DNA from: Actinoplanes octamycinicus | GTDB lineage: Bacteria; Actinomycetota; Actinomycetes; Mycobacteriales; Micromonosporaceae | Length of the DNA: 64,000 nt | Assembly (NCBI RefSeq): GCF_014205225.1 | Contig: NZ_JACHNB010000001.1 | Coordinates: forward strand, 868,001 to 932,000 | Direction of reading: 5' to 3' | Part shown: one piece after another, positions 1-64,000 of the stretch | Numbering within the stretch: position 1 is the stretch's first letter | How the letters are laid out: each line of letters starts with the position of its first letter | Made by a program: the position numbers and the translations under genes | Notes under the pieces: generated by a model | Told to the model about the DNA's origin: nothing | The model's input: only the letters and a program-made list of their open reading frames with translations | Databases searched by the model: none

Positions 1-9
1 CCCACCGAG

Positions 10-540
10 GTGACCGATCCGGAGGCCTCCGGCCTGCCGGACACCGCCGACGACGACTCCACCGCGTACGACGAGGTGGACAGCGGCCGATGGGCCGACG
101 GCCCGGACCCGGCGGCGCTGGCCGGGGTCGGCCCGGGCGGGTCGAACCGGTTCGGCGACACCGCGGAGGAGCAACGCCAGGGTGAGGGGCTCGACCGGCG
201 GCTGCGCCAGGAGGAGCCGGACGTCGGTGCCGAGGACCCGCTCCCGCCGCGCCGCGATCCGGTCGACGAGACGGTCGACGACTCCGAGCGGGAGCGGTTC
301 GACCGGGACGTGTGGGGCGACAGCCCGACCTCCGACCCGGACTCGCCGGTCTCGCTCTACGACGACGGCCAGCTCGACGAGGACAGCCCGGGCCGGGTCG
401 GCCGGCTGGTCGCCCCGGACGGCGGCTCCGGCCTGGACGACGAGCCGGACAGCGTGGCCTGGGACGCCGGGGCGGCCGGCGGTGGCGCGAGCGCCGAGGA
501 GCTGGCCATGCACGAGACCCGCGCCCCGGACTACGACTGA
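10..540 (+). CDS. DUF5709 family protein (N-terminus possibly outside the window)
   Basis: About 176 residues, strongly acidic, with no signal peptide or membrane segment. The first half carries the conserved DUF5709 block: a DDDSTAYDEVD stretch, then DPAAL, then a T-EEQR-GE-LD-RL segment. This actinobacterial family has no known function; annotation rests on these motifs. The first in-window start is a GTG at 10, but the frame is open to base 1 and family members often begin a few residues earlier, so the true start may lie upstream. The rest is disordered and rich in Asp, Glu and Gly. The next gene starts about 100 bp downstream on the same strand. Confidence 0.8.
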   Translation: MTDPEASGLPDTADDDSTAYDEVDSGRWADGPDPAALAGVGPGGSNRFGDTAEEQRQGEGLDRRLRQEEPDVGAEDPLPPRRDPVDETVDDSERERFDRDVWGDSPTSDPDSPVSLYDDGQLDEDSPGRVGRLVAPDGGSGLDDEPDSVAWDAGAAGGGASAEELAMHETRAPDYD

Positions 541-640
541 CCTCCAGGTAAGGGATCCATAAACAGATCGCGGCTGGTCTTGCCCTCACCACCGGCGCCG
601 TGCAGAGTCGGTGCGCGGCTTCGAGGTGGGGGTGGGAACG

Positions 641-1363
641 GTGCGTCACGGTGCCCGGTGGCTGCGGTCGCTGCTGGCGGCCGCGGTCGTCGTCTCCGGC
701 TTGACCATGTCCGGCGTCGCGCGGGCCGAGACGGTCAGCAAGACCGTGTTCAGCGACGGTTTCGGCGGCGCCCGCGGCACCGGGGTGGACCCGGCCAAGT
801 GGGCCGGCGACACCGGCGGCCCGTGGCGGGACGGCGACGGGCACCTGGTGCTGGGCTCATGGCTGTACACCGCGACCACCTTCACCCAGGACTCCGGGCA
901 CGCCTCGGCGCGGATCCGGGCCGGCCGGACCGGCGCCGCCTGGGCCACCTTCGGCATCCTCGGCGACCAGGGGCAGTACCTGTCCGGCTCGGTGCAGACG
1001 CTGGGCGACGACGGGGTGGACGACTACGACTTCCACACCTACGCGATCGACTGGACGGCGACGTCGTTCGTCTGGTCGGTGGACGGCCGGCAGGTGCTGC
1101 GGCTCATCCCGGACACCGCCGGGCAGCCGTTCCGGCTCGCGCTGAACCTGGGCGGCGGCGGGCGGTACTCCAGCGGGATCCTGATCGACTCGGTGAGCGT
1201 CACGGTGAAGGTCGTGGTGGCCGATCCGTGGAAGGTGCACACCACGTACCGGGTCGGTGACCACGTGACCTATCGCGGCGCGACGTACCTGGTGAAAGCC
1301 CTGCACACCGCCCTGCCGGGCTGGCAGCCGGGCCGGGTGCCGGCGCTGTTCGAAAAAATCTGA
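641..1363 (+). CDS. Secreted GH16-like (catalytic motif absent) protein with C-terminal CBM5/12-type module
   Basis: Secreted protein of about 240 residues. The GTG at 641 gives a clean signal peptide (HGARWLRSLLAAAVVVSG...ARA); an in-frame GTG at 611 only adds a charged leader. The mature part follows the same plan as the GH16 enzyme directly downstream: a D-GFGGARGTGVDPAKW opening, a GHASARIR strand and a WSVDGRQVLR strand. The segment that should carry the E-x-D-x-x-E catalytic motif is shortened and has no such motif. The last ~45 residues (DPWKVHTTYRVGDHVTYRG, then W-P) look like a small chitin/carbohydrate-binding module. Probably a glycan-binding pseudoenzyme derived from the neighbour; this role is inferred. 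Confidence 0.75.
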   Translation: MRHGARWLRSLLAAAVVVSGLTMSGVARAETVSKTVFSDGFGGARGTGVDPAKWAGDTGGPWRDGDGHLVLGSWLYTATTFTQDSGHASARIRAGRTGAAWATFGILGDQGQYLSGSVQTLGDDGVDDYDFHTYAIDWTATSFVWSVDGRQVLRLIPDTAGQPFRLALNLGGGGRYSSGILIDSVSVTVKVVVADPWKVHTTYRVGDHVTYRGATYLVKALHTALPGWQPGRVPALFEKI

Positions 1364-1471
1364 GCGAATCCTTGTTATCCGGGGTTCCGGAACCCGTCTC
1401 CATTGACCAGCAACAGTCCATCTCTAAAGACTGTTTGGAGTACGGCATCCTCTCCCCCCGGAGGTCTCCCC

Positions 1472-2713
1472 ATGCGCAAGTCCCGGTTCTTCCTCGCGGC
1501 GGCGGTCGTCGCGTTGACCTTGGGCGCCGGTCTGACCGTCGCCTCCCGCAGTGACACCGCCGAGGCGGCCGTCGTCTGGAACGAAGACTTCAACGGCGCG
1601 GCCGGCACCGGCGTCGACACCTCCAAGTGGAACTTCGACACCGGCGGCAGCGGCTTCGGCAACCAGGAGCTGCAGTACTACACCAGCGGCACCAGCAACG
1701 TCGCGATGGACGGCCAGGGTCACCTGGTGATCACCGCCCGCAAGGGCAGCGGCGGGCACAACGACTGCTGGAACGGCACCTGCCAGTTCACCTCCGGCCG
1801 GATCCAGACCGCCGGCAAGTTCACCCAGCAGTACGGGCACGTCGAGGCCCGGATCCAGGTGCCGAACGGCTCCGGTCTGTGGCCGGCCTTCTGGATGCTC
1901 GGCGGCGGCAACTGGCCGACCGACGGCGAGATCGACATCATGGAGATCGTCGGCCGGGACCCCAACCGGCTGTTCGGCACGCTGCACGGCCCCGGTTACT
2001 CCGGCGGCGCCTCGTACGGCGGTCAGCTGGTCGCCGGCTCCCCGTGGTACCAGGCCTTCCACAACTACGCGGTGGACTGGTCGCCGAACCTGATCGTCTG
2101 GACCGTGGACGGCCAGGAGTACTTCCGCGCCACCCCGGCCTCGCTGAAGGCCGCCAAGGGCAACGTGAACTGGGTCTACGAGCACCCGTTCTTCATCATC
2201 CTGAACCTCGCGGTCGGCGGTAACTTCGGCCAGGGCAACCCGGCGAGCCTGCCCGCCGAGAGCAAGATGCTGATCGACTACGTGCACGTCAGCACCTCGA
2301 CCAGCGGCACCACGCCGCCGCCGTCCACCGGGGGCACCGCGCTGAAGAGCAACTTCAGCAACCGCTGCATCGACATCCCGGGCGGCAACCCGGTCGACGG
2401 CGCCCGGCTGCAGACCTGGGACTGCAACGGCTCCACCGCCCAGAAGTGGACCTTCAACAGCGACGGCACGCTGCGCGCGCTCGGCAAGTGCATGGACCCG
2501 GCCGGCGGCGCGCTGGCCAACGGCACCCCGATCCAGCTGGTCACCTGCAACGGCAACCCGGTCCAGCGGTTCACTCTGTCGGCCGCCGGCGACCTGGTGA
2601 ACGTGTCGGCCAACCGCTGCGTCGACGTCAAGGACAACAACGCGGCGAACGGCGCCCAGCTGCAGCTCTGGGACTGCGCCGGCACGGCCAACCAGAAGTG
2701 GAGCAGAGCTTGA
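1472..2713 (+). CDS. Secreted GH16 endo-beta-glucanase with ricin-type (CBM13) domain
   Basis: 413 residues from the ATG at 1472, chosen because a GGAGGT ribosome-binding site lies 6 bp upstream and the start opens a standard signal peptide (to about residue 33). Residues ~35-270 are a GH16 domain with the catalytic motif GEIDIME: Glu153 nucleophile, Asp155 and Glu158 acid/base. Trp-rich substrate-cleft segments (LWPAFWMLGG, WSPNLIVWTVDG) are present. This fits a laminarinase-type beta-1,3-glucanase, though GH16 specificity cannot be fixed by eye. After a short Thr/Pro linker, residues ~290-413 form a ricin B lectin trefoil with repeated Q-W motifs (AQKWTF, NQKWS). Acts outside the cell, probably on fungal or plant glucan. 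Confidence 0.92.
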   Translation: MRKSRFFLAAAVVALTLGAGLTVASRSDTAEAAVVWNEDFNGAAGTGVDTSKWNFDTGGSGFGNQELQYYTSGTSNVAMDGQGHLVITARKGSGGHNDCWNGTCQFTSGRIQTAGKFTQQYGHVEARIQVPNGSGLWPAFWMLGGGNWPTDGEIDIMEIVGRDPNRLFGTLHGPGYSGGASYGGQLVAGSPWYQAFHNYAVDWSPNLIVWTVDGQEYFRATPASLKAAKGNVNWVYEHPFFIILNLAVGGNFGQGNPASLPAESKMLIDYVHVSTSTSGTTPPPSTGGTALKSNFSNRCIDIPGGNPVDGARLQTWDCNGSTAQKWTFNSDGTLRALGKCMDPAGGALANGTPIQLVTCNGNPVQRFTLSAAGDLVNVSANRCVDVKDNNAANGAQLQLWDCAGTANQKWSRA

Positions 2714-2751
2714 TGGCCTCGCTCCGCTCGGCGGGGATTGCGCCCCTTTGA

Positions 2752-2817
2752 GTCGATGTCGAGGGCACCGAAAACGACCACGCTTCGTTAGCCGTTTTCG
2801 GCGCCCTCGACATCGAC
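2752..2817 (+). terminator. Large hairpin after the GH16 gene
   Basis: Two 25-nt arms (2752-2776 and 2793-2817) are complementary at 24 of 25 positions, around a 16-nt loop. It lies 39 bp after the GH16 stop. No strong T-run follows. Likely a transcription terminator or mRNA-stabilising 3' structure. Confidence 0.65.
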
Positions 2818-2847
2818 GGGCACAATCCGAACCGTTCACGGCATTTC

Positions 2848-2887
2848 AACCGCTTTCCGGTACGGATGGTCGTACCGGGAAGCGGTT
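2848..2887. terminator. Convergent-gene terminator hairpin
   Basis: 17-nt arms (2848-2864 and 2871-2887) pair with one G-T wobble around a 6-nt loop. On the plus strand it is followed by a T-rich stretch (TTTTATCGTTT). It abuts the TAA stop of the minus-strand chitosanase gene, so it can serve both converging genes. The stem carries the TTTCCGGTACG motif seen at several other places in the window. Confidence 0.7.
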
Positions 2888-4138
2888 TTATCGTTTGATG
2901 GTGTATTTGTCGCCGTAGACGTGCCAGGTCAGCGGCGCCACCAGGTCGAGGTTGCTGCCGCGCAGGAAGACCCGTTGCGCGGTGTCCACCCGGGTGGTGT
3001 CACTGTGCGCGGCCTCGCGCCGCATCTCGGCGTCCCGGGCGTCCAGGAAAGCGCCCAGGTAGGCGATCTCGTCACCGCCCTGGGACGGCGTCTTGCCGGC
3101 CCGGACCGCCCGCTCGCGGATCGCCCGCAACCCGGAGACGCCGTGCATCACCGCCGCGTCGTAGTAGGCGAACTGGCCCAGCGCCCGCAGCCCGTCCGCC
3201 TGGGCCAGCCGGACCGCCGGCGTGAAGTACATCCGGTCCCGCGCGTCCTGCTGCGCCTTCTGGAACACCGGGTCCTTGGCGGCGGCCCGCCAGGCGGCCA
3301 CGAAGCCCGGGTCCAGCCCCCGGTGCGAGGCGGTGCCGTCCACCGCGCGCAGCGCCGGCAGATAGCCCGCCAGCCGGTTCGACGGCGACCGCCGGGTGTA
3401 GTCGGTGACCAGGTCGAGCATGTCCCCGGTGCCCGAGCAGAACCCGACGATGCCGGCCGTGTAGCCCCGCCCGTCGCCCAGGTCCTCGATGTAGTCGAAC
3501 TCGCCGCGCCAGTTCAGCGTCGAGTTCTCCGCACTGGAGACCAGCTGGAACGCGGTCTCCTTCTTGCCCCCGGCGGTCAGCGCGGCGGCCGCCGGCGGGG
3601 TCGCCGCACTCGGCACGGCGCCCGCCTCGGGCACCCGGGCGGCCGGACCCGGCCCGTACGCCCGCAGGTCCCACAGCGAATAGCCGCCCGGCGTGGCCCG
3701 CTGGGTGGCCAGCACCCGCAGGTAACGTCCGTGCCCGCGGAGGTTGCGCAGGTCGTCCACCCCGCCGTTGCCGGTCCCGGTCCGGTACGCGTCGGTCCAG
3801 GTCGCCCCGTTGTCGGAGAGCTGCACCCGGTACCCCTTGGCGTACGCCGAGGCCCAGTGCAGCCGCACCCGGCTCACCTCCTGCGCCGCGCCCAGGTCGA
3901 CCCGCAGCCACTGGGTGCCCGGCCCGGCCCCGCTGGCCCACCGGGTGCCGGTGCCGCCGTCCACCGCCGACGAGGCCAGCCAGGCCACGCTCAGCGTCGA
4001 CGAGGCGAGCGCCGGGCGGCCCCGGCTGAGCAGCACGTCGGCGGACGCGTTCGCGGCCACCGAGACGGCCGGCGGGACGCAGAGCAGCACCGCGATCCCG
4101 CCGCCGAGCGCCATCGATCGCCTGCTACCCGTCCGCAT
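2888..4138 (-). CDS. Secreted GH46 chitosanase with N-terminal F5/8-type (CBM32) domain
   Basis: 416 residues. A signal peptide (~1-33) is followed by a discoidin/F5-8C-like carbohydrate-binding domain (~35-165: SSAVDGGTGTRWAS, QWLRVDLG, GYRVQLSDNG, RYLRV), an Ala/Pro linker, and a GH46 domain (~190-416). The family's catalytic pair is visible: Glu204 in SSAENS and Asp222 in EDLGDGRGYTAG, with the GFCSGTGDM signature after it. GH46 enzymes hydrolyse beta-1,4 bonds of chitosan. With the GH16 gene it suggests attack on fungal cell walls. Convergent with the GH16 gene. Confidence 0.95.
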   Translation of the reverse strand: MRTGSRRSMALGGGIAVLLCVPPAVSVAANASADVLLSRGRPALASSTLSVAWLASSAVDGGTGTRWASGAGPGTQWLRVDLGAAQEVSRVRLHWASAYAKGYRVQLSDNGATWTDAYRTGTGNGGVDDLRNLRGHGRYLRVLATQRATPGGYSLWDLRAYGPGPAARVPEAGAVPSAATPPAAAALTAGGKKETAFQLVSSAENSTLNWRGEFDYIEDLGDGRGYTAGIVGFCSGTGDMLDLVTDYTRRSPSNRLAGYLPALRAVDGTASHRGLDPGFVAAWRAAAKDPVFQKAQQDARDRMYFTPAVRLAQADGLRALGQFAYYDAAVMHGVSGLRAIRERAVRAGKTPSQGGDEIAYLGAFLDARDAEMRREAAHSDTTRVDTAQRVFLRGSNLDLVAPLTWHVYGDKYTIKR

Positions 4139-4159
4139 CCTCCCAAGCTAGGCAGCGAA

Positions 4160-4417
4160 TCAGCGGCGCCGCTTGCGATTGCGCGAAATCAACACCATCG
4201 CCAGGATCACCGCCGCCACCACGAACAGGCAGCAGAGCCCGCCCACGAAGAAGAACCCGAACCCGCCACGGCTCCGGGTGCGGCGCTTGGCCGCCTCGAT
4301 CATCACGTCGTCCAGCCCGTTGCTCGCCGCCCAGGCGTGCGCCGGGACCACCAGGGCCAGCACCGCACCGGTCAGCACGGCGGTCAGCCGGGTCCACCAC
4401 TTCACCACGTCAGCCAT
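4160..4417 (-). CDS. Small membrane protein of unknown function
   Basis: About 85 residues. A basic N-terminus leads into a hydrophobic signal-like segment ending in AHAWA (~residue 30). A short charged stretch (EAAKRRTRSRGG) follows, then a second hydrophobic segment (GFFFVGGLCCLFVVAAVILAM) and a basic tail (RNRKRRR). It probably spans the membrane with a cytoplasmic tail. ATG at 4417 has a GGGG-type ribosome-binding site; an in-frame ATG at 4426 is possible. It ends 22 bp before the chitosanase start on the same strand. Not a family I recognise. Confidence 0.7.
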   Translation of the reverse strand: MADVVKWWTRLTAVLTGAVLALVVPAHAWAASNGLDDVMIEAAKRRTRSRGGFGFFFVGGLCCLFVVAAVILAMVLISRNRKRRR

Positions 4418-4510
4418 GTGCCCCATGCTGGCCGATGTAAGCAACGAACGCACAGCGAGTAACCACCGATCAAGCCGGGTAATGACCCGGCACCGACGGG
4501 AGGGGTACGC

Positions 4511-6421
4511 ATGGACGCGCGGCTCGAAGCGCTGGCCGAAGCACACGGGGTGGCCACCTGGTACGAGAACTACCAGCGCCGCCGCACCGAGGTGGCCCCG
4601 GAGTCGGTGATCGGGGTGCTGGGCCTGCTCGGCGTGGACGCCACCGACCCGGCAGCCGCACCACCGGCCCCCCGCACGGTGCAGCCCGGCACCATCGTGC
4701 TGCGCGAGGGGCAGAGCCGCGACCTGCCCGCCCCCGCCGAGCTCACCCTGGAGGACGGCACCACCCGGACCGTCGACCGGCTGGCGGACCTGCCGCTGGG
4801 CTGGCACCGGCTCGGCGACGCCACCACCGTCGTGGTGGTCCCGGCCGAGCTGCCGAAACCGCCGGTGACCTGGGGCTGGATGGTGCAGCTCTACGCCCTG
4901 CACTCGGCCGACTCGTGGGGCATCGGCGACCTCGGCGACCTGCGCTCGTTCGTGGCCCGGTGCGGGGACGCCGGGCTGGTGCTGCTGAACCCGCTGCACG
5001 CGATCACGCCGGTGCCGCCGGTCGCGGCGTCCCCGTACTCGCCGTCCAGCCGGCGCTTCGCCAACCCGATCTACCTGCGGATCTCCGACACGGCCGAGTA
5101 CCAGCGGGCGGACCGGTCCGTACAGCAGAAGATCGACGCCTTGAGACCGGCGGCCGGTGAGCTGATCGACTACACCGCGGTCTGGACCGCCAAGCTGGCC
5201 GCCCTGGAACTGCTCTGGCCGCTCGCCGAACCGGTCGACCTGGACATCGACCCCGGGCTGACCGACTTCGCCCGGTTCTGCGCGCTCGCCGAGATCCACG
5301 GCCCGGACTGGCACGCGTGGCCGGCCGAGCTGCGCCACCCGGACAACCCCGAGGTGCGCGCCTTCCGGAGCGACCGGATCGCCTTCCACGCCTGGATCCA
5401 GCGCCTGGTCGAGCAGCAGCTGGACGCCGCCCGGGAGGCGGCCGCCGGGATGCCGGTCGGCATCGTGCACGACCTCGCGGTCGGCATCGACCCGTCCGGC
5501 GCGGACGGCTGGCTGCTGCAGGACGTGCTCGCCCCGGGCGTCCGGGCCGGCGCGCCGCCGGACGCGTTCAACCAGCTCGGCCAGGACTGGGGGCTGGCCG
5601 CCTGGCGCCCGGACACGCTGATCGCGACCGGCTACGCGGCCTACCGCGACATGCTCCGCCGGATCTTCCGGCACGCCGGCGGCCTGCGGGTGGACCACGT
5701 CGCCGGGCTCTGGCGGCTCTGGTGGGTGCCACCGGGGATGGGCCCGGCCGAGGGTACCTACGTGCAGTACGACCCGGAGGCGATGCTCGGCATCCTGGCG
5801 CTGGAGGCGCACCGGGCCGGCGCCGTGGTGATCGGCGAGGACCTGGGCACCGTGCTGCCGGAGATGACCGAGACGCTGGAACGGATGAACATGCTCGGCT
5901 CGTCCGTGCTCTGGTTCGTCCGGGACTGGGACACCGGCGAGTTCCGGCCCGCCGCCGACTACCGCCGCAACGCGCTGGCCAGCATCTCCACCCACGACCT
6001 GCCGACCGCGGCCGGATTCCTGGCCGGCGAGCAGGTCGAGGTCCGGGCCGAGCTGGGCCAGCTGGCCGGCACCGTCGAGGAGGAACGGGCCACCTGGCAG
6101 GCGGACAAGGCCGCGCTGCTGGAGCTGCTGCGGGCCGAGGGGCTGCTCACCTCGGAGCGGACCGAGGACGTCGTCGTCGCGATGCACGAGTTCCTGGCCC
6201 GCACCCCGTGCCGGCTGGTCACCGCCTCGCTCTACGACGTGCTGCTGGAGAAGCGGCAGCCGAACCTGCCGGGCACCTTCGACGAATACCCGAACTGGCG
6301 GATCCCGCTCGGCCCCGATCTCGACGGCGTCGTCAATGACCCGCTGTTCCGCAAGGTTGCCGGAATTCTGGGTAAGCGGAACAGCGAAGTGGACGAATTA
6401 GCGAAGGGAACCGCACGATGA
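4511..6421 (+). CDS. malQ: 4-alpha-glucanotransferase (amylomaltase)
   Basis: 636 residues, normal for actinobacterial MalQ, which moves alpha-1,4-glucan chains between maltodextrins in maltose/glycogen metabolism in the cytoplasm. GH77 landmarks are seen in order: SWGIGDLGDLRSF, the substrate loop SPYSPSSRRFANPIY, GLRVDHVAGLWRLWW (nucleophile Asp), VVIGEDLGTV (acid/base Glu) and STHDLPT (third carboxylate). The N-terminal ~100 residues form the extra domain typical of actinobacteria. The ATG follows a GGGAGG ribosome-binding site. It overlaps the next small gene by 4 bp (ATGA), indicating translational coupling. Confidence 0.96.
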   Translation: MDARLEALAEAHGVATWYENYQRRRTEVAPESVIGVLGLLGVDATDPAAAPPAPRTVQPGTIVLREGQSRDLPAPAELTLEDGTTRTVDRLADLPLGWHRLGDATTVVVVPAELPKPPVTWGWMVQLYALHSADSWGIGDLGDLRSFVARCGDAGLVLLNPLHAITPVPPVAASPYSPSSRRFANPIYLRISDTAEYQRADRSVQQKIDALRPAAGELIDYTAVWTAKLAALELLWPLAEPVDLDIDPGLTDFARFCALAEIHGPDWHAWPAELRHPDNPEVRAFRSDRIAFHAWIQRLVEQQLDAAREAAAGMPVGIVHDLAVGIDPSGADGWLLQDVLAPGVRAGAPPDAFNQLGQDWGLAAWRPDTLIATGYAAYRDMLRRIFRHAGGLRVDHVAGLWRLWWVPPGMGPAEGTYVQYDPEAMLGILALEAHRAGAVVIGEDLGTVLPEMTETLERMNMLGSSVLWFVRDWDTGEFRPAADYRRNALASISTHDLPTAAGFLAGEQVEVRAELGQLAGTVEEERATWQADKAALLELLRAEGLLTSERTEDVVVAMHEFLARTPCRLVTASLYDVLLEKRQPNLPGTFDEYPNWRIPLGPDLDGVVNDPLFRKVAGILGKRNSEVDELAKGTAR

Positions 6422-6597
6422 GCTTCCTCGACAAGGCCAAGGACTTCGCCGACGAGCACGACAAGCAGGTGGACCAGGGCCTGGAGAAGGCCGGCGACCA
6501 GGTCGACGAGCGCACCGGCAACAAGTACTCGGAGCAGGTCGACCGGGGCGTCGACGAGGCGCAGAAGCGGACCGGGGCCGGCGACACCCAGCCCTAA
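6418..6597 (+). CDS. Antitoxin-like small protein (MT0933/Rv0909-type)
   Basis: 59 residues, starting in the ATGA overlap with malQ. MSFLDKAKDFADEHDKQVDQG and the repeated Q-VD-G segments (KYSEQVDRGVDEAQKRTG) are typical of the small charged proteins annotated as MT0933-like antitoxins. They are predicted helical and hydrophilic. No toxin gene is adjacent and the gene is coupled to a metabolic enzyme, so the antitoxin label is inherited by family name and may be wrong. Confidence 0.75.
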   Translation: MSFLDKAKDFADEHDKQVDQGLEKAGDQVDERTGNKYSEQVDRGVDEAQKRTGAGDTQP

Positions 6598-6672
6598 GCA
6601 CAGAGCCCGCCCTCCCTGGGGGCAGCCCCCGCTGACAGTGTGCACCCCGGCGGACAGCCGCCACGGCCACCC

Positions 6673-6681
6673 TGTGGACAA
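6673..6681 (-). promoter_or_regulatory. Single DnaA-box-like site
   Basis: TGTGGACAA is the complement of TTGTCCACA, the Streptomyces-type DnaA box. It is a single site downstream of the malQ operon; function unproven. Confidence 0.3.
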
Positions 6682-6779
6682 CGCCTCGCTGTGGAAATCT
6701 CCCGGCGGGGCGCCCACGGCGTCACATGCGGCCGGTGGCGGCGCGGGGCGGACCGGAGCGGGACATCTCGGTACGCCAA

Positions 6780-6902
6780 GCGAACCCGCACGACACGCCG
6801 CGCCACGGCCCGGAGCAGGCCGGGACCTCGCGGTACCGCCCAGCGAACCCGCACGACACGCGCCACGGCCCGGAGCGGGCCGGGACATCGCGGGCCGCCT
6901 GC
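6780..6902. repeat. Direct repeat in the malQ 3' intergenic region
   Basis: A ~62-bp unit beginning GCGAACCCGCACGACAC starts at 6780 and again at 6843; the second copy differs by a 3-bp deletion and a few substitutions. A degenerate partial copy precedes them (~6750-6779). The whole 6598-6962 interval holds no convincing gene; open frames there are by-products of base composition. Confidence 0.75.
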
Positions 6903-6962
6903 CACAGCACCCCAAGTCGTACCGAAAAAAGATCCGCAAGGGTGTGCGGCGACAGACTCTGG

Positions 6963-7337
6963 TCATACGTTGAGCGGCTCCGGCGGCGGGTCGTCGTCCA
7001 GGGCATAGAGCATCGGGTGCAACGGCAGGTAGGTGTCCGGCTGCCGGCAGGACGCCGGGGGCAGCAGCGACGAGCGGTGCTCCGGGTGCTCCTGGCAGTG
7101 CCGCACGGCCCGCAGGACCGCGTCCGGGTGGTGCCGGCCGCCGCCGTACTCCCCGCAGCTCTCGCAGTCCCACCGCCAGAACGGGAGACCCTCCTCGGAG
7201 GTGTGCCGGCGGATCCTCAGCGGCGGCCCGGCGCGATGCCGGGCCGCGTGCAGGATCGCCGGCATCTCCCGGGCCGGCGGCGGGCCGGGCGGGCGCCGCT
7301 GCCCCCCGATGAGCTCGGCCAACACGTTGCTGGTCAC
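6963..7337 (-). CDS. Conserved-type hypothetical protein with a Cys/His-rich segment
   Basis: About 124 residues. The GTG at 7337 is preferred over GTG 7343 because a GGAGGT ribosome-binding site lies 5 bp before it. The middle has WRWDCESCGEYGG followed by HH, RAVRHC and HPEHR, arranged like a small metal-binding (CxxC...H-C) finger. The C-terminus is Pro-rich. I do not recognise the family. It runs toward the malQ repeats and is not obviously operonic with the DUF1501 gene. Confidence 0.6.
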   Translation of the reverse strand: MTSNVLAELIGGQRRPPGPPPAREMPAILHAARHRAGPPLRIRRHTSEEGLPFWRWDCESCGEYGGGRHHPDAVLRAVRHCQEHPEHRSSLLPPASCRQPDTYLPLHPMLYALDDDPPPEPLNV

Positions 7338-7422
7338 CGTCACCTCCGTACGTAAGATGTCGGTGACAGTGTGAAACAGCGGCCTTGCGCCCTATATGGG
7401 TTTTGTGAAATTAAGACCGTTT

Positions 7423-8670
7423 CTAGCGAGCCGTGACCAGGCCCAGCGAGGACGCCGCGACGCCCGGGAAGACCGTGGACAGGTCGCCGACCCCGCACCG
7501 GGCGCGCAGGATCTCGCCGATCACCGCTCGGTAGTCGGTGGTCACCGCCAGGTCGCCGTCGCGCAGCTGGGCGGCGCCCAGGCCCGGCCAGGTCCCGTAG
7601 ACCCGGCCGCCGCGCACCCCGCCGCCGAGTACGAACATCGCGTTGCCGTACCCGTGGTCGAGCCCGGCGGACCCGTTCTGGGTGACCCGCCGGCCGAACT
7701 CGCTGATCGTGATCACGGTGACCCGGCGCAGCCCGTCGGCGCCCAGGTCGGTGGCGAACGCGGCGAGCGCGGCGGCCAGCTTGGCCAGCTGGTCGTGCAT
7801 CCGCCGGCCGGGCGCCGCGATGCCCACGTTCTCGTGCATGTCCCAGTCGCCGGAGTCCACGGTCGCGGTCATCAGCCCGGCGTCCGCCTTGATCAGCCGG
7901 GCCACGTCGCGCAGCGCCGCGCCCAGCTCGGTGTCCGGGTAGGCCGCGCCGTTGGCCGGGGTGTACCCGGCCGCCCGCAGCTCCCGGCCCCGCTCCAGCG
8001 CGCCGGTCAGCTGCCCGGCGGTCTGCGCCAGCGCCGGCGGCGCGTCCCGGTAGAGGGCCGCCATCGTGGCCGCGACCGGCTTGGTCGCGTCGTCGCCGGT
8101 CAGCGCGAGCCCGTCGATCGAGGTGAGGCTCAGGTGCGGCACCGGGCCGGCGAGCACCCGGGCCGGCCGGGCGGTGCCCATCGCGATCGCGTCGAACGGG
8201 TCGTGCGCGCCGAACGAGCCGAGCATCCGGCTCAGCCAGCCGGTCCGCACCGAGGTGCCCGGCGCGGCCCGCTCCAGCTCCTCCATCGCGGAGAAGTGCG
8301 ACCGGTTCGGGGCCGGCTGCCCGACCGCGTGCACCGCGGCCAGCGAGCCCGCGGTCCAGTGGGGCAGCAGCGGCGCCAGCGCCGGGTGCAGCCCGAAGAA
8401 GGTCCCGCCGCCGATCAGTTGCGCCTTCGGCACCCCGATGGTCGGCCGGGCGGCATAGTAGGCCGGGTCGCCGGCCGGCACCACCGCGGACAGCCCGTCG
8501 AACCCGCCGCGCAGCGAGAGCAGCACCAGCACGTCGCCGGAGTACGCCGGGTCGGCGGCGAACGCCAGCTGGGTGTCGAGCTGCGAGCCGGCCAGCCCGG
8601 CGAGCGCGCCCAGCGCGGTCGTCTTGAGGAACCGGCGGCGGCCCTTGTCACAACAGGTCACAGTCTTCAC
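7423..8670 (-). CDS. Tat-exported DUF1501 protein
   Basis: About 415 residues. A twin-arginine signal (GRRRFLKTTALGALAGLAG) is followed by the DUF1501 pattern: LLSLRGGFDGLSAVVP, FFGLHPALAPLLP, a central DWDMHENVG metal-site-like segment and TISEFGRRVTQNGSAGLDHG. DUF1501 proteins are related to the alkaline-phosphatase/sulfatase fold but lack a defined activity. The GTG at 8670 overlaps the upstream DUF1800 stop (GTGA); a GTG at 8661 has a better spaced GAGGTG site. The pair DUF1800-DUF1501 is a recurrent two-gene unit. Confidence 0.92.
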   Translation of the reverse strand: MKTVTCCDKGRRRFLKTTALGALAGLAGSQLDTQLAFAADPAYSGDVLVLLSLRGGFDGLSAVVPAGDPAYYAARPTIGVPKAQLIGGGTFFGLHPALAPLLPHWTAGSLAAVHAVGQPAPNRSHFSAMEELERAAPGTSVRTGWLSRMLGSFGAHDPFDAIAMGTARPARVLAGPVPHLSLTSIDGLALTGDDATKPVAATMAALYRDAPPALAQTAGQLTGALERGRELRAAGYTPANGAAYPDTELGAALRDVARLIKADAGLMTATVDSGDWDMHENVGIAAPGRRMHDQLAKLAAALAAFATDLGADGLRRVTVITISEFGRRVTQNGSAGLDHGYGNAMFVLGGGVRGGRVYGTWPGLGAAQLRDGDLAVTTDYRAVIGEILRARCGVGDLSTVFPGVAASSLGLVTAR

Positions 8671-10301
8671 CTCAGTGCGAAGTTCGGCGAGTTCAGCAGC
8701 ATCGTCATCAGGTACGGGTACAACCAGCCAACCGCGGGATCGTTGGACTTCAGTTGCGAGGCCGGTGTCTTGCCGTAGAAGGCGGCCAGCGCGGCGGTCT
8801 GGTCCGGCCCGAGCCGGACCCCGAGCAGCCGCTCCGCGGTCGCGTCGATCAGCGCCCCGTAGGTCGCCGGCCGGGCGCCGATCATCCCGGTCAGCAGGTC
8901 GGCCGGCTTGACCAGGTCGGCCGGCCAGTACCCGGCGGCGATCGACAGGTGGAAGTTCCACCGGACCAGCAGCCCGGACGGCGAGGCCCAGGCGGCGGCC
9001 ACGTCCGGGTAGCCGTTCGGCGGCCCCCAGTACATCGGCGCCTGCCCGGCGTTGCGGGCCATCCAGTAGAGGCTCTCGAAGGTCTTGGTGCCGCTGGGCG
9101 GCGGGCCGTAGCCGAGGACCCGCACGGTGGCGGCCAGATCCTCCAGCGGCGTCCGGGTCTTGGCGCCGACCGAGGCGGCGAACTCCGCGGAGGTGAACAG
9201 CGCGCGCAGCACCGGGACGATCGCCGAGCGGTGGTCCAGGTAGACCTTGACCAGCTCGGTGACCAGGCCGGCCGGCGGCTCGTCGGCGACGAACCGGACG
9301 CACAGCTTGGTGACGATCCGGCGGGCGGTCGACGGGTGCAGGGCCAGGTAGTCGAGGAAGGCCAGGGCGGCCGACTCGCCACCGGTGGTGGTCGCGTTGT
9401 CGTGGCGGAAGCCGAGGATCCGGACCGGGCCGGCCACGTGGTTCGCCGCGTCGTACCGGTACGCCCCGGTCGCGTTGTCCACGGTCAGCCCGGTGAGCAG
9501 CTTCGCCGCGTCCTTGACGTCGGACTCGGTGTACTCCAGGCCGACGGTGTGCAGCTCCAGCAGCTCCCGGCCGTAGTTCTCGTTCGGCGCCAGCCGGGTG
9601 GAGAACCGGTTGTCCAGGTAGGTGAGCATCGCCGGGTGCCGGGCCGAACTCTTGAGCAGGTCGGCGAAGGTGCCGAGGGCGTGCTTGCGGAGCACCGTCC
9701 GGTCGTAGTCGGTACGGCTGTCCCAGACGTCGCCGAACGGGCAGGTGACGTTGAGGTGGTTGGCCCAGAAGTCCACCATCACCTCGAACAGCTGCCGCTC
9801 GCTCCAGATCGCCCGGGCCGGGGCGGCGAAGCTGAGCTGCCACATCGGGGTCCAGTCGTACTGCTTGAGCTGCCCGGCGGCGACCTTGGCGCGGATCTCC
9901 GCGATGCTCAGCCCGCTCAGCGGCAGCCGGGCGAGCAGCTGGTCGGCGACCGGGTCGGCGATCGAGGCCGGGTTCAGCTGCCGGTCCAGCCAGGCGTCCG
10001 CGCCCAGCCGGCGGATCTCGGCGATCGAGGCCGGGCTGGGCCCGTAGGTGGCCCGGCGCAGCAGGTGCAGCAGCGGGTCGGCGGGCAGCAGGCCGGCCGC
10101 CGGATCGAGGTCGAGGTCGTCGACGAACTCGACGCCGGGCTCGACGGTGGTGTGGAAGGTGGAGTCGGCGCGGGCGGGCGTACCCGTGGCAAGCACGGCG
10201 GCGGCACCGGCCGCGGCCGCGCCGCCGATCGCGGTCCGCCGGTGCAGGGTCTGCTCGAAAACCGTCACGGAGCAAACGTCGGAAGTTTCCCGCGCCACCA
10301 T
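8667..10301 (-). CDS. Exported DUF1800 protein
   Basis: 544 residues from ATG 10301; GTG at 10268 is an alternative. A twin-arginine-like signal (LHRRTAIGGAAAAGAAAVLA) precedes the DUF1800 domain: LLRRATYGPS, WLDRQLNP, LFEVMVDFWANHLNV, ALGTFADLLKSSARHPAMLTYLDN, ENYGRELLELHTVG, then a C-terminal helical part. Function unknown; it is nearly always coded with a DUF1501 partner, suggesting they form an exported complex. It overlaps that gene by 4 bp. Divergent from the spermidine-synthase-like gene. Confidence 0.93.
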   Translation of the reverse strand: MVARETSDVCSVTVFEQTLHRRTAIGGAAAAGAAAVLATGTPARADSTFHTTVEPGVEFVDDLDLDPAAGLLPADPLLHLLRRATYGPSPASIAEIRRLGADAWLDRQLNPASIADPVADQLLARLPLSGLSIAEIRAKVAAGQLKQYDWTPMWQLSFAAPARAIWSERQLFEVMVDFWANHLNVTCPFGDVWDSRTDYDRTVLRKHALGTFADLLKSSARHPAMLTYLDNRFSTRLAPNENYGRELLELHTVGLEYTESDVKDAAKLLTGLTVDNATGAYRYDAANHVAGPVRILGFRHDNATTTGGESAALAFLDYLALHPSTARRIVTKLCVRFVADEPPAGLVTELVKVYLDHRSAIVPVLRALFTSAEFAASVGAKTRTPLEDLAATVRVLGYGPPPSGTKTFESLYWMARNAGQAPMYWGPPNGYPDVAAAWASPSGLLVRWNFHLSIAAGYWPADLVKPADLLTGMIGARPATYGALIDATAERLLGVRLGPDQTAALAAFYGKTPASQLKSNDPAVGWLYPYLMTMLLNSPNFALR

Positions 10302-10349
10302 CGGCTTCCCGCCGCGGTGCTACCGAGCTGCTCCCCGGACAATGGTCGG

Positions 10350-11201
10350 ATGGCACAGCGCAGGGCGGCACGACGACGGGTGGAGACGGTCGCCTCGGGC
10401 GTCGCCGAGCTGGTTCCGGACCCGGACCGGGACACCGCGTTCACCCTGCTGCTGGACGGCGCCCCGCAGTCACACGTGGACCTGGCCGACCCGACGTACC
10501 TGCAGTTCGAGTACGTCCGGCGGATCGCCGCGGCGATCGACCTGGCCGCCCCGCCGGGCCGGCCGCTGCGTGCGCTGCACCTGGGCGGCGGCGCGCTCAC
10601 CCTGCCGCGCTACCTGGCGGTCACCCGGCCCGGCTCGGCGCAGCGGGTGGTGGAGATCGACGGCCCGCTGGTCGAGCTGGTCCGCCGGGAGCTGCCGCTC
10701 CCGGAGCGGGCGAACATCCGGGTCCGGGTGGGCGACGCCCGCGAGGCGGTGACCGGCATGCGGGACTCCGGGTACGACGTGGTGGTCCTGGACGTCTTCG
10801 CCGGCGCCCGCACCCCGGCGCACCTGGCCTCGGTCGAGTTCATCGAGCAGGTGGCCCGGGTGCTCGCCCCGGACGGCTGGCTGGTCGCCAACATCGCCGA
10901 CGGCCCGCCGCTGCGGCACGCCCGCGCCCAGGTGGCCACGATCCGCGCGGTGCTGCCCGAGGCGTGCCTGGTCGCCGACGCCGCGGTGCTGCGCGGCCGC
11001 CGGTTCGGCAACGTGGTGGTGCTCGCCGGCCGGACCCCGCCGCCGGTGGCCGAGCTGACCCGGCGGGCGGCCGGCGACTGGTTCCCCGGACGGGTAGAGA
11101 CGGACCTCGATCGGTTCGCGGCCGGAGCGGCCCCTGTCCCGGATGCGACAGCAATCCCGTCACCGGCACCCCCGGCTACCCTTTTCGGTAACCGAAAGTA
11201 G
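10350..11201 (+). CDS. Spermidine-synthase-like SAM-dependent methyltransferase-fold protein
   Basis: 283 residues. Key segments: QSHVDLADPTYLQFEYVRRI, the nucleotide-binding glycine motif LHLGGGALTLPRYLA, VVEIDGPLVEL, VRVGDARE and YDVVVLDVFAGARTPAHL. These match the PABS/spermidine-synthase fold, but the polyamine-binding gate is not clearly kept and many actinobacterial members are not spermidine synthases. No SpeD is nearby. The ATG at 10350 gives MAQRRAARRRVE. The reading frame ends in a CTTTTCGGTAACCGAAAG palindrome. Function should be left open. Confidence 0.85.
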   Translation: MAQRRAARRRVETVASGVAELVPDPDRDTAFTLLLDGAPQSHVDLADPTYLQFEYVRRIAAAIDLAAPPGRPLRALHLGGGALTLPRYLAVTRPGSAQRVVEIDGPLVELVRRELPLPERANIRVRVGDAREAVTGMRDSGYDVVVLDVFAGARTPAHLASVEFIEQVARVLAPDGWLVANIADGPPLRHARAQVATIRAVLPEACLVADAAVLRGRRFGNVVVLAGRTPPPVAELTRRAAGDWFPGRVETDLDRFAAGAAPVPDATAIPSPAPPATLFGNRK

Positions 11202-11360
11202 TGGTTTAATCGGCCGAAGGTGCATCGGTCATCACTGTCCGGTGTCATTTTCGGAAGTCCCGGTGTGATTCACGTCGGGTCACTGGCGACCCCGGGCGGG
11301 AGAAGGCTGTAATCGTTTCGGCCGCGTTCACCGACCGCGGCGTGAACAGGGAAGGCAACC

Positions 11361-12278
11361 ATGTTCCACCAGCACTTCCTGTCCGCACCGGGCACCGACC
11401 TCGGACCGCTGGACAGCGGCGAGCGGGTGTTGTGGCGTGGCCGCTGCGCGGTCGCCGAGTACGCGTTCGACGAGGCGTCGTCGCTGCCACGATGGACCCT
11501 GCCGGAAGGCGCCGAGGTCCTGGTCACCGACCGCCGGGTTCGCTATACGTATGCGGACGAGAGCACGCTGAGTAACGGCGAACTGTTCTGGCTGTGGCCC
11601 CAGCACCTGCGCGTGCAGCCGGGCAACCGGGATGTCGGCCGGACCGCCACGGTCACCCAGATCCAGCTGGTCTGCAACGGCCCGGAGGGCAGCTACCCGG
11701 CCCTGGTGTTCGCCGGCGGCGACCTGGCCACGGTCGGCGACGCGGACCGCCTGGCGAACGTGTTGCGGCAGGCGATCGCCCGGTTCCGGGTGGAGAACGC
11801 CGCCGAGATCGGGGTGGCGCCGGCCCACGCGCGGATGCTGTCCCGGCAGGTGATCGGCCCCGAGTTCACCAATTACCAGGGCGGCGAGGGGCAGACGGTG
11901 ACGCTGCTCGGCGCGGTCCCGGTGCCGGCCCCGGAGCCGGCGGAGCCGGTCTACGTCGAGGCCGTCTACGAGGAGCCGATCTACGAGGAGCCGATCTACG
12001 AGGAGCCGGTGTACCAGGAGCCGGTCTACGAGGAGGTGCCGACCTCGGGTTCGCGCGCCTACGCGGACCGGCCCGGCCGGGACGCCGACGCCGAGCGTGC
12101 CGAGCAGGCCCTGCGCGCCGAGCGAGACTCCCGCTACGCGGAGCCGGACCTGGCCTCCCGGGCGTCGAGCCTGGCCGCCCGGGTCGCCAGCCTGGTCTCC
12201 GGCGACGGCGGGGACAGCCGGTTCACCAACCTGTCCGCTTACCTGAACGGCGCCGACGAGCCGCACTCACGCCGCTGA
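11361..12278 (+). CDS. Hypothetical protein with Tyr-Glu-Glu-Pro tandem repeats
   Basis: 305 residues, cytoplasmic, not assignable. The N-terminal ~170 residues look like a globular domain (SGERVLWRGRCAVAEYAFDE, EVLVTDRRVRYTYADES, ALVFAGGDLATVGDADRLA), reminiscent of PH-like folds that begin with 'L..GE.VLW.G'. Then comes a strongly acidic segment of repeated EEPIY/EEPVY units (DNA 11940-12040), then Arg/Glu-rich helices (RAEQALRAERDSRYAEPD). The 3' end overlaps the convergent terC gene by 12 bp. Confidence 0.8.
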   Translation: MFHQHFLSAPGTDLGPLDSGERVLWRGRCAVAEYAFDEASSLPRWTLPEGAEVLVTDRRVRYTYADESTLSNGELFWLWPQHLRVQPGNRDVGRTATVTQIQLVCNGPEGSYPALVFAGGDLATVGDADRLANVLRQAIARFRVENAAEIGVAPAHARMLSRQVIGPEFTNYQGGEGQTVTLLGAVPVPAPEPAEPVYVEAVYEEPIYEEPIYEEPVYQEPVYEEVPTSGSRAYADRPGRDADAERAEQALRAERDSRYAEPDLASRASSLAARVASLVSGDGGDSRFTNLSAYLNGADEPHSRR

Positions 12279-13490
12279 CCGCTCCGGTCGCACGAAACAG
12301 CGGCCGGCCGCGACCCGCTCGTCGTGCACCCGGTGTGCCCGGTCCAGCAGCTCCCGCAGGTCGGTGTGCCGCTGGACCCGGTCCTGGTACTTCTCCGGCA
12401 GCCCGTTCAGGTGTGCCTCGTCGCCGAGCAGCTGGTGGTACAGCTCGTCGCAGTACTCCGGATCGGTCTCCACGTCGAGGAACTCGGTGGCCCGGCGGCG
12501 GGCGCCGGCCACGTAGGTCCGGGCCCGGCCTTTCGGGCTGAGCACCGACGCCACCACGGTGATGAGCAGCACCCCGACGATGATGCCGAGCGAGGCCAGG
12601 GTCGGGATCTCGGTCACCCCGATCGGCTCGCCGTCGTTGATGAACGGCACGTTGTTCTGGTGCATGGCGTGCAGCACCAGCTTGACGCCGATCAGCGCGA
12701 GCACCGCGGCCAGCCCGTAGGACAGGTAGACCAGCCGGTCCAGCAGGCCGTCGATCAGGAAGTACAGCTGCCGGAGGCCGAGCAGCGAGAACGCGGTCGC
12801 GGTGAAGACCAGGTAGACGTTCTGGGTGAGGCCGAAGATGGCCGGGATCGAGTCCAGCGCGAACAGGATGTCGGTGCCGCCGATCGCCACCATGACCAGC
12901 AGCATCGGGGTCAGCACCCGCTTGCCGTCGCGGTAGGTGACCAGCTTGTCCCCGTCGTAGGTGTCCGAGGTGCGCAGCACCCGCCGGGCCACCCGGATCA
13001 CGATGTTGTCCGGCGCCTCGTCGCTGTCGTCGCCGTGCCCGCGCACCAGGTTGCCCGCGGTGACCAGCAGGATCGCCCCGAACAGGTAGAAGATCCAGGC
13101 GAACGAGTTGATCAGCGCGGCGCCCAGGAAGATGAACGCGGTCCGGGCCACCAGCGACACCGCGATCCCGACCAGCAGCACCTTCTGCTGGTCGGCCCGG
13201 GGCACCTTGAAGCTACCGAGCAGCAGCAGGAAGACGAACAGGTTGTCGACCGAGAGCGCCTCCTCGGTGACATATCCGGCGAAGTACTCGGTGCCCATCG
13301 TGGCCCCGCCGAACACCCAGACCCCGGCGCCGAACAGGATCGCGATCGACACGTAGATCGAGGTCCACAGTGCCGCCTCGCGCAACCGCGGCACGTGCGC
13401 ACGCCGGACATGGAAGAAGAAGTCGAACAGCAGCAGACCGATGATCCCGAGAACCGTCAGCAGCCACACCATGCCGGACACATGCCCCAT
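12267..13490 (-). CDS. TerC-family integral membrane protein
   Basis: 407 residues with about nine hydrophobic segments. The family signature is clear: FAGYVTEEALSVDNLFVFLLLLGSF and, later, GGTDILFALDSIPAIFGLTQ, each with acidic residues inside a membrane helix that mark TerC/Alx proteins. These act in tellurite resistance or manganese/metal export, and the acidic residues are thought to bind metal. The C-terminal ~90 residues are a soluble tail specific to actinobacterial members. No other ter genes are nearby, so a metal-homeostasis role (Alx-like) is more likely than tellurite resistance. Confidence 0.93.
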   Translation of the reverse strand: MGHVSGMVWLLTVLGIIGLLLFDFFFHVRRAHVPRLREAALWTSIYVSIAILFGAGVWVFGGATMGTEYFAGYVTEEALSVDNLFVFLLLLGSFKVPRADQQKVLLVGIAVSLVARTAFIFLGAALINSFAWIFYLFGAILLVTAGNLVRGHGDDSDEAPDNIVIRVARRVLRTSDTYDGDKLVTYRDGKRVLTPMLLVMVAIGGTDILFALDSIPAIFGLTQNVYLVFTATAFSLLGLRQLYFLIDGLLDRLVYLSYGLAAVLALIGVKLVLHAMHQNNVPFINDGEPIGVTEIPTLASLGIIVGVLLITVVASVLSPKGRARTYVAGARRRATEFLDVETDPEYCDELYHQLLGDEAHLNGLPEKYQDRVQRHTDLRELLDRAHRVHDERVAAGRCFVRPERSAA

Positions 13491-13499
13491 CGGTCCAGC

Positions 13500-14276
13500 T
13501 TAGAGCCGATCGGTGTCGGTCACTGCGGAGCGCAGCTGTGATCTGGTCAGAAACAGCGCCCCGGTCAGGTCCGCGCCGCGCAGATCGGCGCCGCGCAGAT
13601 CCGCACCGGTGAAGTCGGCCCGGCGCAGGTCGGCACCGCTCAGGTCGGCGCCGATCAGCAGCGCGCCCCGGAGACTGGCGCCGCGCAGATCCGCCCCGCG
13701 GAACCGGCGGCCGATCAGATCAGCGCCACTGTGGTCCGGGCGGCGGCCACCGGTCGCCGCCCTGGCCAGCTCGCTGGCCTTGCGCAACAACGGCACCACC
13801 GATTTCCGGTACGCCTCGACGTCCAGCCCGCGCAGCGCCTCCGGCGCCCCGCCGGCCGCCGCGTCGATCTCGTCCCGGGCGGCCCGCAGTTTCGGGTGCA
13901 GCCGCCGGGCCTCGTCCAGCTTCAGCGCCTCGCCGAGCAGCCAGAGCAGCTCGTGCAGCTGACGCATGATCGGCAGGGCGGCGAACATCGGGCCGGCGAT
14001 CTCCGGGGCGCTCCGCCAGTCCCGCCCGCCGAAGGTCTCCTGGGTGATCCGCTGCCCGGCCCCGAAGCAGTCGAACACCACGCACCCGCGGAAGCCGCGC
14101 TCGGGCAGCTGCTCGTGGATCCGGCAGCGGAAGTCGCCGCCCAGGTTCCGGCACGGCTGCCCGGCCGGCTTGTTGATCGCGAAATCCGACGACTTGGCGA
14201 AGGCCGGCGCCACGCAGCAGAGTCCCGCGCACCGCGTGCAGTCGGCTTCCAGCACCGGCAGTTCCTGCTTTTCCAT
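13500..14276 (-). CDS. Cysteine-cluster protein fused to pentapeptide repeats
   Basis: 258 residues from ATG 14276. The N-terminus has eight cysteines within ~70 residues (ADCTRCAGLCC, QPCRNLGGDFRCRIH, GCVVFDCFGAG), resembling metal-binding YkgJ-like cysteine clusters. A helical middle follows. The last ~75 residues are pentapeptide repeats of A(D/S)LRG type (RFRGADLRGASLRGALL, DFTGADLRGADLRGADLTGA), which fold as a right-handed beta-helix. Ten base pairs separate its stop from the terC start on the same strand, so the two could be co-transcribed. Function unknown. Confidence 0.88.
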   Translation of the reverse strand: MEKQELPVLEADCTRCAGLCCVAPAFAKSSDFAINKPAGQPCRNLGGDFRCRIHEQLPERGFRGCVVFDCFGAGQRITQETFGGRDWRSAPEIAGPMFAALPIMRQLHELLWLLGEALKLDEARRLHPKLRAARDEIDAAAGGAPEALRGLDVEAYRKSVVPLLRKASELARAATGGRRPDHSGADLIGRRFRGADLRGASLRGALLIGADLSGADLRRADFTGADLRGADLRGADLTGALFLTRSQLRSAVTDTDRL

Positions 14277-14360
14277 AGGCCGGCAAGTGTCCCGCACCGG
14301 CCCCGCCGCGAGGAAATCGGATCCCCGGAAACGACCCTGACCAGTACGTACGATCGGTTG

Positions 14361-15569
14361 ATGCACCGACTACGGAAAGTAATCATCGGGCTGAGCGGCG
14401 CCGCCGGCCTGCTCGGCGCGACGCTGCCGGCGCCGGCCGTCGCCGCCCAGGTGCCGACCTTCAACCGGATCCCGGTGGCCGACGGCTTCGACGACCAGAA
14501 CCCGATCACGCTGTCCGGCACCGCGCAGGCCGGTGACACCGTCACGCTCTACGAAGAGGCGTACATCTACGGCGTCGGCCACAGCAAGGCCGAACTGGCC
14601 CAGCACCCGGCGAACGACTACAGCAAGGCGGAGACCTCGCCGGGCGTCTGGCCGGCGCTGACCGTCAAGGCGGACAGCACCGGTCACTGGAGCATCAAGC
14701 GGCCGCTGGACTCCGGGCACGTGATGATGGTCGGCACCGACGACGGGTACTCCAACCGGCGGTTCGCCGCGGTCCGGGTGCAGCCCGACCTGTCGGTGAC
14801 CGCGACCGGGGACAACGCGGTCAGTTTCACGGTGACCGTGAACCCGGGCGAGCCCACCCTGCCGGTGACCGTCCAGCGGTACACCAGCGGCGGCTGGACC
14901 AGGGTCGCCTCCGGGACGATCGGCGCGGACCCGATCCAGTACACCGGCTCGGCCACCGGCCAGCCGGGCGGCACCCCGACCTACCGCGCCTGGGTCAGCG
15001 ACAGCGCGCACCCGGACTGGGCCGACCCGGAGAACTTCGTGATCGCCAACTACTCGGCGAACGTCAAGGTCAGCGTGCCGGGCACGGCCGGGTCCGCGCC
15101 GGCCCCGACGGCGGCCAACCCGGTGCCGAACCCGACCTGGACGGACCCGGACACGGCGAGCACACCGAGCACCCCGCCGCCCGCGCCGAGCACCCCGGCG
15201 GCCGGCTCGGTCCGGTTCACCAAGATCCAGTACAACGCGCCGGGCCGGGACACCCGGACCAACACCAGCATCGCCGGCGAGTACTTCCGGCTGACCAACA
15301 AGACGTCCAAGACGGTCACGCTGACCGGCTGGACGGTCCGCGACCGGGCCGGGAACACCTACAAGTTCAGCACCTACGGCCTGGGCGCCGGCAAGAGCGT
15401 GACGGTCCGCACCGGCAAGGGCAAGAACAGCACGTACACCCGGTACTGGGGCCGGACGTACCACGTCTGGAACAACACCGGGGACTCGGCGACGCTGCGG
15501 ACCGGCGGCAACAAGACGATCGACTCCTGCACGTGGAGCTCGGCCGGCAAGGGTCACACCAGCTGCTGA
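14361..15569 (+). CDS. Secreted protein with C-terminal lamin-tail domain
   Basis: 402 residues. A signal peptide ends around APAVAA (residue ~28). The middle resembles Ig-like/fibronectin repeats (NPITLSGTAQAGDTVTLYEE, TVKADSTGHWSIK, VSFTVTVNPGEPTLPVTVQRY). After a Pro/Thr/Ser linker, the last ~115 residues form a lamin-tail domain (RFTKIQYNAPGRD, EYFRLTNKTSKTVTLTGWTV, FSTYGLGAGKSVTVRTGKG, WNNTGDSATL). Such domains occur in bacterial surface proteins and extracellular nucleases. No catalytic motif is seen; a binding or cell-surface role is likely. Divergent from the cysteine-cluster gene. Confidence 0.85.
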   Translation: MHRLRKVIIGLSGAAGLLGATLPAPAVAAQVPTFNRIPVADGFDDQNPITLSGTAQAGDTVTLYEEAYIYGVGHSKAELAQHPANDYSKAETSPGVWPALTVKADSTGHWSIKRPLDSGHVMMVGTDDGYSNRRFAAVRVQPDLSVTATGDNAVSFTVTVNPGEPTLPVTVQRYTSGGWTRVASGTIGADPIQYTGSATGQPGGTPTYRAWVSDSAHPDWADPENFVIANYSANVKVSVPGTAGSAPAPTAANPVPNPTWTDPDTASTPSTPPPAPSTPAAGSVRFTKIQYNAPGRDTRTNTSIAGEYFRLTNKTSKTVTLTGWTVRDRAGNTYKFSTYGLGAGKSVTVRTGKGKNSTYTRYWGRTYHVWNNTGDSATLRTGGNKTIDSCTWSSAGKGHTSC

Positions 15570-15661
15570 CACCCCATCAAGATCATCTCTTTCGGTACGG
15601 GCGGCGCGTCCCGTTTAAGATCCACGCCGGATGCGCCGTCCCCGACCGGCAGGAGCGACCG

Positions 15662-16444
15662 ATGGAGACCGGGCCCCTACCCGTGCACTACAGCCGCCGC
15701 GAGGCGCTCCGGCACAGCGCCGCCGACCCGCGCGGCCTGCCGCCCGGCGCCCGCCGTCCGGAGCCCGGCGCGGACCCGGCGACCGTCCCGGTGATCCTGG
15801 TGCACGGCACCAACGGCCGATCGGCCAGCGACTGGTTCACCCTGGCGCCGCTGCTGGCCAATGAGGGCCGCACGGTCTACCCGTTCGACTGGCGGCGGGC
15901 CCGGCCGGGCGCCGAGGTCAGCGCCACCCACCGGCACGCCGAGGAGCTGGCCGCCTTCATCACGTCGACCGGCGCCACCCGGGTCGACGTGGTCGGCCAC
16001 TCGTGGGGCGCGGTGCTCGCCCACTACCTGGTCCGCTGCCTGCCCGGCGAGCCGGCGGCCGGCGCGGTCCGGTCGCTGGTCGGGCTGGCCCCCACCTACG
16101 GCGGGACCACGCTGCACGGGCTGCTCCGCCGCCCGCACCGGCTCCCCGGCCGGCTGCGGCACTGGCTGGACGCGAAGATCCCGACCTGGCGGGAGCAGCT
16201 GCCCGGCTCGGCGGTGCTCCGGGCGATCCAGGCCGCTCCCCCGGCGCCCGGCACCCGGTTCACCACGATCGTCACCCGGTACGACCAGATGGTGACCCCG
16301 TACACCGCGTCGCTGACCGCGCTGCCCGGGGCCACCCCGATCGTGCTCCAGCAGCACGCCCGCCGGGCCGTGGTCGGGCACCTCGGCATCCTGCACCACC
16401 CGGTGGCGCTGACCCAGGTGGTGCGGGCGCTGGACCCGGCCTGA
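15662..16444 (+). CDS. Alpha/beta-hydrolase, lipase-like
   Basis: 260 residues from ATG 15662, preceded by AGGAG at 6 bp. The alpha/beta-hydrolase core is clear: VPVILVHGTNG (oxyanion HG), the nucleophile elbow VVGHSWG with Ser114, GLAPTYGGTT, the acid region TRYDQMVTPY and a late His (GHLGILHHP). The HG-N-S-WF-L and YPFDWRRARPG features match the EstA/lipase class 2 group of triacylglycerol lipases. No signal peptide is predicted, which is odd for that group; an N-terminal extension from 15533 lacks one as well. It abuts the convergent oxidase gene with no spacer. Confidence 0.88.
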   Translation: METGPLPVHYSRREALRHSAADPRGLPPGARRPEPGADPATVPVILVHGTNGRSASDWFTLAPLLANEGRTVYPFDWRRARPGAEVSATHRHAEELAAFITSTGATRVDVVGHSWGAVLAHYLVRCLPGEPAAGAVRSLVGLAPTYGGTTLHGLLRRPHRLPGRLRHWLDAKIPTWREQLPGSAVLRAIQAAPPAPGTRFTTIVTRYDQMVTPYTASLTALPGATPIVLQQHARRAVVGHLGILHHPVALTQVVRALDPA

Positions 16445-18727
16445 TCAATAGGTCCACTTCTGCAGCGCGTTGCCGTTGCAGGTGTTCAGCTGCAGCGCCG
16501 CGTTGTTCGCGGTGGACGCCGCGGCCAGGCACAGCGTGGTCCCGCCGAGCGGCCGGATCGTCCCGTCAGCGCCGAACTGCCAGGTCTGCGCCACCGTGTT
16601 GTTGCAGGTGTAGGCCCAGATCTTCTGCCCGTTGACGAACTTGCGGGACGGCACGTCGAGGCAGTTGCCGATCACCCGCAGGGTCTGGTCGCCGGGCAGC
16701 CGGACCAGCGCCTGCGCCTTGGTGCCGTTGCAGGTGTACGACTGCAGGTAGGTGCCCGGCGCGGTCTTCGACGACGGCACGTCCACGCACTTCGCGGCGC
16801 TGTTGTTCCTCACCGGGGTGAGCAGCGGGTTCGGCCCCTTGGCGACCTGCACCATCTTGGCCACCGACGGGACGCCGTTCGCGTCGATCACGAAGAGCAT
16901 GTAGTAGCCGGGCGGGGCCACCCCGCCGTTCGGCGGGCCGGTGACGGTCAGCGTGGTGCCCGAGGTGGTGAACTTCAGCGGCACGTAGCGCTGGCCCTGG
17001 TCCACGGCGTGGGTCACGTCGCCGAGGCCGACCAGGGCGACCTTCCGGATGCCGGCCGCCTCCGGCGAGGTGATGGTGAAATTCGTGTTGATCGGTACGC
17101 CGGTCGGCGCGGTGGCGATCGTCGGCCGGGCCGCGAGGTCCCCGCTGCCGTCCTTCTTGTAGAGGTACGGCGGAGTGAAGTACTCGACGTTCTTCTCCAG
17201 GTAGCCGACCGTCATGCAGCGGCCGCAGACCCCGCCGCCCCCGGTCATCACCCGGCCGTCCGGCAGCAGGATGGCGGTCGAGTGGTACTGCCGGATCCGG
17301 CTCGCGCTGCTCAGCTGGGTCCACTGGCCGGTCGCCGGGTTCCACAGCTCGGCTGCCGTCGCGGCGTGGTTCAGATCCACCAGCGGCGAGGTGGCCGCAC
17401 TGGTCAGACCGCCGGTGGCGAGCACCGTGCCGTCGGCCAGCAGGGTCGCGTTCAGGTGCCGGCGGCCGGTCGACAGGGATCCGGTGGCGGCCACACCCGG
17501 GGTCAGCCCGGTGGTGCTGTTCATCACCACCGCGGTCTTCGTCGGTACGTTCGCGGCGCCGCCCTCGGTCAGGTTGCCGCCGCCGACCACCAGCGTCTTG
17601 CCGATGTCGTAGGTGGAGAAGCTGCCGTACTCCCGGTTCAGCGCGTCCCGGGTGCCGGTCGCGGTGATCAGCCCGTCCCCGACCGTGGTGATCGTGTAGC
17701 CGGTCGGGTACGGCCCGAGCAGCCCGAGCTGGGCGTCCGGGCGGGAGGCGAGATAGGGGTAGATCCGGGCGTCGTACTTGGTGAAGTTCTTCAGCGGGCG
17801 GACCGCGCCGTTCGCCTGGTAGACCTCGGCGGTCGCCGGGCCACCGCCGATGATCACCTCTTCGCCGTTCGCCATCTCGGCCACCGACGGGTACCACCGG
17901 GCGCCGGCCATGTCGTTGCCGCGGGTCCACGTCTCGGTCTGCCAGTTGAAGACGTGGGTGTGCACGGTGCCGTCCAGCTCCTCGTTGGCGTTCCCGCCGG
18001 CCACCAGGATGTTGCCGTTCGGCAGGTGGGCGAAGCCGGCGCAGAAGATGTTGGAGCCCTGCAGGTCGACCCGCTTCGAGGTGTTGTCCACCGGGTTCCA
18101 GACCATGGCCCGGGTGAAGTTGTGCTCCGGGTAGGACTCGGCCGCGTCGTCGCCGACCGAGTCCCAGATCAGCACCTTGCCGTTCGGCAGCATCGCCTGG
18201 AAGACCGGGACCACCGGGGTGTCGACCACCGCGCCCCACCCACCGGACACCGCCGGGTCGGCGGCCACCTTGGCCCGCTGCCGCACCGTGCCCGGGCGCA
18301 CCCCGGTCGCCTGCTCGATCCGCTTCGCGTTCGCCGCGGTCCGCTTCTCGATCTCCGACATCGGCGTGCCGACCAGGTCGTCCGCCATGTGCTCCCGCGA
18401 GTCGTCCAGCCCCCGAGCATGCGCGTGCCCTTGGTCATGGGCCTGCTGAGCAGCTCCAGCCGCACCGCCCTCCGCCGCACCACCCGCGACGCTCGCTACG
18501 GCACCGCCCGCAGCGCCTTCCGCCGCACTGCCCGCGACGCCCTCCGCCGCACCACCCGTGACGCCCGCTACGGCACCGCCCGCAGCGCCTTCCGCCGCAC
18601 TGCCCGCGGCGGCTGCCGGTGCGGGGCCACCGGCGGCGGTGGCCGGGTCGGCCGCGGTGGCGCCGAAGCCGAACAGGAGAAGCGCGGACAGCACCCCGGA
18701 AGCAATGTAGCCATGGCGAGCGCGCAT
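16445..18727 (-). CDS. Secreted copper-radical oxidase (galactose/glyoxal oxidase type) with ricin domain
   Basis: 760 residues. A signal peptide (~1-31) is followed by an Ala/Gly/Glu low-complexity spacer, a Kelch-type propeller, a DUF1929 domain and a ricin trefoil (~640-760, ending NALQKWTY). All ligands of the galactose-oxidase active site are present: Cys229 (NIFCAGF) and Tyr279 (ARWYPS), which would form the thioether cofactor, plus Tyr481/His482 (RQYHST) and His573 (THAVDQGQRY). The RWYP form favours a glyoxal-oxidase/AA5-like enzyme that oxidises an alcohol or aldehyde and makes H2O2. In Streptomyces a related protein (GlxA) works in cell-wall glycan deposition; here the lectin suggests binding to external glycans. 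Substrate unknown. Confidence 0.93.
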   Translation of the reverse strand: MRARHGYIASGVLSALLLFGFGATAADPATAAGGPAPAAAAGSAAEGAAGGAVAGVTGGAAEGVAGSAAEGAAGGAVASVAGGAAEGGAAGAAQQAHDQGHAHARGLDDSREHMADDLVGTPMSEIEKRTAANAKRIEQATGVRPGTVRQRAKVAADPAVSGGWGAVVDTPVVPVFQAMLPNGKVLIWDSVGDDAAESYPEHNFTRAMVWNPVDNTSKRVDLQGSNIFCAGFAHLPNGNILVAGGNANEELDGTVHTHVFNWQTETWTRGNDMAGARWYPSVAEMANGEEVIIGGGPATAEVYQANGAVRPLKNFTKYDARIYPYLASRPDAQLGLLGPYPTGYTITTVGDGLITATGTRDALNREYGSFSTYDIGKTLVVGGGNLTEGGAANVPTKTAVVMNSTTGLTPGVAATGSLSTGRRHLNATLLADGTVLATGGLTSAATSPLVDLNHAATAAELWNPATGQWTQLSSASRIRQYHSTAILLPDGRVMTGGGGVCGRCMTVGYLEKNVEYFTPPYLYKKDGSGDLAARPTIATAPTGVPINTNFTITSPEAAGIRKVALVGLGDVTHAVDQGQRYVPLKFTTSGTTLTVTGPPNGGVAPPGYYMLFVIDANGVPSVAKMVQVAKGPNPLLTPVRNNSAAKCVDVPSSKTAPGTYLQSYTCNGTKAQALVRLPGDQTLRVIGNCLDVPSRKFVNGQKIWAYTCNNTVAQTWQFGADGTIRPLGGTTLCLAAASTANNAALQLNTCNGNALQKWTY
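18472..18614. repeat. 72-bp tandem duplication inside the oxidase gene
   Basis: Units at 18472-18543 and 18544-~18614 are nearly identical. They encode a 24-residue Gly/Ala/Glu repeat (core GSAAEGAAGGA) in the spacer between signal peptide and propeller. The length keeps the frame, so it is a coding minisatellite. Confidence 0.85.
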
Positions 18728-19503
18728 GCCAGAGTCCCTTCGCCGAATTCGGACAGCGGCTGCCGCCGGCGGCGCACGGACCCCATTTCATCCCGGCCAC
18801 CCGGCCGGTTTCCGAACCCGCTCCCGCGGGCCGCACGTCACCCCATCCGCATCGGGATGCCGCAGGTCGCGGCCGCGACGATCGGATTGTCACGCTCCGA
18901 AATGGACTACCGAACCATCACCTATGGACGCCCCCGCCTCCTATCGCCAGTCCGGCAACCTTAGACCTTCATTAAGGCGTCCTTCAATGCCCGATCAGGT
19001 GGTACCCACACCTCCACAGCCGCAATCCGGGTAATAGGTACCGATCGAACGCCTCTGTCGGTAACAACTCGGTCACACAATTAACAACCCGCCCGCCGCC
19101 CCACCTCAACAAAAGATCCACAATGGCAAGACACCCGCGATTATCCGGGTCGGCGTGGAAAAGATCCGCACTTACGAACCCCACTCCCGGTCAATACCAA
19201 GACCGAGTAGCCATCACCCTCCGGGCCCACCGCCACCGACTTGCCGCCGCACTCGCAGCCCACCGTCGTCGACTCGGCACCGCGCCGGCGCCCGCCCTCA
19301 CCGGCTTCTGCACCGCGCCAGCAGCCCGCCCTCACCGGCTTCTGTACCGCGCCGCCAGCCGCCCTGGATCCGGCTCACGACCACCCCGTTGACGCCTGCG
19401 GCCCCCGCGAAAGCACCACCATGCCGACGCCAGGCTCTGCCACCAGGTGGATCGACCACCCTTGGCCCACCGCCACCATGGCCGGGAAGTCATCGCGCGT
19501 CCC
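18728..19503. other. Intergenic region without a convincing gene
   Basis: About 780 bp between the oxidase start and the 36-bp repeat array. The first ~250 bp probably contain the oxidase promoter. The part around 18960-19170 is unusually A/T-rich for this genome (CTTCATTAAGG, ACAATTAACAACC), and the rest turns into Pro/His-type low-complexity sequence. Open frames exist on both strands but none shows a family motif or a ribosome-binding site. Confidence 0.5.
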
Positions 19504-19707
19504 GGCCCACCGCCGCCACTGGAGTGCTTGGCCACTCAAGGCCCACAGCCACCATCGGGTTGCTCGGCCACTCAAGGCCACCGCCACCACCGGGTTGCTC
19601 GGCCACCCAAGGCCCATCGCCACCACCGGATTGCTCGGCCACCCAAGGCCCACCGCCACCACCGGATTGCTCGGCCACTCAAGGCCCACAGCCACCAGGA
19701 CCGGGCC
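19504..19707. repeat. 36-bp tandem repeat array
   Basis: Five consecutive units start at 19504, 19540, 19576, 19611 and 19647 (36, 36, 35, 36, 36 bp), plus a partial sixth from 19683. Each unit begins GGCCCACCGCCACCA, has a middle TTGCTCGG and ends CCACTCAA or CCACCCAA. It lies just beyond the hairpins that follow the initiator tRNA. The 1-bp deletion in unit 3 breaks any reading frame, which argues against coding. Confidence 0.9.
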
Positions 19708-19753
19708 GACCCGCCACCGCCGGCTTCTCCGCCACCACCGGAACGTGGGGTTT

Positions 19754-19770
19754 CCGGGGCTCGGCCCCGG
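19754..19770 (-). terminator. Second hairpin downstream of the tRNA (copy 1)
   Basis: CCGGGGC-TCG-GCCCCGG, a perfect 7-bp stem. The equivalent hairpin after the second tRNA (27459-27477) has different but still fully paired arms, so the structure rather than the sequence is kept. Confidence 0.6.
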
Positions 19771-19784
19771 AGCAGATATGCGAA

Positions 19785-19825
19785 GAGGGGCCGTTGTCCG
19801 CGCTTTCTGCGGACAACGGCCCCTC
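19785..19825 (-). terminator. Intrinsic terminator of tRNA-fMet copy 1
   Basis: A perfect 17-bp stem (19785-19801 with 19809-19825) around a 7-nt loop begins 9 bp after the tRNA 3' end. On the minus strand it is followed by TTCGCAT. Position and stability make it the tRNA terminator. Confidence 0.85.
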
Positions 19826-19833
19826 ACCACTCG

Positions 19834-19907
19834 TAGCGGGGACAGGATTTGAACCTGCGACCTCTGGGTTATGAGCCCAGCGAGCTACCGAGCTGCTCCA
19901 CCCCGCG
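19834..19907 (-). tRNA. Initiator tRNA-fMet (CAT), copy 1
   Basis: A 74-nt cloverleaf on the minus strand starting CGCGGGGTGGAGCAG. Anticodon CAT sits in the loop CTCATAA, flanked by the three G-C pairs (GGG/CCC) that mark initiator tRNAs. The T-loop is GGTTCAAATCC. The first acceptor position is not Watson-Crick paired (C opposite T), as expected for an initiator. No CCA is encoded. It is identical to the copy at 27541-27614. Confidence 0.97.
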
Positions 19908-20397
19908 TCGGTATGACCAGCTTAGCTTGCCTTCTCCCCGAACGCGCAACCGGGTCGGCTCCCAATCGTGTAGCGCTGGTCACTCAAGCTTCACCGGCGC
20001 CCGGGCGCACCTCCCGCCAGGCACGTTCGGCCCGGCAAACAGATCGCGCACGGCCGAGGTCGCGTCCGGCCGAGGCCGCGCCCGAGCAGACAAGCCGCGC
20101 CCGGGCAGACAGGCCGCGCCCGGCCGAGTGAGTCGGCCGGGCGCGGGAGTCGCCGGAGCAGGTCAGCGGGCTGGGCGCGGAGGCTGCTGGAGCATGATCA
20201 GCGGACCGGGCGCGGAGGGTGCCGGAGCGGTGCTCAACGCCTGGCCCCGGAGCTCCCGGAGCCCGGTGGTCACCGGACCGCGGGAGCTGCCGGAGTGCGG
20301 TTGGCGGGACCGCCCGCGCCCCCGGAGCGCGGCCGGCGGGACCCGCGCGAGCCCCCGGAGCGCGGTCAGCGCGCCGCGGGAACTGCCGGAGCGGTGA
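19908..20397. other. Intergenic region without a recognised gene
   Basis: About 490 bp between the tRNA and the MFS stop. After the tRNA promoter area it becomes a G/C-rich low-complexity tract with loosely repeated GGAGC and GGCCGCGCCCG words. Frames through it give Arg/Pro/Ala-rich nonsense; one also reads through the tRNA and can be dismissed. Confidence 0.5.
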
Positions 20398-21870
20398 TCA
20401 GTGGGCCGTGGTTTCCGCCGGGATGCGGTGGCGGCCTCGGGAGCGGGCCGTGACCAGGGCGGCGATGTTCAGCAGCAGGCCGGCCAGGGCGACGCCGGTG
20501 ACCAGGTTGACGCCCGGGCGGAACGGGGTGAAGTCGGCGGAGGCCGCGGTGGTGGCCGAGGCGACCAGGCCGGTCACCACGGCCAGCACCAGCGCGGTGC
20601 CGACCTGGCCGGACGACTGCACCAGCCCGGACGCCAGGCCCTGCTCGGAGTCGTCGATGCCGTCCGTCGCCTGGGCCATGATCGAGCTGAAGCCGAAGGC
20701 GAACCCGCCGCCCAGCAGCAGCATCGTCGGCAGCACGGTGACCAGGTAGTCGGGCCGGTTGCCGGCGGTGAGCAGGAACCACACGTACCCGGCGCTGAGC
20801 GAGGTCATCGCGGCGACGATCAGCGGCGCGGTGCCGTGCCGGTCGATCAGCCGGCCCATGAACGGCGAGCTGAACGCGACCAGCAGGCCGGCCGGCAGCA
20901 GGGCCAGCGCCATGCTCAGCGGCGACCAGTGCAGCACGTCCTGCAGGTAGAGGGTCATCATGAACTGGAAGCTGACGTAGGAGCCCATCAGCGCGACCAT
21001 GCTGGCGTTGGCCCGCACGATCGAGCCGATCCGGAAGATGCTGAGCCGGACCAGCGGGTGCCGGACCCGGTTCTCCGCGACCACGAAGGCGGCCAGCAGC
21101 ACCACCGCGAGCACCGCGGCGCTGACGGTCAGCGCGTCCAGGCCGCGCTGCGGGGCGGTGACCACCGCGTACACCGCGAGCAGCATGCCGCCGACCAGGG
21201 TGACCGCGCCGGTCAGGTCGTGTCCGCCGCCGGCGGCGGGCTTGTCCCGCGGGATCAGGGAGAGACCGGCGATCAGGGCGCCGAGCGCGAGCGGCACCGG
21301 GACCAGGAAGGTCCACCGCCAGCCGAGGCTGGTGAGCAGGCCGCCGAGGATCAGGCCGGAGGAGTACCCGCTGGCGCCGAAGACCGTGAAGATCGACAGC
21401 GCCCGGTTGCGGGCCGGGCCCTCGGCGAACGTGGTGGTCAGGATGCTCATCGCGGTCGGCGCGGTGAACGCCGCGGCCAGGCCCTTGACGAAGCGGGTGG
21501 CGATCAGCAGGGTGCCGTCGTCGACCAGGCCACCGACCAGCGAGGCGACGGTGAAGACGCCGAGCGCGATCAGGAAGACCCGGCGCCGGCCGAGCAGGTC
21601 GGCGGTGCGCCCGCCGAGCAGCAGCAGGCCGCCGTAACCGAGCACGTAGCCGTTGACGATCCACTGCAGCGAGGTGGTGGACAGGCCGAGCTCGGTGCCG
21701 ATCGAGGGCAGCGCCACCCCGACCATCGAGACGTCCAGCCCGTCCAGGAAGAGGACCGCGCACAACACCGCGAGCACGCCCCAGAGCCGGGGTGTCCAGC
21801 GCTGCTCCGCGGCGGCGCGCGACTCCGGCGCACCGCCCGCGGACTGGGTCAGGGATTCGGTGATAGTCAC
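20398..21870 (-). CDS. MFS drug:H+ antiporter (EmrB/QacA, 14-TM type)
   Basis: 490 residues from GTG 21870. The MFS hallmarks of the DHA2 group are seen: LDGLDVSMVGVALPSIGTELG (motif in TM1), SLQWIVNGYVLGYGGLLLLGGRTADLLGRRRVF (motif A), and a repeat-half motif near TM11. About 14 hydrophobic segments. Exports hydrophobic drugs or antibiotics by proton exchange. It is divergent from a MarR-family gene with an operator array between them, so it is very probably the MarR target. Confidence 0.93.
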   Translation of the reverse strand: MTITESLTQSAGGAPESRAAAEQRWTPRLWGVLAVLCAVLFLDGLDVSMVGVALPSIGTELGLSTTSLQWIVNGYVLGYGGLLLLGGRTADLLGRRRVFLIALGVFTVASLVGGLVDDGTLLIATRFVKGLAAAFTAPTAMSILTTTFAEGPARNRALSIFTVFGASGYSSGLILGGLLTSLGWRWTFLVPVPLALGALIAGLSLIPRDKPAAGGGHDLTGAVTLVGGMLLAVYAVVTAPQRGLDALTVSAAVLAVVLLAAFVVAENRVRHPLVRLSIFRIGSIVRANASMVALMGSYVSFQFMMTLYLQDVLHWSPLSMALALLPAGLLVAFSSPFMGRLIDRHGTAPLIVAAMTSLSAGYVWFLLTAGNRPDYLVTVLPTMLLLGGGFAFGFSSIMAQATDGIDDSEQGLASGLVQSSGQVGTALVLAVVTGLVASATTAASADFTPFRPGVNLVTGVALAGLLLNIAALVTARSRGRHRIPAETTAH

Positions 21871-21884
21871 GGTGGAGACCCTAG

Positions 21885-21941
21885 ATGCGTACGCATCTAA
21901 TGTCCACGCATTGAATGTCCGCGCATTTATTTCAGGTGCAT
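21885..21941. promoter_or_regulatory. MarR operator array between marR-type gene and MFS gene
   Basis: Three sites of the form ATG-N6-CAT begin at 21885, 21900 and 21915: ATGCGTACGCAT, ATGTCCACGCAT and ATGTCCGCGCAT. The first is the core of a perfect 18-bp palindrome (21882-21899). A fourth GCAT half-site keeps the same 15-bp step at 21938. The array fills the space between the two divergent starts, the expected place for MarR binding. Confidence 0.8.
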
Positions 21942-21963
21942 CGAGTGGCCGGTGCGGAGTAGG

Positions 21964-22356
21964 ATGCCCCGCATGGACCCGGAAGTGGACCTCGTCGAGC
22001 GCTGGCAGTCGCTCCTGACCTGCTACAACGAGGTCGCGTGCCACCTGGAGCGGGCCCTGCAGGAGGGCCACGGCCTCACCCTGAGTGAGTACGAGACGCT
22101 GGACCGTCTCACCACCCAAGAGTGTGACAAGCGCCGCATGCAGGACCTTGCGGACACCATGTATCTGAGCCAGAGCGCCCTCTCCCGCACGGTGAGCCGC
22201 CTGGTCAAGGGTGGGCTGGCCGAGCGCACCCACTGCGAGGCCGACCGCCGCGGCGTCTTCGTGGAGATCACCGCGGCCGGCCGGGAGCGCTGGGCCGAGG
22301 CCCGCAGGACTCACCTGGCGGTGCTGGCCGAGCACCTCTCCCCGGTCACCGCCTGA
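21964..22356 (+). CDS. MarR-family transcriptional regulator
   Basis: About 130 residues; start 21964 (GGAG 4 bp upstream) or the ATG at 21973. The MarR winged-helix pattern is complete: an N-terminal dimer helix, LSEYETLDRL, MQDLADTMYLSQSALSRTVSRLVKGGLAERTHCEADRRGVFVEITAAGRE. There are three cysteines (two in the N-terminal half, one in the wing region); whether they sense oxidants is unknown. Likely represses itself and the divergent exporter until a small ligand binds. Its 3' end overlaps the convergent second MFS gene by 11 bp. Confidence 0.93.
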   Translation: MPRMDPEVDLVERWQSLLTCYNEVACHLERALQEGHGLTLSEYETLDRLTTQECDKRRMQDLADTMYLSQSALSRTVSRLVKGGLAERTHCEADRRGVFVEITAAGRERWAEARRTHLAVLAEHLSPVTA

Positions 22357-23740
22357 CCGGTTCCGGCGTCCGGGCGCCGGCCGCGGCCCGGCTCACCGGG
22401 GCGGCCTGCGCGATCAGCAGGACGGCCAGCCCGCAGGCGGCGACCAGGACCCAGCCCGGCCGGGTGGCGGCCGCGAGATCGGCCGCCCCGGTCTCCGCGA
22501 CCAGTCCGCCGGCCAGCGCGATGCCGAGCGCCGCGCCGACCTGCCGGGCGGTCGAGGCGATCCCGCCGGCCACCCCGGCCCGGTCCGGCGGCAGGCCGCT
22601 CACCGCGGTGTTGGTGATCGGCGCGTTGGCGAAACCGATCCCGATCCCGGCGCACAGGTAACCGGCGAGCAGCACCGGCAGCGGCGTCCGGTCGGTCAGC
22701 CCGGCCAGAAGCAGTCCGCCGAGCGCGGTGCTCACCCCGGCCAGCCGGAGCGGCAGCCGGGGACCGTACCGGCCGACCAGGTGTCCGGAGAGCGGCGCGC
22801 AGACGGTGGCGGCGAGCGCCATCGGCAGGGTGACCGCGCCGGCCGCGAGCGGGCTCAGGCCGCGGACCCGTTGCAGGTAGAGGGTGCCGAGCAGAAGGGT
22901 GACGTTCAGCGCGACGAACACCACGACGGCCCCGCCGACCGCCGCGCTGAACGGGAGCCGGCCGAACAGGCGCAGGTCCACCAGCGGCTCGGCCCGACGG
23001 AGCTCGACCCGGGCGAAGGCGGCCGCGGCGGCGACGATCACGGCGTACCCGGCAAGCGCCTGCCCGGACCCGAAGCCCCACCGCGGGCCTTCGATGAGCA
23101 CCGCGACCACCGTCCCGACCAGCACGATCAGCAGCGCCTGGCCGGGCAGGTCGAGCCGGCGCGGGCGCGGCGACCGGGACTCGGGCACGTGAACCGCGGT
23201 CAGCACGAGCACCACCGCGATGATCGGCAGGTTGGCCCAGAAGACCGGACGCCACCCGGCCCCGGTGATCAGCGCCCCGCCGAGCACCGGGCCGGCCGCC
23301 ATGCTGAGGCCGAAGACCGCGGCCCAGACGCCGATCGCCTGCGCCCGCTCGCGCGGATCGGTGATCGCGGCGACCACGATGGCCAGCGCCACCGGGCTCA
23401 GCATCGATCCGCCCACGCCCTGCACCACCCGGGCCGCGACCAGCTCGTGCAGCCCGGGCGCCAGCGCGCAGCCGGCCGACCCGAGGGCGAACAGCACCAG
23501 CCCGATCCGGAAGATCCGCCGGCGCCCGACCCGATCGGCCAGCGCGCCCGAGGTGATCAACAGACCGGCCAGGACCAGCGTGTACGCGTCGACGGCCCAC
23601 TCCAGCTGCCGCAGGTCCAGTCCCAGGTCCCGCCCGATCGACGGCAGCGCCACGTTGACCACGGTGGTGTCCAGCCCGACCAGGAAGATGCTGGCGCAGC
23701 AGACGGCCAGCACCACCCATCGATGTGTTCTCTCGTTCAC
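22346..23740 (-). CDS. Second MFS drug transporter (EmrB/QacA type)
   Basis: 464 residues from GTG 23740 (VNERTHRWVVLAVCC). DHA2 features: FLVGLDTTVVNVALPSIGRDLG, LEWAVDAYTLVLAGLLITSGALADRVGRRRIF (motif A), GGSMLSPVALAIV and VWAAVFGLSMAAGPVLGG (motif C). About 12-14 membrane segments. Divergent from an XRE-cupin regulator 67 bp away, which is likely to control it. Not closely similar to the first MFS gene, so the pair is not a recent duplication. Confidence 0.93.
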   Translation of the reverse strand: MNERTHRWVVLAVCCASIFLVGLDTTVVNVALPSIGRDLGLDLRQLEWAVDAYTLVLAGLLITSGALADRVGRRRIFRIGLVLFALGSAGCALAPGLHELVAARVVQGVGGSMLSPVALAIVVAAITDPRERAQAIGVWAAVFGLSMAAGPVLGGALITGAGWRPVFWANLPIIAVVLVLTAVHVPESRSPRPRRLDLPGQALLIVLVGTVVAVLIEGPRWGFGSGQALAGYAVIVAAAAAFARVELRRAEPLVDLRLFGRLPFSAAVGGAVVVFVALNVTLLLGTLYLQRVRGLSPLAAGAVTLPMALAATVCAPLSGHLVGRYGPRLPLRLAGVSTALGGLLLAGLTDRTPLPVLLAGYLCAGIGIGFANAPITNTAVSGLPPDRAGVAGGIASTARQVGAALGIALAGGLVAETGAADLAAATRPGWVLVAACGLAVLLIAQAAPVSRAAAGARTPEPVRR

Positions 23741-23783
23741 GCCCGAGATGCTGCCGCGCGCGCCGCCCGGCTTCCCAGCGAAC

Positions 23784-23798
23784 TTGCGAAGGCCGCAA
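23784..23798. promoter_or_regulatory. Inverted repeat in the MFS/XRE divergent promoter
   Basis: TTGCG-AAGGC-CGCAA lies 10 bp before the XRE start in the 67-bp divergent gap. It could be the regulator's operator. Short, so only suggestive. Confidence 0.4.
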
Positions 23799-23807
23799 AC
23801 TACTGCG

Positions 23808-24401
23808 GTGGACCGTGAACTCGCCGAGCTGCTCGACGGCATCGGCCCCCGGCTGCGCCGGATCCGGCAGGACCGCGGCCTGACCCTGGCCGACCTGGCC
23901 ACCGCCACCGGCCTGTCGATCAGCACGCTGTCCCGGCTGGAGGCCGGCATCCGGCGGCCCACCCTGGACCTGCTGATCCCGCTGGCCCGCACGCACCGGA
24001 TGGCCCTGGACCACCTGATCGGCGCGCCGCCCACCGGCGACCCGCGGGCCCACCTGACCCCGCACCGCACGGAGCCGCGCACCGGCAATCCGAGCGTGGT
24101 GGTCCCGCTGACCTCGTACCCGGGCCGGCTTCAGGTCTTCAAACAGATCCTCGGCCCCGGGCAGACGCCGCCCGAGCTGGTCACCCACCCCGGCCACGCC
24201 TGGTTCCACGTGCTGTCCGGCACGGTCCGGCTGCTGCTCGGCCCGGGCGAGTCACTGCTGGAGCCGGGTGACACCGCCGACTTCGACACGTCGGTTCCGC
24301 ACTGGTTCGGGCCGGCCGGCGACCGCCCCGCCGAGATCCTGCACCTCTACGGTCCGCACGGTGACCGGCCGGACGGCTCGGCACGGCGGGGCGGGCGCTG
24401 A
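23808..24401 (+). CDS. XRE-family regulator with C-terminal cupin
   Basis: 197 residues from GTG 23808; no ribosome-binding site, so possibly leaderless. Residues ~10-65 are a helix-turn-helix of Xre type (LRRIRQDRGLTLADLATATGLSISTLSRLEAGIRRPTLDLLIPLA). Residues ~100-185 are a cupin (VVPLTSYPGRLQVF, HPGHAWFHVLSGTVRLLLGPGESLLEPGDTADFDTSVPHWF). The cupin probably binds a small ligand or metal. Regulators of this layout often control a neighbouring transporter; here the divergent MFS gene is the obvious target. Confidence 0.92.
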   Translation: MDRELAELLDGIGPRLRRIRQDRGLTLADLATATGLSISTLSRLEAGIRRPTLDLLIPLARTHRMALDHLIGAPPTGDPRAHLTPHRTEPRTGNPSVVVPLTSYPGRLQVFKQILGPGQTPPELVTHPGHAWFHVLSGTVRLLLGPGESLLEPGDTADFDTSVPHWFGPAGDRPAEILHLYGPHGDRPDGSARRGGR

Positions 24402-24424
24402 CCTCGTACCGGAGATCGGGGTTG

Positions 24425-25609
24425 TCAGGCGTTGAGGCGAGCGGTGGAGGCGACCACGTAATCGCCCTTGCTGCCCTGTTTGATCCGGTACATCGCCTCG
24501 TCGGCCTCGCGCAGCAGGGTGTCGCCGTCCGCGCCGGCGCCGACCGACACGCCGACGCTCGCGCCGATGGTGACCGGACCGGCCGCCAGGTCGAAGGTCC
24601 GGCCGCACTCGGCGACGATCCGGGCGGCGATCTCGCTGGCGGTCGTCGCGTCGCCGTCCGGGATGAAGACGGCGAACTCGTCACCGCCGAGCCGGGCCAC
24701 GGTGTCGTCGGCCCGGACCGCGCCCCGCAGCCGCTCGGCCACGGTGACCAGCAGTTCGTCGCCGGCCGCGTGGCCGAGCTTGTCGTTGACCGGCTTGAAG
24801 TCGTCGAGGTCGACCAGGAGCAGGGCGCGCCGGCCCTCGGTGGCGAGCAGCTCGCCGAGCGCGCGCCGGTTCGGCAAGCCGGTCAGCGGATCGTGCAGTG
24901 CCTGGTGGCGGACCAGGGCCTCGTGCTCGGCCAGCGCCGCGAACGCGGTCCGCTGCTGGTGCAGCAGCTCGTCGGCGGCGCGCCGGGAGGCCCGGTGCTC
25001 GCGCTCGAAGCGGTAGAGCAGCAGGCCGATCATGACCACCGCGGCGGACATGGCGGCCAGCAGGGTGATGTCGGCGATGTTCTTGCTGACCTCGGCGGCG
25101 TCCTTCTCGTCCTGCTCGTGCCGGGCCAGGTCGGCGGCGAGCGCGTTGAACCGCTGGTCGGTCTGCTCCTGTTCGAGTGCCAGCGCCTCGGCGGTCTTGC
25201 CGACGCCGAGCAGGCCCAGCTCCAGGTCGAGCACCGCGTGGTAGCCCTCGACCTGCTCGGTCAGCGACGAGTTGCCGAACTGCGGCAGGCTCAGGATGTC
25301 GGCCTCCTGCTTGCGCAGTCTGCCCAGCTCACGGGCGACCTTGACGGGCGAGTTGCCCTTGGCGAGGGTCTTCCACTGCACCGAGCTCTCCTCGTGCAGC
25401 AGGGTGTCCAGCTCGTTGAGCCGGTAGGCGTTGCCGGAGTGCTGCGTGCTGCGCCCGTGCAGCATGATGTTGGCCCAGGTGACCCCGCTGAGCAGCAGCA
25501 TCGTCAGGGCGAGCACGCGGGGCCATCGCCAGGAAAGCACCGATGCCACGCCAGCCCGCATGACCTGCCTATCGTCAGACCCGGGCCGGATTTCAGCACT
25601 TCGGTTCAT
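24425..25609 (-). CDS. Membrane-anchored diguanylate cyclase (GGDEF)
   Basis: 394 residues from ATG 25609 (an ATG at 25561 is possible). Two membrane segments (~30-47 and ~176-198) bracket a periplasmic-side helical sensor of ~125 residues rich in Gln/Glu, resembling a four-helix-bundle sensor. The GGDEF domain fills the C-terminal half: HDPLTGLPNRRAL, LLLVDLDDFKPVND and an intact GGDEF motif at 308-312. An RxxD inhibitory site (Arg299-Asp302) sits exactly five residues before it, so product feedback is expected. Makes cyclic di-GMP, which controls development in actinomycetes. No EAL domain. Confidence 0.95.
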   Translation of the reverse strand: MNRSAEIRPGSDDRQVMRAGVASVLSWRWPRVLALTMLLLSGVTWANIMLHGRSTQHSGNAYRLNELDTLLHEESSVQWKTLAKGNSPVKVARELGRLRKQEADILSLPQFGNSSLTEQVEGYHAVLDLELGLLGVGKTAEALALEQEQTDQRFNALAADLARHEQDEKDAAEVSKNIADITLLAAMSAAVVMIGLLLYRFEREHRASRRAADELLHQQRTAFAALAEHEALVRHQALHDPLTGLPNRRALGELLATEGRRALLLVDLDDFKPVNDKLGHAAGDELLVTVAERLRGAVRADDTVARLGGDEFAVFIPDGDATTASEIAARIVAECGRTFDLAAGPVTIGASVGVSVGAGADGDTLLREADEAMYRIKQGSKGDYVVASTARLNA

Positions 25610-25657
25610 TCATCTCGGCGAGGTGCCGATAGGTTCCCTGTGATCAAGGACGCTCCG

Positions 25658-27013
25658 GTGCCCCGCCGTGTCCTGCTCGCCGCCGCGACGGCCCTGCCGC
25701 TGGCCCTGGCCGGGTGCGGGGAGAGCGGCGACGACGCGAAGGACAAGGCGCAGACCGTCGGGTACGCCGCGGACCAGCCACCGGTGACGCTCGACTTCTG
25801 GTACATGCCGTACGGCGGCCCGATCCAGGACCGGGCGGTGGTGCAGGAGGCCGAGAAGTTCCACCAGGCACATCCCAACATCACCATCAATCCGGTACGG
25901 GTCCAGTGGAGTGACGCGCTGACCCGGCTGAGCACCGCGACCACCAGCGGGCAGGGCCCGGACGTGACGGTGCTGGGCACCACCTGGGTGGGCGGGTTCA
26001 GCGCGCTGGACGCGCTCCGGCCGTACACCGCGGCGGAGATCGCGGCGGTCGGCGGCCCGGGCGTCTTCGCCGAGGCCAGCTGGAGCGCGAGCCACCTGCT
26101 CGGCTCCGACAAGATCACCGCGCTGCCCTGGCTGACCGACGTGCGGGCGCTGTTCTACCGCAAGGATGTGCTGGCCAAGGCGGGGGTGGACCCGGCGACC
26201 GCGTTCACCGACTGGCAGACGTTCGCGGCCGCGCTGAAGAAGATCAAGGCGGCGGACACCGGCGTCTGGCCGCTCGCCATCGGCAACGCCAACAACTTCG
26301 GCATCATCCACGACGTGGCGCCGTTCATCTGGGGCGCCGGCGGCAACCTGCTCACCGACACCGGCGACAAGTCACTGCTCGACTCGACCGCCGCCCTGGA
26401 CGGGGTCACCTACTACCAGCAGCTGGTGGCCACCTACGACGACCCGAAGGCGATGAGGATGGAGTCGGACGCCGTCCCGGCCGCCTTCGCCGACGGCACC
26501 GGCGCCATCACCATCGACAACTCCCAGTCGGTCGGCGACTACCTGGCCGACCCCGACCGCCCCGGGCTCAGGAACGGCTGGGGCACCGCCCCGCTCCCCG
26601 CCGGAAAAGCCGGCCGCTTCGGCTTCCTCGGCGGCTCCGGCCTGGCCATCCTCAAGGCCGCGAAACACCCGGACGCCGCTTTCGCATGGGTCAAGTATCT
26701 CACCAGCGAGGAGAGCCAACGCCGCTACAGCGTCTCCTCCGGCCTCTGGCCCGCCCGTTCCGCCGCCGTCCACGGCACCCGCCTCGAATCCGACCCCGCC
26801 TACGCCGCCTTCCACACCATGATCAAGTCCGGCCGCATGTACCCCTCCATCCCCGCCTGGATCGTCGTGGAAAGCATCATCGCCCGGGACCTGGCCGAAC
26901 TCTGGCAGGCGAACGCCCCCCTCCCCCGCCCCGAGATCCAAGCCATCCTCACCAAAACCTCCACCGACATAGACGCCTCCCTAAAAGACCCCACCCAAAC
27001 CGGAATCAAGTAA
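25658..27013 (+). CDS. Sugar-type ABC transporter substrate-binding lipoprotein (orphan)
   Basis: About 451 residues from GTG 25658 (AAGGA 7 bp upstream); a GTG at 25640 would add six residues. Lipoprotein signal with lipobox LALAGC. The rest is an extracellular solute-binding protein of family 1: VTLDFWYMPYGGP, FHQAHPNITINPV, TTSGQGPDVTVLGTTW, LPWLTDVRALFYRKDVL, AAFADGTGAITIDNSQS, FGFLGGSGLAILKAAKHPDAAFAWVKYLTSEE. Presumably binds an oligosaccharide. No permease or ATPase gene adjoins it. The last ~320 bp of the gene are strikingly C-rich and G-poor on this strand. Confidence 0.92.
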   Translation: MPRRVLLAAATALPLALAGCGESGDDAKDKAQTVGYAADQPPVTLDFWYMPYGGPIQDRAVVQEAEKFHQAHPNITINPVRVQWSDALTRLSTATTSGQGPDVTVLGTTWVGGFSALDALRPYTAAEIAAVGGPGVFAEASWSASHLLGSDKITALPWLTDVRALFYRKDVLAKAGVDPATAFTDWQTFAAALKKIKAADTGVWPLAIGNANNFGIIHDVAPFIWGAGGNLLTDTGDKSLLDSTAALDGVTYYQQLVATYDDPKAMRMESDAVPAAFADGTGAITIDNSQSVGDYLADPDRPGLRNGWGTAPLPAGKAGRFGFLGGSGLAILKAAKHPDAAFAWVKYLTSEESQRRYSVSSGLWPARSAAVHGTRLESDPAYAAFHTMIKSGRMYPSIPAWIVVESIIARDLAELWQANAPLPRPEIQAILTKTSTDIDASLKDPTQTGIK

Positions 27014-27458
27014 CCCCCACCCACCCACAGCCCCAACGCATCGGCACAGCCGACCCACGTGCGCGCACAGCCAGGCGCAGCGCAGGCACAGGGGCGCGGA
27101 CAGCACGGACAAGCGCGGCACGGACCGGCGCGGGCACAAAGACGGGCGATGCGCGGACCGAACGGCGCACGGAACCGACGCGTCAGGCAGGCACAAGTCG
27201 CAGGTCAGACGTGCCAGGCAAACACAGTCACGCCCAGACAGGGAGCTAGCGCAGGCAAGGCCGACGGAACGCAGGCCAAGTCCACGAGCCACCCGCAAAC
27301 GCGCGGGACGCAAGAAGCGAGCCATCGGTAAGCGCAGTCGGCCCAGGCGTGACCTGCCCGGCGGCGGCGCGGACGAGACGTAAGCGGAACCCGTACCGAA
27401 ATCGCTTTTGTCGGCCGCAACCACCGGCAAACCGCAAGAAATCCGTAACGCGGGGTTT
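27014..27458. other. Intergenic region without a recognised gene
   Basis: About 440 bp. The first ~45 bp continue the C-rich bias of the preceding gene. From ~27055 it becomes a GCGCAGGCACAGG-like low-complexity tract. CGTACCGAAA at 27392 is one copy of the dispersed motif. Frames on both strands lack motifs and ribosome-binding sites. Confidence 0.5.
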
Positions 27459-27477
27459 CAGGGGGCTCGGCCCCCTG
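27459..27477 (-). terminator. Second hairpin downstream of the tRNA (copy 2)
   Basis: CAGGGGGC-TCG-GCCCCCTG, a perfect 8-bp stem in the same place as the 19754-19770 hairpin, with paired changes in both arms. Confidence 0.6.
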
Positions 27478-27491
27478 AGCAGAAATGCGAA

Positions 27492-27532
27492 GAGGGGCCC
27501 CGGTCCGCGCTTCCCGCGGACAGAGACCCCTC
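27492..27532 (-). terminator. Terminator of tRNA-fMet copy 2
   Basis: A 17-nt stem (27492-27508 with 27516-27532) around a 7-nt loop with three mismatches, 8 bp after the tRNA end. It matches the hairpin at 19785-19825 in place and size. Confidence 0.75.
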
Positions 27533-27540
27533 GCCACTCG

Positions 27541-27614
27541 TAGCGGGGACAGGATTTGAACCTGCGACCTCTGGGTTATGAGCCCAGCGAGCTACCGAGC
27601 TGCTCCACCCCGCG
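27541..27614 (-). tRNA. Initiator tRNA-fMet (CAT), copy 2
   Basis: 74 nt, identical to the gene at 19834-19907, including the GGG/CCC anticodon stem around CTCATAA and the unpaired first acceptor position. No encoded CCA. The two copies are about 7.7 kb apart in the same orientation. Confidence 0.97.
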
Positions 27615-27685
27615 TCGGTAGGTAAACCCTAGCGCACCGGCTCCGGGAGCCGCAAAGCGACCCCCGAAGCCGACGTTCGCGCTGG

Positions 27686-30685
27686 TCAGCCGCCCGCGGT
27701 CGCGGAGGGTGCGGCGGACGGCGGGGTTGACGGCGGTGCGGACGGCGCGCCGCTGGGTGCGGCGGACGGTCCGGCGCCGGCCGTCTGGGCCTGCTGGAAG
27801 CGGGTCATCGCCTCGTCGAGCTCCTTGAGGGCTTGACCCTGGGCGGCGAAGTCACCGGCTTTCTGCGCGGTCCGCAGGTTCTCGATGGCCTTGTCCACGT
27901 CGGCGGCGGCCGCGGCCAGGCCCGGGTTGAGCTGCCCGGGCGGCGTGTTGGGCTGGGTCGTCGTCGGCGGGGTCGTGGTGCCCGAGTTGTTGTTGCCGCT
28001 CTTGCCGAGGGCGGCGAGGGCTTTCAGGCCGTCGGTGAGGTTGTTCTCCAAGACCACGTCGGAGCCGTCACCGTAGGACATCAGCACCTTCTGCAGCAGC
28101 GGCGGCGCGTTGGCCTGGGTGCTCTTCACATAGACCGGCTCGACGTACAGGATGTCGTTCTTCAGCGGCAGCGAGATGAGGTTGCCGTAGAGGACGGTCG
28201 CCTGGCCGTTGCGGTTGAGCCCGAAGAGCTGCTGCGAGATGTTCGCGTTGTTGACCATGAGCCGGTGGACCTGGATCGGGCCGGCCGACACCGACTGGTC
28301 GGGTAGTTCGAGCACCTCTATCTTCGGCTTGCCGTCGTCGTAGGACGCGGAGATGAGCGCGGCCATGTTCTCCCGGTTGGCCGGGGTGACGCCGGAGGTG
28401 AGCTGGAACGTGGTCCCGTCCTGCTCGGGCAGCTTGACGTTCAGGTAGAACGGCGGCTGCTTGACCCCGGTCTGCGGCTGGTCGGGCGCGTTCGGCACCT
28501 GCCAGAAGTCGTCACCGTTGAAGAACGTCTGCGGGTTGGTGACGTGGAACTTGGTGAGCAGGTTGCGCTGCACCTTGAACATGTCGGCCGGGTACCGGAA
28601 GTGCGTGGCCAGGTCGGCCGGGATCTGCGCCTTGGGGATCACCAGGTCGCCGCCGAAGGCCTGGTTCCACGCCTTGAGCACCGGGTCCTGGTCGTCGAAC
28701 TGGTAGAGCTTGACCGTCCCGTCGTACGCGTCGACGGTCGCCTTCACCGAGTTGCGCATGTAGTTGACGTCGTCCCGGGCCAGCGCGAACGAGCCGGTCC
28801 CGGTCAGTTCGTCGCGGGTCTCGGTGGCGAGGTTGATCTTCTGCGCGTACGGGTAGGTCTGCGCGGTCGTGTAGCCGTCGAGGATCCAGGTGATCCGCCC
28901 GCCGATCACCGCCGGGTACGGGTCGCCGTCGATGGTGAGGAACGGCGCGACCTTCTCCACTCGCTCGCGCGGGGTCCGGATGTACATCAGCCGGGATTTC
29001 TCGTTGACCGCGTCGGAGAGCAGGAAGTTGCTCTCGGTGTTCTTGATCGCGAACACCATCCGGCGGAAGAACGACCCGATCGGGACGCCGCCCGCACCCT
29101 CGTAGGTGTAGTTGACCGACTCGTCCTTGTTCTGCTCCTGCGGCCGGTCGAACTCGACGTTCTTGCTCTTGTCGGCCTGGCCGACGATGGCGTACTCGGT
29201 GGACTGCTCGCCGAAGTAGATCCGCGGCTGGTCGGCCTCGAGCTCGTCGCTCGGGGCGGAGCAGGTGTTGGTCTGGCTGTCACCGAGGAAGCCGGAGACG
29301 AAGTACGGCAGGCCGGTGCCGCCGCACACCTTGTTGGCCGGGGCGGCGACCAGGCCGTACCCGTGGGTGTAGACGGTGTGCCGGTTGAGCCAGTTCCGCT
29401 GCTGGGCGGAGAGTTTCTCGTCGTTGATCTCCCGGGCGCCGACCACGTAGTCCTGGGTCTTGCCGTCGATCGTGTAGCGGTCGACGTCCAGTTTCTCGCC
29501 GAAGTCGTAGAAGCCGCGGGACTGCTGCGACTGGGTGAAGGCCTGGGAGACCAGCTGCGGGTCGATCAGCCGGACGTTCTGCGCGCTGGTGTCGTCGGGC
29601 AGGTCGGCCGGTGGGTTGGTGTTGGTCGGCTTGTATTCGCTGACCTCGGTGTCGGTCAGGCCGAACGCCGCCCTGGTGGCGCTGATCGACCGTTCGATGT
29701 ACGGCCGCTCCTTGTCCGACAGGCTCGGCTTGACCTGGAAGTTCTGCACGGCGAGCGGGTAGATGCCGCCGATCGCCACGGCCGAGATGGCCAGCAGGGC
29801 GAGCGAGACGCCGGGCCAGACCAGGTTCCGCATCACCGCGTTGGAGAACACGATGATCGCCACGGCGACCACGATCGAGATGTACGCCAGGATCTCCTTG
29901 GCCGGCAGCAGCGCGTGCACGTCGGTGTAGCCGGCGCCGTACAGCCCCGGGGAGACGTGCTGCTCGAGCAGCAGGGCACGCTGGTCGAGCACGTACGCCA
30001 CCGCCTTGAGCAGGACGAACACGGCGACCAGGGAGGTCAGGTGGGCCCGGGCGGCGGTGGTCATCCGGTCGCCGACGCCCTGCAGGCGCACGCCGCCGAA
30101 GATGTAGTGCACGGCGAGCGAGCCGAGCACCGACAGCACCACCGCGGTGAACCCGACGCCGAGCAGGTAGCGCAGCAGCGGGTAGTCGAAGATGTAGAAC
30201 CCGATGTCCACGTTGAACTGCGGGTCCTTCTGACCGAACGACTGCGAGTTGCGGAACAGCATCCAGTCGCTCCACCGGCCTTGCGCGGAGAGACCCGCGA
30301 AGAAGCCGATGATCACGCTGAGCACGGTGATCCACAGCCCGAGCCGGGGCGCCAGCACCATCCGGTAGCGCTCGAGGGTGGCCTGTTCCGCGGAGTGCGG
30401 TCGCAGCAGCGGCCGCAATCGGTACGCCAGGTAGAGGTTGCCGCCCACGATCAGGGCCATCACCGCACCGATCACCAGGAACAGCATCAGCCTGGTGAGC
30501 AGCACCCCGGAGTACACGCTGGTCTTGTCGACCTCGTTGAACCACAGGTAGTCGGTGTACGCGTCGATGCCCCAGCCGAGCAGCGTGAAAAGAATGAAGA
30601 CCCCGACCAGGACGCCGACGGTGACGCGACCGCGCCGGCTCATCCTCGGTAGCGGACTATTTCGCATTACCAACGTTGGCTCCAC
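27686..30685 (-). CDS. UPF0182 family membrane protein
   Basis: 999 residues. Seven N-terminal hydrophobic segments (~20-330) begin VTVGVLVGVFILFTLLGWGIDAYTDYLWFNEV, the family's signature. A large extracytoplasmic part follows (NVRLIDPQLVSQAFTQSQQSRGFYDFGEKLDVDRYTIDG, HGYGLVAAPANKV, IYFGEQSTEYAIVGQ, FRRMVFAIKN). The end is an Ala/Pro/Ser-rich tail after a short coiled coil. Conserved across actinobacteria (M. tuberculosis Rv3193c group); function unknown. Alternative starts exist at 30667 and 30643. Lies 84 bp after the PDZ-protease gene on the same strand, as in mycobacteria. Confidence 0.95.
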   Translation of the reverse strand: MEPTLVMRNSPLPRMSRRGRVTVGVLVGVFILFTLLGWGIDAYTDYLWFNEVDKTSVYSGVLLTRLMLFLVIGAVMALIVGGNLYLAYRLRPLLRPHSAEQATLERYRMVLAPRLGLWITVLSVIIGFFAGLSAQGRWSDWMLFRNSQSFGQKDPQFNVDIGFYIFDYPLLRYLLGVGFTAVVLSVLGSLAVHYIFGGVRLQGVGDRMTTAARAHLTSLVAVFVLLKAVAYVLDQRALLLEQHVSPGLYGAGYTDVHALLPAKEILAYISIVVAVAIIVFSNAVMRNLVWPGVSLALLAISAVAIGGIYPLAVQNFQVKPSLSDKERPYIERSISATRAAFGLTDTEVSEYKPTNTNPPADLPDDTSAQNVRLIDPQLVSQAFTQSQQSRGFYDFGEKLDVDRYTIDGKTQDYVVGAREINDEKLSAQQRNWLNRHTVYTHGYGLVAAPANKVCGGTGLPYFVSGFLGDSQTNTCSAPSDELEADQPRIYFGEQSTEYAIVGQADKSKNVEFDRPQEQNKDESVNYTYEGAGGVPIGSFFRRMVFAIKNTESNFLLSDAVNEKSRLMYIRTPRERVEKVAPFLTIDGDPYPAVIGGRITWILDGYTTAQTYPYAQKINLATETRDELTGTGSFALARDDVNYMRNSVKATVDAYDGTVKLYQFDDQDPVLKAWNQAFGGDLVIPKAQIPADLATHFRYPADMFKVQRNLLTKFHVTNPQTFFNGDDFWQVPNAPDQPQTGVKQPPFYLNVKLPEQDGTTFQLTSGVTPANRENMAALISASYDDGKPKIEVLELPDQSVSAGPIQVHRLMVNNANISQQLFGLNRNGQATVLYGNLISLPLKNDILYVEPVYVKSTQANAPPLLQKVLMSYGDGSDVVLENNLTDGLKALAALGKSGNNNSGTTTPPTTTQPNTPPGQLNPGLAAAAADVDKAIENLRTAQKAGDFAAQGQALKELDEAMTRFQQAQTAGAGPSAAPSGAPSAPPSTPPSAAPSATAGG

Positions 30686-30769
30686 ACTTCGTCGGGCCGG
30701 TGTTTCACCTTAGATTGTCGTATCCAGCTTCGATACGCGGCGGTACATGATCGATTACGGCCGGTCGCG

Positions 30770-31798
30770 TCATTTCGCCGTGCAGGGCGTCGGGGTGCCA
30801 CCGGTCGTGAACGTCTTGAGGGCGGTGAGCGCGTCGTCCACGGTGGCCACCTTCGCCATCGGCAGGCCGTCCACCGCGTTGCGCAGCGCTTCCGCGCAGT
30901 TGTCCTTGGGGACCAGGAAGAGTTTCGCGCCCGCCTCGCTCGCACCGACCAGTTTCTGCGGGATGCCCCCGATCGGGCCGACGTTGCCGTCGTCGTCGAT
31001 GGTCCCGGTGCCGGCGATCACCTTGCCGCCGGTCAGGTCCTCGTCGCGGAGCTTGTCGATGATGCCCAGGGTGAACATCAGCCCGGCGCTCGGGCCACCG
31101 ATCTTGTCCAGGTCGATCTTGATGGTGAACGGGTGCGGCTGCTTGGTGTCGATCTCGATGCCCAGCCGCGGGGTCTTGCCGTCGTCGCCCGCCTTGGTGG
31201 TGACCACCACCGAGCCCGGCTTGCCGTCCCGGGTGTAGCCGACGGTCACCGCGCTGCCCACCGGCTTGGCCCGGACCAGGGCGGTGAGCTGGGTCGGCCC
31301 GCTCACCGCGGACCCGTTCACCGAGGTGACCACGTCGTTCTCCCGGAGACGGCCGACCGCGGCGCCGTCCGGGGTGACCTTGCGCACGTAGGTCTGCACC
31401 GGGTAGCCCAGCTCGCGCAGCGCCACCGTCTCGGCGCTGGTCTGCGACTGCTTCCACTCCTGCGCGTTCTGCTCCTGGACCTGCTTCTCACTGCGGTCCG
31501 GCGGATAGATGAGCTCGCGCGGGACGACCGCGTCCTGGTGGCTCAGCCAGCCCTGCACCGCGGCCACCAGCTCCACCTGCGACTGCACGTTCACCGTGGT
31601 GAGCCGCAGCGCGCCGGCCGAGGTCGAGGTCTTGGCCCCGGTCACCTGGATCACCTCGGTGCCCTGGGAGGAGCCGAGGGTGTTCACCGTCGGGCCGGGC
31701 TTGAGCACCACGTAGGGCAACGGGGCGATCATGACACCGGCAGCCAGCAGGGCGGTTATCAGGGCGCCCAGGATGACGGTGACACCGCGTCGTCTCAT
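30770..31798 (-). CDS. PDZ-domain Lon-like serine protease (YlbL family)
   Basis: 342 residues. One N-terminal membrane anchor (VTVILGALITALLAAGVMIA) is followed by the PGP-NTLG segment typical of YlbL, then a PDZ domain (~130-215: VRKVTPDGAAVGRLRENDVVTSVNG), then a Lon-type protease domain with the catalytic Ser in GGPSAGLMFTLG and the likely Lys in LTGGKVIAGTGTIDDDGNVGPIGGI. Acts outside or at the membrane, probably in protein quality control. TAGTCT five bases before the ATG fits a leaderless -10. Divergent from the DUF2342 gene. Confidence 0.94.
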   Translation of the reverse strand: MRRRGVTVILGALITALLAAGVMIAPLPYVVLKPGPTVNTLGSSQGTEVIQVTGAKTSTSAGALRLTTVNVQSQVELVAAVQGWLSHQDAVVPRELIYPPDRSEKQVQEQNAQEWKQSQTSAETVALRELGYPVQTYVRKVTPDGAAVGRLRENDVVTSVNGSAVSGPTQLTALVRAKPVGSAVTVGYTRDGKPGSVVVTTKAGDDGKTPRLGIEIDTKQPHPFTIKIDLDKIGGPSAGLMFTLGIIDKLRDEDLTGGKVIAGTGTIDDDGNVGPIGGIPQKLVGASEAGAKLFLVPKDNCAEALRNAVDGLPMAKVATVDDALTALKTFTTGGTPTPCTAK

Positions 31799-31888
31799 GC
31801 GCGTGAGACTACCGACCCAGTCTGAGTTCTCTCTGAGCTGACACCTCCATCAGTCCGCCGGGAGCTTTTCGCGCGTACCGTTGGGGAC

Positions 31889-33160
31889 GTGCCTGATATC
31901 CCGTTCGGCTTCTCCCTGCCGGGCGCACAACCGCCCGACCCTTCCGACCCGCAGCAGATGCAGCAGTTCATGGCGCAGCTGCAGCAGATGTTCGCTGCCC
32001 CCGGCAGTGGCCCGGTCAATTGGGACCTGGCCCGGCAGGTCGCCGCCAGCCAGCTCTCGGCCAGTGGCGACCCCGCGGTGAACATGCACGAGCGCCATCA
32101 GGTGGAGGAGGCCCTCCGCCTCGCCGACCTGTGGCTCGATCCGGTCTGCGCGCTCCCGAGCGGCATCCACAAAGCCGTGGCGTGGAACCGCAACGAGTGG
32201 ATCTACAACACCCTGGACGTCTGGAAGAAACTGTGTGAGCCGATCGCCGGCCGCATGGTGGGCGCCATGGGCGACCTGGTGCCCGAGGAGGCCCGGGCCC
32301 AGCTGGGCCCGATGCAGTCGATGGTGGCCACGCTCGGTGGCGCCCTCTTCGGCGGCCAGCTGGGGCAGGCGTTCGGCCAGCTCGCGGCCGAGGTGCTGTC
32401 GGCCGGCGACATCGGCCTGCCGCTCGGCCCGGCCGGCACCGCCGCGCTCATCCCGGCCAACATCAAGGCGTACGGCGAGGGTCTCGAGCTGCCCGAGGAC
32501 CAGGTCCGGCTCTATGTGGCCCTGCGCGAGGCGGCCCACCAGCGGCTCTTCGGCCACGTCCCGTGGCTGCGGGCGCACGTGCTGAACGCCGTCGAGACCT
32601 ACGCCACCGGCATCACGGTGAACCGGGAGGCGATCGAGGAGGCGATGAGCCGCGTCGACCCGACCGACCCGGAGTCGATGCAGGCGATGGCCCTGGAGGG
32701 CATCTTCACCCCGGAGGACACCCCGCAGCAGAAGGCCAGCCTGGCCCGTCTGGAGACGGCGCTGGCGCTGGTCGAGGGCTGGGTCGGCCACGTGGTCGAC
32801 GACGCCGCCGGTGACCGGTTGCCGTCGGTGTCCGCGCTCGGCGAGGCGTTCCGCCGCCGCCGGGCCGCCGGTGGCCCGGCCGAGCAGACCTTCGCTGCCC
32901 TGGTCGGCCTGGAGCTGCGTCCCCGCCGGTTGCGTGAGGCGGGCGCGCTGTGGACGGCGGTCACCGAGCACCGCGGCATCCAGGGCCGCGACTCGCTCTG
33001 GGACCACCCCGACCTGCTCCCCACCGACGAGGATTTCGCCCAGCCGGACGTCTTCGCCCGCTCCCAGTCCGACTGGGACATCAGCGAGCTGGACGGCCTG
33101 GCCAGCAACCCGGAGCCGGGCCCGGACAACCCGGCCGACCCCTCCGACCCGGAGAAGTAG
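31889..33160 (+). CDS. DUF2342 family putative zinc-dependent metalloprotease/hydrolase
   Basis: 423 residues, mostly helical. The N-terminus is Pro/Gln-rich (PFGFSLPGAQ, QQMQQFMAQLQQMF). Family blocks follow: VNWDLARQVA, VEEALRLADLWLDPV, AVAWNRNEWIYNTLDVWKKL, LGGALFGGQLGQAFGQLAAEVL, LREAAHQRLFGHVPWLR and LALVEGWVGHVVDDA. Annotated elsewhere as a zinc-dependent metalloprotease, but the activity is not well established. The GTG start lies just after TACCGT, a leaderless-type -10. The neighbours on both sides are the same as in M. tuberculosis (Rv3194c, Rv3195). Confidence 0.92.
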   Translation: MPDIPFGFSLPGAQPPDPSDPQQMQQFMAQLQQMFAAPGSGPVNWDLARQVAASQLSASGDPAVNMHERHQVEEALRLADLWLDPVCALPSGIHKAVAWNRNEWIYNTLDVWKKLCEPIAGRMVGAMGDLVPEEARAQLGPMQSMVATLGGALFGGQLGQAFGQLAAEVLSAGDIGLPLGPAGTAALIPANIKAYGEGLELPEDQVRLYVALREAAHQRLFGHVPWLRAHVLNAVETYATGITVNREAIEEAMSRVDPTDPESMQAMALEGIFTPEDTPQQKASLARLETALALVEGWVGHVVDDAAGDRLPSVSALGEAFRRRRAAGGPAEQTFAALVGLELRPRRLREAGALWTAVTEHRGIQGRDSLWDHPDLLPTDEDFAQPDVFARSQSDWDISELDGLASNPEPGPDNPADPSDPEK

Positions 33161-33712
33161 CCCTTTGTCCCGTGGATCGCCCGCTCGGCGGTCCACGGGA
33201 CGGCTTCCGGGCCGTTTCCGCCGCTCAGGCGCGGGCGGGGCCATCCCGCTCGGGCTGCCGCGCCACGCCCGCCGGGCTGCCCGGCCACGTCGGACTGCCG
33301 CGCCCCTCGACTGTCACGCCACGCGGCCCGCTTGACTTCCACGGCACGCCTCACTCGACTGCCGCGCGGCACCGGACTACCGCGCCACGTTCAACTGTCA
33401 GGCCGCGCCCCGCATGACTGCCGCTCTACACCCCACGCGTCCTGCTCGGCTGCCGCGCAATGCGCGCTCGGCTGCCGCGCCCTGCGCGCTCGGCTGCCAC
33501 GCCAGGCGCGCTCAACTGCCGCGCCGTGGCGCACTGGACTACCGCGCCACGCTCAACTGTCACGCCGCGCCCCGCATGACTGCCGCTCCACCCCACGCGT
33601 CCTGCTCGGTTGCCGCGCCCTTCGCGCTCGACTGCCACGCTCTGCGCGCTCGACTGCCACGCCCTGCGCGCTCGACTGCCACGCCCTGCGCGCTCGGTCT
33701 GCTGGGGAGAAC
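33161..33712. repeat. Minisatellite-rich intergenic region
   Basis: A ~70-bp segment around CAACTGTCA-GCCGCGCCCCGCATG occurs twice (33380-33455 and 33547-33618). A 22-bp unit (TGCGCGCTCGACTGCCACGC plus 2 bp) is repeated about four times between 33620 and 33700, with relatives at 33460-33540. Frames give Cys/Leu/Pro repeats without motifs. No gene is called. Confidence 0.8.
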
Positions 33713-34309
33713 TCAGCCGCCCAGGATCGCTCGGGTGTTGTCCCAGCCTTCCAGGGCGACGTCCAGGGTGGCCAGGTCGCCGGGAGCGCGTAGCCGGCGC
33801 CAGGGCGGGGTCGAGGTGACATCGCCGGGCGCGGGCGCGGTCTTGCGCAGTTTCTGGGCGGAGCCGGTGTCCAGGTCGTGGTCGGCCAGCCAGTCCGGCG
33901 CGGGCAGCCCGGTGGCCACACCGAGCAGTCCACCGGACGGTCCGCCCGGCGCGACGGCGACCGCCTTGCTCTCCAACGGGCGCAGCAGCTTGCCCAGGAT
34001 CATCCCCGGCACGTCCGGCGCGTCGGCGGCGATGACCGCCGCCTGGTCGAACCCGTCCGCACTGGCCGCCGCGAACACCGGCAACACGGTGGCCTGCGGA
34101 ATCTCATAAATCCGCATCCCCGGCCAGGCGATCTCCTCGGCCAGCGCCCGGTCCTCCGGCGTAGCGGCGATCGCCGCCTCCGCCTGAGCCAGCCGAGCAA
34201 GCAGGTCAACGACGTCCTCGGCGAGCGCGGCACGCCAGGCGGTCAGCTCCACCCCGGGCGGACTCCACGGCACCGGCACCAGCATCGCCACCACCACACG
34301 CCGCGTCAC
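33713..34309 (-). CDS. Hypothetical protein, possibly nucleotidyltransferase/DUF2064-like
   Basis: 198 residues, GTG or ATG start near 34309. It opens with a hydrophobic strand (RRVVVAMLVPVPWSPP). The middle has VFAAASADGFDQAAVIAADAPDVPGMILGKLLRPL, where the 'D-AVIAADAPDVP' block resembles the Asp motif of glycosyltransferase-A-fold nucleotidyltransferases such as the CofC/DUF2064 group. The ending EGWDNTRAILGG is unremarkable. The match is by eye and weak. It is flanked on both sides by repeat arrays. Confidence 0.6.
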   Translation of the reverse strand: MTRRVVVAMLVPVPWSPPGVELTAWRAALAEDVVDLLARLAQAEAAIAATPEDRALAEEIAWPGMRIYEIPQATVLPVFAAASADGFDQAAVIAADAPDVPGMILGKLLRPLESKAVAVAPGGPSGGLLGVATGLPAPDWLADHDLDTGSAQKLRKTAPAPGDVTSTPPWRRLRAPGDLATLDVALEGWDNTRAILGG

Positions 34310-34426
34310 ACCAGCACCCTACCCAGGCCGGCGCCGCCCAACGCCCGCCTCCCCACCAGCCGAATGGTCCGGGCGCTCATGACCCGGCCGCGCCCGCCCG
34401 GCCTGCCGCCAGTCGCCGGCCGGCTG

Positions 34427-34925
34427 CCACGCCAGCAGCGCCCGGCTCACGGCCCGGCCGCACCATCCGGCCCGCCGCAGGTCACCGCAGGTCACCACGC
34501 CAGCAACGCCCGGCCCACGACCCGGCCGCACCGTCCGGCCCGCCGCAGGTCACCACGCCAGCAACGCCCTGCCCACAGCCCGGCCGCACCATCCGGCCCG
34601 CCGCCGGTCACCGCAGGTCACCACGCCAGCAACGCCCGGCCCACGACCCGGCCGCACCATCCGGCCCGCCGCAGGTCACCGCAGGTCACCACGCCAGCAA
34701 CGCCCGGCTCACGACCCGGCCGCACCGTGCGGCCCGCCGCAGGTCACCACGCCAGCAACGCCCTGCCCACAGCCCGGCCGCACCATCCGGCCCGCCACCG
34801 GTCACCGCAGGTAACCACGCCAGCAATGCCCTGCCCACGACCCGGCCGCACCATCCGGCCCGCCACCGGTCACCGCAGGTCACCACGCCAGCAACGCCCT
34901 GCCCACGACCCGGCCGCCCCACCCT
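34427..34925. repeat. Tandem array of 58/68-bp units
   Basis: Eight head-to-tail units begin CCACGCCAGCA at 34427, 34495, 34553, 34621, 34689, 34747, 34815 and 34883. Lengths are 68, 58, 68, 68, 58, 68, 68 and a partial last. The long form differs by an extra 10 bp (CCGCAGGTCA), a duplication of its own end. Each unit has the core GACCCGGCCGCACCATCCGG. Units are contiguous, without unique spacers. The rest of 34310-35099 contains no supported gene. Confidence 0.92.
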
Positions 34926-35099
34926 GTCCGCTCATGGTCGCGGTGGCGGGTTGGGTTGCGGTCCGTGCGCCGCTTGCGGTGGTCTGCCGCCAAGGCTGCC
35001 GATTTCCGGTACGCCGCCCGGCGCTGGACACCCGGGGCCGACTCGGTGAGGCAGTGGCCGAGCTGGTCACGCGGACCCGCTTGTGGATAGGGAGCACGG

Positions 35100-35261
35100 G
35101 TGGGGCGGCACAAGGACGCGGTCGCGCGGATCCGCCTGTGGATACGGAGCGCGGTGGGGCGGCACAAGGACGCGGTCGCGCGGATCCGCCTGTGGATACG
35201 GAGCGCGGTGGGGCGGCACAAGGACGCGGTCGCGCGGATCCGCCTGTGGATACGGAGCGCG
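35100..35261. repeat. Three perfect 54-bp tandem repeats, each with a DnaA-box-like site
   Basis: Units at 35100-35153, 35154-35207 and 35208-35261 are identical; a degenerate fourth follows and a degenerate half precedes. Each contains CCTGTGGATACGG, i.e. TGTGGATAC (8 of 9 to the DnaA box complement TGTGGATAA), at 35137, 35191 and 35245; TGTGGATAG is at 35082. A frame through it encodes an 18-residue repeat, but nothing else supports coding. Confidence 0.9.
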
Positions 35262-35424
35262 GGTGGGCGGCGCGAGGACTCGGTCCGGCGGGACCCGCTG
35301 CGGACAGCAGCAGCGGTGGGCCACGGCTGTGGAGGAGGGCGTGGGATGGGTGCTTACCGCGTACCGAAATGGGGTGTTGGGCGGACCTGCGGCCTTGGCT
35401 GTCACGCGGCCATGAGCAGGCCTT

Positions 35425-35955
35425 TTACTCGGCCATGACCAGGGAGCCGGCGGCGGAGACGCCCTCCAGGTAGCCGCGGGCGCGCTCCGCCTTCGGGAAG
35501 CGGTTCACCAGGTCCCAGAAGCGGGCGTTGTGGCTGGGGACGACCAGGTGGGCCAGCTCGTGCAGCAGGACGTAGTCGATCACCCAGTCGGGCATCTCCT
35601 GGATGCGGTGGGAGATGCGGATGGTGGCGTCGTCCGGGGTGCAGGAACCCCAGCGGCCGTTCTGGTTGGTCACCCAGCGGACGCTGGCCGGGGCGACCAG
35701 GTCGGCGTAGTCGTCCAGGTAGCGCGCGGTGAGCCGGCGGGCGCGGGCGAGCAGCTCGGCGTCGGTGTGGCGGAGCCGCTCCTCGCGGGCGGCCAGCCGG
35801 GCCAGCATCCGCTCGACCCACTCGGTCTCCTCGGCGCGCGAGAACCGGTCCGGGATGAGCACGACCACGCGCTCGCCGTCGCGATAGGCGGACACCGTCC
35901 TGCGCCGACGCTGACTGCGCCGCACTTCCACGACAGGTTTGCGCGCGCGGGCCAT
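35425..35955 (-). CDS. YgjP/SprT-like M48-type zinc metallopeptidase
   Basis: 176 residues. The zinc-binding motif HELAH (His132, Glu133, His136) lies in YVLLHELAHLVVPSHNARFWDLVNRFPKAE, and the preceding WGSCTPDDATIRISHRIQEMPDWVIDYV matches the YgjP-like (DUF45) family. The N-terminus is basic (RKPVVEVRRSQRRRRTVSAYRDG). Cytoplasmic; the substrate is unknown, and these proteins are often linked to DNA-repair or restriction contexts. It stands between the repeat arrays and the DnaA-box cluster. Confidence 0.9.
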   Translation of the reverse strand: MARARKPVVEVRRSQRRRRTVSAYRDGERVVVLIPDRFSRAEETEWVERMLARLAAREERLRHTDAELLARARRLTARYLDDYADLVAPASVRWVTNQNGRWGSCTPDDATIRISHRIQEMPDWVIDYVLLHELAHLVVPSHNARFWDLVNRFPKAERARGYLEGVSAAGSLVMAE

Positions 35956-36429
35956 TACCGGCTCGCGCGGCCCAGATTCGGGTTCACGTTGAGACGCTAA
36001 TCCGCGAGACCCTGGTCACCGCAAGAGTACGCCCAATGACTGTCGGCGAATACGAGTGTTACGTCCGCATATACCCGAAAAAATTTTCCTCAGCGGCAAC
36101 ATCTGAGACAGCCGTCAACCTAGACCATCGTCGACTCAGTGGGCTACTCGGGGCGCAACTCCCTTTCGTGCCGTTATGAAGGGAATCACCGGCGTGTCCC
36201 GGCAAACCTGTACGAAAAGGGCACTTCCTCCCGGCACACTCACGTCGTCGGCGACACCGCCGACGCCGCGATGACATGGAACCGGCCTGACCTGGGTAAG
36301 TCCACGCCCCGGACGGATGGCCACATCCACGTGGCCGCCTGGCGCGGTCAGCGCCGCAGACAGGTTCGCGCCCGTCGCCGCGACAGAGGCACGGGGCCCA
36401 GCGGCCGACGACACGAACGAGGAGGAACC
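35956..36429. other. Intergenic region upstream of the DUF5679 gene
   Basis: About 470 bp with no supported gene. The stretch ~36040-36130 is A/T-rich for this genome (CCGAAAAAATTTTCC), suggesting promoter DNA for one or both flanking genes. Frames further right lack motifs. Confidence 0.5.
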
Positions 36430-36588
36430 GTGGCCGAGACCACGTACAACGGCTACTGCGTCAAGTGCAAGGAGAAGCGTGACTTCCAGGGCAACGTGGA
36501 GGTCTCCAAGACCGGCATGAACATGGCCAAGGGCAAGTGCCCGGTCTGCGGGACGACGATGAACCGGATTCTGGGCAAGGCCAAGTAG
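36430..36588 (+). CDS. DUF5679 zinc-ribbon small protein
   Basis: 52 residues from a GTG with GGAGG 4 bp upstream. Two CxxC knuckles (YCVKCKEKRDF and KCPVCGTTMNRIL) form a zinc ribbon, with KTGMNMAKGKC between; this is the DUF5679 pattern. Similar short ribbons bind nucleic acid or protein. It stands alone, with the DnaA-box cluster just downstream. Confidence 0.93.
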   Translation: MAETTYNGYCVKCKEKRDFQGNVEVSKTGMNMAKGKCPVCGTTMNRILGKAK

Positions 36589-36693
36589 TGACCTGCGGTT
36601 CCGGGGAGGCGGCCACGCCGGCCGCTCTCCCCGGCGGCCCGTAACCGTGTCCGAACCGGCACGTTGAGTTATCCGGAGCCCGGTGTATCCACC

Positions 36694-36755
36694 TGTGGAT
36701 AACCGACCTCGGCTTGTGGATAACGCTGGGGAGCGCACCGCAGGGCTGTGGATAA
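36694..36755 (-). promoter_or_regulatory. Cluster of three perfect DnaA boxes
   Basis: TGTGGATAA (complement of TTATCCACA) occurs at 36694, 36715 and 36747, all in the same orientation. A weaker opposite site, TTATCCGGA, is at 36669. They lie in the 207-bp gap before the ThiF-like gene. No dnaA/dnaN or A/T-rich unwinding element is here, so this is not oriC; a DnaA-titration cluster or DnaA-controlled promoter is possible. Confidence 0.75.
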
Positions 36756-36795
36756 CCAACTCTCTCCGCAGCCCTCCAGTGACACGCTGTCACTC

Positions 36796-37875
36796 ATGAC
36801 GCTTCCATCCCGGCTCCCCGTACGCTCCCCGCTGCCCCGGCCCACCCTGATACCCGGGCTCACCCGGGTCTGGCGCGGGCCGGCGGAGCTGCAGCTCGGG
36901 CTGGATCCGGCTCGCGCCGTCCGCCTGGAGCTGCCCGACCCGCGCCTGGCACGGGTCCTCGACCTGCTCGACGGCCACCGCCCGGAGCGGCAGGTGCTGC
37001 TGCACGCCGCCCAGCTCGGGGTGCCGCCGGACGAGGCCCGGCAGCTGCTCGACCTGCTGCACCGGGCCGGCCTGGTGCTGCCCGCGGCGGCGCTGCTGCC
37101 GGCCGGCCTGCCCAGCGACCAGCGGCGCCGGCTGACCGGCGAGGCCGCCGCCCTGGCCCTCGGCGCCCCACTCGCCTCACCGGCTCGCGTCCTGCGCCGC
37201 CGACGGGCCGCCCGGGTGGTGGTGACCGGCCGCGGCCGGCTCGGCGCCACCGTCGCGGTCGCCCTGGCCGAGGCCGGGGTGGGACACGTCCATCCGGATC
37301 TCTCCGGGATGGTCGGGCCGGGTGACCTGGCCGGCAGCCCGCTCACCGCGGCCGACCTCGGCGATCCGCTGCACACCGCGGTGGCCGCCGCGATCCAGCG
37401 GGCCGCGCCCGGCACCGAGGTGCGCGAGGTCCGCCGCGCGCCGGTCGCCCTGGTCGTCCAGCTCGCCCACGACCAGCCGGTCGCTCTGGTCGCGGCCGGG
37501 CACGCCGCCCGGCGCCAGCCGCACCTGGCGGTCCGGATCCGGGACGGCGCGGCGGTCGTCGGCCCGTTCGTGCCGGCCGCCGGCCGGCCCTGTCTGCACT
37601 GCTTGGAGCTGCACCGCCGGGACCGGGACCCGGGGTGGCCCGGCGCGCCCGCGCCGCCCGGTCCGGCGGCCGGCGAGCCGTGCGCGGTGGCCACCGTGCT
37701 GGCCGCCACCGGGTTCGCCACCGCCGAGGTGCTGACCTTCCTGGACGGCGGCACCCCGGAGACGCTCGGCGCGGCGGTCGAGATCAGCGCGCCCGGCCGC
37801 TTCCGCCGCCGCAGTTGGAAGCCGCATCCGGGCTGCGCGTGCCGCCGGTCGGCGCGCCGAAACCCCGATCCTTAA
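36796..37875 (+). CDS. ThiF/cyclodehydratase-like protein with zinc site
   Basis: 359 residues from ATG 36796. Frames from 36748 overlap the DnaA boxes and are less likely. The N-terminus resembles a PqqD/RRE winged helix (LELPDPRLARVLDLLDGHRPERQVL...QLLDLLHRAGLVLP). The middle has a Rossmann-like glycine strand (RVVVTGRGRLGATVAVALAEAGVGHV). Zinc ligands are in RPCLHCLELHRRDRDPGWP and, at the end, HPGCACRR. This is the ThiF/'TOMM precursor leader peptide-binding' family. No precursor peptide or YcaO gene is nearby, so a RiPP role is doubtful. It precedes the ABC1 kinase in a conserved order. Confidence 0.85.
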   Translation: MTLPSRLPVRSPLPRPTLIPGLTRVWRGPAELQLGLDPARAVRLELPDPRLARVLDLLDGHRPERQVLLHAAQLGVPPDEARQLLDLLHRAGLVLPAAALLPAGLPSDQRRRLTGEAAALALGAPLASPARVLRRRRAARVVVTGRGRLGATVAVALAEAGVGHVHPDLSGMVGPGDLAGSPLTAADLGDPLHTAVAAAIQRAAPGTEVREVRRAPVALVVQLAHDQPVALVAAGHAARRQPHLAVRIRDGAAVVGPFVPAAGRPCLHCLELHRRDRDPGWPGAPAPPGPAAGEPCAVATVLAATGFATAEVLTFLDGGTPETLGAAVEISAPGRFRRRSWKPHPGCACRRSARRNPDP

Positions 37876-37953
37876 TCGAACCTTTGTCGCATAACCTGGC
37901 AAACCAGGGTTCGACGGGCAGAGGAAGCGCCGAGCGTCGGTCACAATGATCTG

Positions 37954-39300
37954 GTGACGGACATACCGCGCCGCGCGGCTTCCCGGACGGCCAAGCTCGC
38001 CGCACTGCCCCTCGGCTTCGCCGGCCGGACCGCGCTGGGCTTGGGCAAGCGGGCCGTCGGGATCGCCGCCGACGTCATCTCCGCGGACATTCAGCAGCGC
38101 ACCGCCGAGCAGTTGTTCAGCGTGCTCGGGCAGCTCAAGGGCGGGGCCATGAAGTTCGGCCAGGCTCTGTCGGTCTTCGAGGCCGCGCTGCCCGAGGAGA
38201 TGGCCGGGCCCTACCGGCAGGCGCTGACCAAGCTCCAGGAGGCCGCGCCGCCGATGCCGGTGGCCAGCGTGCACAAGGCGCTCGCCGAGCAGCTCGGACC
38301 GGACTGGCGGGACAGTTTCGCCGAGTTCGACGACAGCCCGGCCGCGGCGGCCAGCATCGGCCAGGTGCACCGCGCGGTCTGGAAACTGCCGCCGGCCCGG
38401 CGCAACGGGAAGCCGCAGCTGCTGCCGGTCGCGGTCAAGGTGCAATATCCGGGTGCCGGCGAGGCCCTGGTCGCCGACCTCAAGCAGCTCTCCCGGCTGG
38501 CCGGGATGTTCAAGATCATCCAGCCCGGGATCGACGTCAAGCCGCTCCTCGCCGAGCTGCACGAGCGGGTGGTCGAGGAGCTGGACTACGAGATGGAGGC
38601 GGCCACCCAGCGGGCCTTCGCCGAGGCGTACGCCGACGACGAGGACATCTTCGTGCCGCGGGTGGTGGCGTCCGCGCCGCGGGTGCTGGTCACCGAGTGG
38701 GTGGAGGGCACCCCGCTGGCCGCCGTGATCGCCGACGGCACCGAGGCCGAGCGGAACGAGGCCGGCCGGCTGATGGCAATCCTGCACTTCTCCGCGCCCG
38801 CCATGGCCGGGTTGCTGCACGCCGACCCGCACCCGGGCAACTTCCGGATCCTCCCGGACGGCCGGCTCGGCGTGATCGACTTCGGTGCGGTGGCCCGGCT
38901 GCCGGAGGGCCATCCCGAGCCGATCGGGCGGCTGGTCCGGCTGGCCCTGGACGGCGACGCCGAGGCGGTCGCCGACGGGCTGCGCGACGAGGGCTTCATC
39001 CGGCCGGACGAGCCGATCGACGCGGAGGCGGTGCTCGGCTTCCTGCGCCCGATGATCGAGCCGGTCGCGGTCGAGCGGTTCCGCTTCACCCGCGCCTGGC
39101 TGCGCGGCGAGGCGGCCCGGCTCGCCAACCCCCGGTCGCCGGCCTACCAGCTCGGGCGCAAGCTCAACCTGCCACCGTCCTACCTGCTCATCCACCGGGT
39201 GACGCTGGGCTCGATCGGGGTCCTCTGCCAGCTGGAGGCCGAGGCGGCCTACCGGGAGATCCTGGAGGACTGGTTGCCCGGCTTCGCCCCGGCAGCCTGA
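37954..39300 (+). CDS. ABC1/AarF/UbiB-family atypical kinase
   Basis: 448 residues. UbiB-family landmarks: the KxGQ helix (LKGGAMKFGQALS), the alanine-rich nucleotide loop AAAASIGQVH, VAVKVQYPG with the Lys, the Glu region EELDYEMEAATQ, LLHADPHPGNF (catalytic Asp/Asn) and GVIDFGAV. Such proteins support quinone or lipid metabolism in bacteria. No membrane helix is obvious at the C-terminus. Orthologous in position to M. tuberculosis Rv3197, directly beside whiB7. A strong terminator hairpin follows. Confidence 0.94.
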   Translation: MTDIPRRAASRTAKLAALPLGFAGRTALGLGKRAVGIAADVISADIQQRTAEQLFSVLGQLKGGAMKFGQALSVFEAALPEEMAGPYRQALTKLQEAAPPMPVASVHKALAEQLGPDWRDSFAEFDDSPAAAASIGQVHRAVWKLPPARRNGKPQLLPVAVKVQYPGAGEALVADLKQLSRLAGMFKIIQPGIDVKPLLAELHERVVEELDYEMEAATQRAFAEAYADDEDIFVPRVVASAPRVLVTEWVEGTPLAAVIADGTEAERNEAGRLMAILHFSAPAMAGLLHADPHPGNFRILPDGRLGVIDFGAVARLPEGHPEPIGRLVRLALDGDAEAVADGLRDEGFIRPDEPIDAEAVLGFLRPMIEPVAVERFRFTRAWLRGEAARLANPRSPAYQLGRKLNLPPSYLLIHRVTLGSIGVLCQLEAEAAYREILEDWLPGFAPAA

Positions 39301-39319
39301 CAGACAATCACGACAGACC

Positions 39320-39349
39320 GAAGCCCGGCCGCTGCTGCGGCCGGGCTTC
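39320..39349. terminator. Bidirectional terminator between the ABC1 and whiB7 operons
   Basis: A perfect 13-bp stem (GAAGCCCGGCCGC and its complement) around a 4-nt loop, 19 bp after the ABC1 stop and 35 bp from the end of the converging small gene. Confidence 0.85.
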
Positions 39350-39384
39350 GTCATTCCCTGGGTAGCGGGTCTTCATCGGGGGAT

Positions 39385-39606
39385 CTAGTAACCGCCGACG
39401 CCGAGTTCACGGGCGGCCTGCTTGCGGCCTTCCATGGCAATGCGGCGGGCGGAACGGTAAGCCTCAGGTGCACGGTCACTCTGAGGCTGACGCATTCGAG
39501 CCCTCGACAACGCTTCTTGGATGAGTCTCACTTTCATGGCTCCATTCGGACGCACGGTTTCGGTGCTCGGCTTTCGGATCTCGGTGGGGAGGGTCAGGTC
39601 GGTCAT
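39385..39606 (-). CDS. Small conserved-type protein coupled to whiB7
   Basis: 73 residues, MTDLTLPTEIRKPSTETVRPNG then a basic helical part (MKVRLIQEALSRARMRQPQ, YRSARRIAMEGRKQAARELG). Its ATG lies one base after the whiB7 stop (TGAGATG), so it is co-transcribed and probably translationally coupled. Not a family I can name. Being under the whiB7 leader, it should rise with ribosome-targeting antibiotics. Confidence 0.75.
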   Translation of the reverse strand: MTDLTLPTEIRKPSTETVRPNGAMKVRLIQEALSRARMRQPQSDRAPEAYRSARRIAMEGRKQAARELGVGGY

Positions 39607-39607
39607 C

Positions 39608-39970
39608 TCAGGCCGCCAGCCGCACGCTGTTGCGGGTCTCGAGACCGTTCGCGGCGAGCCGCTCCTCGACCTCGACGGCCAGCTCGGCGTCGCGAGCGAC
39701 GTCGGCCTTACGCGGACGGCCACGCGGCCGCTTGCGCGGAACCACGGCGCCGCGCTCGAAGATCTCGCCGCCCCAGACACCCCAGGGCTCGCTCCGCTCC
39801 ACCGCGCCGGCGAGGCACTCGACGCGCAGCGGGCAGTCCCCGCAGAGCGACTTGGCCAGCTCCAGCTGGGCCGGGGAGTCGGAGAACCACAGGTCCGGGT
39901 CGAACTTCCGACAGGGCAGGTTCGCCTCGATCTCGACGGTGATGTCGATCGGGGCCAGCGCCAGACTCAT
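39608..39970 (-). CDS. whiB7: WhiB7/WblC antibiotic-resistance regulator
   Basis: 120 residues. The four Fe-S cysteines are Cys20, Cys43, Cys46 and Cys52 (C-x22-CxxC-x5-C), followed by the sigma-factor-binding turn GVWGGEIF and a C-terminal AT-hook RPRGRPRK, which distinguishes WhiB7 from other Wbl proteins. WhiB7 binds domain 4 of the principal sigma factor and activates intrinsic-resistance genes whose promoters have an A/T-rich tract before the -35. A GAGAGGTGA ribosome-binding site precedes the ATG. The neighbours (ABC1 gene, uvrD2) match the M. tuberculosis locus. Expression is predicted to be set by the leader upstream. Confidence 0.95.
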   Translation of the reverse strand: MSLALAPIDITVEIEANLPCRKFDPDLWFSDSPAQLELAKSLCGDCPLRVECLAGAVERSEPWGVWGGEIFERGAVVPRKRPRGRPRKADVARDAELAVEVEERLAANGLETRNSVRLAA

Positions 39971-40044
39971 AAAGCCCGGTCACCTCTCTCTTCTCTTCGA
40001 TCTTCTGGATCGTTTCCGGGTGGTGCACCGGCCTGTGAGCCGGC

Positions 40045-40086
40045 AAAAAATTAAGGCCGCGGATCCCGGTTAGGGGTTCCGCGGCC
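40045..40086 (-). terminator. Attenuator terminator in the whiB7 leader
   Basis: On the minus strand GGCCGCGGA (40086-40078) pairs with TCCGCGGCC (40063-40055), extended inward by C/G pairs. It is followed at once by the T-rich tail TTAATTTTTT (40054-40045). This classic intrinsic terminator lies 75-115 nt before the whiB7 start and inside its own transcript, so it must act as an attenuator. Confidence 0.88.
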
Positions 40087-40133
40087 TCGAGGTGAGCCGG
40101 AGGTCTGGTCTGTCAGACCGGCCTTCCTCGAGG
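40087..40133 (-). promoter_or_regulatory. Antiterminator and stop-codon hairpin of the whiB7 leader
   Basis: The octamer CCTCGAGG occurs at 40126-40133 (inside the end of the upstream ORF) and at 40085-40092 (5' edge of the terminator). Being self-complementary, the copies can pair over 8-9 bp and would remove bases from the terminator stem. Between them GGTCTG/CAGACC (40102-40107 with 40114-40119) forms a hairpin holding the upstream ORF stop codon. Which structure forms should depend on ribosome position. Confidence 0.65.
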
Positions 40134-40421
40134 CGGGACACCGTCACCATCCGTGTAACGCTTGCTGGAGATGGCGTTGCCCTTGAACCCAGTGGTGCCG
40201 TTGGTGCCAGTGCTGCCCACGACGGCTCCGACGAGCACCCGCTCGACAGCCCATTCGCCCAGCTCGGCCTGGGACTGGCTGTGGATCTGGTGCGCCTGCG
40301 GAGCCAGGACACGCTCAGCGGCCAGCAGCGCCGACGGAGCGGCGGTGGCGGGCAGCGGAGCAGACGGAGCGCAGACAGACGGCAGCAGCGACGGACGCAT
40401 CAGCAGGCTGTTGATCCTCAT
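40113..40421 (-). CDS. Upstream ORF (leader) of whiB7
   Basis: 102 codons from ATG 40421, which has a very strong GGAGGAG ribosome-binding site 9 bp before it. The product (MRINSLLMRPSLLPSVCAPS...) has no motif I know. Its stop codon lies within the hairpin that precedes the attenuator, about 30 nt before the terminator stem. Regulatory upstream ORFs are established for whiB7/wblC of mycobacteria and Streptomyces, where slowed translation lets transcription pass the terminator. By position and layout this ORF is the equivalent. Confidence 0.8.
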   Translation of the reverse strand: MRINSLLMRPSLLPSVCAPSAPLPATAAPSALLAAERVLAPQAHQIHSQSQAELGEWAVERVLVGAVVGSTGTNGTTGFKGNAISSKRYTDGDGVPPRGRPV

Positions 40422-40500
40422 CGGTGCCACCTCCTCCGTAAAAAAACTGCACTCGTCGTTTGATCTCGCCCGGGATGGTTCCCCGGCAAGGTGTGTCCTG

Positions 40501-40560
40501 AGGCTATGCCTGCCCTACAGGAGAGGGCAAACGAATTAACCGACTAGTTTTCAAAGTTTT
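40501..40560 (-). promoter_or_regulatory. Candidate whiB7 promoter with A/T-rich upstream tract
   Basis: Minus strand: -35 TTGCCC (40530-40525), 18-bp spacer, -10 TAGCCT (40506-40501). Directly upstream of the -35 (40560-40531) is an A/T-rich tract containing TTTGAAAACTAG and TTAATTCG, the feature WhiB7 recognises with its AT-hook. This supports autoregulation. The tract overlaps the uvrD2 stop region. Confidence 0.65.
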
Positions 40561-42688
40561 TTCGGCCAAGATCATCGGGGCTCGCGCCGCCCACCAACGC
40601 GAAGACGGCGTCGCCGTACTGGCCCAGCTTCCGCGGGCCGATTCCGGCGATCGAAAGCAACTGGGCAGGATCGGACGGACGGCGTTCCGCGACGGCCACC
40701 AGGGTGGCGTCGGTGAACACGACGTACGCAGGGACTTTCAGCTCCGCGGCGGTGCTCGCCCGCCATTGCTGCAGCCGCTGGAAAAGGTCCTCGTCCATGT
40801 CCGACGGACAGGTCGGGCAGCGCCCCAGTTTGCGGTCGGCGCCGGCCAGCAGAGTGGCCCCGCAGACCCGGCAGGAGGACACCTTGGGCGGCCGCCGGTC
40901 AATTTTCTGACTCCGGGCCGCGGTGGTGGATTTCGCGAAGGTGCCACCGGAGCGTTCCAGCTGCGGCAGGAAACGGCACGGCCGGCGGGCCCGGCCGCCC
41001 GGCGCCCGGGACTGGCCGTAGGAGAGCCAGAGCAGCTGACGGGCCCGGGTCACGCCGACGTACAGCAGGCGGCGCTCCTCCTCCAGCTGCTCGGGAGTCT
41101 TCGCGTACGTCGTCGGCAGGGTCCCGTCGGCCAGCCCGACCAGGAAGACCGCGTCCCACTCCAGGCCCTTGGCGGAGTGCAGCGAGGCCAGGGTGACCCC
41201 GGCCACGGTCGGCGCGTGCTGCTGCTCGGCGCGGCGGGCCAGCTCCTCGTTGAAGGCGGCCAGGGTGACCTCGCGCTGCACCCGGCCGGCCTCGCCGATC
41301 GGCAGGATGACCGGCTCGGCGGCGTACTCCTCGGCGAGGGTGACCAGGGCGGCGAGCGCCTCCCACTGCTCCCGGGCGGCGCCGCCCGGCGGTGGCTGCG
41401 AACGGTTCCAGCCGGTCGCCGACAGCCCCTCGACCACCGCCTCGACCAGCGGGGTCTCGCCGGGGGTGGACCGCACCGCGGCGCGCAGGGCGACCATCGC
41501 CTGACGGACCTCGGCGCGCTCGAAGAACCGCTCGGCGCCGCGCACCACGTACGGCACCTCGGCCTCGGCGAGCGCCTCCTCGTACGACTCGGACTGCGCG
41601 TTGGTCCGGAAGAGCACCGCGATCTCGCTGGCCGGCGTGCCGGACGCGATCAGCTCCTGGCACCGGCGGGCCACCGCGTTCGCCTCGCCCGGCTCGTCCG
41701 GGAAGACCTTGAGCGTCGGCTCCGGCCCGGACGGGCGCTGCCCCTCCAGTTCCAGGCGCAGTTTCGCCTCGGTGCCCCGGGCCTGCCGGATCACCGCGTT
41801 GGCCAGGCCGACCACCTGCGGGGTGGAGCGGTAGTCCCGGACCAGGCGGACCACCACGGCGCCGCGCCAGCGACGCGGGAAGTCGATCAGGTACGACGAG
41901 GTGGCGCCGGTGAACGAGTAGATCGTCTGGCTGGCGTCGCCGACCACGGTCAGGTCGTCCCGGCCGCCCAGCCAGGCCTCCAGCAGGCGCTGCTGCAGCG
42001 GGTTGACGTCCTGGTACTCGTCGACCACGAAATGCCGGTACTGCGCCCGGATCTGGTCGGCCACGTCACCGTGCTCCTCGATCCCCCAGACCGCGGCGCG
42101 CAGCAGGTCCTCGAAGTCGATCACGCCCTGGCGGCGTTTGAGCGACTCGTAGGCGGCGAACACCTCGGCCACCCGGGCCGGCTCGAACGGGGGCTCACGC
42201 AGCGCCTTGGCGGCCGCGACGGCGTATTCGGACGGCTCGACGAGGGACGACTTGGCCCACTCGATCTCGCTGGCCAGGTCGCGGGCGACCGCCCGGTCGG
42301 CGCGCACCCCGGCACGGGCGGCGGCCAGGCCGACCACCCGGACCTTGCTCTCCATCAGCTCCGGCATGCCGCGGCCCTCGAGCAGCCGGGCGGAGAAGTA
42401 GCGCACCTGGCGCAGCGCGGCGGCGTGGAAGGTGCGGGCCTGCACCGCGCCGGCGCCCAGGCCGGTGAGCCGGGCGCGCATCTCGGCGGCGGCCCGGGCG
42501 GTGAAGGTCACCGCGAGCACGTGCCGCGGGTTGATCTCGCCGGACAGTGTCCGGTGCGCGATCCGATGGGTGATCGCCCGGGTCTTGCCGGTGCCGGCGC
42601 CGGCCAGGATGCAGACCGGACCGGCCGGGGCCGTCACCGCCGTCCGCTGATCCGGGTCGAGGCCGGCCAGCACCGATTCAGTCCGCAC
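40544..42688 (-). CDS. uvrD2: ATP-dependent DNA helicase UvrD2
   Basis: 714 residues. SF1A helicase motifs: Walker A GAGTGKT (residues 30-36), VVDEYQDVNPLQQ (Walker B), VVGDASQTIYSFTGA, LVRDYRST, TLASLHSAKGLEWDAVFLVGL and LLYVGVTRARQLLWLSY. The C-terminus has a tetracysteine zinc site (SCRVCGATLL, RCPTCPS) and an HRDC domain (~630-705), the layout specific to actinobacterial UvrD2. A 3'-5' helicase in DNA repair; essential in M. tuberculosis. It lies upstream of whiB7 in the same direction, and the whiB7 promoter overlaps its 3' end. Confidence 0.96.
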   Translation of the reverse strand: MRTESVLAGLDPDQRTAVTAPAGPVCILAGAGTGKTRAITHRIAHRTLSGEINPRHVLAVTFTARAAAEMRARLTGLGAGAVQARTFHAAALRQVRYFSARLLEGRGMPELMESKVRVVGLAAARAGVRADRAVARDLASEIEWAKSSLVEPSEYAVAAAKALREPPFEPARVAEVFAAYESLKRRQGVIDFEDLLRAAVWGIEEHGDVADQIRAQYRHFVVDEYQDVNPLQQRLLEAWLGGRDDLTVVGDASQTIYSFTGATSSYLIDFPRRWRGAVVVRLVRDYRSTPQVVGLANAVIRQARGTEAKLRLELEGQRPSGPEPTLKVFPDEPGEANAVARRCQELIASGTPASEIAVLFRTNAQSESYEEALAEAEVPYVVRGAERFFERAEVRQAMVALRAAVRSTPGETPLVEAVVEGLSATGWNRSQPPPGGAAREQWEALAALVTLAEEYAAEPVILPIGEAGRVQREVTLAAFNEELARRAEQQHAPTVAGVTLASLHSAKGLEWDAVFLVGLADGTLPTTYAKTPEQLEEERRLLYVGVTRARQLLWLSYGQSRAPGGRARRPCRFLPQLERSGGTFAKSTTAARSQKIDRRPPKVSSCRVCGATLLAGADRKLGRCPTCPSDMDEDLFQRLQQWRASTAAELKVPAYVVFTDATLVAVAERRPSDPAQLLSIAGIGPRKLGQYGDAVFALVGGASPDDLGRKNFEN

Positions 42689-42771
42689 GGTAGGGAATCA
42701 TGACACCCTCGCCGGGCGTTGTGCTTTTCAGCCGCACCGCCGTGTGACCTGTACCGAAGGAGCCCTGACCG

Positions 42772-43014
42772 ATGCTGACCATGTACTCGACGTCCTGGTG
42801 TGGGTATTGCCACCGGCTGAAGAGCCAGCTCGACCGGGAGGGCATCGCCTACGACGTCGTGGACATCGAGCAGGACGAGGCCTCGGCCGCGTTCGTGCGC
42901 AGCGTGAACGGCGGCAACCAGACCGTTCCCACGCTGAAGTTCGACGACGGCTCGGCGCTGACCAACCCGTCGATCGTGCAGGTGAAGCAGCACCTCGCGG
43001 CGCTGTCCGCCTGA
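42772..43014 (+). CDS. mrx1: Mycoredoxin/glutaredoxin-like protein
   Basis: 80 residues. Redox motif C10-G-Y-C13 in MYSTSWCGYCHRLKSQL, cis-Pro region QTVPTLKF and the C-terminal TNPSIVQVKQHL match mycoredoxin-1 (Rv3198A), which reduces mycothiol mixed disulfides. AAGGAG lies 9 bp before the ATG. It is divergent from uvrD2, as in M. tuberculosis, and is followed by a strong terminator. Confidence 0.93.
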   Translation: MLTMYSTSWCGYCHRLKSQLDREGIAYDVVDIEQDEASAAFVRSVNGGNQTVPTLKFDDGSALTNPSIVQVKQHLAALSA

Positions 43015-43026
43015 GTCTGCCGCAAC

Positions 43027-43062
43027 GAGGAAGGGCCGTCCCCGAAGGGACGGCCCTTCCTC
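43027..43062. terminator. Strong bidirectional terminator
   Basis: A perfect 16-bp stem (43027-43042 with 43047-43062) closed by a CGAA tetraloop, between the ends of the mycoredoxin and PhyH genes. Confidence 0.92.
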
Positions 43063-43073
43063 GTGTCAGCGGA

Positions 43074-43955
43074 TCAGGGGATCAGCGCGGGGATGCTGGA
43101 GTCGAGCAGACCCCGCTCCTTGAGCGCGCCGTAGAGCGGCGTGGTCTCCGGGTAGTGACCCCACTGGTGGTCACCGTCACCCTTGCCGAAGCCGCCGAGC
43201 AGCTGCTTCTGCACCTCGGTCATCGACTCCCACTCCGGCTTGCCGGGCAGGTCGGCGACCTCGTCCCGGATCGCGATCCAGCGCGGGGTGTAGCCGAAGA
43301 AGGCACCGACCCGGGTGATGTCGGAGTAGTTGTCCGACCGGGCGTGCCAGATGCGCCGGTCGAAGACGACCAGGTCACCCGGGTTCGCGGTGATCTGGAC
43401 GGCGCCCTCGGGCTGCGGCCACGGCACGCCACGGCTCGGCGGGCCGGGCAGCCAGTTGGTCTTGTGGCTGCCGGGCAGCACGGTGAAGTTGCCCCGGCCG
43501 GTCTCGCTGACGTCGGAGAACCAGTACGCCAGCTTCACCGACAGCATCGGGCGCGGGTCGGTCTCGATCTCCCGGTTCTGCCGGCCGCCGTCCTGGTGCC
43601 AGTGCCACCACTGCTTCTGCTGCTCGTGCAGCTGCGGGTGGACATCGATGTGCGAGTGGTACACGTGAACGTTCCACCCGAGCAGCGACCAGATGTACTT
43701 GAAAGCCTTGGGGTGGTCGAGCAGGAAGGCCAGCTCCGGCACGTAGTTGACCGGCGAGAGCCGGTGCAGGGCACCGGTCGCGCTGAGCTCGCCCTGAGCC
43801 TTCGCCTTCTCGTAGTACCCCAGGATCGCAGCCCGGCCGGCCTCGATCTCGCTCTCACTCAGCACCGACGGCACGATGATGTAACCATCGCGGTCGAACG
43901 CCTCCCGCTCCTCCGCGGACATCGGCGTCCACGCCGGCGCTTCCACCTGGGTCAT
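43074..43955 (-). CDS. Phytanoyl-CoA dioxygenase (PhyH) family Fe(II)/2-oxoglutarate oxygenase
   Basis: 293 residues. The iron triad is visible: HxD at His120 and Asp122 (WWHWHQDGG) and the distal His204 (RRIWHARS), with a likely 2-oxoglutarate Arg in ITRVGAFFGY. The FDRDGYIIVPSVLS start is typical of PhyH enzymes, which hydroxylate small molecules; the substrate cannot be read from sequence. It has no counterpart between mycoredoxin and nudC in M. tuberculosis, so it is an insertion in the conserved block. Confidence 0.92.
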   Translation of the reverse strand: MTQVEAPAWTPMSAEEREAFDRDGYIIVPSVLSESEIEAGRAAILGYYEKAKAQGELSATGALHRLSPVNYVPELAFLLDHPKAFKYIWSLLGWNVHVYHSHIDVHPQLHEQQKQWWHWHQDGGRQNREIETDPRPMLSVKLAYWFSDVSETGRGNFTVLPGSHKTNWLPGPPSRGVPWPQPEGAVQITANPGDLVVFDRRIWHARSDNYSDITRVGAFFGYTPRWIAIRDEVADLPGKPEWESMTEVQKQLLGGFGKGDGDHQWGHYPETTPLYGALKERGLLDSSIPALIP

Positions 43956-44040
43956 CGGATCCCCTCTCGTCTTTGTAAGTCTGACGCACCGGGACCACCT
44001 CCAGGTTGCCTGTTAAACGAGAAATTCTCTGATCAGCCGG

Positions 44041-45036
44041 TTAAACGTGACCTTGACCACTACCACCGAGCCATTTCTCGATCAGGTAGAAGGCGATCGA
44101 GGAGCGCATCGGCAGGCTCATCGGGACGCCGGTCTCCGGGTGCACGAAGCCACCGGCGATCATCTTGGCGATGTCGTCCCGGGAGAACCAGTGCGCCTCG
44201 TCGATCTCCTCCGGGTCGAGCCGCAGCGGCTGGGACGCGTCCGCGGTGGCCAGGAAGCCCAGCATCAGCGAGCCCGGATAGGGCCAGGACTGGCTGCCCT
44301 GGTAGCTCAGCGAGCTGAGCCGGATGCCGACCTCCTCGCGCACCTCGCGGGCCACCGCCGCCTCGGCCGACTCGCCGGGCTCGACGTAACCGGCCAGGCA
44401 GGAGAACCGGGTGAGCCCGTCCGCGCCGCGGCCCCAGGCCGCGTTGTGACCGAGCAGGCAGCGACCGGCCGGGCCGGGCACGCCGTCGTGCACCACCACG
44501 ATCATCGCCGGGTCGGTGCGCGGCCACATCAGCCGGCCCTCCGGGTCGGCGCGGGCCCAGCCGGCCTCCACCACCACCGTCGGCTCGCCGGTACGCGGGG
44601 AGAACTTGTGGCTGGCGTGCCAGTTGGCCAGCGCGGCGGCCGCGGTGAACAGGCCGGCGTCCCGGTCGTCGAGCAGGTGGCCGATGTCCCGCAGGGTGAC
44701 CGCCCGGGTGCCGTCGGCCGCCGGCAGTGCGGCGTCCATGGTCCAGAGCGGGGTGCCGTCGACGTCCACGCCGAGGAACCAGCGCTCCGCCCCGGGCGCC
44801 TCGGCCGCCGGCACCAGGACCAGCGCGGCGCCGCCGTCGGCCCGGTCGGTGACCAGTGCCCGGCCGCCCTTGGCCAGGTCCACCACGAGCACCAGCCCGC
44901 GGGTCCAGGCCTCGGCCAGCCAGGCCTCGTCCTTGCGCCGGTGCGCGGCGCGGTCCAGGGTGGTCCGCGCCAACGGCGGGGTGCCGGGTTGCTCGCCGCC
45001 CAGGTCGGGCTGCTCCGGCTGCTCGGGGCTGGTCAC
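44041..45036 (-). CDS. nudC: NudC-type NAD+/NADH diphosphatase
   Basis: 331 residues. The Nudix box is intact (GYVEPGESAEAAVAREVREEVGI), followed by the NudC-specific SQSWPYPGSLMLGF (SQPWPFPxS-type motif). Hydrolyses NAD(H) and can remove NAD caps from RNA. The zinc-ribbon cysteines of E. coli NudC are absent: the matching stretch reads HKFSPRTGEPTVVVEAGW. This also seems to be so in mycobacterial NudC (from memory). Its GTG start overlaps the stop of the M16 gene before it (GTGA). Confidence 0.92.
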   Translation of the reverse strand: MTSPEQPEQPDLGGEQPGTPPLARTTLDRAAHRRKDEAWLAEAWTRGLVLVVDLAKGGRALVTDRADGGAALVLVPAAEAPGAERWFLGVDVDGTPLWTMDAALPAADGTRAVTLRDIGHLLDDRDAGLFTAAAALANWHASHKFSPRTGEPTVVVEAGWARADPEGRLMWPRTDPAMIVVVHDGVPGPAGRCLLGHNAAWGRGADGLTRFSCLAGYVEPGESAEAAVAREVREEVGIRLSSLSYQGSQSWPYPGSLMLGFLATADASQPLRLDPEEIDEAHWFSRDDIAKMIAGGFVHPETGVPMSLPMRSSIAFYLIEKWLGGSGQGHV

Positions 45037-46352
45037 TGCGCGCTGCGCTCGACCACGGTCAGGGCGGACAACTGGGCCTCGATCTTCTCCGCGTCGCCGA
45101 GCACCACGGTCACCGCGCGGGACGGGGCCAGGTGCCTGGCCGCGACCTCGGCGACCTGCTCACGGGTGGCGGCGGCCAGCGCGGCCGAGTGCTCGCGCAG
45201 ATGGTCGAGGCGCAGGCCGAAGCCGGCGTAGACGCTGGCCAGCCCGGCCAGCCCGGCCTGGGTGGACATGCCCAGCCGGAGAGTGCCGAGGGCATAGCGC
45301 CGGGCCTGCTCCAGCTCCTCCTCGCCGGGCGGCAGGCTGGCGATCCGGCCCAGCTCGTAGGTCGTCTCCAGCAGCGACGGGCCGGTCACCTCGGTGGCCA
45401 CGTCGGCCGCGGCGAGCAGGGCCGAGCCGGCCACGAAGTGCTCGACGACCGAGTGCGAGCCGTAGGTGTACCCCTTGTCCTCCCGGATGTTCTCCACCCA
45501 GCGGGACGAGAAGTAGCCGCCGAAGACCAGGTTGGCCAGGGTGAGCGCGGCGTAGTCCGGATCGGTGCGGGTCAGCGCGGGCAGCGCCATCCGCAGCGAG
45601 GACTGCACCGAGCCGGGCCGGTCGACCAGCAGCAGCGGGCCGGGCTGCAGCGCCGGGGTGGGCGGGACGCCGCCGTCCCGGGCCTCGCCGGTCCAGCCGC
45701 CGAGGGTTTTCTCCGCCACGTCGATGGCCTGCTCCGGGTCGATGTCGCCGACCAGCACCAGGATGGCGCCGCCCGGGCGGACCCGGTCGGCGTGCAGCTC
45801 GCGCAGGGCCTCCGGCTCGACGGCGTGGACCTCCTCCGGGGCGGGGGTCTGCACCGCGTACGGATGGGTCGAGTACATCCGCTTGAGCAGCGCGACCCGG
45901 GCCAGGTGCGCCGGCTGGCTGAGGGCGACCTGGATGTTGTCGACCAGCCGCTCCCGCTCGGTGACCACCTCCTCGCCCGGATAGGTGGCGCCGGTCAGCA
46001 CGCCGGCCAGGATCTCCAGGGTGCGGGCCAGGCCGTCGGCGAGCGCGTTGCCGCTGATCTGCAGCCGGTCCGGGTCCAGCCCGGCGGCCAGGCTGCCGCC
46101 GACCGCCTGCAGCTCGGCGGCGATGTCCAGCATCGACATCGTCCCGGTGCCGGTGAACAGCGCCTGGGAGAGCAGGGTGGCCGGGGCCAGCGGGGCCCGG
46201 CCGAACGGGATGCGCAGGCGCACCTCGACCAGCGGCACCGACTCCCGGCGGATGGCGATCACGGTCAGCCCGTTCGGCAGCTTGCGCTCGGCCTGGCGGG
46301 GCAGGGTCAACGCGGCGTCCGGAACCAGGTCCGGCAGGGTCTTGCTGGTCAT
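45033..46352 (-). CDS. M16-family peptidase-like protein, non-catalytic partner
   Basis: 439 residues with the M16 (insulinase/processing-peptidase) fold: LPNGLTVIAIRRESVPLVEVRLRIPFG, ERERLVDNIQVAL, HPYAVQTPAPEEV, VGDIDPEQA and GYTYGSHS. At the position of the zinc motif it reads LLSQALFTGTGT, so HxxEH is missing and the subunit should be inactive by itself. It overlaps the active M16 gene by 4 bp (ATGA), and the two probably form a heterodimer like bacterial or mitochondrial processing peptidases. Confidence 0.92.
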   Translation of the reverse strand: MTSKTLPDLVPDAALTLPRQAERKLPNGLTVIAIRRESVPLVEVRLRIPFGRAPLAPATLLSQALFTGTGTMSMLDIAAELQAVGGSLAAGLDPDRLQISGNALADGLARTLEILAGVLTGATYPGEEVVTERERLVDNIQVALSQPAHLARVALLKRMYSTHPYAVQTPAPEEVHAVEPEALRELHADRVRPGGAILVLVGDIDPEQAIDVAEKTLGGWTGEARDGGVPPTPALQPGPLLLVDRPGSVQSSLRMALPALTRTDPDYAALTLANLVFGGYFSSRWVENIREDKGYTYGSHSVVEHFVAGSALLAAADVATEVTGPSLLETTYELGRIASLPPGEEELEQARRYALGTLRLGMSTQAGLAGLASVYAGFGLRLDHLREHSAALAAATREQVAEVAARHLAPSRAVTVVLGDAEKIEAQLSALTVVERSAQ

Positions 46353-47656
46353 GCTCCGGCTCCCGGCTTGACTTCGACGGTGGCGCGGCGCTCCGGCCGC
46401 AGGGTGGCGGCGGCGGCGACGATCTGCTCCGCGGTGACCTCGCTGATCAGCTTGGGCAGCTCGTTGAGCAGCTCCGGCCGGCCGCGCTGCAGCTCCAGCA
46501 CGGCCATCGGCAGCGCCCGCCCGAGCACCTCGTCGGTGCCGTGCAGCAGGCGGGTGGCCATCCGCGCCTGGGTGCGCTCCAGCTCGCCCGGCTTGAGGCC
46601 GTCGGCGGCCAGCCGGTCCAGCTCCTCGTCGATGGTGTCGAGCACCTTGCCGGCGTCGCCGCCGGGCGGCATGTGCGCCTGCAGCAGCAGGGCGGTCGGG
46701 TTGCGCACTTGATATTCGTCGCCCATGAAGCCGAGGTAACCGCCGACGTTGGTGACCGAGCGGTCGCGCTGGACCAGGCGCTCGACCAGCCGGGACGCGT
46801 CGCCGTCGGTGAGCACCTCGGCGAGCACCGAGAACGGCAGGTAGGCGTCGAACGCGCCGATCGGGTCGGGCACCCGGTAACCGGCGGCGACGGCGGGGAG
46901 CGGGGCGATCCGGTCGACGTACGACTCGCGGCGCTCGCCGTCCAGGTCCGGCTCGGCGAAGTCGGGCAGCGCCGGGGCCGGGCGGGCCGGCACGTCGCCG
47001 AAGTGCCGCTCGATCATCGCGGTCGCCTCGGCCACGTCGAAGTCGCCGGCCACCGAGAGCACCGCGTTGCCGCAGGCGTAGTAGCGGTCGAAGAAGCCCT
47101 GGGCGTCCTCGACGGTGGCGCTCTCCAGGTCCTCGAACGAGCCGTAGCCGTCGTGCGCGTTGGGGAAGGTGCGGAACATCACCGGAGGCAGTTTCAGCCA
47201 GGGGAAGCCACCGTACGGCCGGTTCAGCACGTTGACCCGGATCTCCTCCTTGACCACGTCGACCTGGTTGCGCAGGTTCTCCTCGGTGAGCCGGGGGCCG
47301 CGCATCCGGTCGGCCTCGAGGAAGAGCGCCCGCTCCAGCGCGCCGGCCGGGAGCACCTCGAAGTAGTCGGTGTAGTCCAGGTGGGTGGAGCCGTTGAAGC
47401 TGCCGCCGGCGCCCTGCACGTGCCGGAAGTGGGCGAGTTTCTCCAGATTTTCCGACCCCTGGAACATCAGGTGCTCGAAGAGGTGGGCGAAGCCCGTGCG
47501 GCCCTCCGGTTCGCTGCGGATGCCCACGTCGTAGACGACGGCCACACCGACGACCGGGGCGCTGCGGTCCGGCGAGAGGACCACCCGCAGACCGTTGGCG
47601 AGGGTGAACCGTTCAACCGGATATTTCGTCGCGGGGATCTGGATTCTGGACGCCAC
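46349..47656 (-). CDS. M16-family zinc peptidase, catalytic subunit
   Basis: 435 residues. The inverted zinc motif HxxEH is in GFAHLFEHLMFQGSENL, with the downstream Glu expected in ENLRNQVDVVKEEIR. Other family segments: LANGLRVVLSPDRSAPVVGVAVVYDVGIRSEPEGRTG, RPYGGFPW, YYACGNAVLSVAGDFD and GYLGFMGDEYQVRNPT. First gene of an operon with the inactive M16 partner and nudC, joined by 4-bp overlaps. Likely a cytoplasmic peptidase; substrate unknown. Confidence 0.94.
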   Translation of the reverse strand: MASRIQIPATKYPVERFTLANGLRVVLSPDRSAPVVGVAVVYDVGIRSEPEGRTGFAHLFEHLMFQGSENLEKLAHFRHVQGAGGSFNGSTHLDYTDYFEVLPAGALERALFLEADRMRGPRLTEENLRNQVDVVKEEIRVNVLNRPYGGFPWLKLPPVMFRTFPNAHDGYGSFEDLESATVEDAQGFFDRYYACGNAVLSVAGDFDVAEATAMIERHFGDVPARPAPALPDFAEPDLDGERRESYVDRIAPLPAVAAGYRVPDPIGAFDAYLPFSVLAEVLTDGDASRLVERLVQRDRSVTNVGGYLGFMGDEYQVRNPTALLLQAHMPPGGDAGKVLDTIDEELDRLAADGLKPGELERTQARMATRLLHGTDEVLGRALPMAVLELQRGRPELLNELPKLISEVTAEQIVAAAATLRPERRATVEVKPGAGA

Positions 47657-47737
47657 CAGGTGACATTAGCGCGCTGCGTGACCACCCGCGCGACTACGTG
47701 TGGCGGCCCGGCGGAGTCCCGTCATCCGGTCGGCCCC

Positions 47738-47767
47738 TTGACGCACCAAACCCATCTGATCCAGTAT
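47738..47767 (+). promoter_or_regulatory. Candidate promoter of the rrf2-ssu operon
   Basis: -35 TTGACG (47738-47743), 18-bp spacer, -10 CAGTAT (47762-47767), 55 bp before the Rrf2 start. ATCTG at 47755 and CAGAT about 24 bp further on form a loose inverted repeat that could be an operator. Confidence 0.5.
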
Positions 47768-47822
47768 TCCCATCCAACAGATAGATTAAGCGAAGTTTGA
47801 TCCGCAGGGAGGGGGCCCCGAG

Positions 47823-48236
47823 GTGTACGTATCGGCACGCACGGACTACGCCGTCCGGGCCATGCTCGCGGTCACCGCGGCGCACCCCCGTCTGGTCAAG
47901 GCCGCCGGGCTGGCGGCCGCGCAGGACATCCCGCTGAGCTTCCTGCAGGGCATCCTGCTCGACCTGCGCCGCGCCGGGCTGCTGCACAGCCACCGCGGCG
48001 TCGACGGCGGGTACGCCCTGGCCCGCCCGGCCGAGGAGATCACCGTGGGTGACGTGGTCCGCGCCGTCGGCGGCGCGCTCACCACGGTCCGCGGCCTCCC
48101 CACCGCCACCGCGACCTACCACGGCGCGGCGACCGCACTGCACGACGTGTGGATCGCCGTCGAAGCGGCCATCGAGGGCGTGGTCGACCATCGGACCCTG
48201 GCCGAACTCTCCAGCACCTCCATAAAGCAGAACTAG
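47823..48236 (+). CDS. Rrf2-family transcriptional regulator without cysteines
   Basis: 137 residues. Rrf2 winged helix: YVSARTDYAVRAMLAVTAAHPRLVKAAGLAAAQDIPLSFLQGILLDLRRAGLLHSHRGVDGGYALARPAEEITVGDVVRAVGG. There is no Cys in the protein, so it cannot carry the Fe-S cluster of IscR/NsrR types and is closer to CymR-like members that sense sulfur status through protein or metabolite. The start of the ssuA-like gene is 11 bp after its stop, so it should control its own operon. Confidence 0.92.
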   Translation: MYVSARTDYAVRAMLAVTAAHPRLVKAAGLAAAQDIPLSFLQGILLDLRRAGLLHSHRGVDGGYALARPAEEITVGDVVRAVGGALTTVRGLPTATATYHGAATALHDVWIAVEAAIEGVVDHRTLAELSSTSIKQN

Positions 48237-48247
48237 GAGTCCTGAGC

Positions 48248-49330
48248 ATGCGCTCCCGCACCCTTCGTGCGCTCGCCCTTGCCACCGCCGCGGTCGCGGC
48301 CACCACCGCGCTGGCCGCCTGCGGATCGTCCGACGACGACAACCAGAAGGCCGACACCCCCGCCGGGGCGGCGGCCGAGTCGAAGACCCTCAAGCTGGGC
48401 TACTTCCCCAACATCACCCACGCCCCGGCCCTGGTCGGCGTCAACAAGGGCCTGTTCAAGGACGCCCTGACCGGCACCGAGCTGACCACCCAGACGTTCA
48501 ACGCCGGCCCGGCCGCGATCGAGGCGCTGCTCTCCGGCGCGATCGACGCCACCTACATCGGCCCGAACCCGGCGATCAACGGCTGGGCCAAGTCCAACGG
48601 CCAGGCCCTGAAGATCATCGCGGGCAGCACCTCCGGCGGCGCCGGCCTGGTGGTCAAGGAGGGCATCAACAGCCCGGCCGACCTCAAGGGCAAGAAGATC
48701 GCCACCCCGCAGCTGGGCAACACCCAGGACGTCGCGCTGCGCGCCTGGCTCAAGGAGAACGGGCTGAACGCCGACACCAACGGCGGCGGCGACGTCTCGA
48801 TCCTGCCGCAGGACAACGCCACCGCGGTGCAGGCCTTCGCGCAGGGCTCGATCGACGGCGCCTGGGTGCCGGAGCCGAACCTGAGCAAGATGCTGCTCGA
48901 GTCCAAGGGCAAGCTGCTGGTCGACGAGAAGACCCTGTGGCCGAACCAGCAGTTCGTCACCACGCACCTGATCGTCAGCCAGAAGTTCCTCAAGGAGTAC
49001 CCGGGCACGGTCAAGAAGCTGCTGCAGGGCCACATCGCGTCGGTCAAGTACATCACCGACAACAACGCCGACGCGCAGAAGGCGGCGAACGAGCAGATCA
49101 AGTCGCTGACCAGCAAGCCGCTGAAGGACGAGATCCTCACCGCCGCGTTCAAGAACCTGACGTTCACCAACGACCCGATCGCGGGCTCGCTGTTCACCAG
49201 CGCCAAGCACGCGGAGGAGGTCGGCCTGCTCAAGCCGGTCGACCTGAAGGGCATCTACGACCTCGGCCCGCTGAACGAGCTGCTCAAGGCGAACGGGCAG
49301 CCCGCGGTCAGCGACGCCGCGGCATCCTGA
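48248..49330 (+). CDS. ssuA: Aliphatic-sulfonate/nitrate-type ABC substrate-binding lipoprotein
   Basis: 360 residues from ATG 48248 (AGGAG 8 bp upstream). Lipobox ALAACG. The SsuA/NrtA/TauA fold is seen in LKLGYFPNITHAPALVGVNKGLF, GPAAIEALLSGAIDATYIGPNPAINGW, GLVVKEGINSPADLKGKKIATPQLGNTQDVALRAWL and AFAQGSIDGAWVPEPN. Substrate class (sulfonate, taurine, nitrate) is inferred; the Rrf2 neighbour favours sulfur. Followed by matching ATPase and permease genes. Confidence 0.9.
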   Translation: MRSRTLRALALATAAVAATTALAACGSSDDDNQKADTPAGAAAESKTLKLGYFPNITHAPALVGVNKGLFKDALTGTELTTQTFNAGPAAIEALLSGAIDATYIGPNPAINGWAKSNGQALKIIAGSTSGGAGLVVKEGINSPADLKGKKIATPQLGNTQDVALRAWLKENGLNADTNGGGDVSILPQDNATAVQAFAQGSIDGAWVPEPNLSKMLLESKGKLLVDEKTLWPNQQFVTTHLIVSQKFLKEYPGTVKKLLQGHIASVKYITDNNADAQKAANEQIKSLTSKPLKDEILTAAFKNLTFTNDPIAGSLFTSAKHAEEVGLLKPVDLKGIYDLGPLNELLKANGQPAVSDAAAS

Positions 49331-49356
49331 CGGACTGACGGGAGGGCGAGTAGAGC

Positions 49357-50133
49357 ATGAGCATCCTCGAGACCACCAGCGTCGCCACCGACTCGGTGGT
49401 GCGCATCGAGAACGTCTCCAAGACGTACGGGTCGGGGAGCAATGCTCTGCTCGCCCTCGACCGCGTGTCCCTGGACGTCCGCAAGGGCGAGTTCGTCTGC
49501 CTGCTGGGCGCCTCCGGCTGCGGCAAGAGCACCCTGCTCTCGCTGGTGGCCGGCCTCGACCAGATCAGCGGCGGCACCCTGGAGACCGGCGGGCACAAGG
49601 TCGCCCTGATGTTCCAGGAGGCCGCGCTCTTCCCGTGGCTGTCCGTCTCCGGCAACGTCGAGCTGCCGCTCCGGCTGGAGGGCGTCGGCAAGGCGGAGCG
49701 CAAGAAGCGGGCCGGCGAGCTGCTGGAGATCGTCCGGCTGGGCGGCTTCGGCGACAAGCGCCCGCACGAGCTCTCCGGCGGCATGCGGCAGCGCGTCGCG
49801 CTGGCCCGGGCGCTCGCCCAGGACGCCGACGTGCTGCTGATGGACGAGCCGTTCGGGGCGCTCGACGCGATGACCCGGGACATCCTGCACGACGAGCTGG
49901 AGCGGATCTGGCGCGAGCAGGAGCTGACCGTGCTCTTCGTGACCCACAACGTCCGCGAGGCGGTCCGCCTCGGCGACCGGGTGATCCTGCTGAGCAGCCG
50001 GCCCGGCCGGGTGATCGAGGACTTCCCGGTCCAGCACCCGCGCCCCCGGCGCATCGACTCCCCCGAGGTCTCCGCCCAGGCCGGCGAGATCACCGACCGG
50101 CTCCGCGCGGAGGTCGCCCGTCATGCCAACTGA
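49357..50133 (+). CDS. ssuB: ABC transporter ATPase (SsuB/TauB type)
   Basis: 258 residues. Walker A GASGCGKST, Q-loop LMFQEAALFPW, signature LSGGMRQRVALARAL, Walker B VLLMDEPFGALDAMTR and the switch His in VLFVTHNVREAVRLGDRVILLSSRPG. This is the nitrate/sulfonate/taurine importer class. The 3' end overlaps the permease gene by 11 bp. Confidence 0.94.
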   Translation: MSILETTSVATDSVVRIENVSKTYGSGSNALLALDRVSLDVRKGEFVCLLGASGCGKSTLLSLVAGLDQISGGTLETGGHKVALMFQEAALFPWLSVSGNVELPLRLEGVGKAERKKRAGELLEIVRLGGFGDKRPHELSGGMRQRVALARALAQDADVLLMDEPFGALDAMTRDILHDELERIWREQELTVLFVTHNVREAVRLGDRVILLSSRPGRVIEDFPVQHPRPRRIDSPEVSAQAGEITDRLRAEVARHAN

Positions 50134-51076
50134 ACCCCCCGCCCCGCTGAAGTACGCGGGCGCCCGCGCCGGACTGGACGGCCTGGCCGGGGACGAGGGC
50201 ATCGGCCCGGTGCCGCAGAAGATCAAGACGCTGAGCGAGGACGAGGTCCGCGGCCTGGACGCGCTCGAACGCGCCCCCCGCTCGGAGAAGGGCCGGCTCG
50301 GCCTGCGGATCTGGCAGAGCGCCTGGCCGAAGCTGCTGGCCATCGCGATCGTGCTGCTGGCCTGGGAGCTGGCCTACCTCAGCGGATGGAAGCCGAGCTA
50401 CGTCTTCCCCTCCCCGCTCCAGGTCCTCCCGCAGCTCGGGGACCTGGTCACCACGGCCGACTTCTGGGACGGCGTGCGGCTGACCATGACCCGGGCGATC
50501 ACCGGGTTCGCGCTGGCGGTGGCGATCGGCACGGTGATCGGCGCGGCGGTGTCCCGGTTCGCGCCGCTGCGGGCCGCGATCGGCTCGCTGATCACCGGTC
50601 TGCAGACGATGCCGTCGATCATGTGGTTCCCGCTCGCCATCCTGCTGTTCCAGCTCGGCGAGCAGGCGATCATGTTCGTGGTCGTGATCGGCGCCGCGCC
50701 GTCGGTGGCCAACGGCCTGATCAGCGGCATCGACTACGTGCCCCGGACCTGGCTGCGGGTGGGCCAGGTGATGGGCATGAAGGGCCTGTCCCGCTACCGG
50801 CACCTGATCCTGCCGGCGTCGCTGCCCAGCTTCGTCTCCGGGCTCAAGCAGGGCTGGGCGTTCTCCTGGCGCAGCCTGATGGCCGGTGAGCTGCTGGTCA
50901 TCGTGCCCGGCACGGTGTCCATCGGCGTCCGGATGCAGAACGCCCGCGACCTGACCGACACCCCGCTGGTGATCTGCTACATCCTGGTGGTGCTGGTGAT
51001 CGGCATCGTGATCGACCAGCTCTTCAACCTGGCCGACGGCGCGCTGCGCCGCCGCTGGGGACTGACCGGCAGCTGA
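50123..51076 (+). CDS. ssuC: ABC transporter permease (SsuC/TauC type)
   Basis: 317 residues. A hydrophilic N-terminal extension of ~65 residues precedes about six membrane segments. The cytoplasmic coupling (EAA) loop is seen in VGQVMGMKGLSRYRHLILPASLPSFVSGLKQGWAFSWRSLMAGELL. Completes the SsuABC-type importer. A terminator hairpin stands 25 bp after the stop. Confidence 0.93.
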   Translation: MPTEPPAPLKYAGARAGLDGLAGDEGIGPVPQKIKTLSEDEVRGLDALERAPRSEKGRLGLRIWQSAWPKLLAIAIVLLAWELAYLSGWKPSYVFPSPLQVLPQLGDLVTTADFWDGVRLTMTRAITGFALAVAIGTVIGAAVSRFAPLRAAIGSLITGLQTMPSIMWFPLAILLFQLGEQAIMFVVVIGAAPSVANGLISGIDYVPRTWLRVGQVMGMKGLSRYRHLILPASLPSFVSGLKQGWAFSWRSLMAGELLVIVPGTVSIGVRMQNARDLTDTPLVICYILVVLVIGIVIDQLFNLADGALRRRWGLTGS

Positions 51077-51100
51077 CCGGTCCGCTCCGGCTTGCGATTC

Positions 51101-51137
51101 GCCGTTTCCGGTACGCGCTGGGCGTACCGGAAACGGC
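51101..51137. terminator. Terminator of the rrf2-ssu operon
   Basis: A perfect 16-bp stem (51101-51116 with 51122-51137) around a 5-nt loop, then GTTTCTGCTT. Both arms contain the dispersed motif (TTTCCGGTACG and CGTACCGGAAA). It also faces the end of the minus-strand gene at 51164. Confidence 0.9.
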
Positions 51138-51163
51138 GTTTCTGCTTGTCGGCCGTGCCTGGC

Positions 51164-52057
51164 TCAGATCGGGCGGACCGACGCGAGCACGTCGTCGACC
51201 ACGTGGTCGAACTGCTTGTGGGTGCCGGGGATCGAGACGTAGAGCACCGCGGCGGTGGGCTTGCCGACGTCGATCACCGCGACCGCGGAGAACTCCTCGG
51301 TGGCGGTCAGCCCGGCGGCCCGGAAGTGCAGCCGGAACACGCTCACGTAGGCCGGCCGGCCGCCCAGCGTGGTCAGCTCGTCGCGGATCTGGTCCAGCGT
51401 GTTGGGCTGCGGGTAGTACTCGGCGCGGACGTCGGCGGCCACCTGCCGGCCGACGCACTGCAGATCCAGCGTGACCGCGTCGTTGTCGGCGGCCGGGACC
51501 GCCGCGGACAGGATCGACGCGTGGTACTGCCCGCCGCTGTAGGTCTCGGTGACGAAGTGCTGGCCCACCTTGTACGGCACCTCGAGGGTGCCGGCCCGCC
51601 ACACCTCGTCCCAGGTGATCCAGGGCGCGCCGTACTTCCGGTAGGAGATGCCGGCCTCCTCGTCCACCGTCCGGGCGCCGGTGACCGGCGGCAGCGCGGC
51701 GGGCGGCCGGGTGGCCGGGTCGCTCGGCGACGAGGTCGGCGCCGGGCAGGCCTGGGCCAGCGGCGGGCGGACGTCGGTGGGCGCGGACGCCCTGTCCCGA
51801 AACGGGTTGCCGGACCCGCTGAAGGTCAGCACCAGCAGCACGATCAGGCCGCCGGCCAGGACCAGGCCGGCGATCCCGCCGAAGATCAGCAGCTGCCGGC
51901 GGCGCTGCTCCGGACCGGTCCGTGGCGGCGTCACCGGCGGGTCCGGCGGAGGTGGCGGCGGCGCGAGCGAGGGCACCCCGGACGCGGTCACCGTGCCCGA
52001 CGACCACGTCCCGCCCGGCCGGGACCAGACGGGCGGCTGCGGCTGCGGCTCGGACAT
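51164..52057 (-). CDS. Membrane-anchored protein with Pro-rich cytoplasmic N-terminus
   Basis: 297 residues from ATG 52057. The N-terminus is Pro/Gln-rich (SEPQPQPPVWSRPGG, LAPPPPPPDPPVTPP), then one membrane helix (LLIFGGIAGLVLAGGLIVLLVL, ~residues 58-80), then an extracytoplasmic domain of ~210 residues (GISYRKYGAPWITWDEVWRAGTLEVPYKVGQHFVTET). The topology is common among actinobacterial proteins of unknown function. Single gene, convergent with the ssu operon. Confidence 0.82.
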   Translation of the reverse strand: MSEPQPQPPVWSRPGGTWSSGTVTASGVPSLAPPPPPPDPPVTPPRTGPEQRRRQLLIFGGIAGLVLAGGLIVLLVLTFSGSGNPFRDRASAPTDVRPPLAQACPAPTSSPSDPATRPPAALPPVTGARTVDEEAGISYRKYGAPWITWDEVWRAGTLEVPYKVGQHFVTETYSGGQYHASILSAAVPAADNDAVTLDLQCVGRQVAADVRAEYYPQPNTLDQIRDELTTLGGRPAYVSVFRLHFRAAGLTATEEFSAVAVIDVGKPTAAVLYVSIPGTHKQFDHVVDDVLASVRPI

Positions 52058-52158
52058 GCCCACCAGTGAACACCACGGCACCGACAGCCGCCGAAACGCC
52101 TGGGGGGAAAGTGGCCCCGGCCCAGTCGTTTCCCAGAAATGTCCGCTACCGTGCTGCC

Positions 52159-52875
52159 ATGGAACTGGTGTATCCCCCGGTCGTCGCCTTGGCCAAGACG
52201 ATGTTCCGCGTGCTCGACCTCAAGATCGAGGTCGAGGGCGGCGAGCACATCCCGACCACCGGCGGGGCGGTCCTGGCCAGCAACCATTCGAGCTACCTCG
52301 ACTTCATCTTCTGCGGACTGGGCGCCCAGCCGGCCAAGCGGCTGGTTCGCTTCATGGCGAAGAAATCGGTCTTCGACCACAAGATCAGTGGCCCGCTGAT
52401 GCGCGGCATGCGGCACATCCCGGTCGACCGCAAGGCCGGCACCGGGGCGTTCCGCGAGGCCACCACGGCGCTGGAGCGCGGTGAGGTGGTCGGCGTCTTC
52501 CCGGAGGCGACGATCAGCGAGTCGTTCACCGTCAAGGAGCTGAAGACCGGCGCCGCGCGGATGGCGCAGGAGGCCGGCGTGCCGCTGATCCCGATGGCGG
52601 TGTGGGGCCCGCACCGGCTCTGGACCAAGGGGCGGAAGAAGGAGCTCACCAAGCGGCACGTGCCGGTGCTGATCAAGATCGGCGAGGCGATCCCGCTGCC
52701 GGAGGGCGCCACGCCGGAGGCGATCACCGCGACCCTCAAGCTGCGGCTGTCCTCGCTGCTCGACGCGGTCCAGCGGGCCTACCCGGAGAAGCCGGCGAAC
52801 GACGACGACCGCTGGTGGCTGCCGGCGCACCTCGGCGGCACCGCGCCGCTGCCCCGGCCCGCCGCGGCCGTCTGA
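52159..52875 (+). CDS. 1-acyl-glycerol-3-phosphate acyltransferase (PlsC-like)
   Basis: 238 residues from ATG 52159. The catalytic NH-x4-D motif is N42-H43-SSYL-D48, followed by GPLMRGMRHIPVDRKAG (glycerol-phosphate-binding Arg) and VVGVFPEATISES (the FPEGTRS-type motif). Acylates lysophosphatidate in phospholipid synthesis at the membrane. TACCGT six bases before the ATG suggests a leaderless transcript. A perfect terminator palindrome follows. Confidence 0.92.
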   Translation: MELVYPPVVALAKTMFRVLDLKIEVEGGEHIPTTGGAVLASNHSSYLDFIFCGLGAQPAKRLVRFMAKKSVFDHKISGPLMRGMRHIPVDRKAGTGAFREATTALERGEVVGVFPEATISESFTVKELKTGAARMAQEAGVPLIPMAVWGPHRLWTKGRKKELTKRHVPVLIKIGEAIPLPEGATPEAITATLKLRLSSLLDAVQRAYPEKPANDDDRWWLPAHLGGTAPLPRPAAAV

Positions 52876-52891
52876 CCGAAAGCGATCTTTG

Positions 52892-52917
52892 AAGGCCCCG
52901 GGCGCGCCCGGGGCCTT
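52892..52917. terminator. Terminator palindrome after the acyltransferase gene
   Basis: A perfect 26-nt palindrome (arms AAGGCCCCGGGCG and its complement) 17 bp after the stop, followed by TCGCTT. Confidence 0.85.
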
Positions 52918-52920
52918 TCG

Positions 52921-52990
52921 CTTGCCTGTGCCTCGGCGCCCTTCGCCTGCCTGTGCCTCGGCGCCTTTTCGCTTGCCTGTGCCTCGGCCG
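52921..52990. repeat. Three 25-26-bp direct repeats
   Basis: (C/T)TGCCTGTGCCTCGGC recurs at 52921, 52946 and 52972, directly after the terminator. The remaining ~220 bp up to the cold-shock gene hold no supported gene. Confidence 0.8.
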
Positions 52991-53215
52991 GCCGCGCGCC
53001 GCGGTTGCCCGGCTGGGCCTGCGGGGTGTCTCGGGGCGGCTGAGGCACCCCGGAGAGCCAGCCGGACCGCCGGGAGCCGCGGTGCGGTCCGGACGCGAGG
53101 CGGGGTGGGGCTGCGGGTCGCCGGAAACGACAACGGTGCCGTACCCGAGGGGTACGGCACCGAGCCAAGCGCTATCGGCAGCCACCGGGCGGTGGCCGCC
53201 GAGCAGGAGCGCTAA

Positions 53216-53419
53216 TCAGACAGCGCGGATGTTCGCGGCCTGCGGGCCCTTCTGGCCCTGGGTGACCTCGAACTCCACCCGCTGGTTCTCCTCCAGGCTG
53301 CGGTAGCCCGACATCTGGATCGCGGAGAAGTGGGCGAAGACGTCGGCGCCGCCGTCGTCAGGGGTGATGAATCCGAAGCCCTTGTCCGCGTTGAACCACT
53401 TCACTACGCCGGTAACCAT
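53216..53419 (-). CDS. Cold-shock protein (CspA family)
   Basis: 67 residues, the usual length. RNP motifs KGFGFI and DVFAHF are intact in [30 protein letters not shown]. Start ATG 53419 with GGAG at about 6 bp. An RNA chaperone that melts secondary structure. The ~220-bp gap to the next gene likely holds its long 5' leader, as usual for csp genes. Confidence 0.95.
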
Positions 53420-53644
53420 GATCGTCTCCTCGACGGTCGATCGTTCTCCGCCCATTCTGGACGAGAACGAGGTAATAAGACCCGCATTCTGCGGGGCTCG
53501 TGTCGCCGTACTGATCGCCCGTACCGGAGAAACCCGGGTTACGACAAAGAGCGCCTGGGGCAGACTTCCCCACAGGCGCTCCTGAGTACTTGGGAACCAA
53601 ACTGACAACGCTGGTTAGCCTAGCACGGGTACGGAGGTCAAAAA

Positions 53645-54064
53645 GTGCTCGGCATGCACAAGGCGCGGCAGCTCAAAGCTGCCGGACTGATCTGGAAGCC
53701 CCGGCTCGGCGACCGGTTCGCCATCCCCGACCGGGACCTCGACGACGAGATGTTCGTGCTCAGCAACATGACGATCCAGGTCCACGACAGGCCGGAGGGC
53801 CGGATCATCGGCTTCAACGGGACGACCGAGTGGGCCCTCGACGACGTGGAGATCGAGGAGACCATCTGGCTGCCGCGCGAGGATCAGCTGCGGGAGCTGC
53901 TCGGCGGGACGTTCCGGTCGCTGCGGCGGGACGGCGAGGGGTACCGGGTGGAGCTCGATCTGCTCGGTGAGCCGCTCAGTTTCCCGGGCGAGTCGGCGGA
54001 CGAGGCGTATGCGGCGGCGTTGCTGCACCTGCTCGCCGCGGCCGGGGTCCGGGAGGCGGCCTGA
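53645..54064 (+). CDS. Conserved actinobacterial protein of unknown function
   Basis: 139 residues from GTG 53645, with GGAGG 7 bp upstream. Blocks RQLKAAGLIWKPRLGDRFAIPDRDLDDEMFVLSNM, IGFNGTTEWALDDVEIEETIWLPREDQLRELLGGTF and ADEAYAAALLHLLA are typical of a widespread actinobacterial family sometimes labelled 'pilus assembly protein CpaE', a label I consider unsupported: no P-loop is present. Its 3' end is the first copy of a ~50-bp repeat. Confidence 0.85.
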   Translation: MLGMHKARQLKAAGLIWKPRLGDRFAIPDRDLDDEMFVLSNMTIQVHDRPEGRIIGFNGTTEWALDDVEIEETIWLPREDQLRELLGGTFRSLRRDGEGYRVELDLLGEPLSFPGESADEAYAAALLHLLAAAGVREAA

Positions 54065-54185
54065 GCCGGCGCGCCCCGGGTCAGGCCCGGGCCGGGGTCC
54101 GGGAGACGGCCTGAGCCGGCGCGCCCCCGGATCAGGCCCCGGCCGGGGTCCGGGAGACGGCCTGAGCCGGCGCGGCCCCGGTCAG
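54041..54185. repeat. ~50-bp repeats joining two convergent gene ends
   Basis: Units at 54041-54090, 54091-54141 and 54142-~54185 share GCCGGGGTCCGGGAG and CGGCCTGAGCCGGCGCG. The first unit contains the last codons and TGA of the 53645 gene, and the last runs into the stop of adnB (54182). Each unit repeats the TGA context. Confidence 0.88.
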
Positions 54186-57100
54186 AGGGCCTCCTCGGGG
54201 ATCTCGGTGATCAAGGCGGTCAGGGAGGCCACGTCCATCAGGTCGGTGGGCCGGACGGTGACCTGCTCGCGGACATAGTGGAAGCCGGCCCGGACCCGGG
54301 TGACCGGGACGCCGGCCAGCGTGGCCCAGGCGATCCGGTACGCCGAGAGCTGCACCGCGGCGGCCTCGGCGGCGGCGCCGGTGGGACGGCGGCCGGTCTT
54401 CCAGTCGATCACGTCGAAGCGGTCGCCCGGATCGGCGAAGACGGCGTCCATCCGGCCGCGGACCACCACGCCGGCGACCGTGGTGGCGAACGGGACCTCG
54501 ACGTCGATCGGCGTGCGGTCGGCCCACTCACCGGTGAGGAACGCCTCCTGCAGCTCGGCCAGCTCCTCGTCGCCGGCCGCCTGGTCGTCGGCGGCGCCGG
54601 GCAGCTCGTCGATGTCGATCAGGCGGGCCGCGCCGAACCGCTGCTCCAGCCAGACGTGGAAGGCGGTGCCGCGCCGGGCGTGCGGGGCCGGGCGCTGCGG
54701 GAGCGGGCGGCGCAGCGAACGGGCCAGGGCCTGCGGGTCGCGGCGGAGGACGACCAGCTGGGAGACCGAGAGGTGCGGGGGCAGGGCGACCTCGATCGGG
54801 CCGTCCTGGCGGGTGCGCTCGGCGCGCTCGGCGAGCAGCAGCTGGGCCTCGCGGCGCCAGCGGGCGATGTCCGGGTCGACGGCGGCGGTGACCCGGTCGG
54901 CGGCGGTCGCGGCGGCCAGCAGCGCGTCCCGGTCGAGCGCCGGCGCGGCGGGGACCGGGGCGGACTCGGCGGGGCCTGGCGCGGGCTCGGCGGGGACCGG
55001 GGCGGACTCGGCGGGGACCGGCGCGGGCTCGGCGGGATCCGCAGGCGGGGCGGGCGAGGCTTCGGCGGAGGGGTGCTCGGCGGGCTCCGGGCGTACCGCA
55101 AAGGGGTGGCCTGGGGAAGAAGCGGCCGGAAGCGACGAGGCGGAAGGCGCCGAAGCGGCCGGGAGGGAGCCGTGGCCGGCCAGGCCGGCGAGGTCGGCCG
55201 CGAGGCCGGCGCGGGCCGCGACCTCCGGATGGGCCGTGGCGAGGTCGGCGAAGGCCTCGGCCGCGGAGGCGTCCGGGTCGGCGATCATGCGGCGGATCAG
55301 GTCGGCGGCCGCGGCCATCGCCGGGCGGCGCAGGCCGAGCGGGTCGGCCGGCCACTCGGCGGTGGCGACCAGCTCCTCGCTCGGGTTGGTCGCGCCCGGG
55401 GCCGGCTCGGGGGTCCAGGTCGTCACCACCCCGGCACCGGCCTCGCAGGTCGCGCGGACCTCGTCGAGGAAGACCGACGGGCCGCGCGGACGTTTCACGC
55501 CGTCGCCCCACCAGTAGCCGGAGCAGAGCAGCAGGCGGCGCGGGCGGGTCATCGCGACGTAGGCCAGGCGGCGCTCCTCGCGCTCGTCGTGCTCGCGCCA
55601 GACCCGGGCGAACTCGGTGAGCGCGTTGTTCACGTCCTTCTGCTCGACCGCGTCGTCGAGGTCCAGCTCGGGCAGCCCGGCCGCGTCGCCCCGCAGCGGG
55701 AACGGCAGCACGCCGATGCCGCCCAGATAGTGGTCGGAGCCGCGGACCAGACCCGGCCAGACGCCGCGGCACAGGCCGGCCACCGAGACGACGTCCCACT
55801 CCAGACCCTTCGCGGCGTGCGCCGTGAGGATCTGCACGGCGCCCTCGGCCACGTCGACCTGGCCCGGCTCGAGCCCGCGCTCCTCCTCCTCGGCGGCGGC
55901 CAGGAAGGCCAGGAACCCGGCGAGCGTGCTGGTCTCGTTCTCGCTGACGTAGCGGGTGGCGGCCTCGCCGAGCGCGTCCAGGTGACCGCGGGCCAGTCCG
56001 GCGTCGCCGGCCGCCCAGCCGCGGACCGCGACCTCGACGTCCAGCCCGATGGTCCGCTCGATGTCCGCCAGCAGGTCGGGCAGCGGCTGATCCAGGCGCT
56101 GCCGCAGGGCGCCCAGCTCCCGGCTGTAGGCGGCCAGCCGGGTGAACCCCTCGATCGAGTACTGGTGCGGGCTGCCCAGGTCGGCCATCGCCTCGACCAG
56201 CGTGGCGTCGTCGAGCCGGTCGGCCATCACCGCGTCCGGCTCCCCGGCCGTCTCGGCGTGCTGCGCGGCGCGGTCGGCGGCCAGCGCCCGGGCCCTCCGG
56301 TGCAGGGCGACCAGGTCGCGCGGGCCGATCCGCCAGCGGGCGCCGGTGAGCAGGCGCAGCAGCGACGCGCCGTCGGTCGGGTCGGCCAGCACCCGCAGCG
56401 TGCAGACCACGTCCCGGACCTCGGGGGTGTCCAGCAGGCCGCCCAGCCCGACCACCTCGACCGGCAGGCCGCGGGAGCGCAGCGCCTCCTCGATCACCGG
56501 GATCTGGCTGCGCACCCGGACCAGGACCGCGCTGGTCGGGCGCCGCTCCAGGGGGATCTCCTCCGGCAATGCCTTCGGCATGCCGGCCACCAGACGCCAG
56601 GCGGTCAGCATCGAGTCCGCGATCCAGGAGGCCTCCTCCGCGTACGTCGTGAGCAGCGCACAGCTGACCGTCCGCCCGCCCACCGCCTCGGCCACCCGAT
56701 CCGCCGGTTGCAGCGTCCCGACCTGGGCCCGCAGCGGGGCGGAGATCACGTTCGCCACCTGGAGGATCTCCGGGCGGTTGCGCCAGCTCCGGGTCAGGCT
56801 CTGCACCCAGGCCGGGCGGCCGGCGGCGTCCGGGAACTCGTCGGGGAACCGCTCCAGGGTGCCGGCCGACGCGCCCCGCCAGCCGTAGATCGACTGGCAC
56901 GGGTCCCCCACCGCGGTCACCGGGTGACCGCCGCCGAACAGGTTGTTCAGCATCGTCACCTGGGCGTGGCTGGTGTCCTGGTACTCGTCGAGCAGGACCA
57001 CCCGGAACCGGCCGCGCTCGATCCGGCCGACCTCCGGATGGTCCCGGGCGACCAGCGCGGCGCGCGCCATCTGATCGCCGAAATCCATCGCCTCCAGATC

Positions 57101-57805
57101 GAGTTTGCGCTGCTCGTAGAGGCGGACCAGGGGCAGCAGGGTGAGCCGGTGCTGCTGCCGGCGGAGCATCTCGGTGACGTCTTTGTACATCCGGCCGGGG
57201 AACGACTGCACCTCGGCGAAGAACCGGCCGGTCCAGGCGGCCAGGTCGTCCGGCGACTTCAGGTGCTCGGCCAGCTCGGCGGAGAGCGCGAGGACGTCGT
57301 CGGTGACCGTGCCGGGCGCGCGGTTCAGCCCGGTCATCTCCCCGGTGTAGGCCCGGACCAGGGAATCCACGATCTGCCAGCGGGCCGCCTCGGTGAGCAG
57401 CCGGGCGGACGGCTCGAACCCGGCGCGCAGGCCGTGCTCGGTGACCACCCGGGCGGCGTACGAGTGGTAGGTCGAGATGGTCGCCTCGCCGGCCAGCGCG
57501 TCGTCCCGGCCGAGCCGGCGGGTCAGCTGGCCGAGCCGGGTGCGGACCCGGTGGGCCAGCTCGCCGGCCGCCTTGCGGGTGAAGGTGAGGCCGAGGATCT
57601 CACCGGGGTGCGCATAGCCGTTGGCGACCAGCCAGACCACCCGGGAGGCCATCGTCTCGGTCTTGCCGGAACCGGCGCCGGCCACCACCAGCAGCGGTTT
57701 CACCGGGTGCGCGATGATCGCGGCCTGCTCGTCGGTGGGCGTCGGAAGGCGCAGCAGGCGGGCCAGCTCGACCGGGGTGAAGCGGGGGCCGGCGTCTGCT
57801 CTCAT
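54182..57805 (-). CDS. adnB: AdnB-type helicase-nuclease subunit
   Basis: 1207 residues from ATG 57805 (GAAGGA at 6 bp). Full SF1A motor: GAGSGKT, LTFTRKAAGELAHRV, STYHSYAARV, canonical VLLDEYQDTSHAQ, AVGDPCQSIYGWRGA, ILTAHAAKGLEWDVVSVAGL, AYVAMTRPRRLLLCSGYW. The RecB-type nuclease is C-terminal (GRMDAVFADPGDRFDVIDWKTGRRP). A Pro/Ala/Glu linker of repeated PAEPAPVPAESAP type (~residues 905-945) separates them. AdnAB resects DNA double-strand ends in actinobacteria. It overlaps adnA by 4 bp. Two stops in other frames around its start are irrelevant. Confidence 0.94.
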   Translation of the reverse strand: MRADAGPRFTPVELARLLRLPTPTDEQAAIIAHPVKPLLVVAGAGSGKTETMASRVVWLVANGYAHPGEILGLTFTRKAAGELAHRVRTRLGQLTRRLGRDDALAGEATISTYHSYAARVVTEHGLRAGFEPSARLLTEAARWQIVDSLVRAYTGEMTGLNRAPGTVTDDVLALSAELAEHLKSPDDLAAWTGRFFAEVQSFPGRMYKDVTEMLRRQQHRLTLLPLVRLYEQRKLDLEAMDFGDQMARAALVARDHPEVGRIERGRFRVVLLDEYQDTSHAQVTMLNNLFGGGHPVTAVGDPCQSIYGWRGASAGTLERFPDEFPDAAGRPAWVQSLTRSWRNRPEILQVANVISAPLRAQVGTLQPADRVAEAVGGRTVSCALLTTYAEEASWIADSMLTAWRLVAGMPKALPEEIPLERRPTSAVLVRVRSQIPVIEEALRSRGLPVEVVGLGGLLDTPEVRDVVCTLRVLADPTDGASLLRLLTGARWRIGPRDLVALHRRARALAADRAAQHAETAGEPDAVMADRLDDATLVEAMADLGSPHQYSIEGFTRLAAYSRELGALRQRLDQPLPDLLADIERTIGLDVEVAVRGWAAGDAGLARGHLDALGEAATRYVSENETSTLAGFLAFLAAAEEEERGLEPGQVDVAEGAVQILTAHAAKGLEWDVVSVAGLCRGVWPGLVRGSDHYLGGIGVLPFPLRGDAAGLPELDLDDAVEQKDVNNALTEFARVWREHDEREERRLAYVAMTRPRRLLLCSGYWWGDGVKRPRGPSVFLDEVRATCEAGAGVVTTWTPEPAPGATNPSEELVATAEWPADPLGLRRPAMAAAADLIRRMIADPDASAAEAFADLATAHPEVAARAGLAADLAGLAGHGSLPAASAPSASSLPAASSPGHPFAVRPEPAEHPSAEASPAPPADPAEPAPVPAESAPVPAEPAPGPAESAPVPAAPALDRDALLAAATAADRVTAAVDPDIARWRREAQLLLAERAERTRQDGPIEVALPPHLSVSQLVVLRRDPQALARSLRRPLPQRPAPHARRGTAFHVWLEQRFGAARLIDIDELPGAADDQAAGDEELAELQEAFLTGEWADRTPIDVEVPFATTVAGVVVRGRMDAVFADPGDRFDVIDWKTGRRPTGAAAEAAAVQLSAYRIAWATLAGVPVTRVRAGFHYVREQVTVRPTDLMDVASLTALITEIPEEAL

Positions 57806-60800
57806 CGCTGATCCTTCGGTGGTTCCACGACCTGGCGCCCCTTGCCGGAGACCGGGCAGCTGGTGCGCACCGGGCAGACCCGGCAGCGGCTGTTCGCCAC
57901 CGCGGAGAAGGTGGCGGCGGCCATCGTGTCGGCGGTGCGGCGGACCATCTGATAGGCCCACTGCGGGTCGGTGGCCTCGGTGATCGGCACCTGCATCTGC
58001 TCCCGGGCCTCCTTGCCCGGGCCGAGCTGGACCAGGGCGGCGCCGCCGCTGTCCACGCCGAAATCGCCGAACGCGCCCGCGTCGACCGCCGCCTGATAGC
58101 CGGCGAGCTGCGGGTTCTCCGCGACCTCGGCGGAGAGCGCGGTGGACTTGCCGGTCTTCAGGTCGATCACCACGAGCCGGCCGGCCTCGTCGATCTCCAG
58201 CCGGTCGACCCGGCCGGTGAGCTGGATCGGGCGGTGCTCGTCCTCCAGCCGGACGGTGAACTCGTGCTCGATCGCCAGCAGCCGCCGCGGGTTCGCCGCC
58301 AGCCAGCGCAGCAGCTTGTCCACCATGGCTTGGGCACGCTCCTGCTCCGGGCCGGCCATCCAGCGGGCGGCCAGCTCGATCGAGTCGAACCGGGCGGAGA
58401 CGTACTCCACCAGCTTCTCCCGGTCGGCGTGGGCGTCCTCGGCGAGCATCGCGGCGGCGTGCACCAGGTTGCCGATGCCCTGCGCCGGACCGGACGGGGC
58501 CGCGCCGCCGTGTCGCTCCAGCAGCCAGCGCAGGCTGCAGCGGAGGGCGCTCTCCATCGCCGACGGGGTGACCTTGACCGGCTCGCCGTCGTCGACCAGC
58601 GGCCGGTCGTCGGAGAGCGGCCGCAGCCCCCACCACTCGTCCGGATGCGCGCCGGGCACGCCGGCGGACGCCAGGCGGGCGAGCTCAGCGGCCGCGGCGC
58701 GGCGGCGGGCGGGCGTCTCCGCGGCGGACACGACGACGGTACGCAGCTCGGCGACCAGGGCGGCCAGGGTCAATGCCCGGGGCGCTCGGCCGACGGTCAG
58801 CTCCGGGTCGTCCAGGTCGTCCGGTTCATTAGCTTCTCCCGGTTCGTCCCGGCGCTCGTGCTCCGGGCCGGTCAGCGCCGGCTCCCCGGACCGGCTCGCG
58901 GCATCGGCCGGCTCCGGGCGCGGTGGGAGGTCCGCGGCGCCGGGGTCGTCCGGCGGCGGCGTGTCGCCGGTGGGCTCCGGCGGCGGCGTGTCGCCGGTCG
59001 GGCCCGGATCGTCCGGATCGGTCGGCTCCGGCAGTGGCGTGTCGCCGGTCGGGCCCGGATCGTCCGGATCGGTCGGCTCCGGCGGCGGCGTGTCGCCGGT
59101 CGGGCCCGGATCGTCCGGGTCGGTGGGCTCCGGTGGCAGCGGGGCCTCGGCGCCGGGGTCGTCGTCCGGCGGCGGGGGCTGCGGGCCCGGGGCGGCCAGC
59201 TCGGTCAGGAAGCGGCTGGGCTGCTCCTCGATCGCCGCGCCGCCGGTGCCGGCCGAGGCCACCGCGGTGACCACCAGCCGGCGGCGGGCCCGGGTGGTGG
59301 CCACGTAGAAGAGGCGGCGCTCCTCGTCGAGCAGCGCGGACGTCTCGGCGACGATCGCCTCCGAACCGGACGCCGGACGGCCGGCCACCGCGTCGACCAG
59401 GCGCTCCGAGCCGAGCAGACTGCCGCGCAGGCGCAGGTCGGGCCAGATGCCCTCCTGCACGCCGGCCAGCACCACGACATCCCACTCCAGGCCTTTCGCC
59501 GCGTGCGCGGTGAGCAGGCGGACCGCCTCGCCGCGGTCGGCGCTCGGGGCGATCGTGTCGGCCGGCAGGTCCTGGCCGAGCACGTGGTCGAGGAAGACCC
59601 GGACGCCGGCCCCGGGCAGCCGGTCGACGAACCGGGCGGCCGCGTCGAAGAGCACCACCATGGCGTCCAGGTCACGGTCGGCGGCCTCGGCGCGCCACTG
59701 CCGGGCCCGGGCCGCCTGGGCGGGGTCGGTGATCCGGATGTTTCCGGTGCTCATCGCATACCACCGGTCGGCCAGGCCGCTGGCCCGCCAGACGGTCCAG
59801 AGCACCTCCTCGGCGGAGGCGCCGGGCTCGGCGGCGGCGGTGCGGGCCACGGTGAGCAGGCGGGCGATGGTCTGCGCCGGGCGGGCCCAGCGGCGCTCCA
59901 CCAGGTCCAGGCCGGCCGGGTCGCGGACCGCGTCGACCAGCAGCTCGCCGGACGGCCGCCGGTCGCCGGCGGCCACCGCGAGGGCGCGCAGGCCCTGGCG
60001 CAGCCGGCGCTCGGCCAGCGGGTCGGCCCCGCCGAGCGGCGAGTGCAGCAGCGCGACGGCGGCCTCCTCGTCGAGCAGCTCCGGGTCCAGCGCGCAGCGC
60101 AGCAGCAGGAGGAAGGGCGCCACCGCGGGCTGCAGGTGCAGCGGCAGGTCCTCGGCGTGGATCACGGTCGGCACGCCGGAGGCGGCCAGCGCCCGCTGGA
60201 CCGAGGGCTGCTGGAGGGTGGCGGACCGCATCAGCACCGCCATCCGGGACCAGGGCACGCCGTAGAGCAGGTGCGCCTCGCGCAGGGCATGCGCGATGAA
60301 GGCGGTCTCGGCGGCCGGCGACCGGAAGGTGCGCACCACGGCCTCGGCGACCGGGCCGGTCGGCGAGATCTCGTCCCCGGTGATCTCCGGCGCCGAGGGG
60401 TCGGCCGGGGCCGGAGGCGGGGCCGGTGGGGGCGGCGGGACCATCGGGCGGTGGGCGAACCGGCCGCGCATCCGGCGGGCCACCCCGGACGTGGCGGTGA
60501 GCAGGGCCGGAGCCGACCGGTGGTTGGTGTGCAGGGTGATCGTCTCGGCGGGGGCGCCGGTCGGGGTGCGGAAACGGGCCGGGAAGGCGGCCACCACCTC
60601 CGGGTCGGCGCCCCGGAAGCCGAAGATCGACGAGTCCGGGTCGGCGAAGGCGACCAGTGGCTTGCCACCGCCGGCGACCTGGGCGAGCAGGTCGATCTGG
60701 GCCGGGTCGGTCTCGGCGAGCTCGTCGACGAACACATAGGCCAACCGGCGGCGCTCGGCGGCCAGCAGGTCCGGCTCGTCGGCGAGCAGGCCGGAGGCGG

Positions 60801-61530
60801 CCCGGACCAGCTCGGCCGGGTCATAGGCCACCGAGCCACGGGTGGTGGCGTCGCGGAGGGAGAGAACCGCGACATACTCCTCCAGGAAGCGGGCGGCGGC
60901 GGCCCAGTCGTCACGGCCCAGCCGGGCCGCGTAACGCGCCAGCTCGATGGCGCCCACCCCGCGCTCGGCGGCCCGCTGCATCAGGTCACGCAGCTGCTGG
61001 GCGAAGGCGCGGGTGGGCAGCGCCGGGCGCAGCGACTCGGGCCAGCCGATGGTGTCGGCGGCCTCCGGGTCCTCCACCACGGCGAGCAGCTCACGGATGA
61101 TCAGGTCCTGCTCAGGGCCGGTGAGCAGCCGCGGGGCCGGCTCGCCGTGCTCCGCGGCGGCCCGGCGGAGCAGCCCGAACGCGAACGCGTGGAAGGTCCG
61201 CACCAGCGGCTCGTGGACGATCCGCCCGGGCACGTCGGCGACCCGGGCCTCGATCCGGTCGCGGAGCGCGGCGGCACCCCGGCGGCCGAAGGTGAGGACC
61301 AGGATCCGCTCCGGGTCGACGCCCTCGGCGATCCGGGCGGCGACCGCCTCGACCAGCGCCGTGGTCTTGCCGGTGCCGGGGCCGCCGACCACCAGCAGCG
61401 GGCCGGTGGTGTGCGCCACCACCCGGGCCTGCACCGGGTCGGGGCGGACCTCGGGCGTGGCCGGGCGCGGGCGCCGGACCAGGCGATAGGCCGGCCGGCG
61501 CACCGGGGACTGGGGGGCCGGCGTGCTCAC
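57802..61530 (-). CDS. adnA: AdnA-type helicase-nuclease subunit
   Basis: 1242 residues from GTG 61530. Walker A GGPGTGKTT is intact, but Walker B reads VFVDELAETDPAQ instead of DEYQDT. LLTAHAAKGLEWDVVVLAGV and VATTRARRRLVV follow. The C-terminal nuclease has GRVDRLEIDEAGRLVVIDLKTGKST (Asp/Lys active site) and cysteines (ALRCSLRW plus CRVCPVRTSCPV) laid out as an AddB-type Fe-S site. A ~90-residue Pro/Asp/Thr linker with 17-residue repeats lies between the halves. First gene of adnAB, homologous in order to Rv3202c-Rv3201c. Confidence 0.94.
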   Translation of the reverse strand: MSTPAPQSPVRRPAYRLVRRPRPATPEVRPDPVQARVVAHTTGPLLVVGGPGTGKTTALVEAVAARIAEGVDPERILVLTFGRRGAAALRDRIEARVADVPGRIVHEPLVRTFHAFAFGLLRRAAAEHGEPAPRLLTGPEQDLIIRELLAVVEDPEAADTIGWPESLRPALPTRAFAQQLRDLMQRAAERGVGAIELARYAARLGRDDWAAAARFLEEYVAVLSLRDATTRGSVAYDPAELVRAASGLLADEPDLLAAERRRLAYVFVDELAETDPAQIDLLAQVAGGGKPLVAFADPDSSIFGFRGADPEVVAAFPARFRTPTGAPAETITLHTNHRSAPALLTATSGVARRMRGRFAHRPMVPPPPPAPPPAPADPSAPEITGDEISPTGPVAEAVVRTFRSPAAETAFIAHALREAHLLYGVPWSRMAVLMRSATLQQPSVQRALAASGVPTVIHAEDLPLHLQPAVAPFLLLLRCALDPELLDEEAAVALLHSPLGGADPLAERRLRQGLRALAVAAGDRRPSGELLVDAVRDPAGLDLVERRWARPAQTIARLLTVARTAAAEPGASAEEVLWTVWRASGLADRWYAMSTGNIRITDPAQAARARQWRAEAADRDLDAMVVLFDAAARFVDRLPGAGVRVFLDHVLGQDLPADTIAPSADRGEAVRLLTAHAAKGLEWDVVVLAGVQEGIWPDLRLRGSLLGSERLVDAVAGRPASGSEAIVAETSALLDEERRLFYVATTRARRRLVVTAVASAGTGGAAIEEQPSRFLTELAAPGPQPPPPDDDPGAEAPLPPEPTDPDDPGPTGDTPPPEPTDPDDPGPTGDTPLPEPTDPDDPGPTGDTPPPEPTGDTPPPDDPGAADLPPRPEPADAASRSGEPALTGPEHERRDEPGEANEPDDLDDPELTVGRAPRALTLAALVAELRTVVVSAAETPARRRAAAAELARLASAGVPGAHPDEWWGLRPLSDDRPLVDDGEPVKVTPSAMESALRCSLRWLLERHGGAAPSGPAQGIGNLVHAAAMLAEDAHADREKLVEYVSARFDSIELAARWMAGPEQERAQAMVDKLLRWLAANPRRLLAIEHEFTVRLEDEHRPIQLTGRVDRLEIDEAGRLVVIDLKTGKSTALSAEVAENPQLAGYQAAVDAGAFGDFGVDSGGAALVQLGPGKEAREQMQVPITEATDPQWAYQMVRRTADTMAAATFSAVANSRCRVCPVRTSCPVSGKGRQVVEPPKDQR
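58988..59140. repeat. 51-bp in-frame repeats in adnA
   Basis: Three 51-bp units begin GTGTCGCCGGTCGGGCCC at 58988, 59039 and 59090, with a partial unit before them. On the minus strand each encodes a 17-residue PEPTDPDDPGPTGDTPP-type unit in the motor-nuclease linker. Confidence 0.92.
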
Positions 61531-61570
61531 GGCATCTATGAGAGCACGCCGGTATGACGATTCCGGGAGG

Positions 61571-62128
61571 TCACCCCTCCGGGGCCGGCAGTGCGGCTTC
61601 GATCACGTCCAGCGCCTCGGCGACGGTCCGGGCCACCAGCACCGTCTCCATCGCCCCGGCCCGGACGAACTTGGTGCCGACCAGGCCGGTCAGCCAGGTC
61701 ATCAGGCCGTCGTAGAAGCCGTCTGGGTCGAGCAGCACGATCGGCTTGCGGTGCACGCCGAGCGTCGCCGTGGTCCACACCTCGAACAGCTCGTCCAGGG
61801 TGCCGAGGCCGCCGGGCAGGGTGAGGAACGCGTCCGACCGCTCGATCATCACGTTCTTCCGGGCGGCCATGTCGGTGGTGACGATCAGCTCGTCCGAGGC
61901 GGTGTCGGCCACCTCCCAGTCGACCAGGCACTGCGGGATGATCCCGAGGGTGTGCGCGCGGCCGGCCCGGGCGCCCTCGGCGACCGTGCCCATCATGCCG
62001 ACCCGGCCGCCGCCGGAGACCAGGGTGTGACCCCGCTCGCCGAGCGCCCGCCCGGTCGCCGCGGCCAGGTCCAGCCAGCGCTGCTCCAGGGTGTCCGACG
62101 AGCCGCAGAAGACGCAGATCGCCGCCAT
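61571..62128 (-). CDS. LOG-family protein (second copy)
   Basis: 185 residues from ATG 62128. The LOG signature is complete: VSGGGRVGMMGTVAEGA, RKNVMIERSDAFLTLPGGLGTLDELFEVWTTATLG, with the PGGxGTxxE motif and preceding Arg. LOG proteins are nucleoside-5'-monophosphate phosphoribohydrolases (cytokinin-activating in plants). ICVFCGSS at the start is typical of the short form. Its ATG shares one base with the stop of the upstream LOG gene (TGATG), so the two are coupled. Confidence 0.93.
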   Translation of the reverse strand: MAAICVFCGSSDTLEQRWLDLAAATGRALGERGHTLVSGGGRVGMMGTVAEGARAGRAHTLGIIPQCLVDWEVADTASDELIVTTDMAARKNVMIERSDAFLTLPGGLGTLDELFEVWTTATLGVHRKPIVLLDPDGFYDGLMTWLTGLVGTKFVRAGAMETVLVARTVAEALDVIEAALPAPEG

Positions 62129-62895
62129 CAGGAGGACACCTGCGCCGCCTCGGCCTCCACGATGATCCGGACCGCCTCGGCGACGTCGTCGGTGACCTGG
62201 ATCAGGTCCAGGTCCGCCTCGCTGATCTTGCCCTCGTCGAGCATCCGCCGCTTGATCCAGTCGAGCAGGCCGCTCCAGTAGTCGACGCCCATCAGGATCA
62301 CCGGGAACCGGGTCACCTTCCGGGTCTGGACCAGGGTGATCGCCTCGAACAGCTCGTCCAGCGTGCCGAAGCCGCCGGGCAGCACCACGAACGCCTGCGC
62401 GTACTTGACGAACATGGTCTTGCGGACGAAGAAGTAACGGAAGTCGATGCCGATGTCGACCCAGTCGTTGAGACCCTGCTCGAACGGGAGCTCGATGCCC
62501 AGCCCGACGGACATCCCGCCGGCCTCGGTGGCCCCCCGGTTCGCCGCCTCCATCACGCCCGGGCCGCCCCCGGTGATCACCGCGTAGCCCGCCTCGGCGA
62601 GCGCGGCGCCCAGGCCGGTGGCCAGCTCGCACTCCGGGCTGTCCGGTGCGCTGCGGGCCGAGCCGAAGACGCTGACCGCCGGTGGCAGGTCGGCCAGGGT
62701 GTCGAAGCCCTCGACGAACTCGGAGAGTATCCGCAGCGCGCGCCAGGCGTCCTTGGTCTTCCACTCACCGCGATGGTGGGAATCGAGAAGTTTCTCGTCA
62801 GCGGTACTGGGCGGCACGGCCTCCCGACGCAGCGTGACCGCACCTCGATGACGCTGTGGCGTGGCCGGTGGTCGCCCGTTGGTGCTCTCCGTCAT
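62128..62895 (-). CDS. LOG-family protein (first copy)
   Basis: 255 residues from ATG 62895. A ~75-residue N-terminal extension (RHRGAVTLRREAVPPSTADEKLLD...RILSEFVEGFDTLADLP) precedes the LOG core: VSVFGSARS, VITGGGPGVMEAANRGATEAGG, RKTMFVKYAQAFVVLPGGFGTLDELFEAITLVQT. This is the long actinobacterial form (TIGR00730 type). Nearby dapE recalls the Rv1202-Rv1205 neighbourhood of M. tuberculosis. Probably trims nucleotide monophosphates; physiological role unsure. Confidence 0.94.
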   Translation of the reverse strand: MTESTNGRPPATPQRHRGAVTLRREAVPPSTADEKLLDSHHRGEWKTKDAWRALRILSEFVEGFDTLADLPPAVSVFGSARSAPDSPECELATGLGAALAEAGYAVITGGGPGVMEAANRGATEAGGMSVGLGIELPFEQGLNDWVDIGIDFRYFFVRKTMFVKYAQAFVVLPGGFGTLDELFEAITLVQTRKVTRFPVILMGVDYWSGLLDWIKRRMLDEGKISEADLDLIQVTDDVAEAVRIIVEAEAAQVSS

Positions 62896-63092
62896 GCGTC
62901 CAAGGTAGTGCGGACGGTCAGTACGAGGTGAATAACCGGCTGCGTTTCGGCAAGAGGATTGCGACTCGGAGACCTTTTTGCCAGATTGAAGCAACGGACG
63001 GTAGCTCTGGCGCGTCTATACAGTTACCGAACCGCGTCCACACGGCAGGCACGGCACCCGAGTCGGGGTGTCCCGGTGAAAGGGCGGCCACC

Positions 63093-63299
63093 GTGACGAA
63101 TCGCTACGAGCGTCTCAAGATGCACCGTCGTATGCAGCGGCGGATCCAGCTGGTGGTGGAGGAACGCCGCATGGCCTTCGCCGCCCGCCACGACGAACCC
63201 GCGGTCGACCTGGAGACGACGATGGAGATCCCGCCCCCGGAGCTGCCGCTGGTGGTGCCGCAGCGGGCGATCGGCCGAGTCGCCGTCCCGCAGGCCTGA
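63093..63299 (+). CDS. Small basic protein of unknown function
   Basis: 68 residues from GTG 63093. The N-terminal half is a very basic amphipathic helix (RYERLKMHRRMQRRIQLVVEERRMAF), the C-terminal half is Pro-rich (EIPPPELPLVVPQ). No family recognised. It ends 7 bp before the convergent dapE stop and has a modest purine-rich site (GGGCGG) upstream. Confidence 0.55.
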   Translation: MTNRYERLKMHRRMQRRIQLVVEERRMAFAARHDEPAVDLETTMEIPPPELPLVVPQRAIGRVAVPQA

Positions 63300-63306
63300 C
63301 CGGGAG

Positions 63307-64000
63307 CTAACCGGCCAGCCAGCGGTGCAGCGTCGCGGCGCCGTCCCGGATCTGGCCGATCTCCACGTGCTCGTCCGGCGCGTGCGCGAGTGCCGGGTCG
63401 CCCGGCCCGTAATTGAGCGCCGGGATGCCCAGCTGCGCGAACCGGGCCACGTCGGTCCAGCCCAGCTTGGCGGCCGGGGCCACGCCGACCGCGGTGAGGA
63501 ACTCGCGGGCCGCCGGGGCGGCCAGTCCCGGCAGCGCGCCCGGCGCCGAGTCGGTGATCTCCAGCTCGAAGCCGTCGAACACCTCGTGCAGGTGGGCCAG
63601 CGCCTGGCTCTCCGAACGGTCCGGGGCGAACCGCAGGTTGACCTCGACCGCGCACTCGTCCGGGACCACGTTGCCGGCCACGCCGCCGGAGATCCGGACC
63701 GCGTTCAACCCCTCCCGGTACGTACACCCGTCGATCGTCACCGTCCGCGGGTGGTAGTCCTCGAGCCGGCGCAGCACCTCGCCGGCGGCGTGGATCGCGT
63801 TCACCCCGCGCCAGGCCCGGGCCGTGTGCGCCCGGCGGCCGTGCGTGCGCACCAGCGCCCGCATGGTCCCCTGGCAACCGGCCTCGACCACCCCGTACGT
63901 CGGTTCCAGCAGCACCGCGAAGTCGGCCCGCAGCCACTCCGGGTGCGCGGCGGCGACCAGGTTCAGCCCGTTGTACTCGGACTCGATCTCCTCGGCCTCG
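63307..64000 (-). CDS. dapE: Succinyl-diaminopimelate desuccinylase (partial, 5' end outside)
   Basis: The frame is open to the window edge; the visible ~230 C-terminal residues begin at the M20 active site: EAEEIESEYNG holds the catalytic Glu pair and VLLEPT a metal ligand. Next come the dimerisation-domain segment (GRRAHTARAWRGVNAIH, VPDECAVEVNLRFAPDR) and the last metal His region (NYGPGDPALAHAPDEHVEI). The M20 DapE of actinobacteria removes succinate in lysine/diaminopimelate synthesis. Starts seen within the window (e.g. 63915) are internal. Confidence 0.92.
   Translation of the reverse strand, partial: EAEEIESEYNGLNLVAAAHPEWLRADFAVLLEPTYGVVEAGCQGTMRALVRTHGRRAHTARAWRGVNAIHAAGEVLRRLEDYHPRTVTIDGCTYREGLNAVRISGGVAGNVVPDECAVEVNLRFAPDRSESQALAHLHEVFDGFELEITDSAPGALPGLAAPAAREFLTAVGVAPAAKLGWTDVARFAQLGIPALNYGPGDPALAHAPDEHVEIGQIRDGAATLHRWLAG

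Follow-up and report, generated by a model that had tools for sequence, protein, structure and literature searches.

The whiB7 locus and its leader

The window, a 64,000-nucleotide stretch of Actinoplanes octamycinicus DNA, carries on its minus strand a whole module of promoter, upstream open reading frame (uORF), two octamers, terminator and whiB7 between 40560 and 39608. Its features are listed below in the order of transcription, each with the evidence on which it was placed.

40532..40539, minus: A/T-rich tract TTAATTCG, just upstream of the -35 hexamer (sequence)
40525..40530, minus: promoter -35 hexamer TTGCCC (conserved block, 43 aligned family leaders)
40501..40506, minus: promoter -10 hexamer TAGCCT, after an 18-nt spacer (same conserved block, 43 aligned family leaders)
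40430..40437, minus: uORF Shine-Dalgarno GGAGGAGG, eight bases before the ATG (sequence)
40113..40421, minus: uORF, 102 codons plus the stop UGA, with an ATG start (list of open reading frames; comparison of Actinoplanes frames)
40135..40142, minus: 5' arm of helix P0, GGTGTCCC (own-versus-permuted pairing; 42-leader alignment)
40126..40133, minus: octamer 1, CCTCGAGG, 5' arm of antiterminator helix P1, inside the uORF end (pairing conservation)
40095..40123, minus: inner helix P2, 40123-40120 with 40098-40095 (fold; partial support from pair counts)
40102..40119, minus: hairpin P3, 40119-40114 with 40107-40102, which holds the uORF stop (predicted fold)
40085..40092, minus: octamer 2, CCTCGAGG, 3' arm of P1, its last bases common to the terminator (pairing conservation)
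40075..40080, minus: 3' arm of P0, GGAACC, within the terminator 5' arm (own-versus-permuted pairing; 42-leader alignment)
40054..40087, minus: terminator hairpin, arms 40087-40074 and 40067-40054 (fold; 99.4% of cells paired in 53 leaders)
40045..40050, minus: terminator T-run, T6 (sequence)
39976..39990, minus: whiB7 Shine-Dalgarno region GAGAGAGGTGACCGG (sequence)
39608..39970, minus: whiB7, 120 amino acids (open reading frame, Pfam Whib domain, PDB match)

Judged by its sequence matches, the gene downstream of the leader is a true WhiB7 orthologue. The product has a Whib domain (Pfam) and its best PDB match is WhiB7 at 116 bits, the next WhiB type (WhiB1) reaching 37 bits. The genome holds six WhiB-family places and one match to the window's WhiB7 at an E-value of 1e-12. 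WhiB7 is 98% identical in its closest named relatives, which are Actinoplanes of the family Micromonosporaceae, and matches were found in 60 of 60 sampled genomes of the genus, 117 of 121 of the family, 116 of 121 of the order and 169 of 197 of the class. In actinobacteria whiB7 is described as governing intrinsic resistance to ribosome-targeting drugs (PMC11550727, PMC9618640). A 73-codon frame (39385-39606, minus) begins one base past the whiB7 stop and may share its transcript. Directly upstream of the leader is a gene for a UvrD-type helicase with an HRDC domain (40544-42688, minus); its stop codon and the whiB7 -35 hexamer are 14 nt apart, and the end of this gene thus abuts the promoter-proximal bases.

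The promoter with an A/T-rich tract proposed in the initial annotation is supported by its conservation across the 43 aligned family leaders. We infer from the -10 hexamer that transcription starts near 40494, giving a predicted transcribed leader of about 525 nt; the 590 nt given earlier for the leader thus holds as the length of the promoter-inclusive region but not of the transcribed part. An E. coli-type consensus scan of 39950-40600 returned 0 promoters, and both hexamers differ greatly from the E. coli consensus. The hexamer TTAATT, 3 nt before the -35, agrees with the WblC box GAAAWY in 4 of its 6 positions, and GAAAWY occurs somewhere in the upstream region of 57 of 131 family leaders. 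The WblC autoregulation box GAAAWY is reported to sit 3 nt before the -35 (PMC7157823).

Strong matches to the element (97 to 117 bits) were single in each of 30 Actinoplanes genomes and lay just upstream of that genome's own whiB7, while matches elsewhere in these genomes reached at most 31 bits. A search of a phylum sample at an E-value of 0.01 found matches, several of them weak, in 18 of 149 genomes including the window's own. No Rfam family scored above its gathering threshold in the leader, the window's only such matches being two tRNAs; below the threshold the leader had four matches, the best (E-value 0.018) to a microRNA family. Within one limited library, our literature search found no Micromonosporaceae whiB7 leader.

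Terminator, octamers and the larger antiterminator

A Rho-independent terminator, conserved in the family, is predicted between the uORF and whiB7. The hairpin alone folds at -28.7 kcal/mol, three of its pairs have two-sided change in the 53 aligned leaders, and three bases (TAA) separate the stem from the T-run. The U-tailed terminator that had been read from the sequence is thus borne out as a conserved, covarying hairpin followed by T6, although the consensus scan of 39950-40600 returned 0 terminators. That negative scan and the interrupted T-run would suit a constitutive or Rho-linked terminator which acts independently of uORF translation, the uORF being incidental. We consider this very improbable given the conserved uORF frame, Shine-Dalgarno and distance from octamer 1 to the stop, the covariation of the antiterminator, and the experiments in related bacteria that reviews report (PMC11550727, PMC9618640).

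The two octamers had been proposed as the arms of an antiterminator. When the 590-nt leader was dinucleotide-shuffled 3000 times, a palindromic 8-mer recurring within 60 nt appeared in 12 of the shuffles. Across the family, full pairing of the octamers over their 8 positions is possible in 146 of 147 leaders, and both are CCTCGAGG in 119 of 147. In 14 leaders from 7 genera both arms are replaced, the pairing remains exact and neither arm is palindromic (for instance CCTCGAAG with CTTCGAGG, or CCTCGAGA with TCTCGAGG); 13 leaders preserve the octamer pairing through a G-U pair, and in 1 leader a single pair is broken. For L188 and L192, two additional family leaders (groups g14 and g15), no conserved attenuator core was found upstream of whiB7. 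Each octamer in the window is self-complementary, as are both in the 119 leaders above, which could indicate a pair of DNA operators for a regulator instead of RNA arms. We give this reading next to no credence and rejected it, because in the 14 leaders the palindrome is lost from both copies while the mutual complementarity is kept exactly. Further, the arms in other families are not palindromic and each fits its own partner alone, one octamer lies within the uORF, and both flank the terminator. The octamer pair is therefore strongly supported as an RNA helix by these comparisons, and its self-complementarity is, on the same evidence, incidental because it has been lost with exact compensation in 7 genera.

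The initial annotation had suggested aligning Micromonosporaceae leaders for covariation. In an alignment of 53 of the 146 usable leaders (g44 was omitted as a wrong whiB7 start had been picked by the script), P1 and P2 together have 11 two-sided cells, where shuffles average 1.3 and 0 of 500 are as high, these counts being of related sequences and not of independent events. Of the P1 and P2 cells, 94.7% are paired in this alignment as compared with 24-50% in slid versions. The earlier proposal that the octamers form a switch is thus upheld for their mutual pairing but not for their self-complementarity, and the antiterminator appears larger than the octamers.

In many genera the stretch of uORF codons leading into octamer 1 is GCGG-N-GTTCC, which is able to base-pair with GGAACCCGC, the 5' arm of the terminator. 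Across 40 genus representatives this P0 pairing is stronger with a leader's own partner (-13.4 kcal/mol) than with permuted partners (-12.7 kcal/mol; 0 of 20,000 permutations), and segments further upstream than the P0 arm reach only -5.6 to -7.6 kcal/mol. P0 is weak in the window (-7.5 kcal/mol). A second alignment, of 42 of the 147 leaders, gave 6 two-sided cells for the whole structure against a shuffled mean of 1.1 (0 of 500 as high). In it 88% of P0 cells pair and two P0 pairs have two-sided change, while single P0 pairs fail in up to 15 of the 42 leaders. Leader L146, which had no whiB7 start assigned, was used in the octamer count, the P0 comparison and the 42-leader alignment. On these alignments the antiterminator is a structure that extends beyond the octamers, its 5' half consisting of about the last 12 uORF codons and reaching the terminator 5' arm. 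Twelve codons are approximately one ribosome footprint.

The shared bases and the covariation indicate that antiterminator and terminator are mutually exclusive. Forced one at a time in the isolated RNA, each comes to -50.7 kcal/mol. Energy alone thus does not choose between them, which qualifies the attenuation model, although such equality would fit a switch set by ribosome position.

The 3' strand of the antiterminator may also have a second, translational role, in which CCGGCUCACCUC would mask GAGGUGACCGG, the ribosome-binding site of whiB7, and antitermination would free translation as well. This would be an addition to ribosome-mediated attenuation, not an alternative to it, and we regard it as doubtful. 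The candidate mask pairs in 94.0% of cells (53 leaders), the median duplex energy is -19.6 kcal/mol (146 leaders), and GAGGTGACCGG precedes whiB7 in 32 of the 44 leaders listed. Against this, the covariation is not above that of shuffles (42 of 500 and 54 of 500 were as high), and in 21 of the 23 odd leaders listed the window's Shine-Dalgarno region is a better partner for the leader's arm than the region of that leader itself. Conservation of the core bases of the whiB7 ribosome-binding site is in any case expected for pairing with 16S rRNA, which counts against masking. Masking is thus possible but was set aside as lacking covariation support. In the window, 39976-39990 (GAGGTGACCGG) can pair with 40089-40100 (CCGGCTCACCTC, the antiterminator 3' strand). 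The ACCGG that follows the whiB7 Shine-Dalgarno is conserved in 32 of the 44 leaders listed and could pair with the same strand.

Leaders from other families place these arms in a wider context. Among 72 of them, 66 have a Shine-Dalgarno-led uORF ending near the terminator; the other 6 were left out as having no terminator match or no such uORF near the terminator, and three outgroup loci (L092, L105 and L106) were dropped as their whiB7 could not be anchored. The antiterminator arms of these families differ, for instance CCTGGAG with CTCCAGG. In 29 groups including the Micromonosporaceae, each represented by one leader, own partners pair at -20.4 kcal/mol against -16.1 kcal/mol for permuted partners (0 of 20,000 permutations). 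Since the arms of other families differ yet match their own partner, CCTCGAGG is, on these comparisons, one version of a helix common to the class.

The uORF as a probably translated frame

The 102-codon uORF with a strong ribosome-binding site was confirmed at 40421-40113, with GGAGGAGG at 40437-40430. Its stop, as had been noted, falls within a hairpin: the UGA (40115-40113) overlaps the top of the predicted GGUCUG/CAGACC hairpin. The length of the uORF had been put forward as new, but among the whiB7 leaders sampled through the class long uORFs proved to be the norm. Family uORFs span 77-150 codons with a median of 96 (126 of 149 leaders, namely those that do not belong to group g12 and whose Shine-Dalgarno matches at 5 or more bases), and those of other families span 43-160 codons with a median of 87.5 (66 leaders), although the automatic choice of start may err in single leaders. 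A uORF of 102 codons is therefore ordinary among the leaders sampled, as it falls within the lengths found in other genera and families. In 126 of 143 uORFs of the family, octamer 1 begins 18 nt ahead of the stop codon.

Group g12 (L066, L070, L073, L190, L191 and L197) departs from this arrangement, in that none of its 6 leaders has an in-frame uORF stop before the terminator. In five of them the first in-frame stop comes 38-176 nt beyond the beginning of the T-run; in the sixth no in-frame stop was found before the first cysteine codon of whiB7. The antiterminator arms of this group are the exactly compensated CCTCGAGA and TCTCGAGG.

Of 62 Actinoplanes leaders, all 62 have an open uORF frame, as compared with 1 of 62 for the +1 frame and 24 of 62 for the +2 frame, whereas 41-72% of uORF copies remain open at simulated neutral divergences. 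This difference suggests selection for translation itself, an argument that is weakened by the shared ancestry of the leaders. The amino-acid sequence appears to be much less constrained. Over 561 pairs from 34 Actinoplanes genomes the pN/pS of the uORF was 0.94 against 0.15 for whiB7, and in 135 close pairs it was 0.78 against 0.13. By this measure the uORF body is evolving nearly neutrally, with little amino-acid constraint. Its composition is mixed, with 14% alanine over the 62 uORFs. Databases carry it as a hypothetical protein with 109 relatives at an E-value of 0.001, those shown by name being from Actinoplanes and close genera. The uORF probably serves regulation and does not represent a protein gene.

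We at first favored a different role for the uORF on account of its GVPPRGRPV end, namely that it makes an arrest peptide or an otherwise functional peptide whose end is an active motif read in the exit tunnel. The end G-x-P-P-R is conserved in the family, with the G present in 143 of 147 leaders through four codons and the first P in 147 of 147 through three codons, and the close pairs point to slight constraint. Arrest motifs with two prolines, among them RAPP and RGPP, have been described, actinobacteria included (PMC10987492). We now consider an arrest peptide improbable and dropped it, as P0 explains the fixed codons and the pN/pS is near 1. The near-neutral pN/pS argues against such a peptide, given the far lower value for whiB7 in the same genomes. 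Similarly, codon positions are fixed where they take part in the pairing of P0, P1 and P2, and the free third positions are unpaired. The uORFs of other families end differently where the helix differs, for example in WSPPV, and the window's own uORF end (DGVPPRGRPV) contains none of the RAPP-like four-letter motifs named for such peptides (PMC10987492). A weak peptide role may nevertheless exist.

Probable ribosome-mediated attenuation and related systems

Taken together, the conserved parts of the module and the covariation of both antiterminator and terminator agree with the whiB7 attenuation module described in the initial annotation. The leader very probably controls whiB7 through ribosome-mediated transcription attenuation; for Actinoplanes itself we infer the footprint logic, termination, read-through and drug induction. 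Transcription would begin near 40494 and the RNA would be translated from the strong uORF start. Under free translation, a ribosome at the end of the uORF would cover about its last 12 codons, and with them the antiterminator's whole 5' half, made up of P0, octamer 1 and P2. With this half hidden, the terminator at 40087-40045 would form and transcription would stop. If ribosomes were stalled in the first 90 or so codons, by a ribosome-targeting drug or a shortage of amino acids, or were not loaded at all, the 5' half would be exposed and could pair with octamer 2 and the terminator 5' arm. The leftover core hairpin would then lie away from the T-run and the polymerase would read into whiB7.

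This kind of switch is already known. Burian and Thompson in 2018 and Lee, Lee and Roe in 2022 reportedly set out uORF-mediated attenuation of whiB7/wblC, the 2022 paper being the key prior work. Transcription attenuation mediated by a uORF is described for whiB7 in mycobacteria and wblC in Streptomyces (PMC11550727, PMC9618640, PMC12121999, PMC4128351), and the statement in the initial annotation that uORF control is known in these organisms agrees with the mechanism as the reviews give it (PMC11550727, PMC9618640). As described, those attenuators share with the Actinoplanes leader an orthologous gene, a uORF with a Shine-Dalgarno, a terminator before the gene and an alternative antiterminator. 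The difference lies in the arms, which in Actinoplanes are the CCTCGAGG pair together with P0 and in the other sampled families are other sequences. What the present comparison adds is the set of compensated arms, an antiterminator of greater extent and the nearly neutral evolution of the uORF body.

The ilvB1/ilvBNC leader attenuators of actinobacteria also combine a uORF, a terminator and an antiterminator, and ribosome position likewise decides between them; according to their descriptions, a regulatory codon run senses named amino acids (PMC13236596, PMC10272879). We saw no regulatory codon run in the Actinoplanes uORFs of about 100 codons, as judged from composition and the listed peptides. 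The toiL uORF of E. coli topAI is similar in that one uORF is described as sensing several classes of ribosome-targeting drugs, but it precedes another gene in another bacterial group and is likened here by description alone (PMC12121999). The RAPP-like arrest peptides ApcA, ApdA and the RQH family share a proline-rich C-terminal end of the uORF and occur in actinobacteria too, but they are reported upstream of Sec/YidC genes (PMC10987492), whereas the Actinoplanes uORF has no RAPP-like end and its amino acids change almost neutrally.

We further propose, as an unlikely extension, that CCGGCUCACCUCGAGG is a three-way hub, serving as antiterminator partner of the uORF end, as base of the terminator and as mask of the whiB7 ribosome-binding site, with the uORF acting as a ruler indifferent to its own sequence. 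The evolutionary comparison itself, apart from any hub, predicts that the uORF body acts as an open frame and the last 12 codons as RNA, such that earlier stalls anywhere should induce. According to a 2025 paper, drug stalling inside the whiB7 uORF is untested so far (PMC12121999), and the compensated natural arms offer ready-made exchange alleles for a reporter test. If the hub and ruler reading is true, ribosome stalling would open whiB7 to transcription and translation at once, with the uORF reporting a stalled ribosome anywhere over about 90 codons while recognizing neither drug nor peptide.
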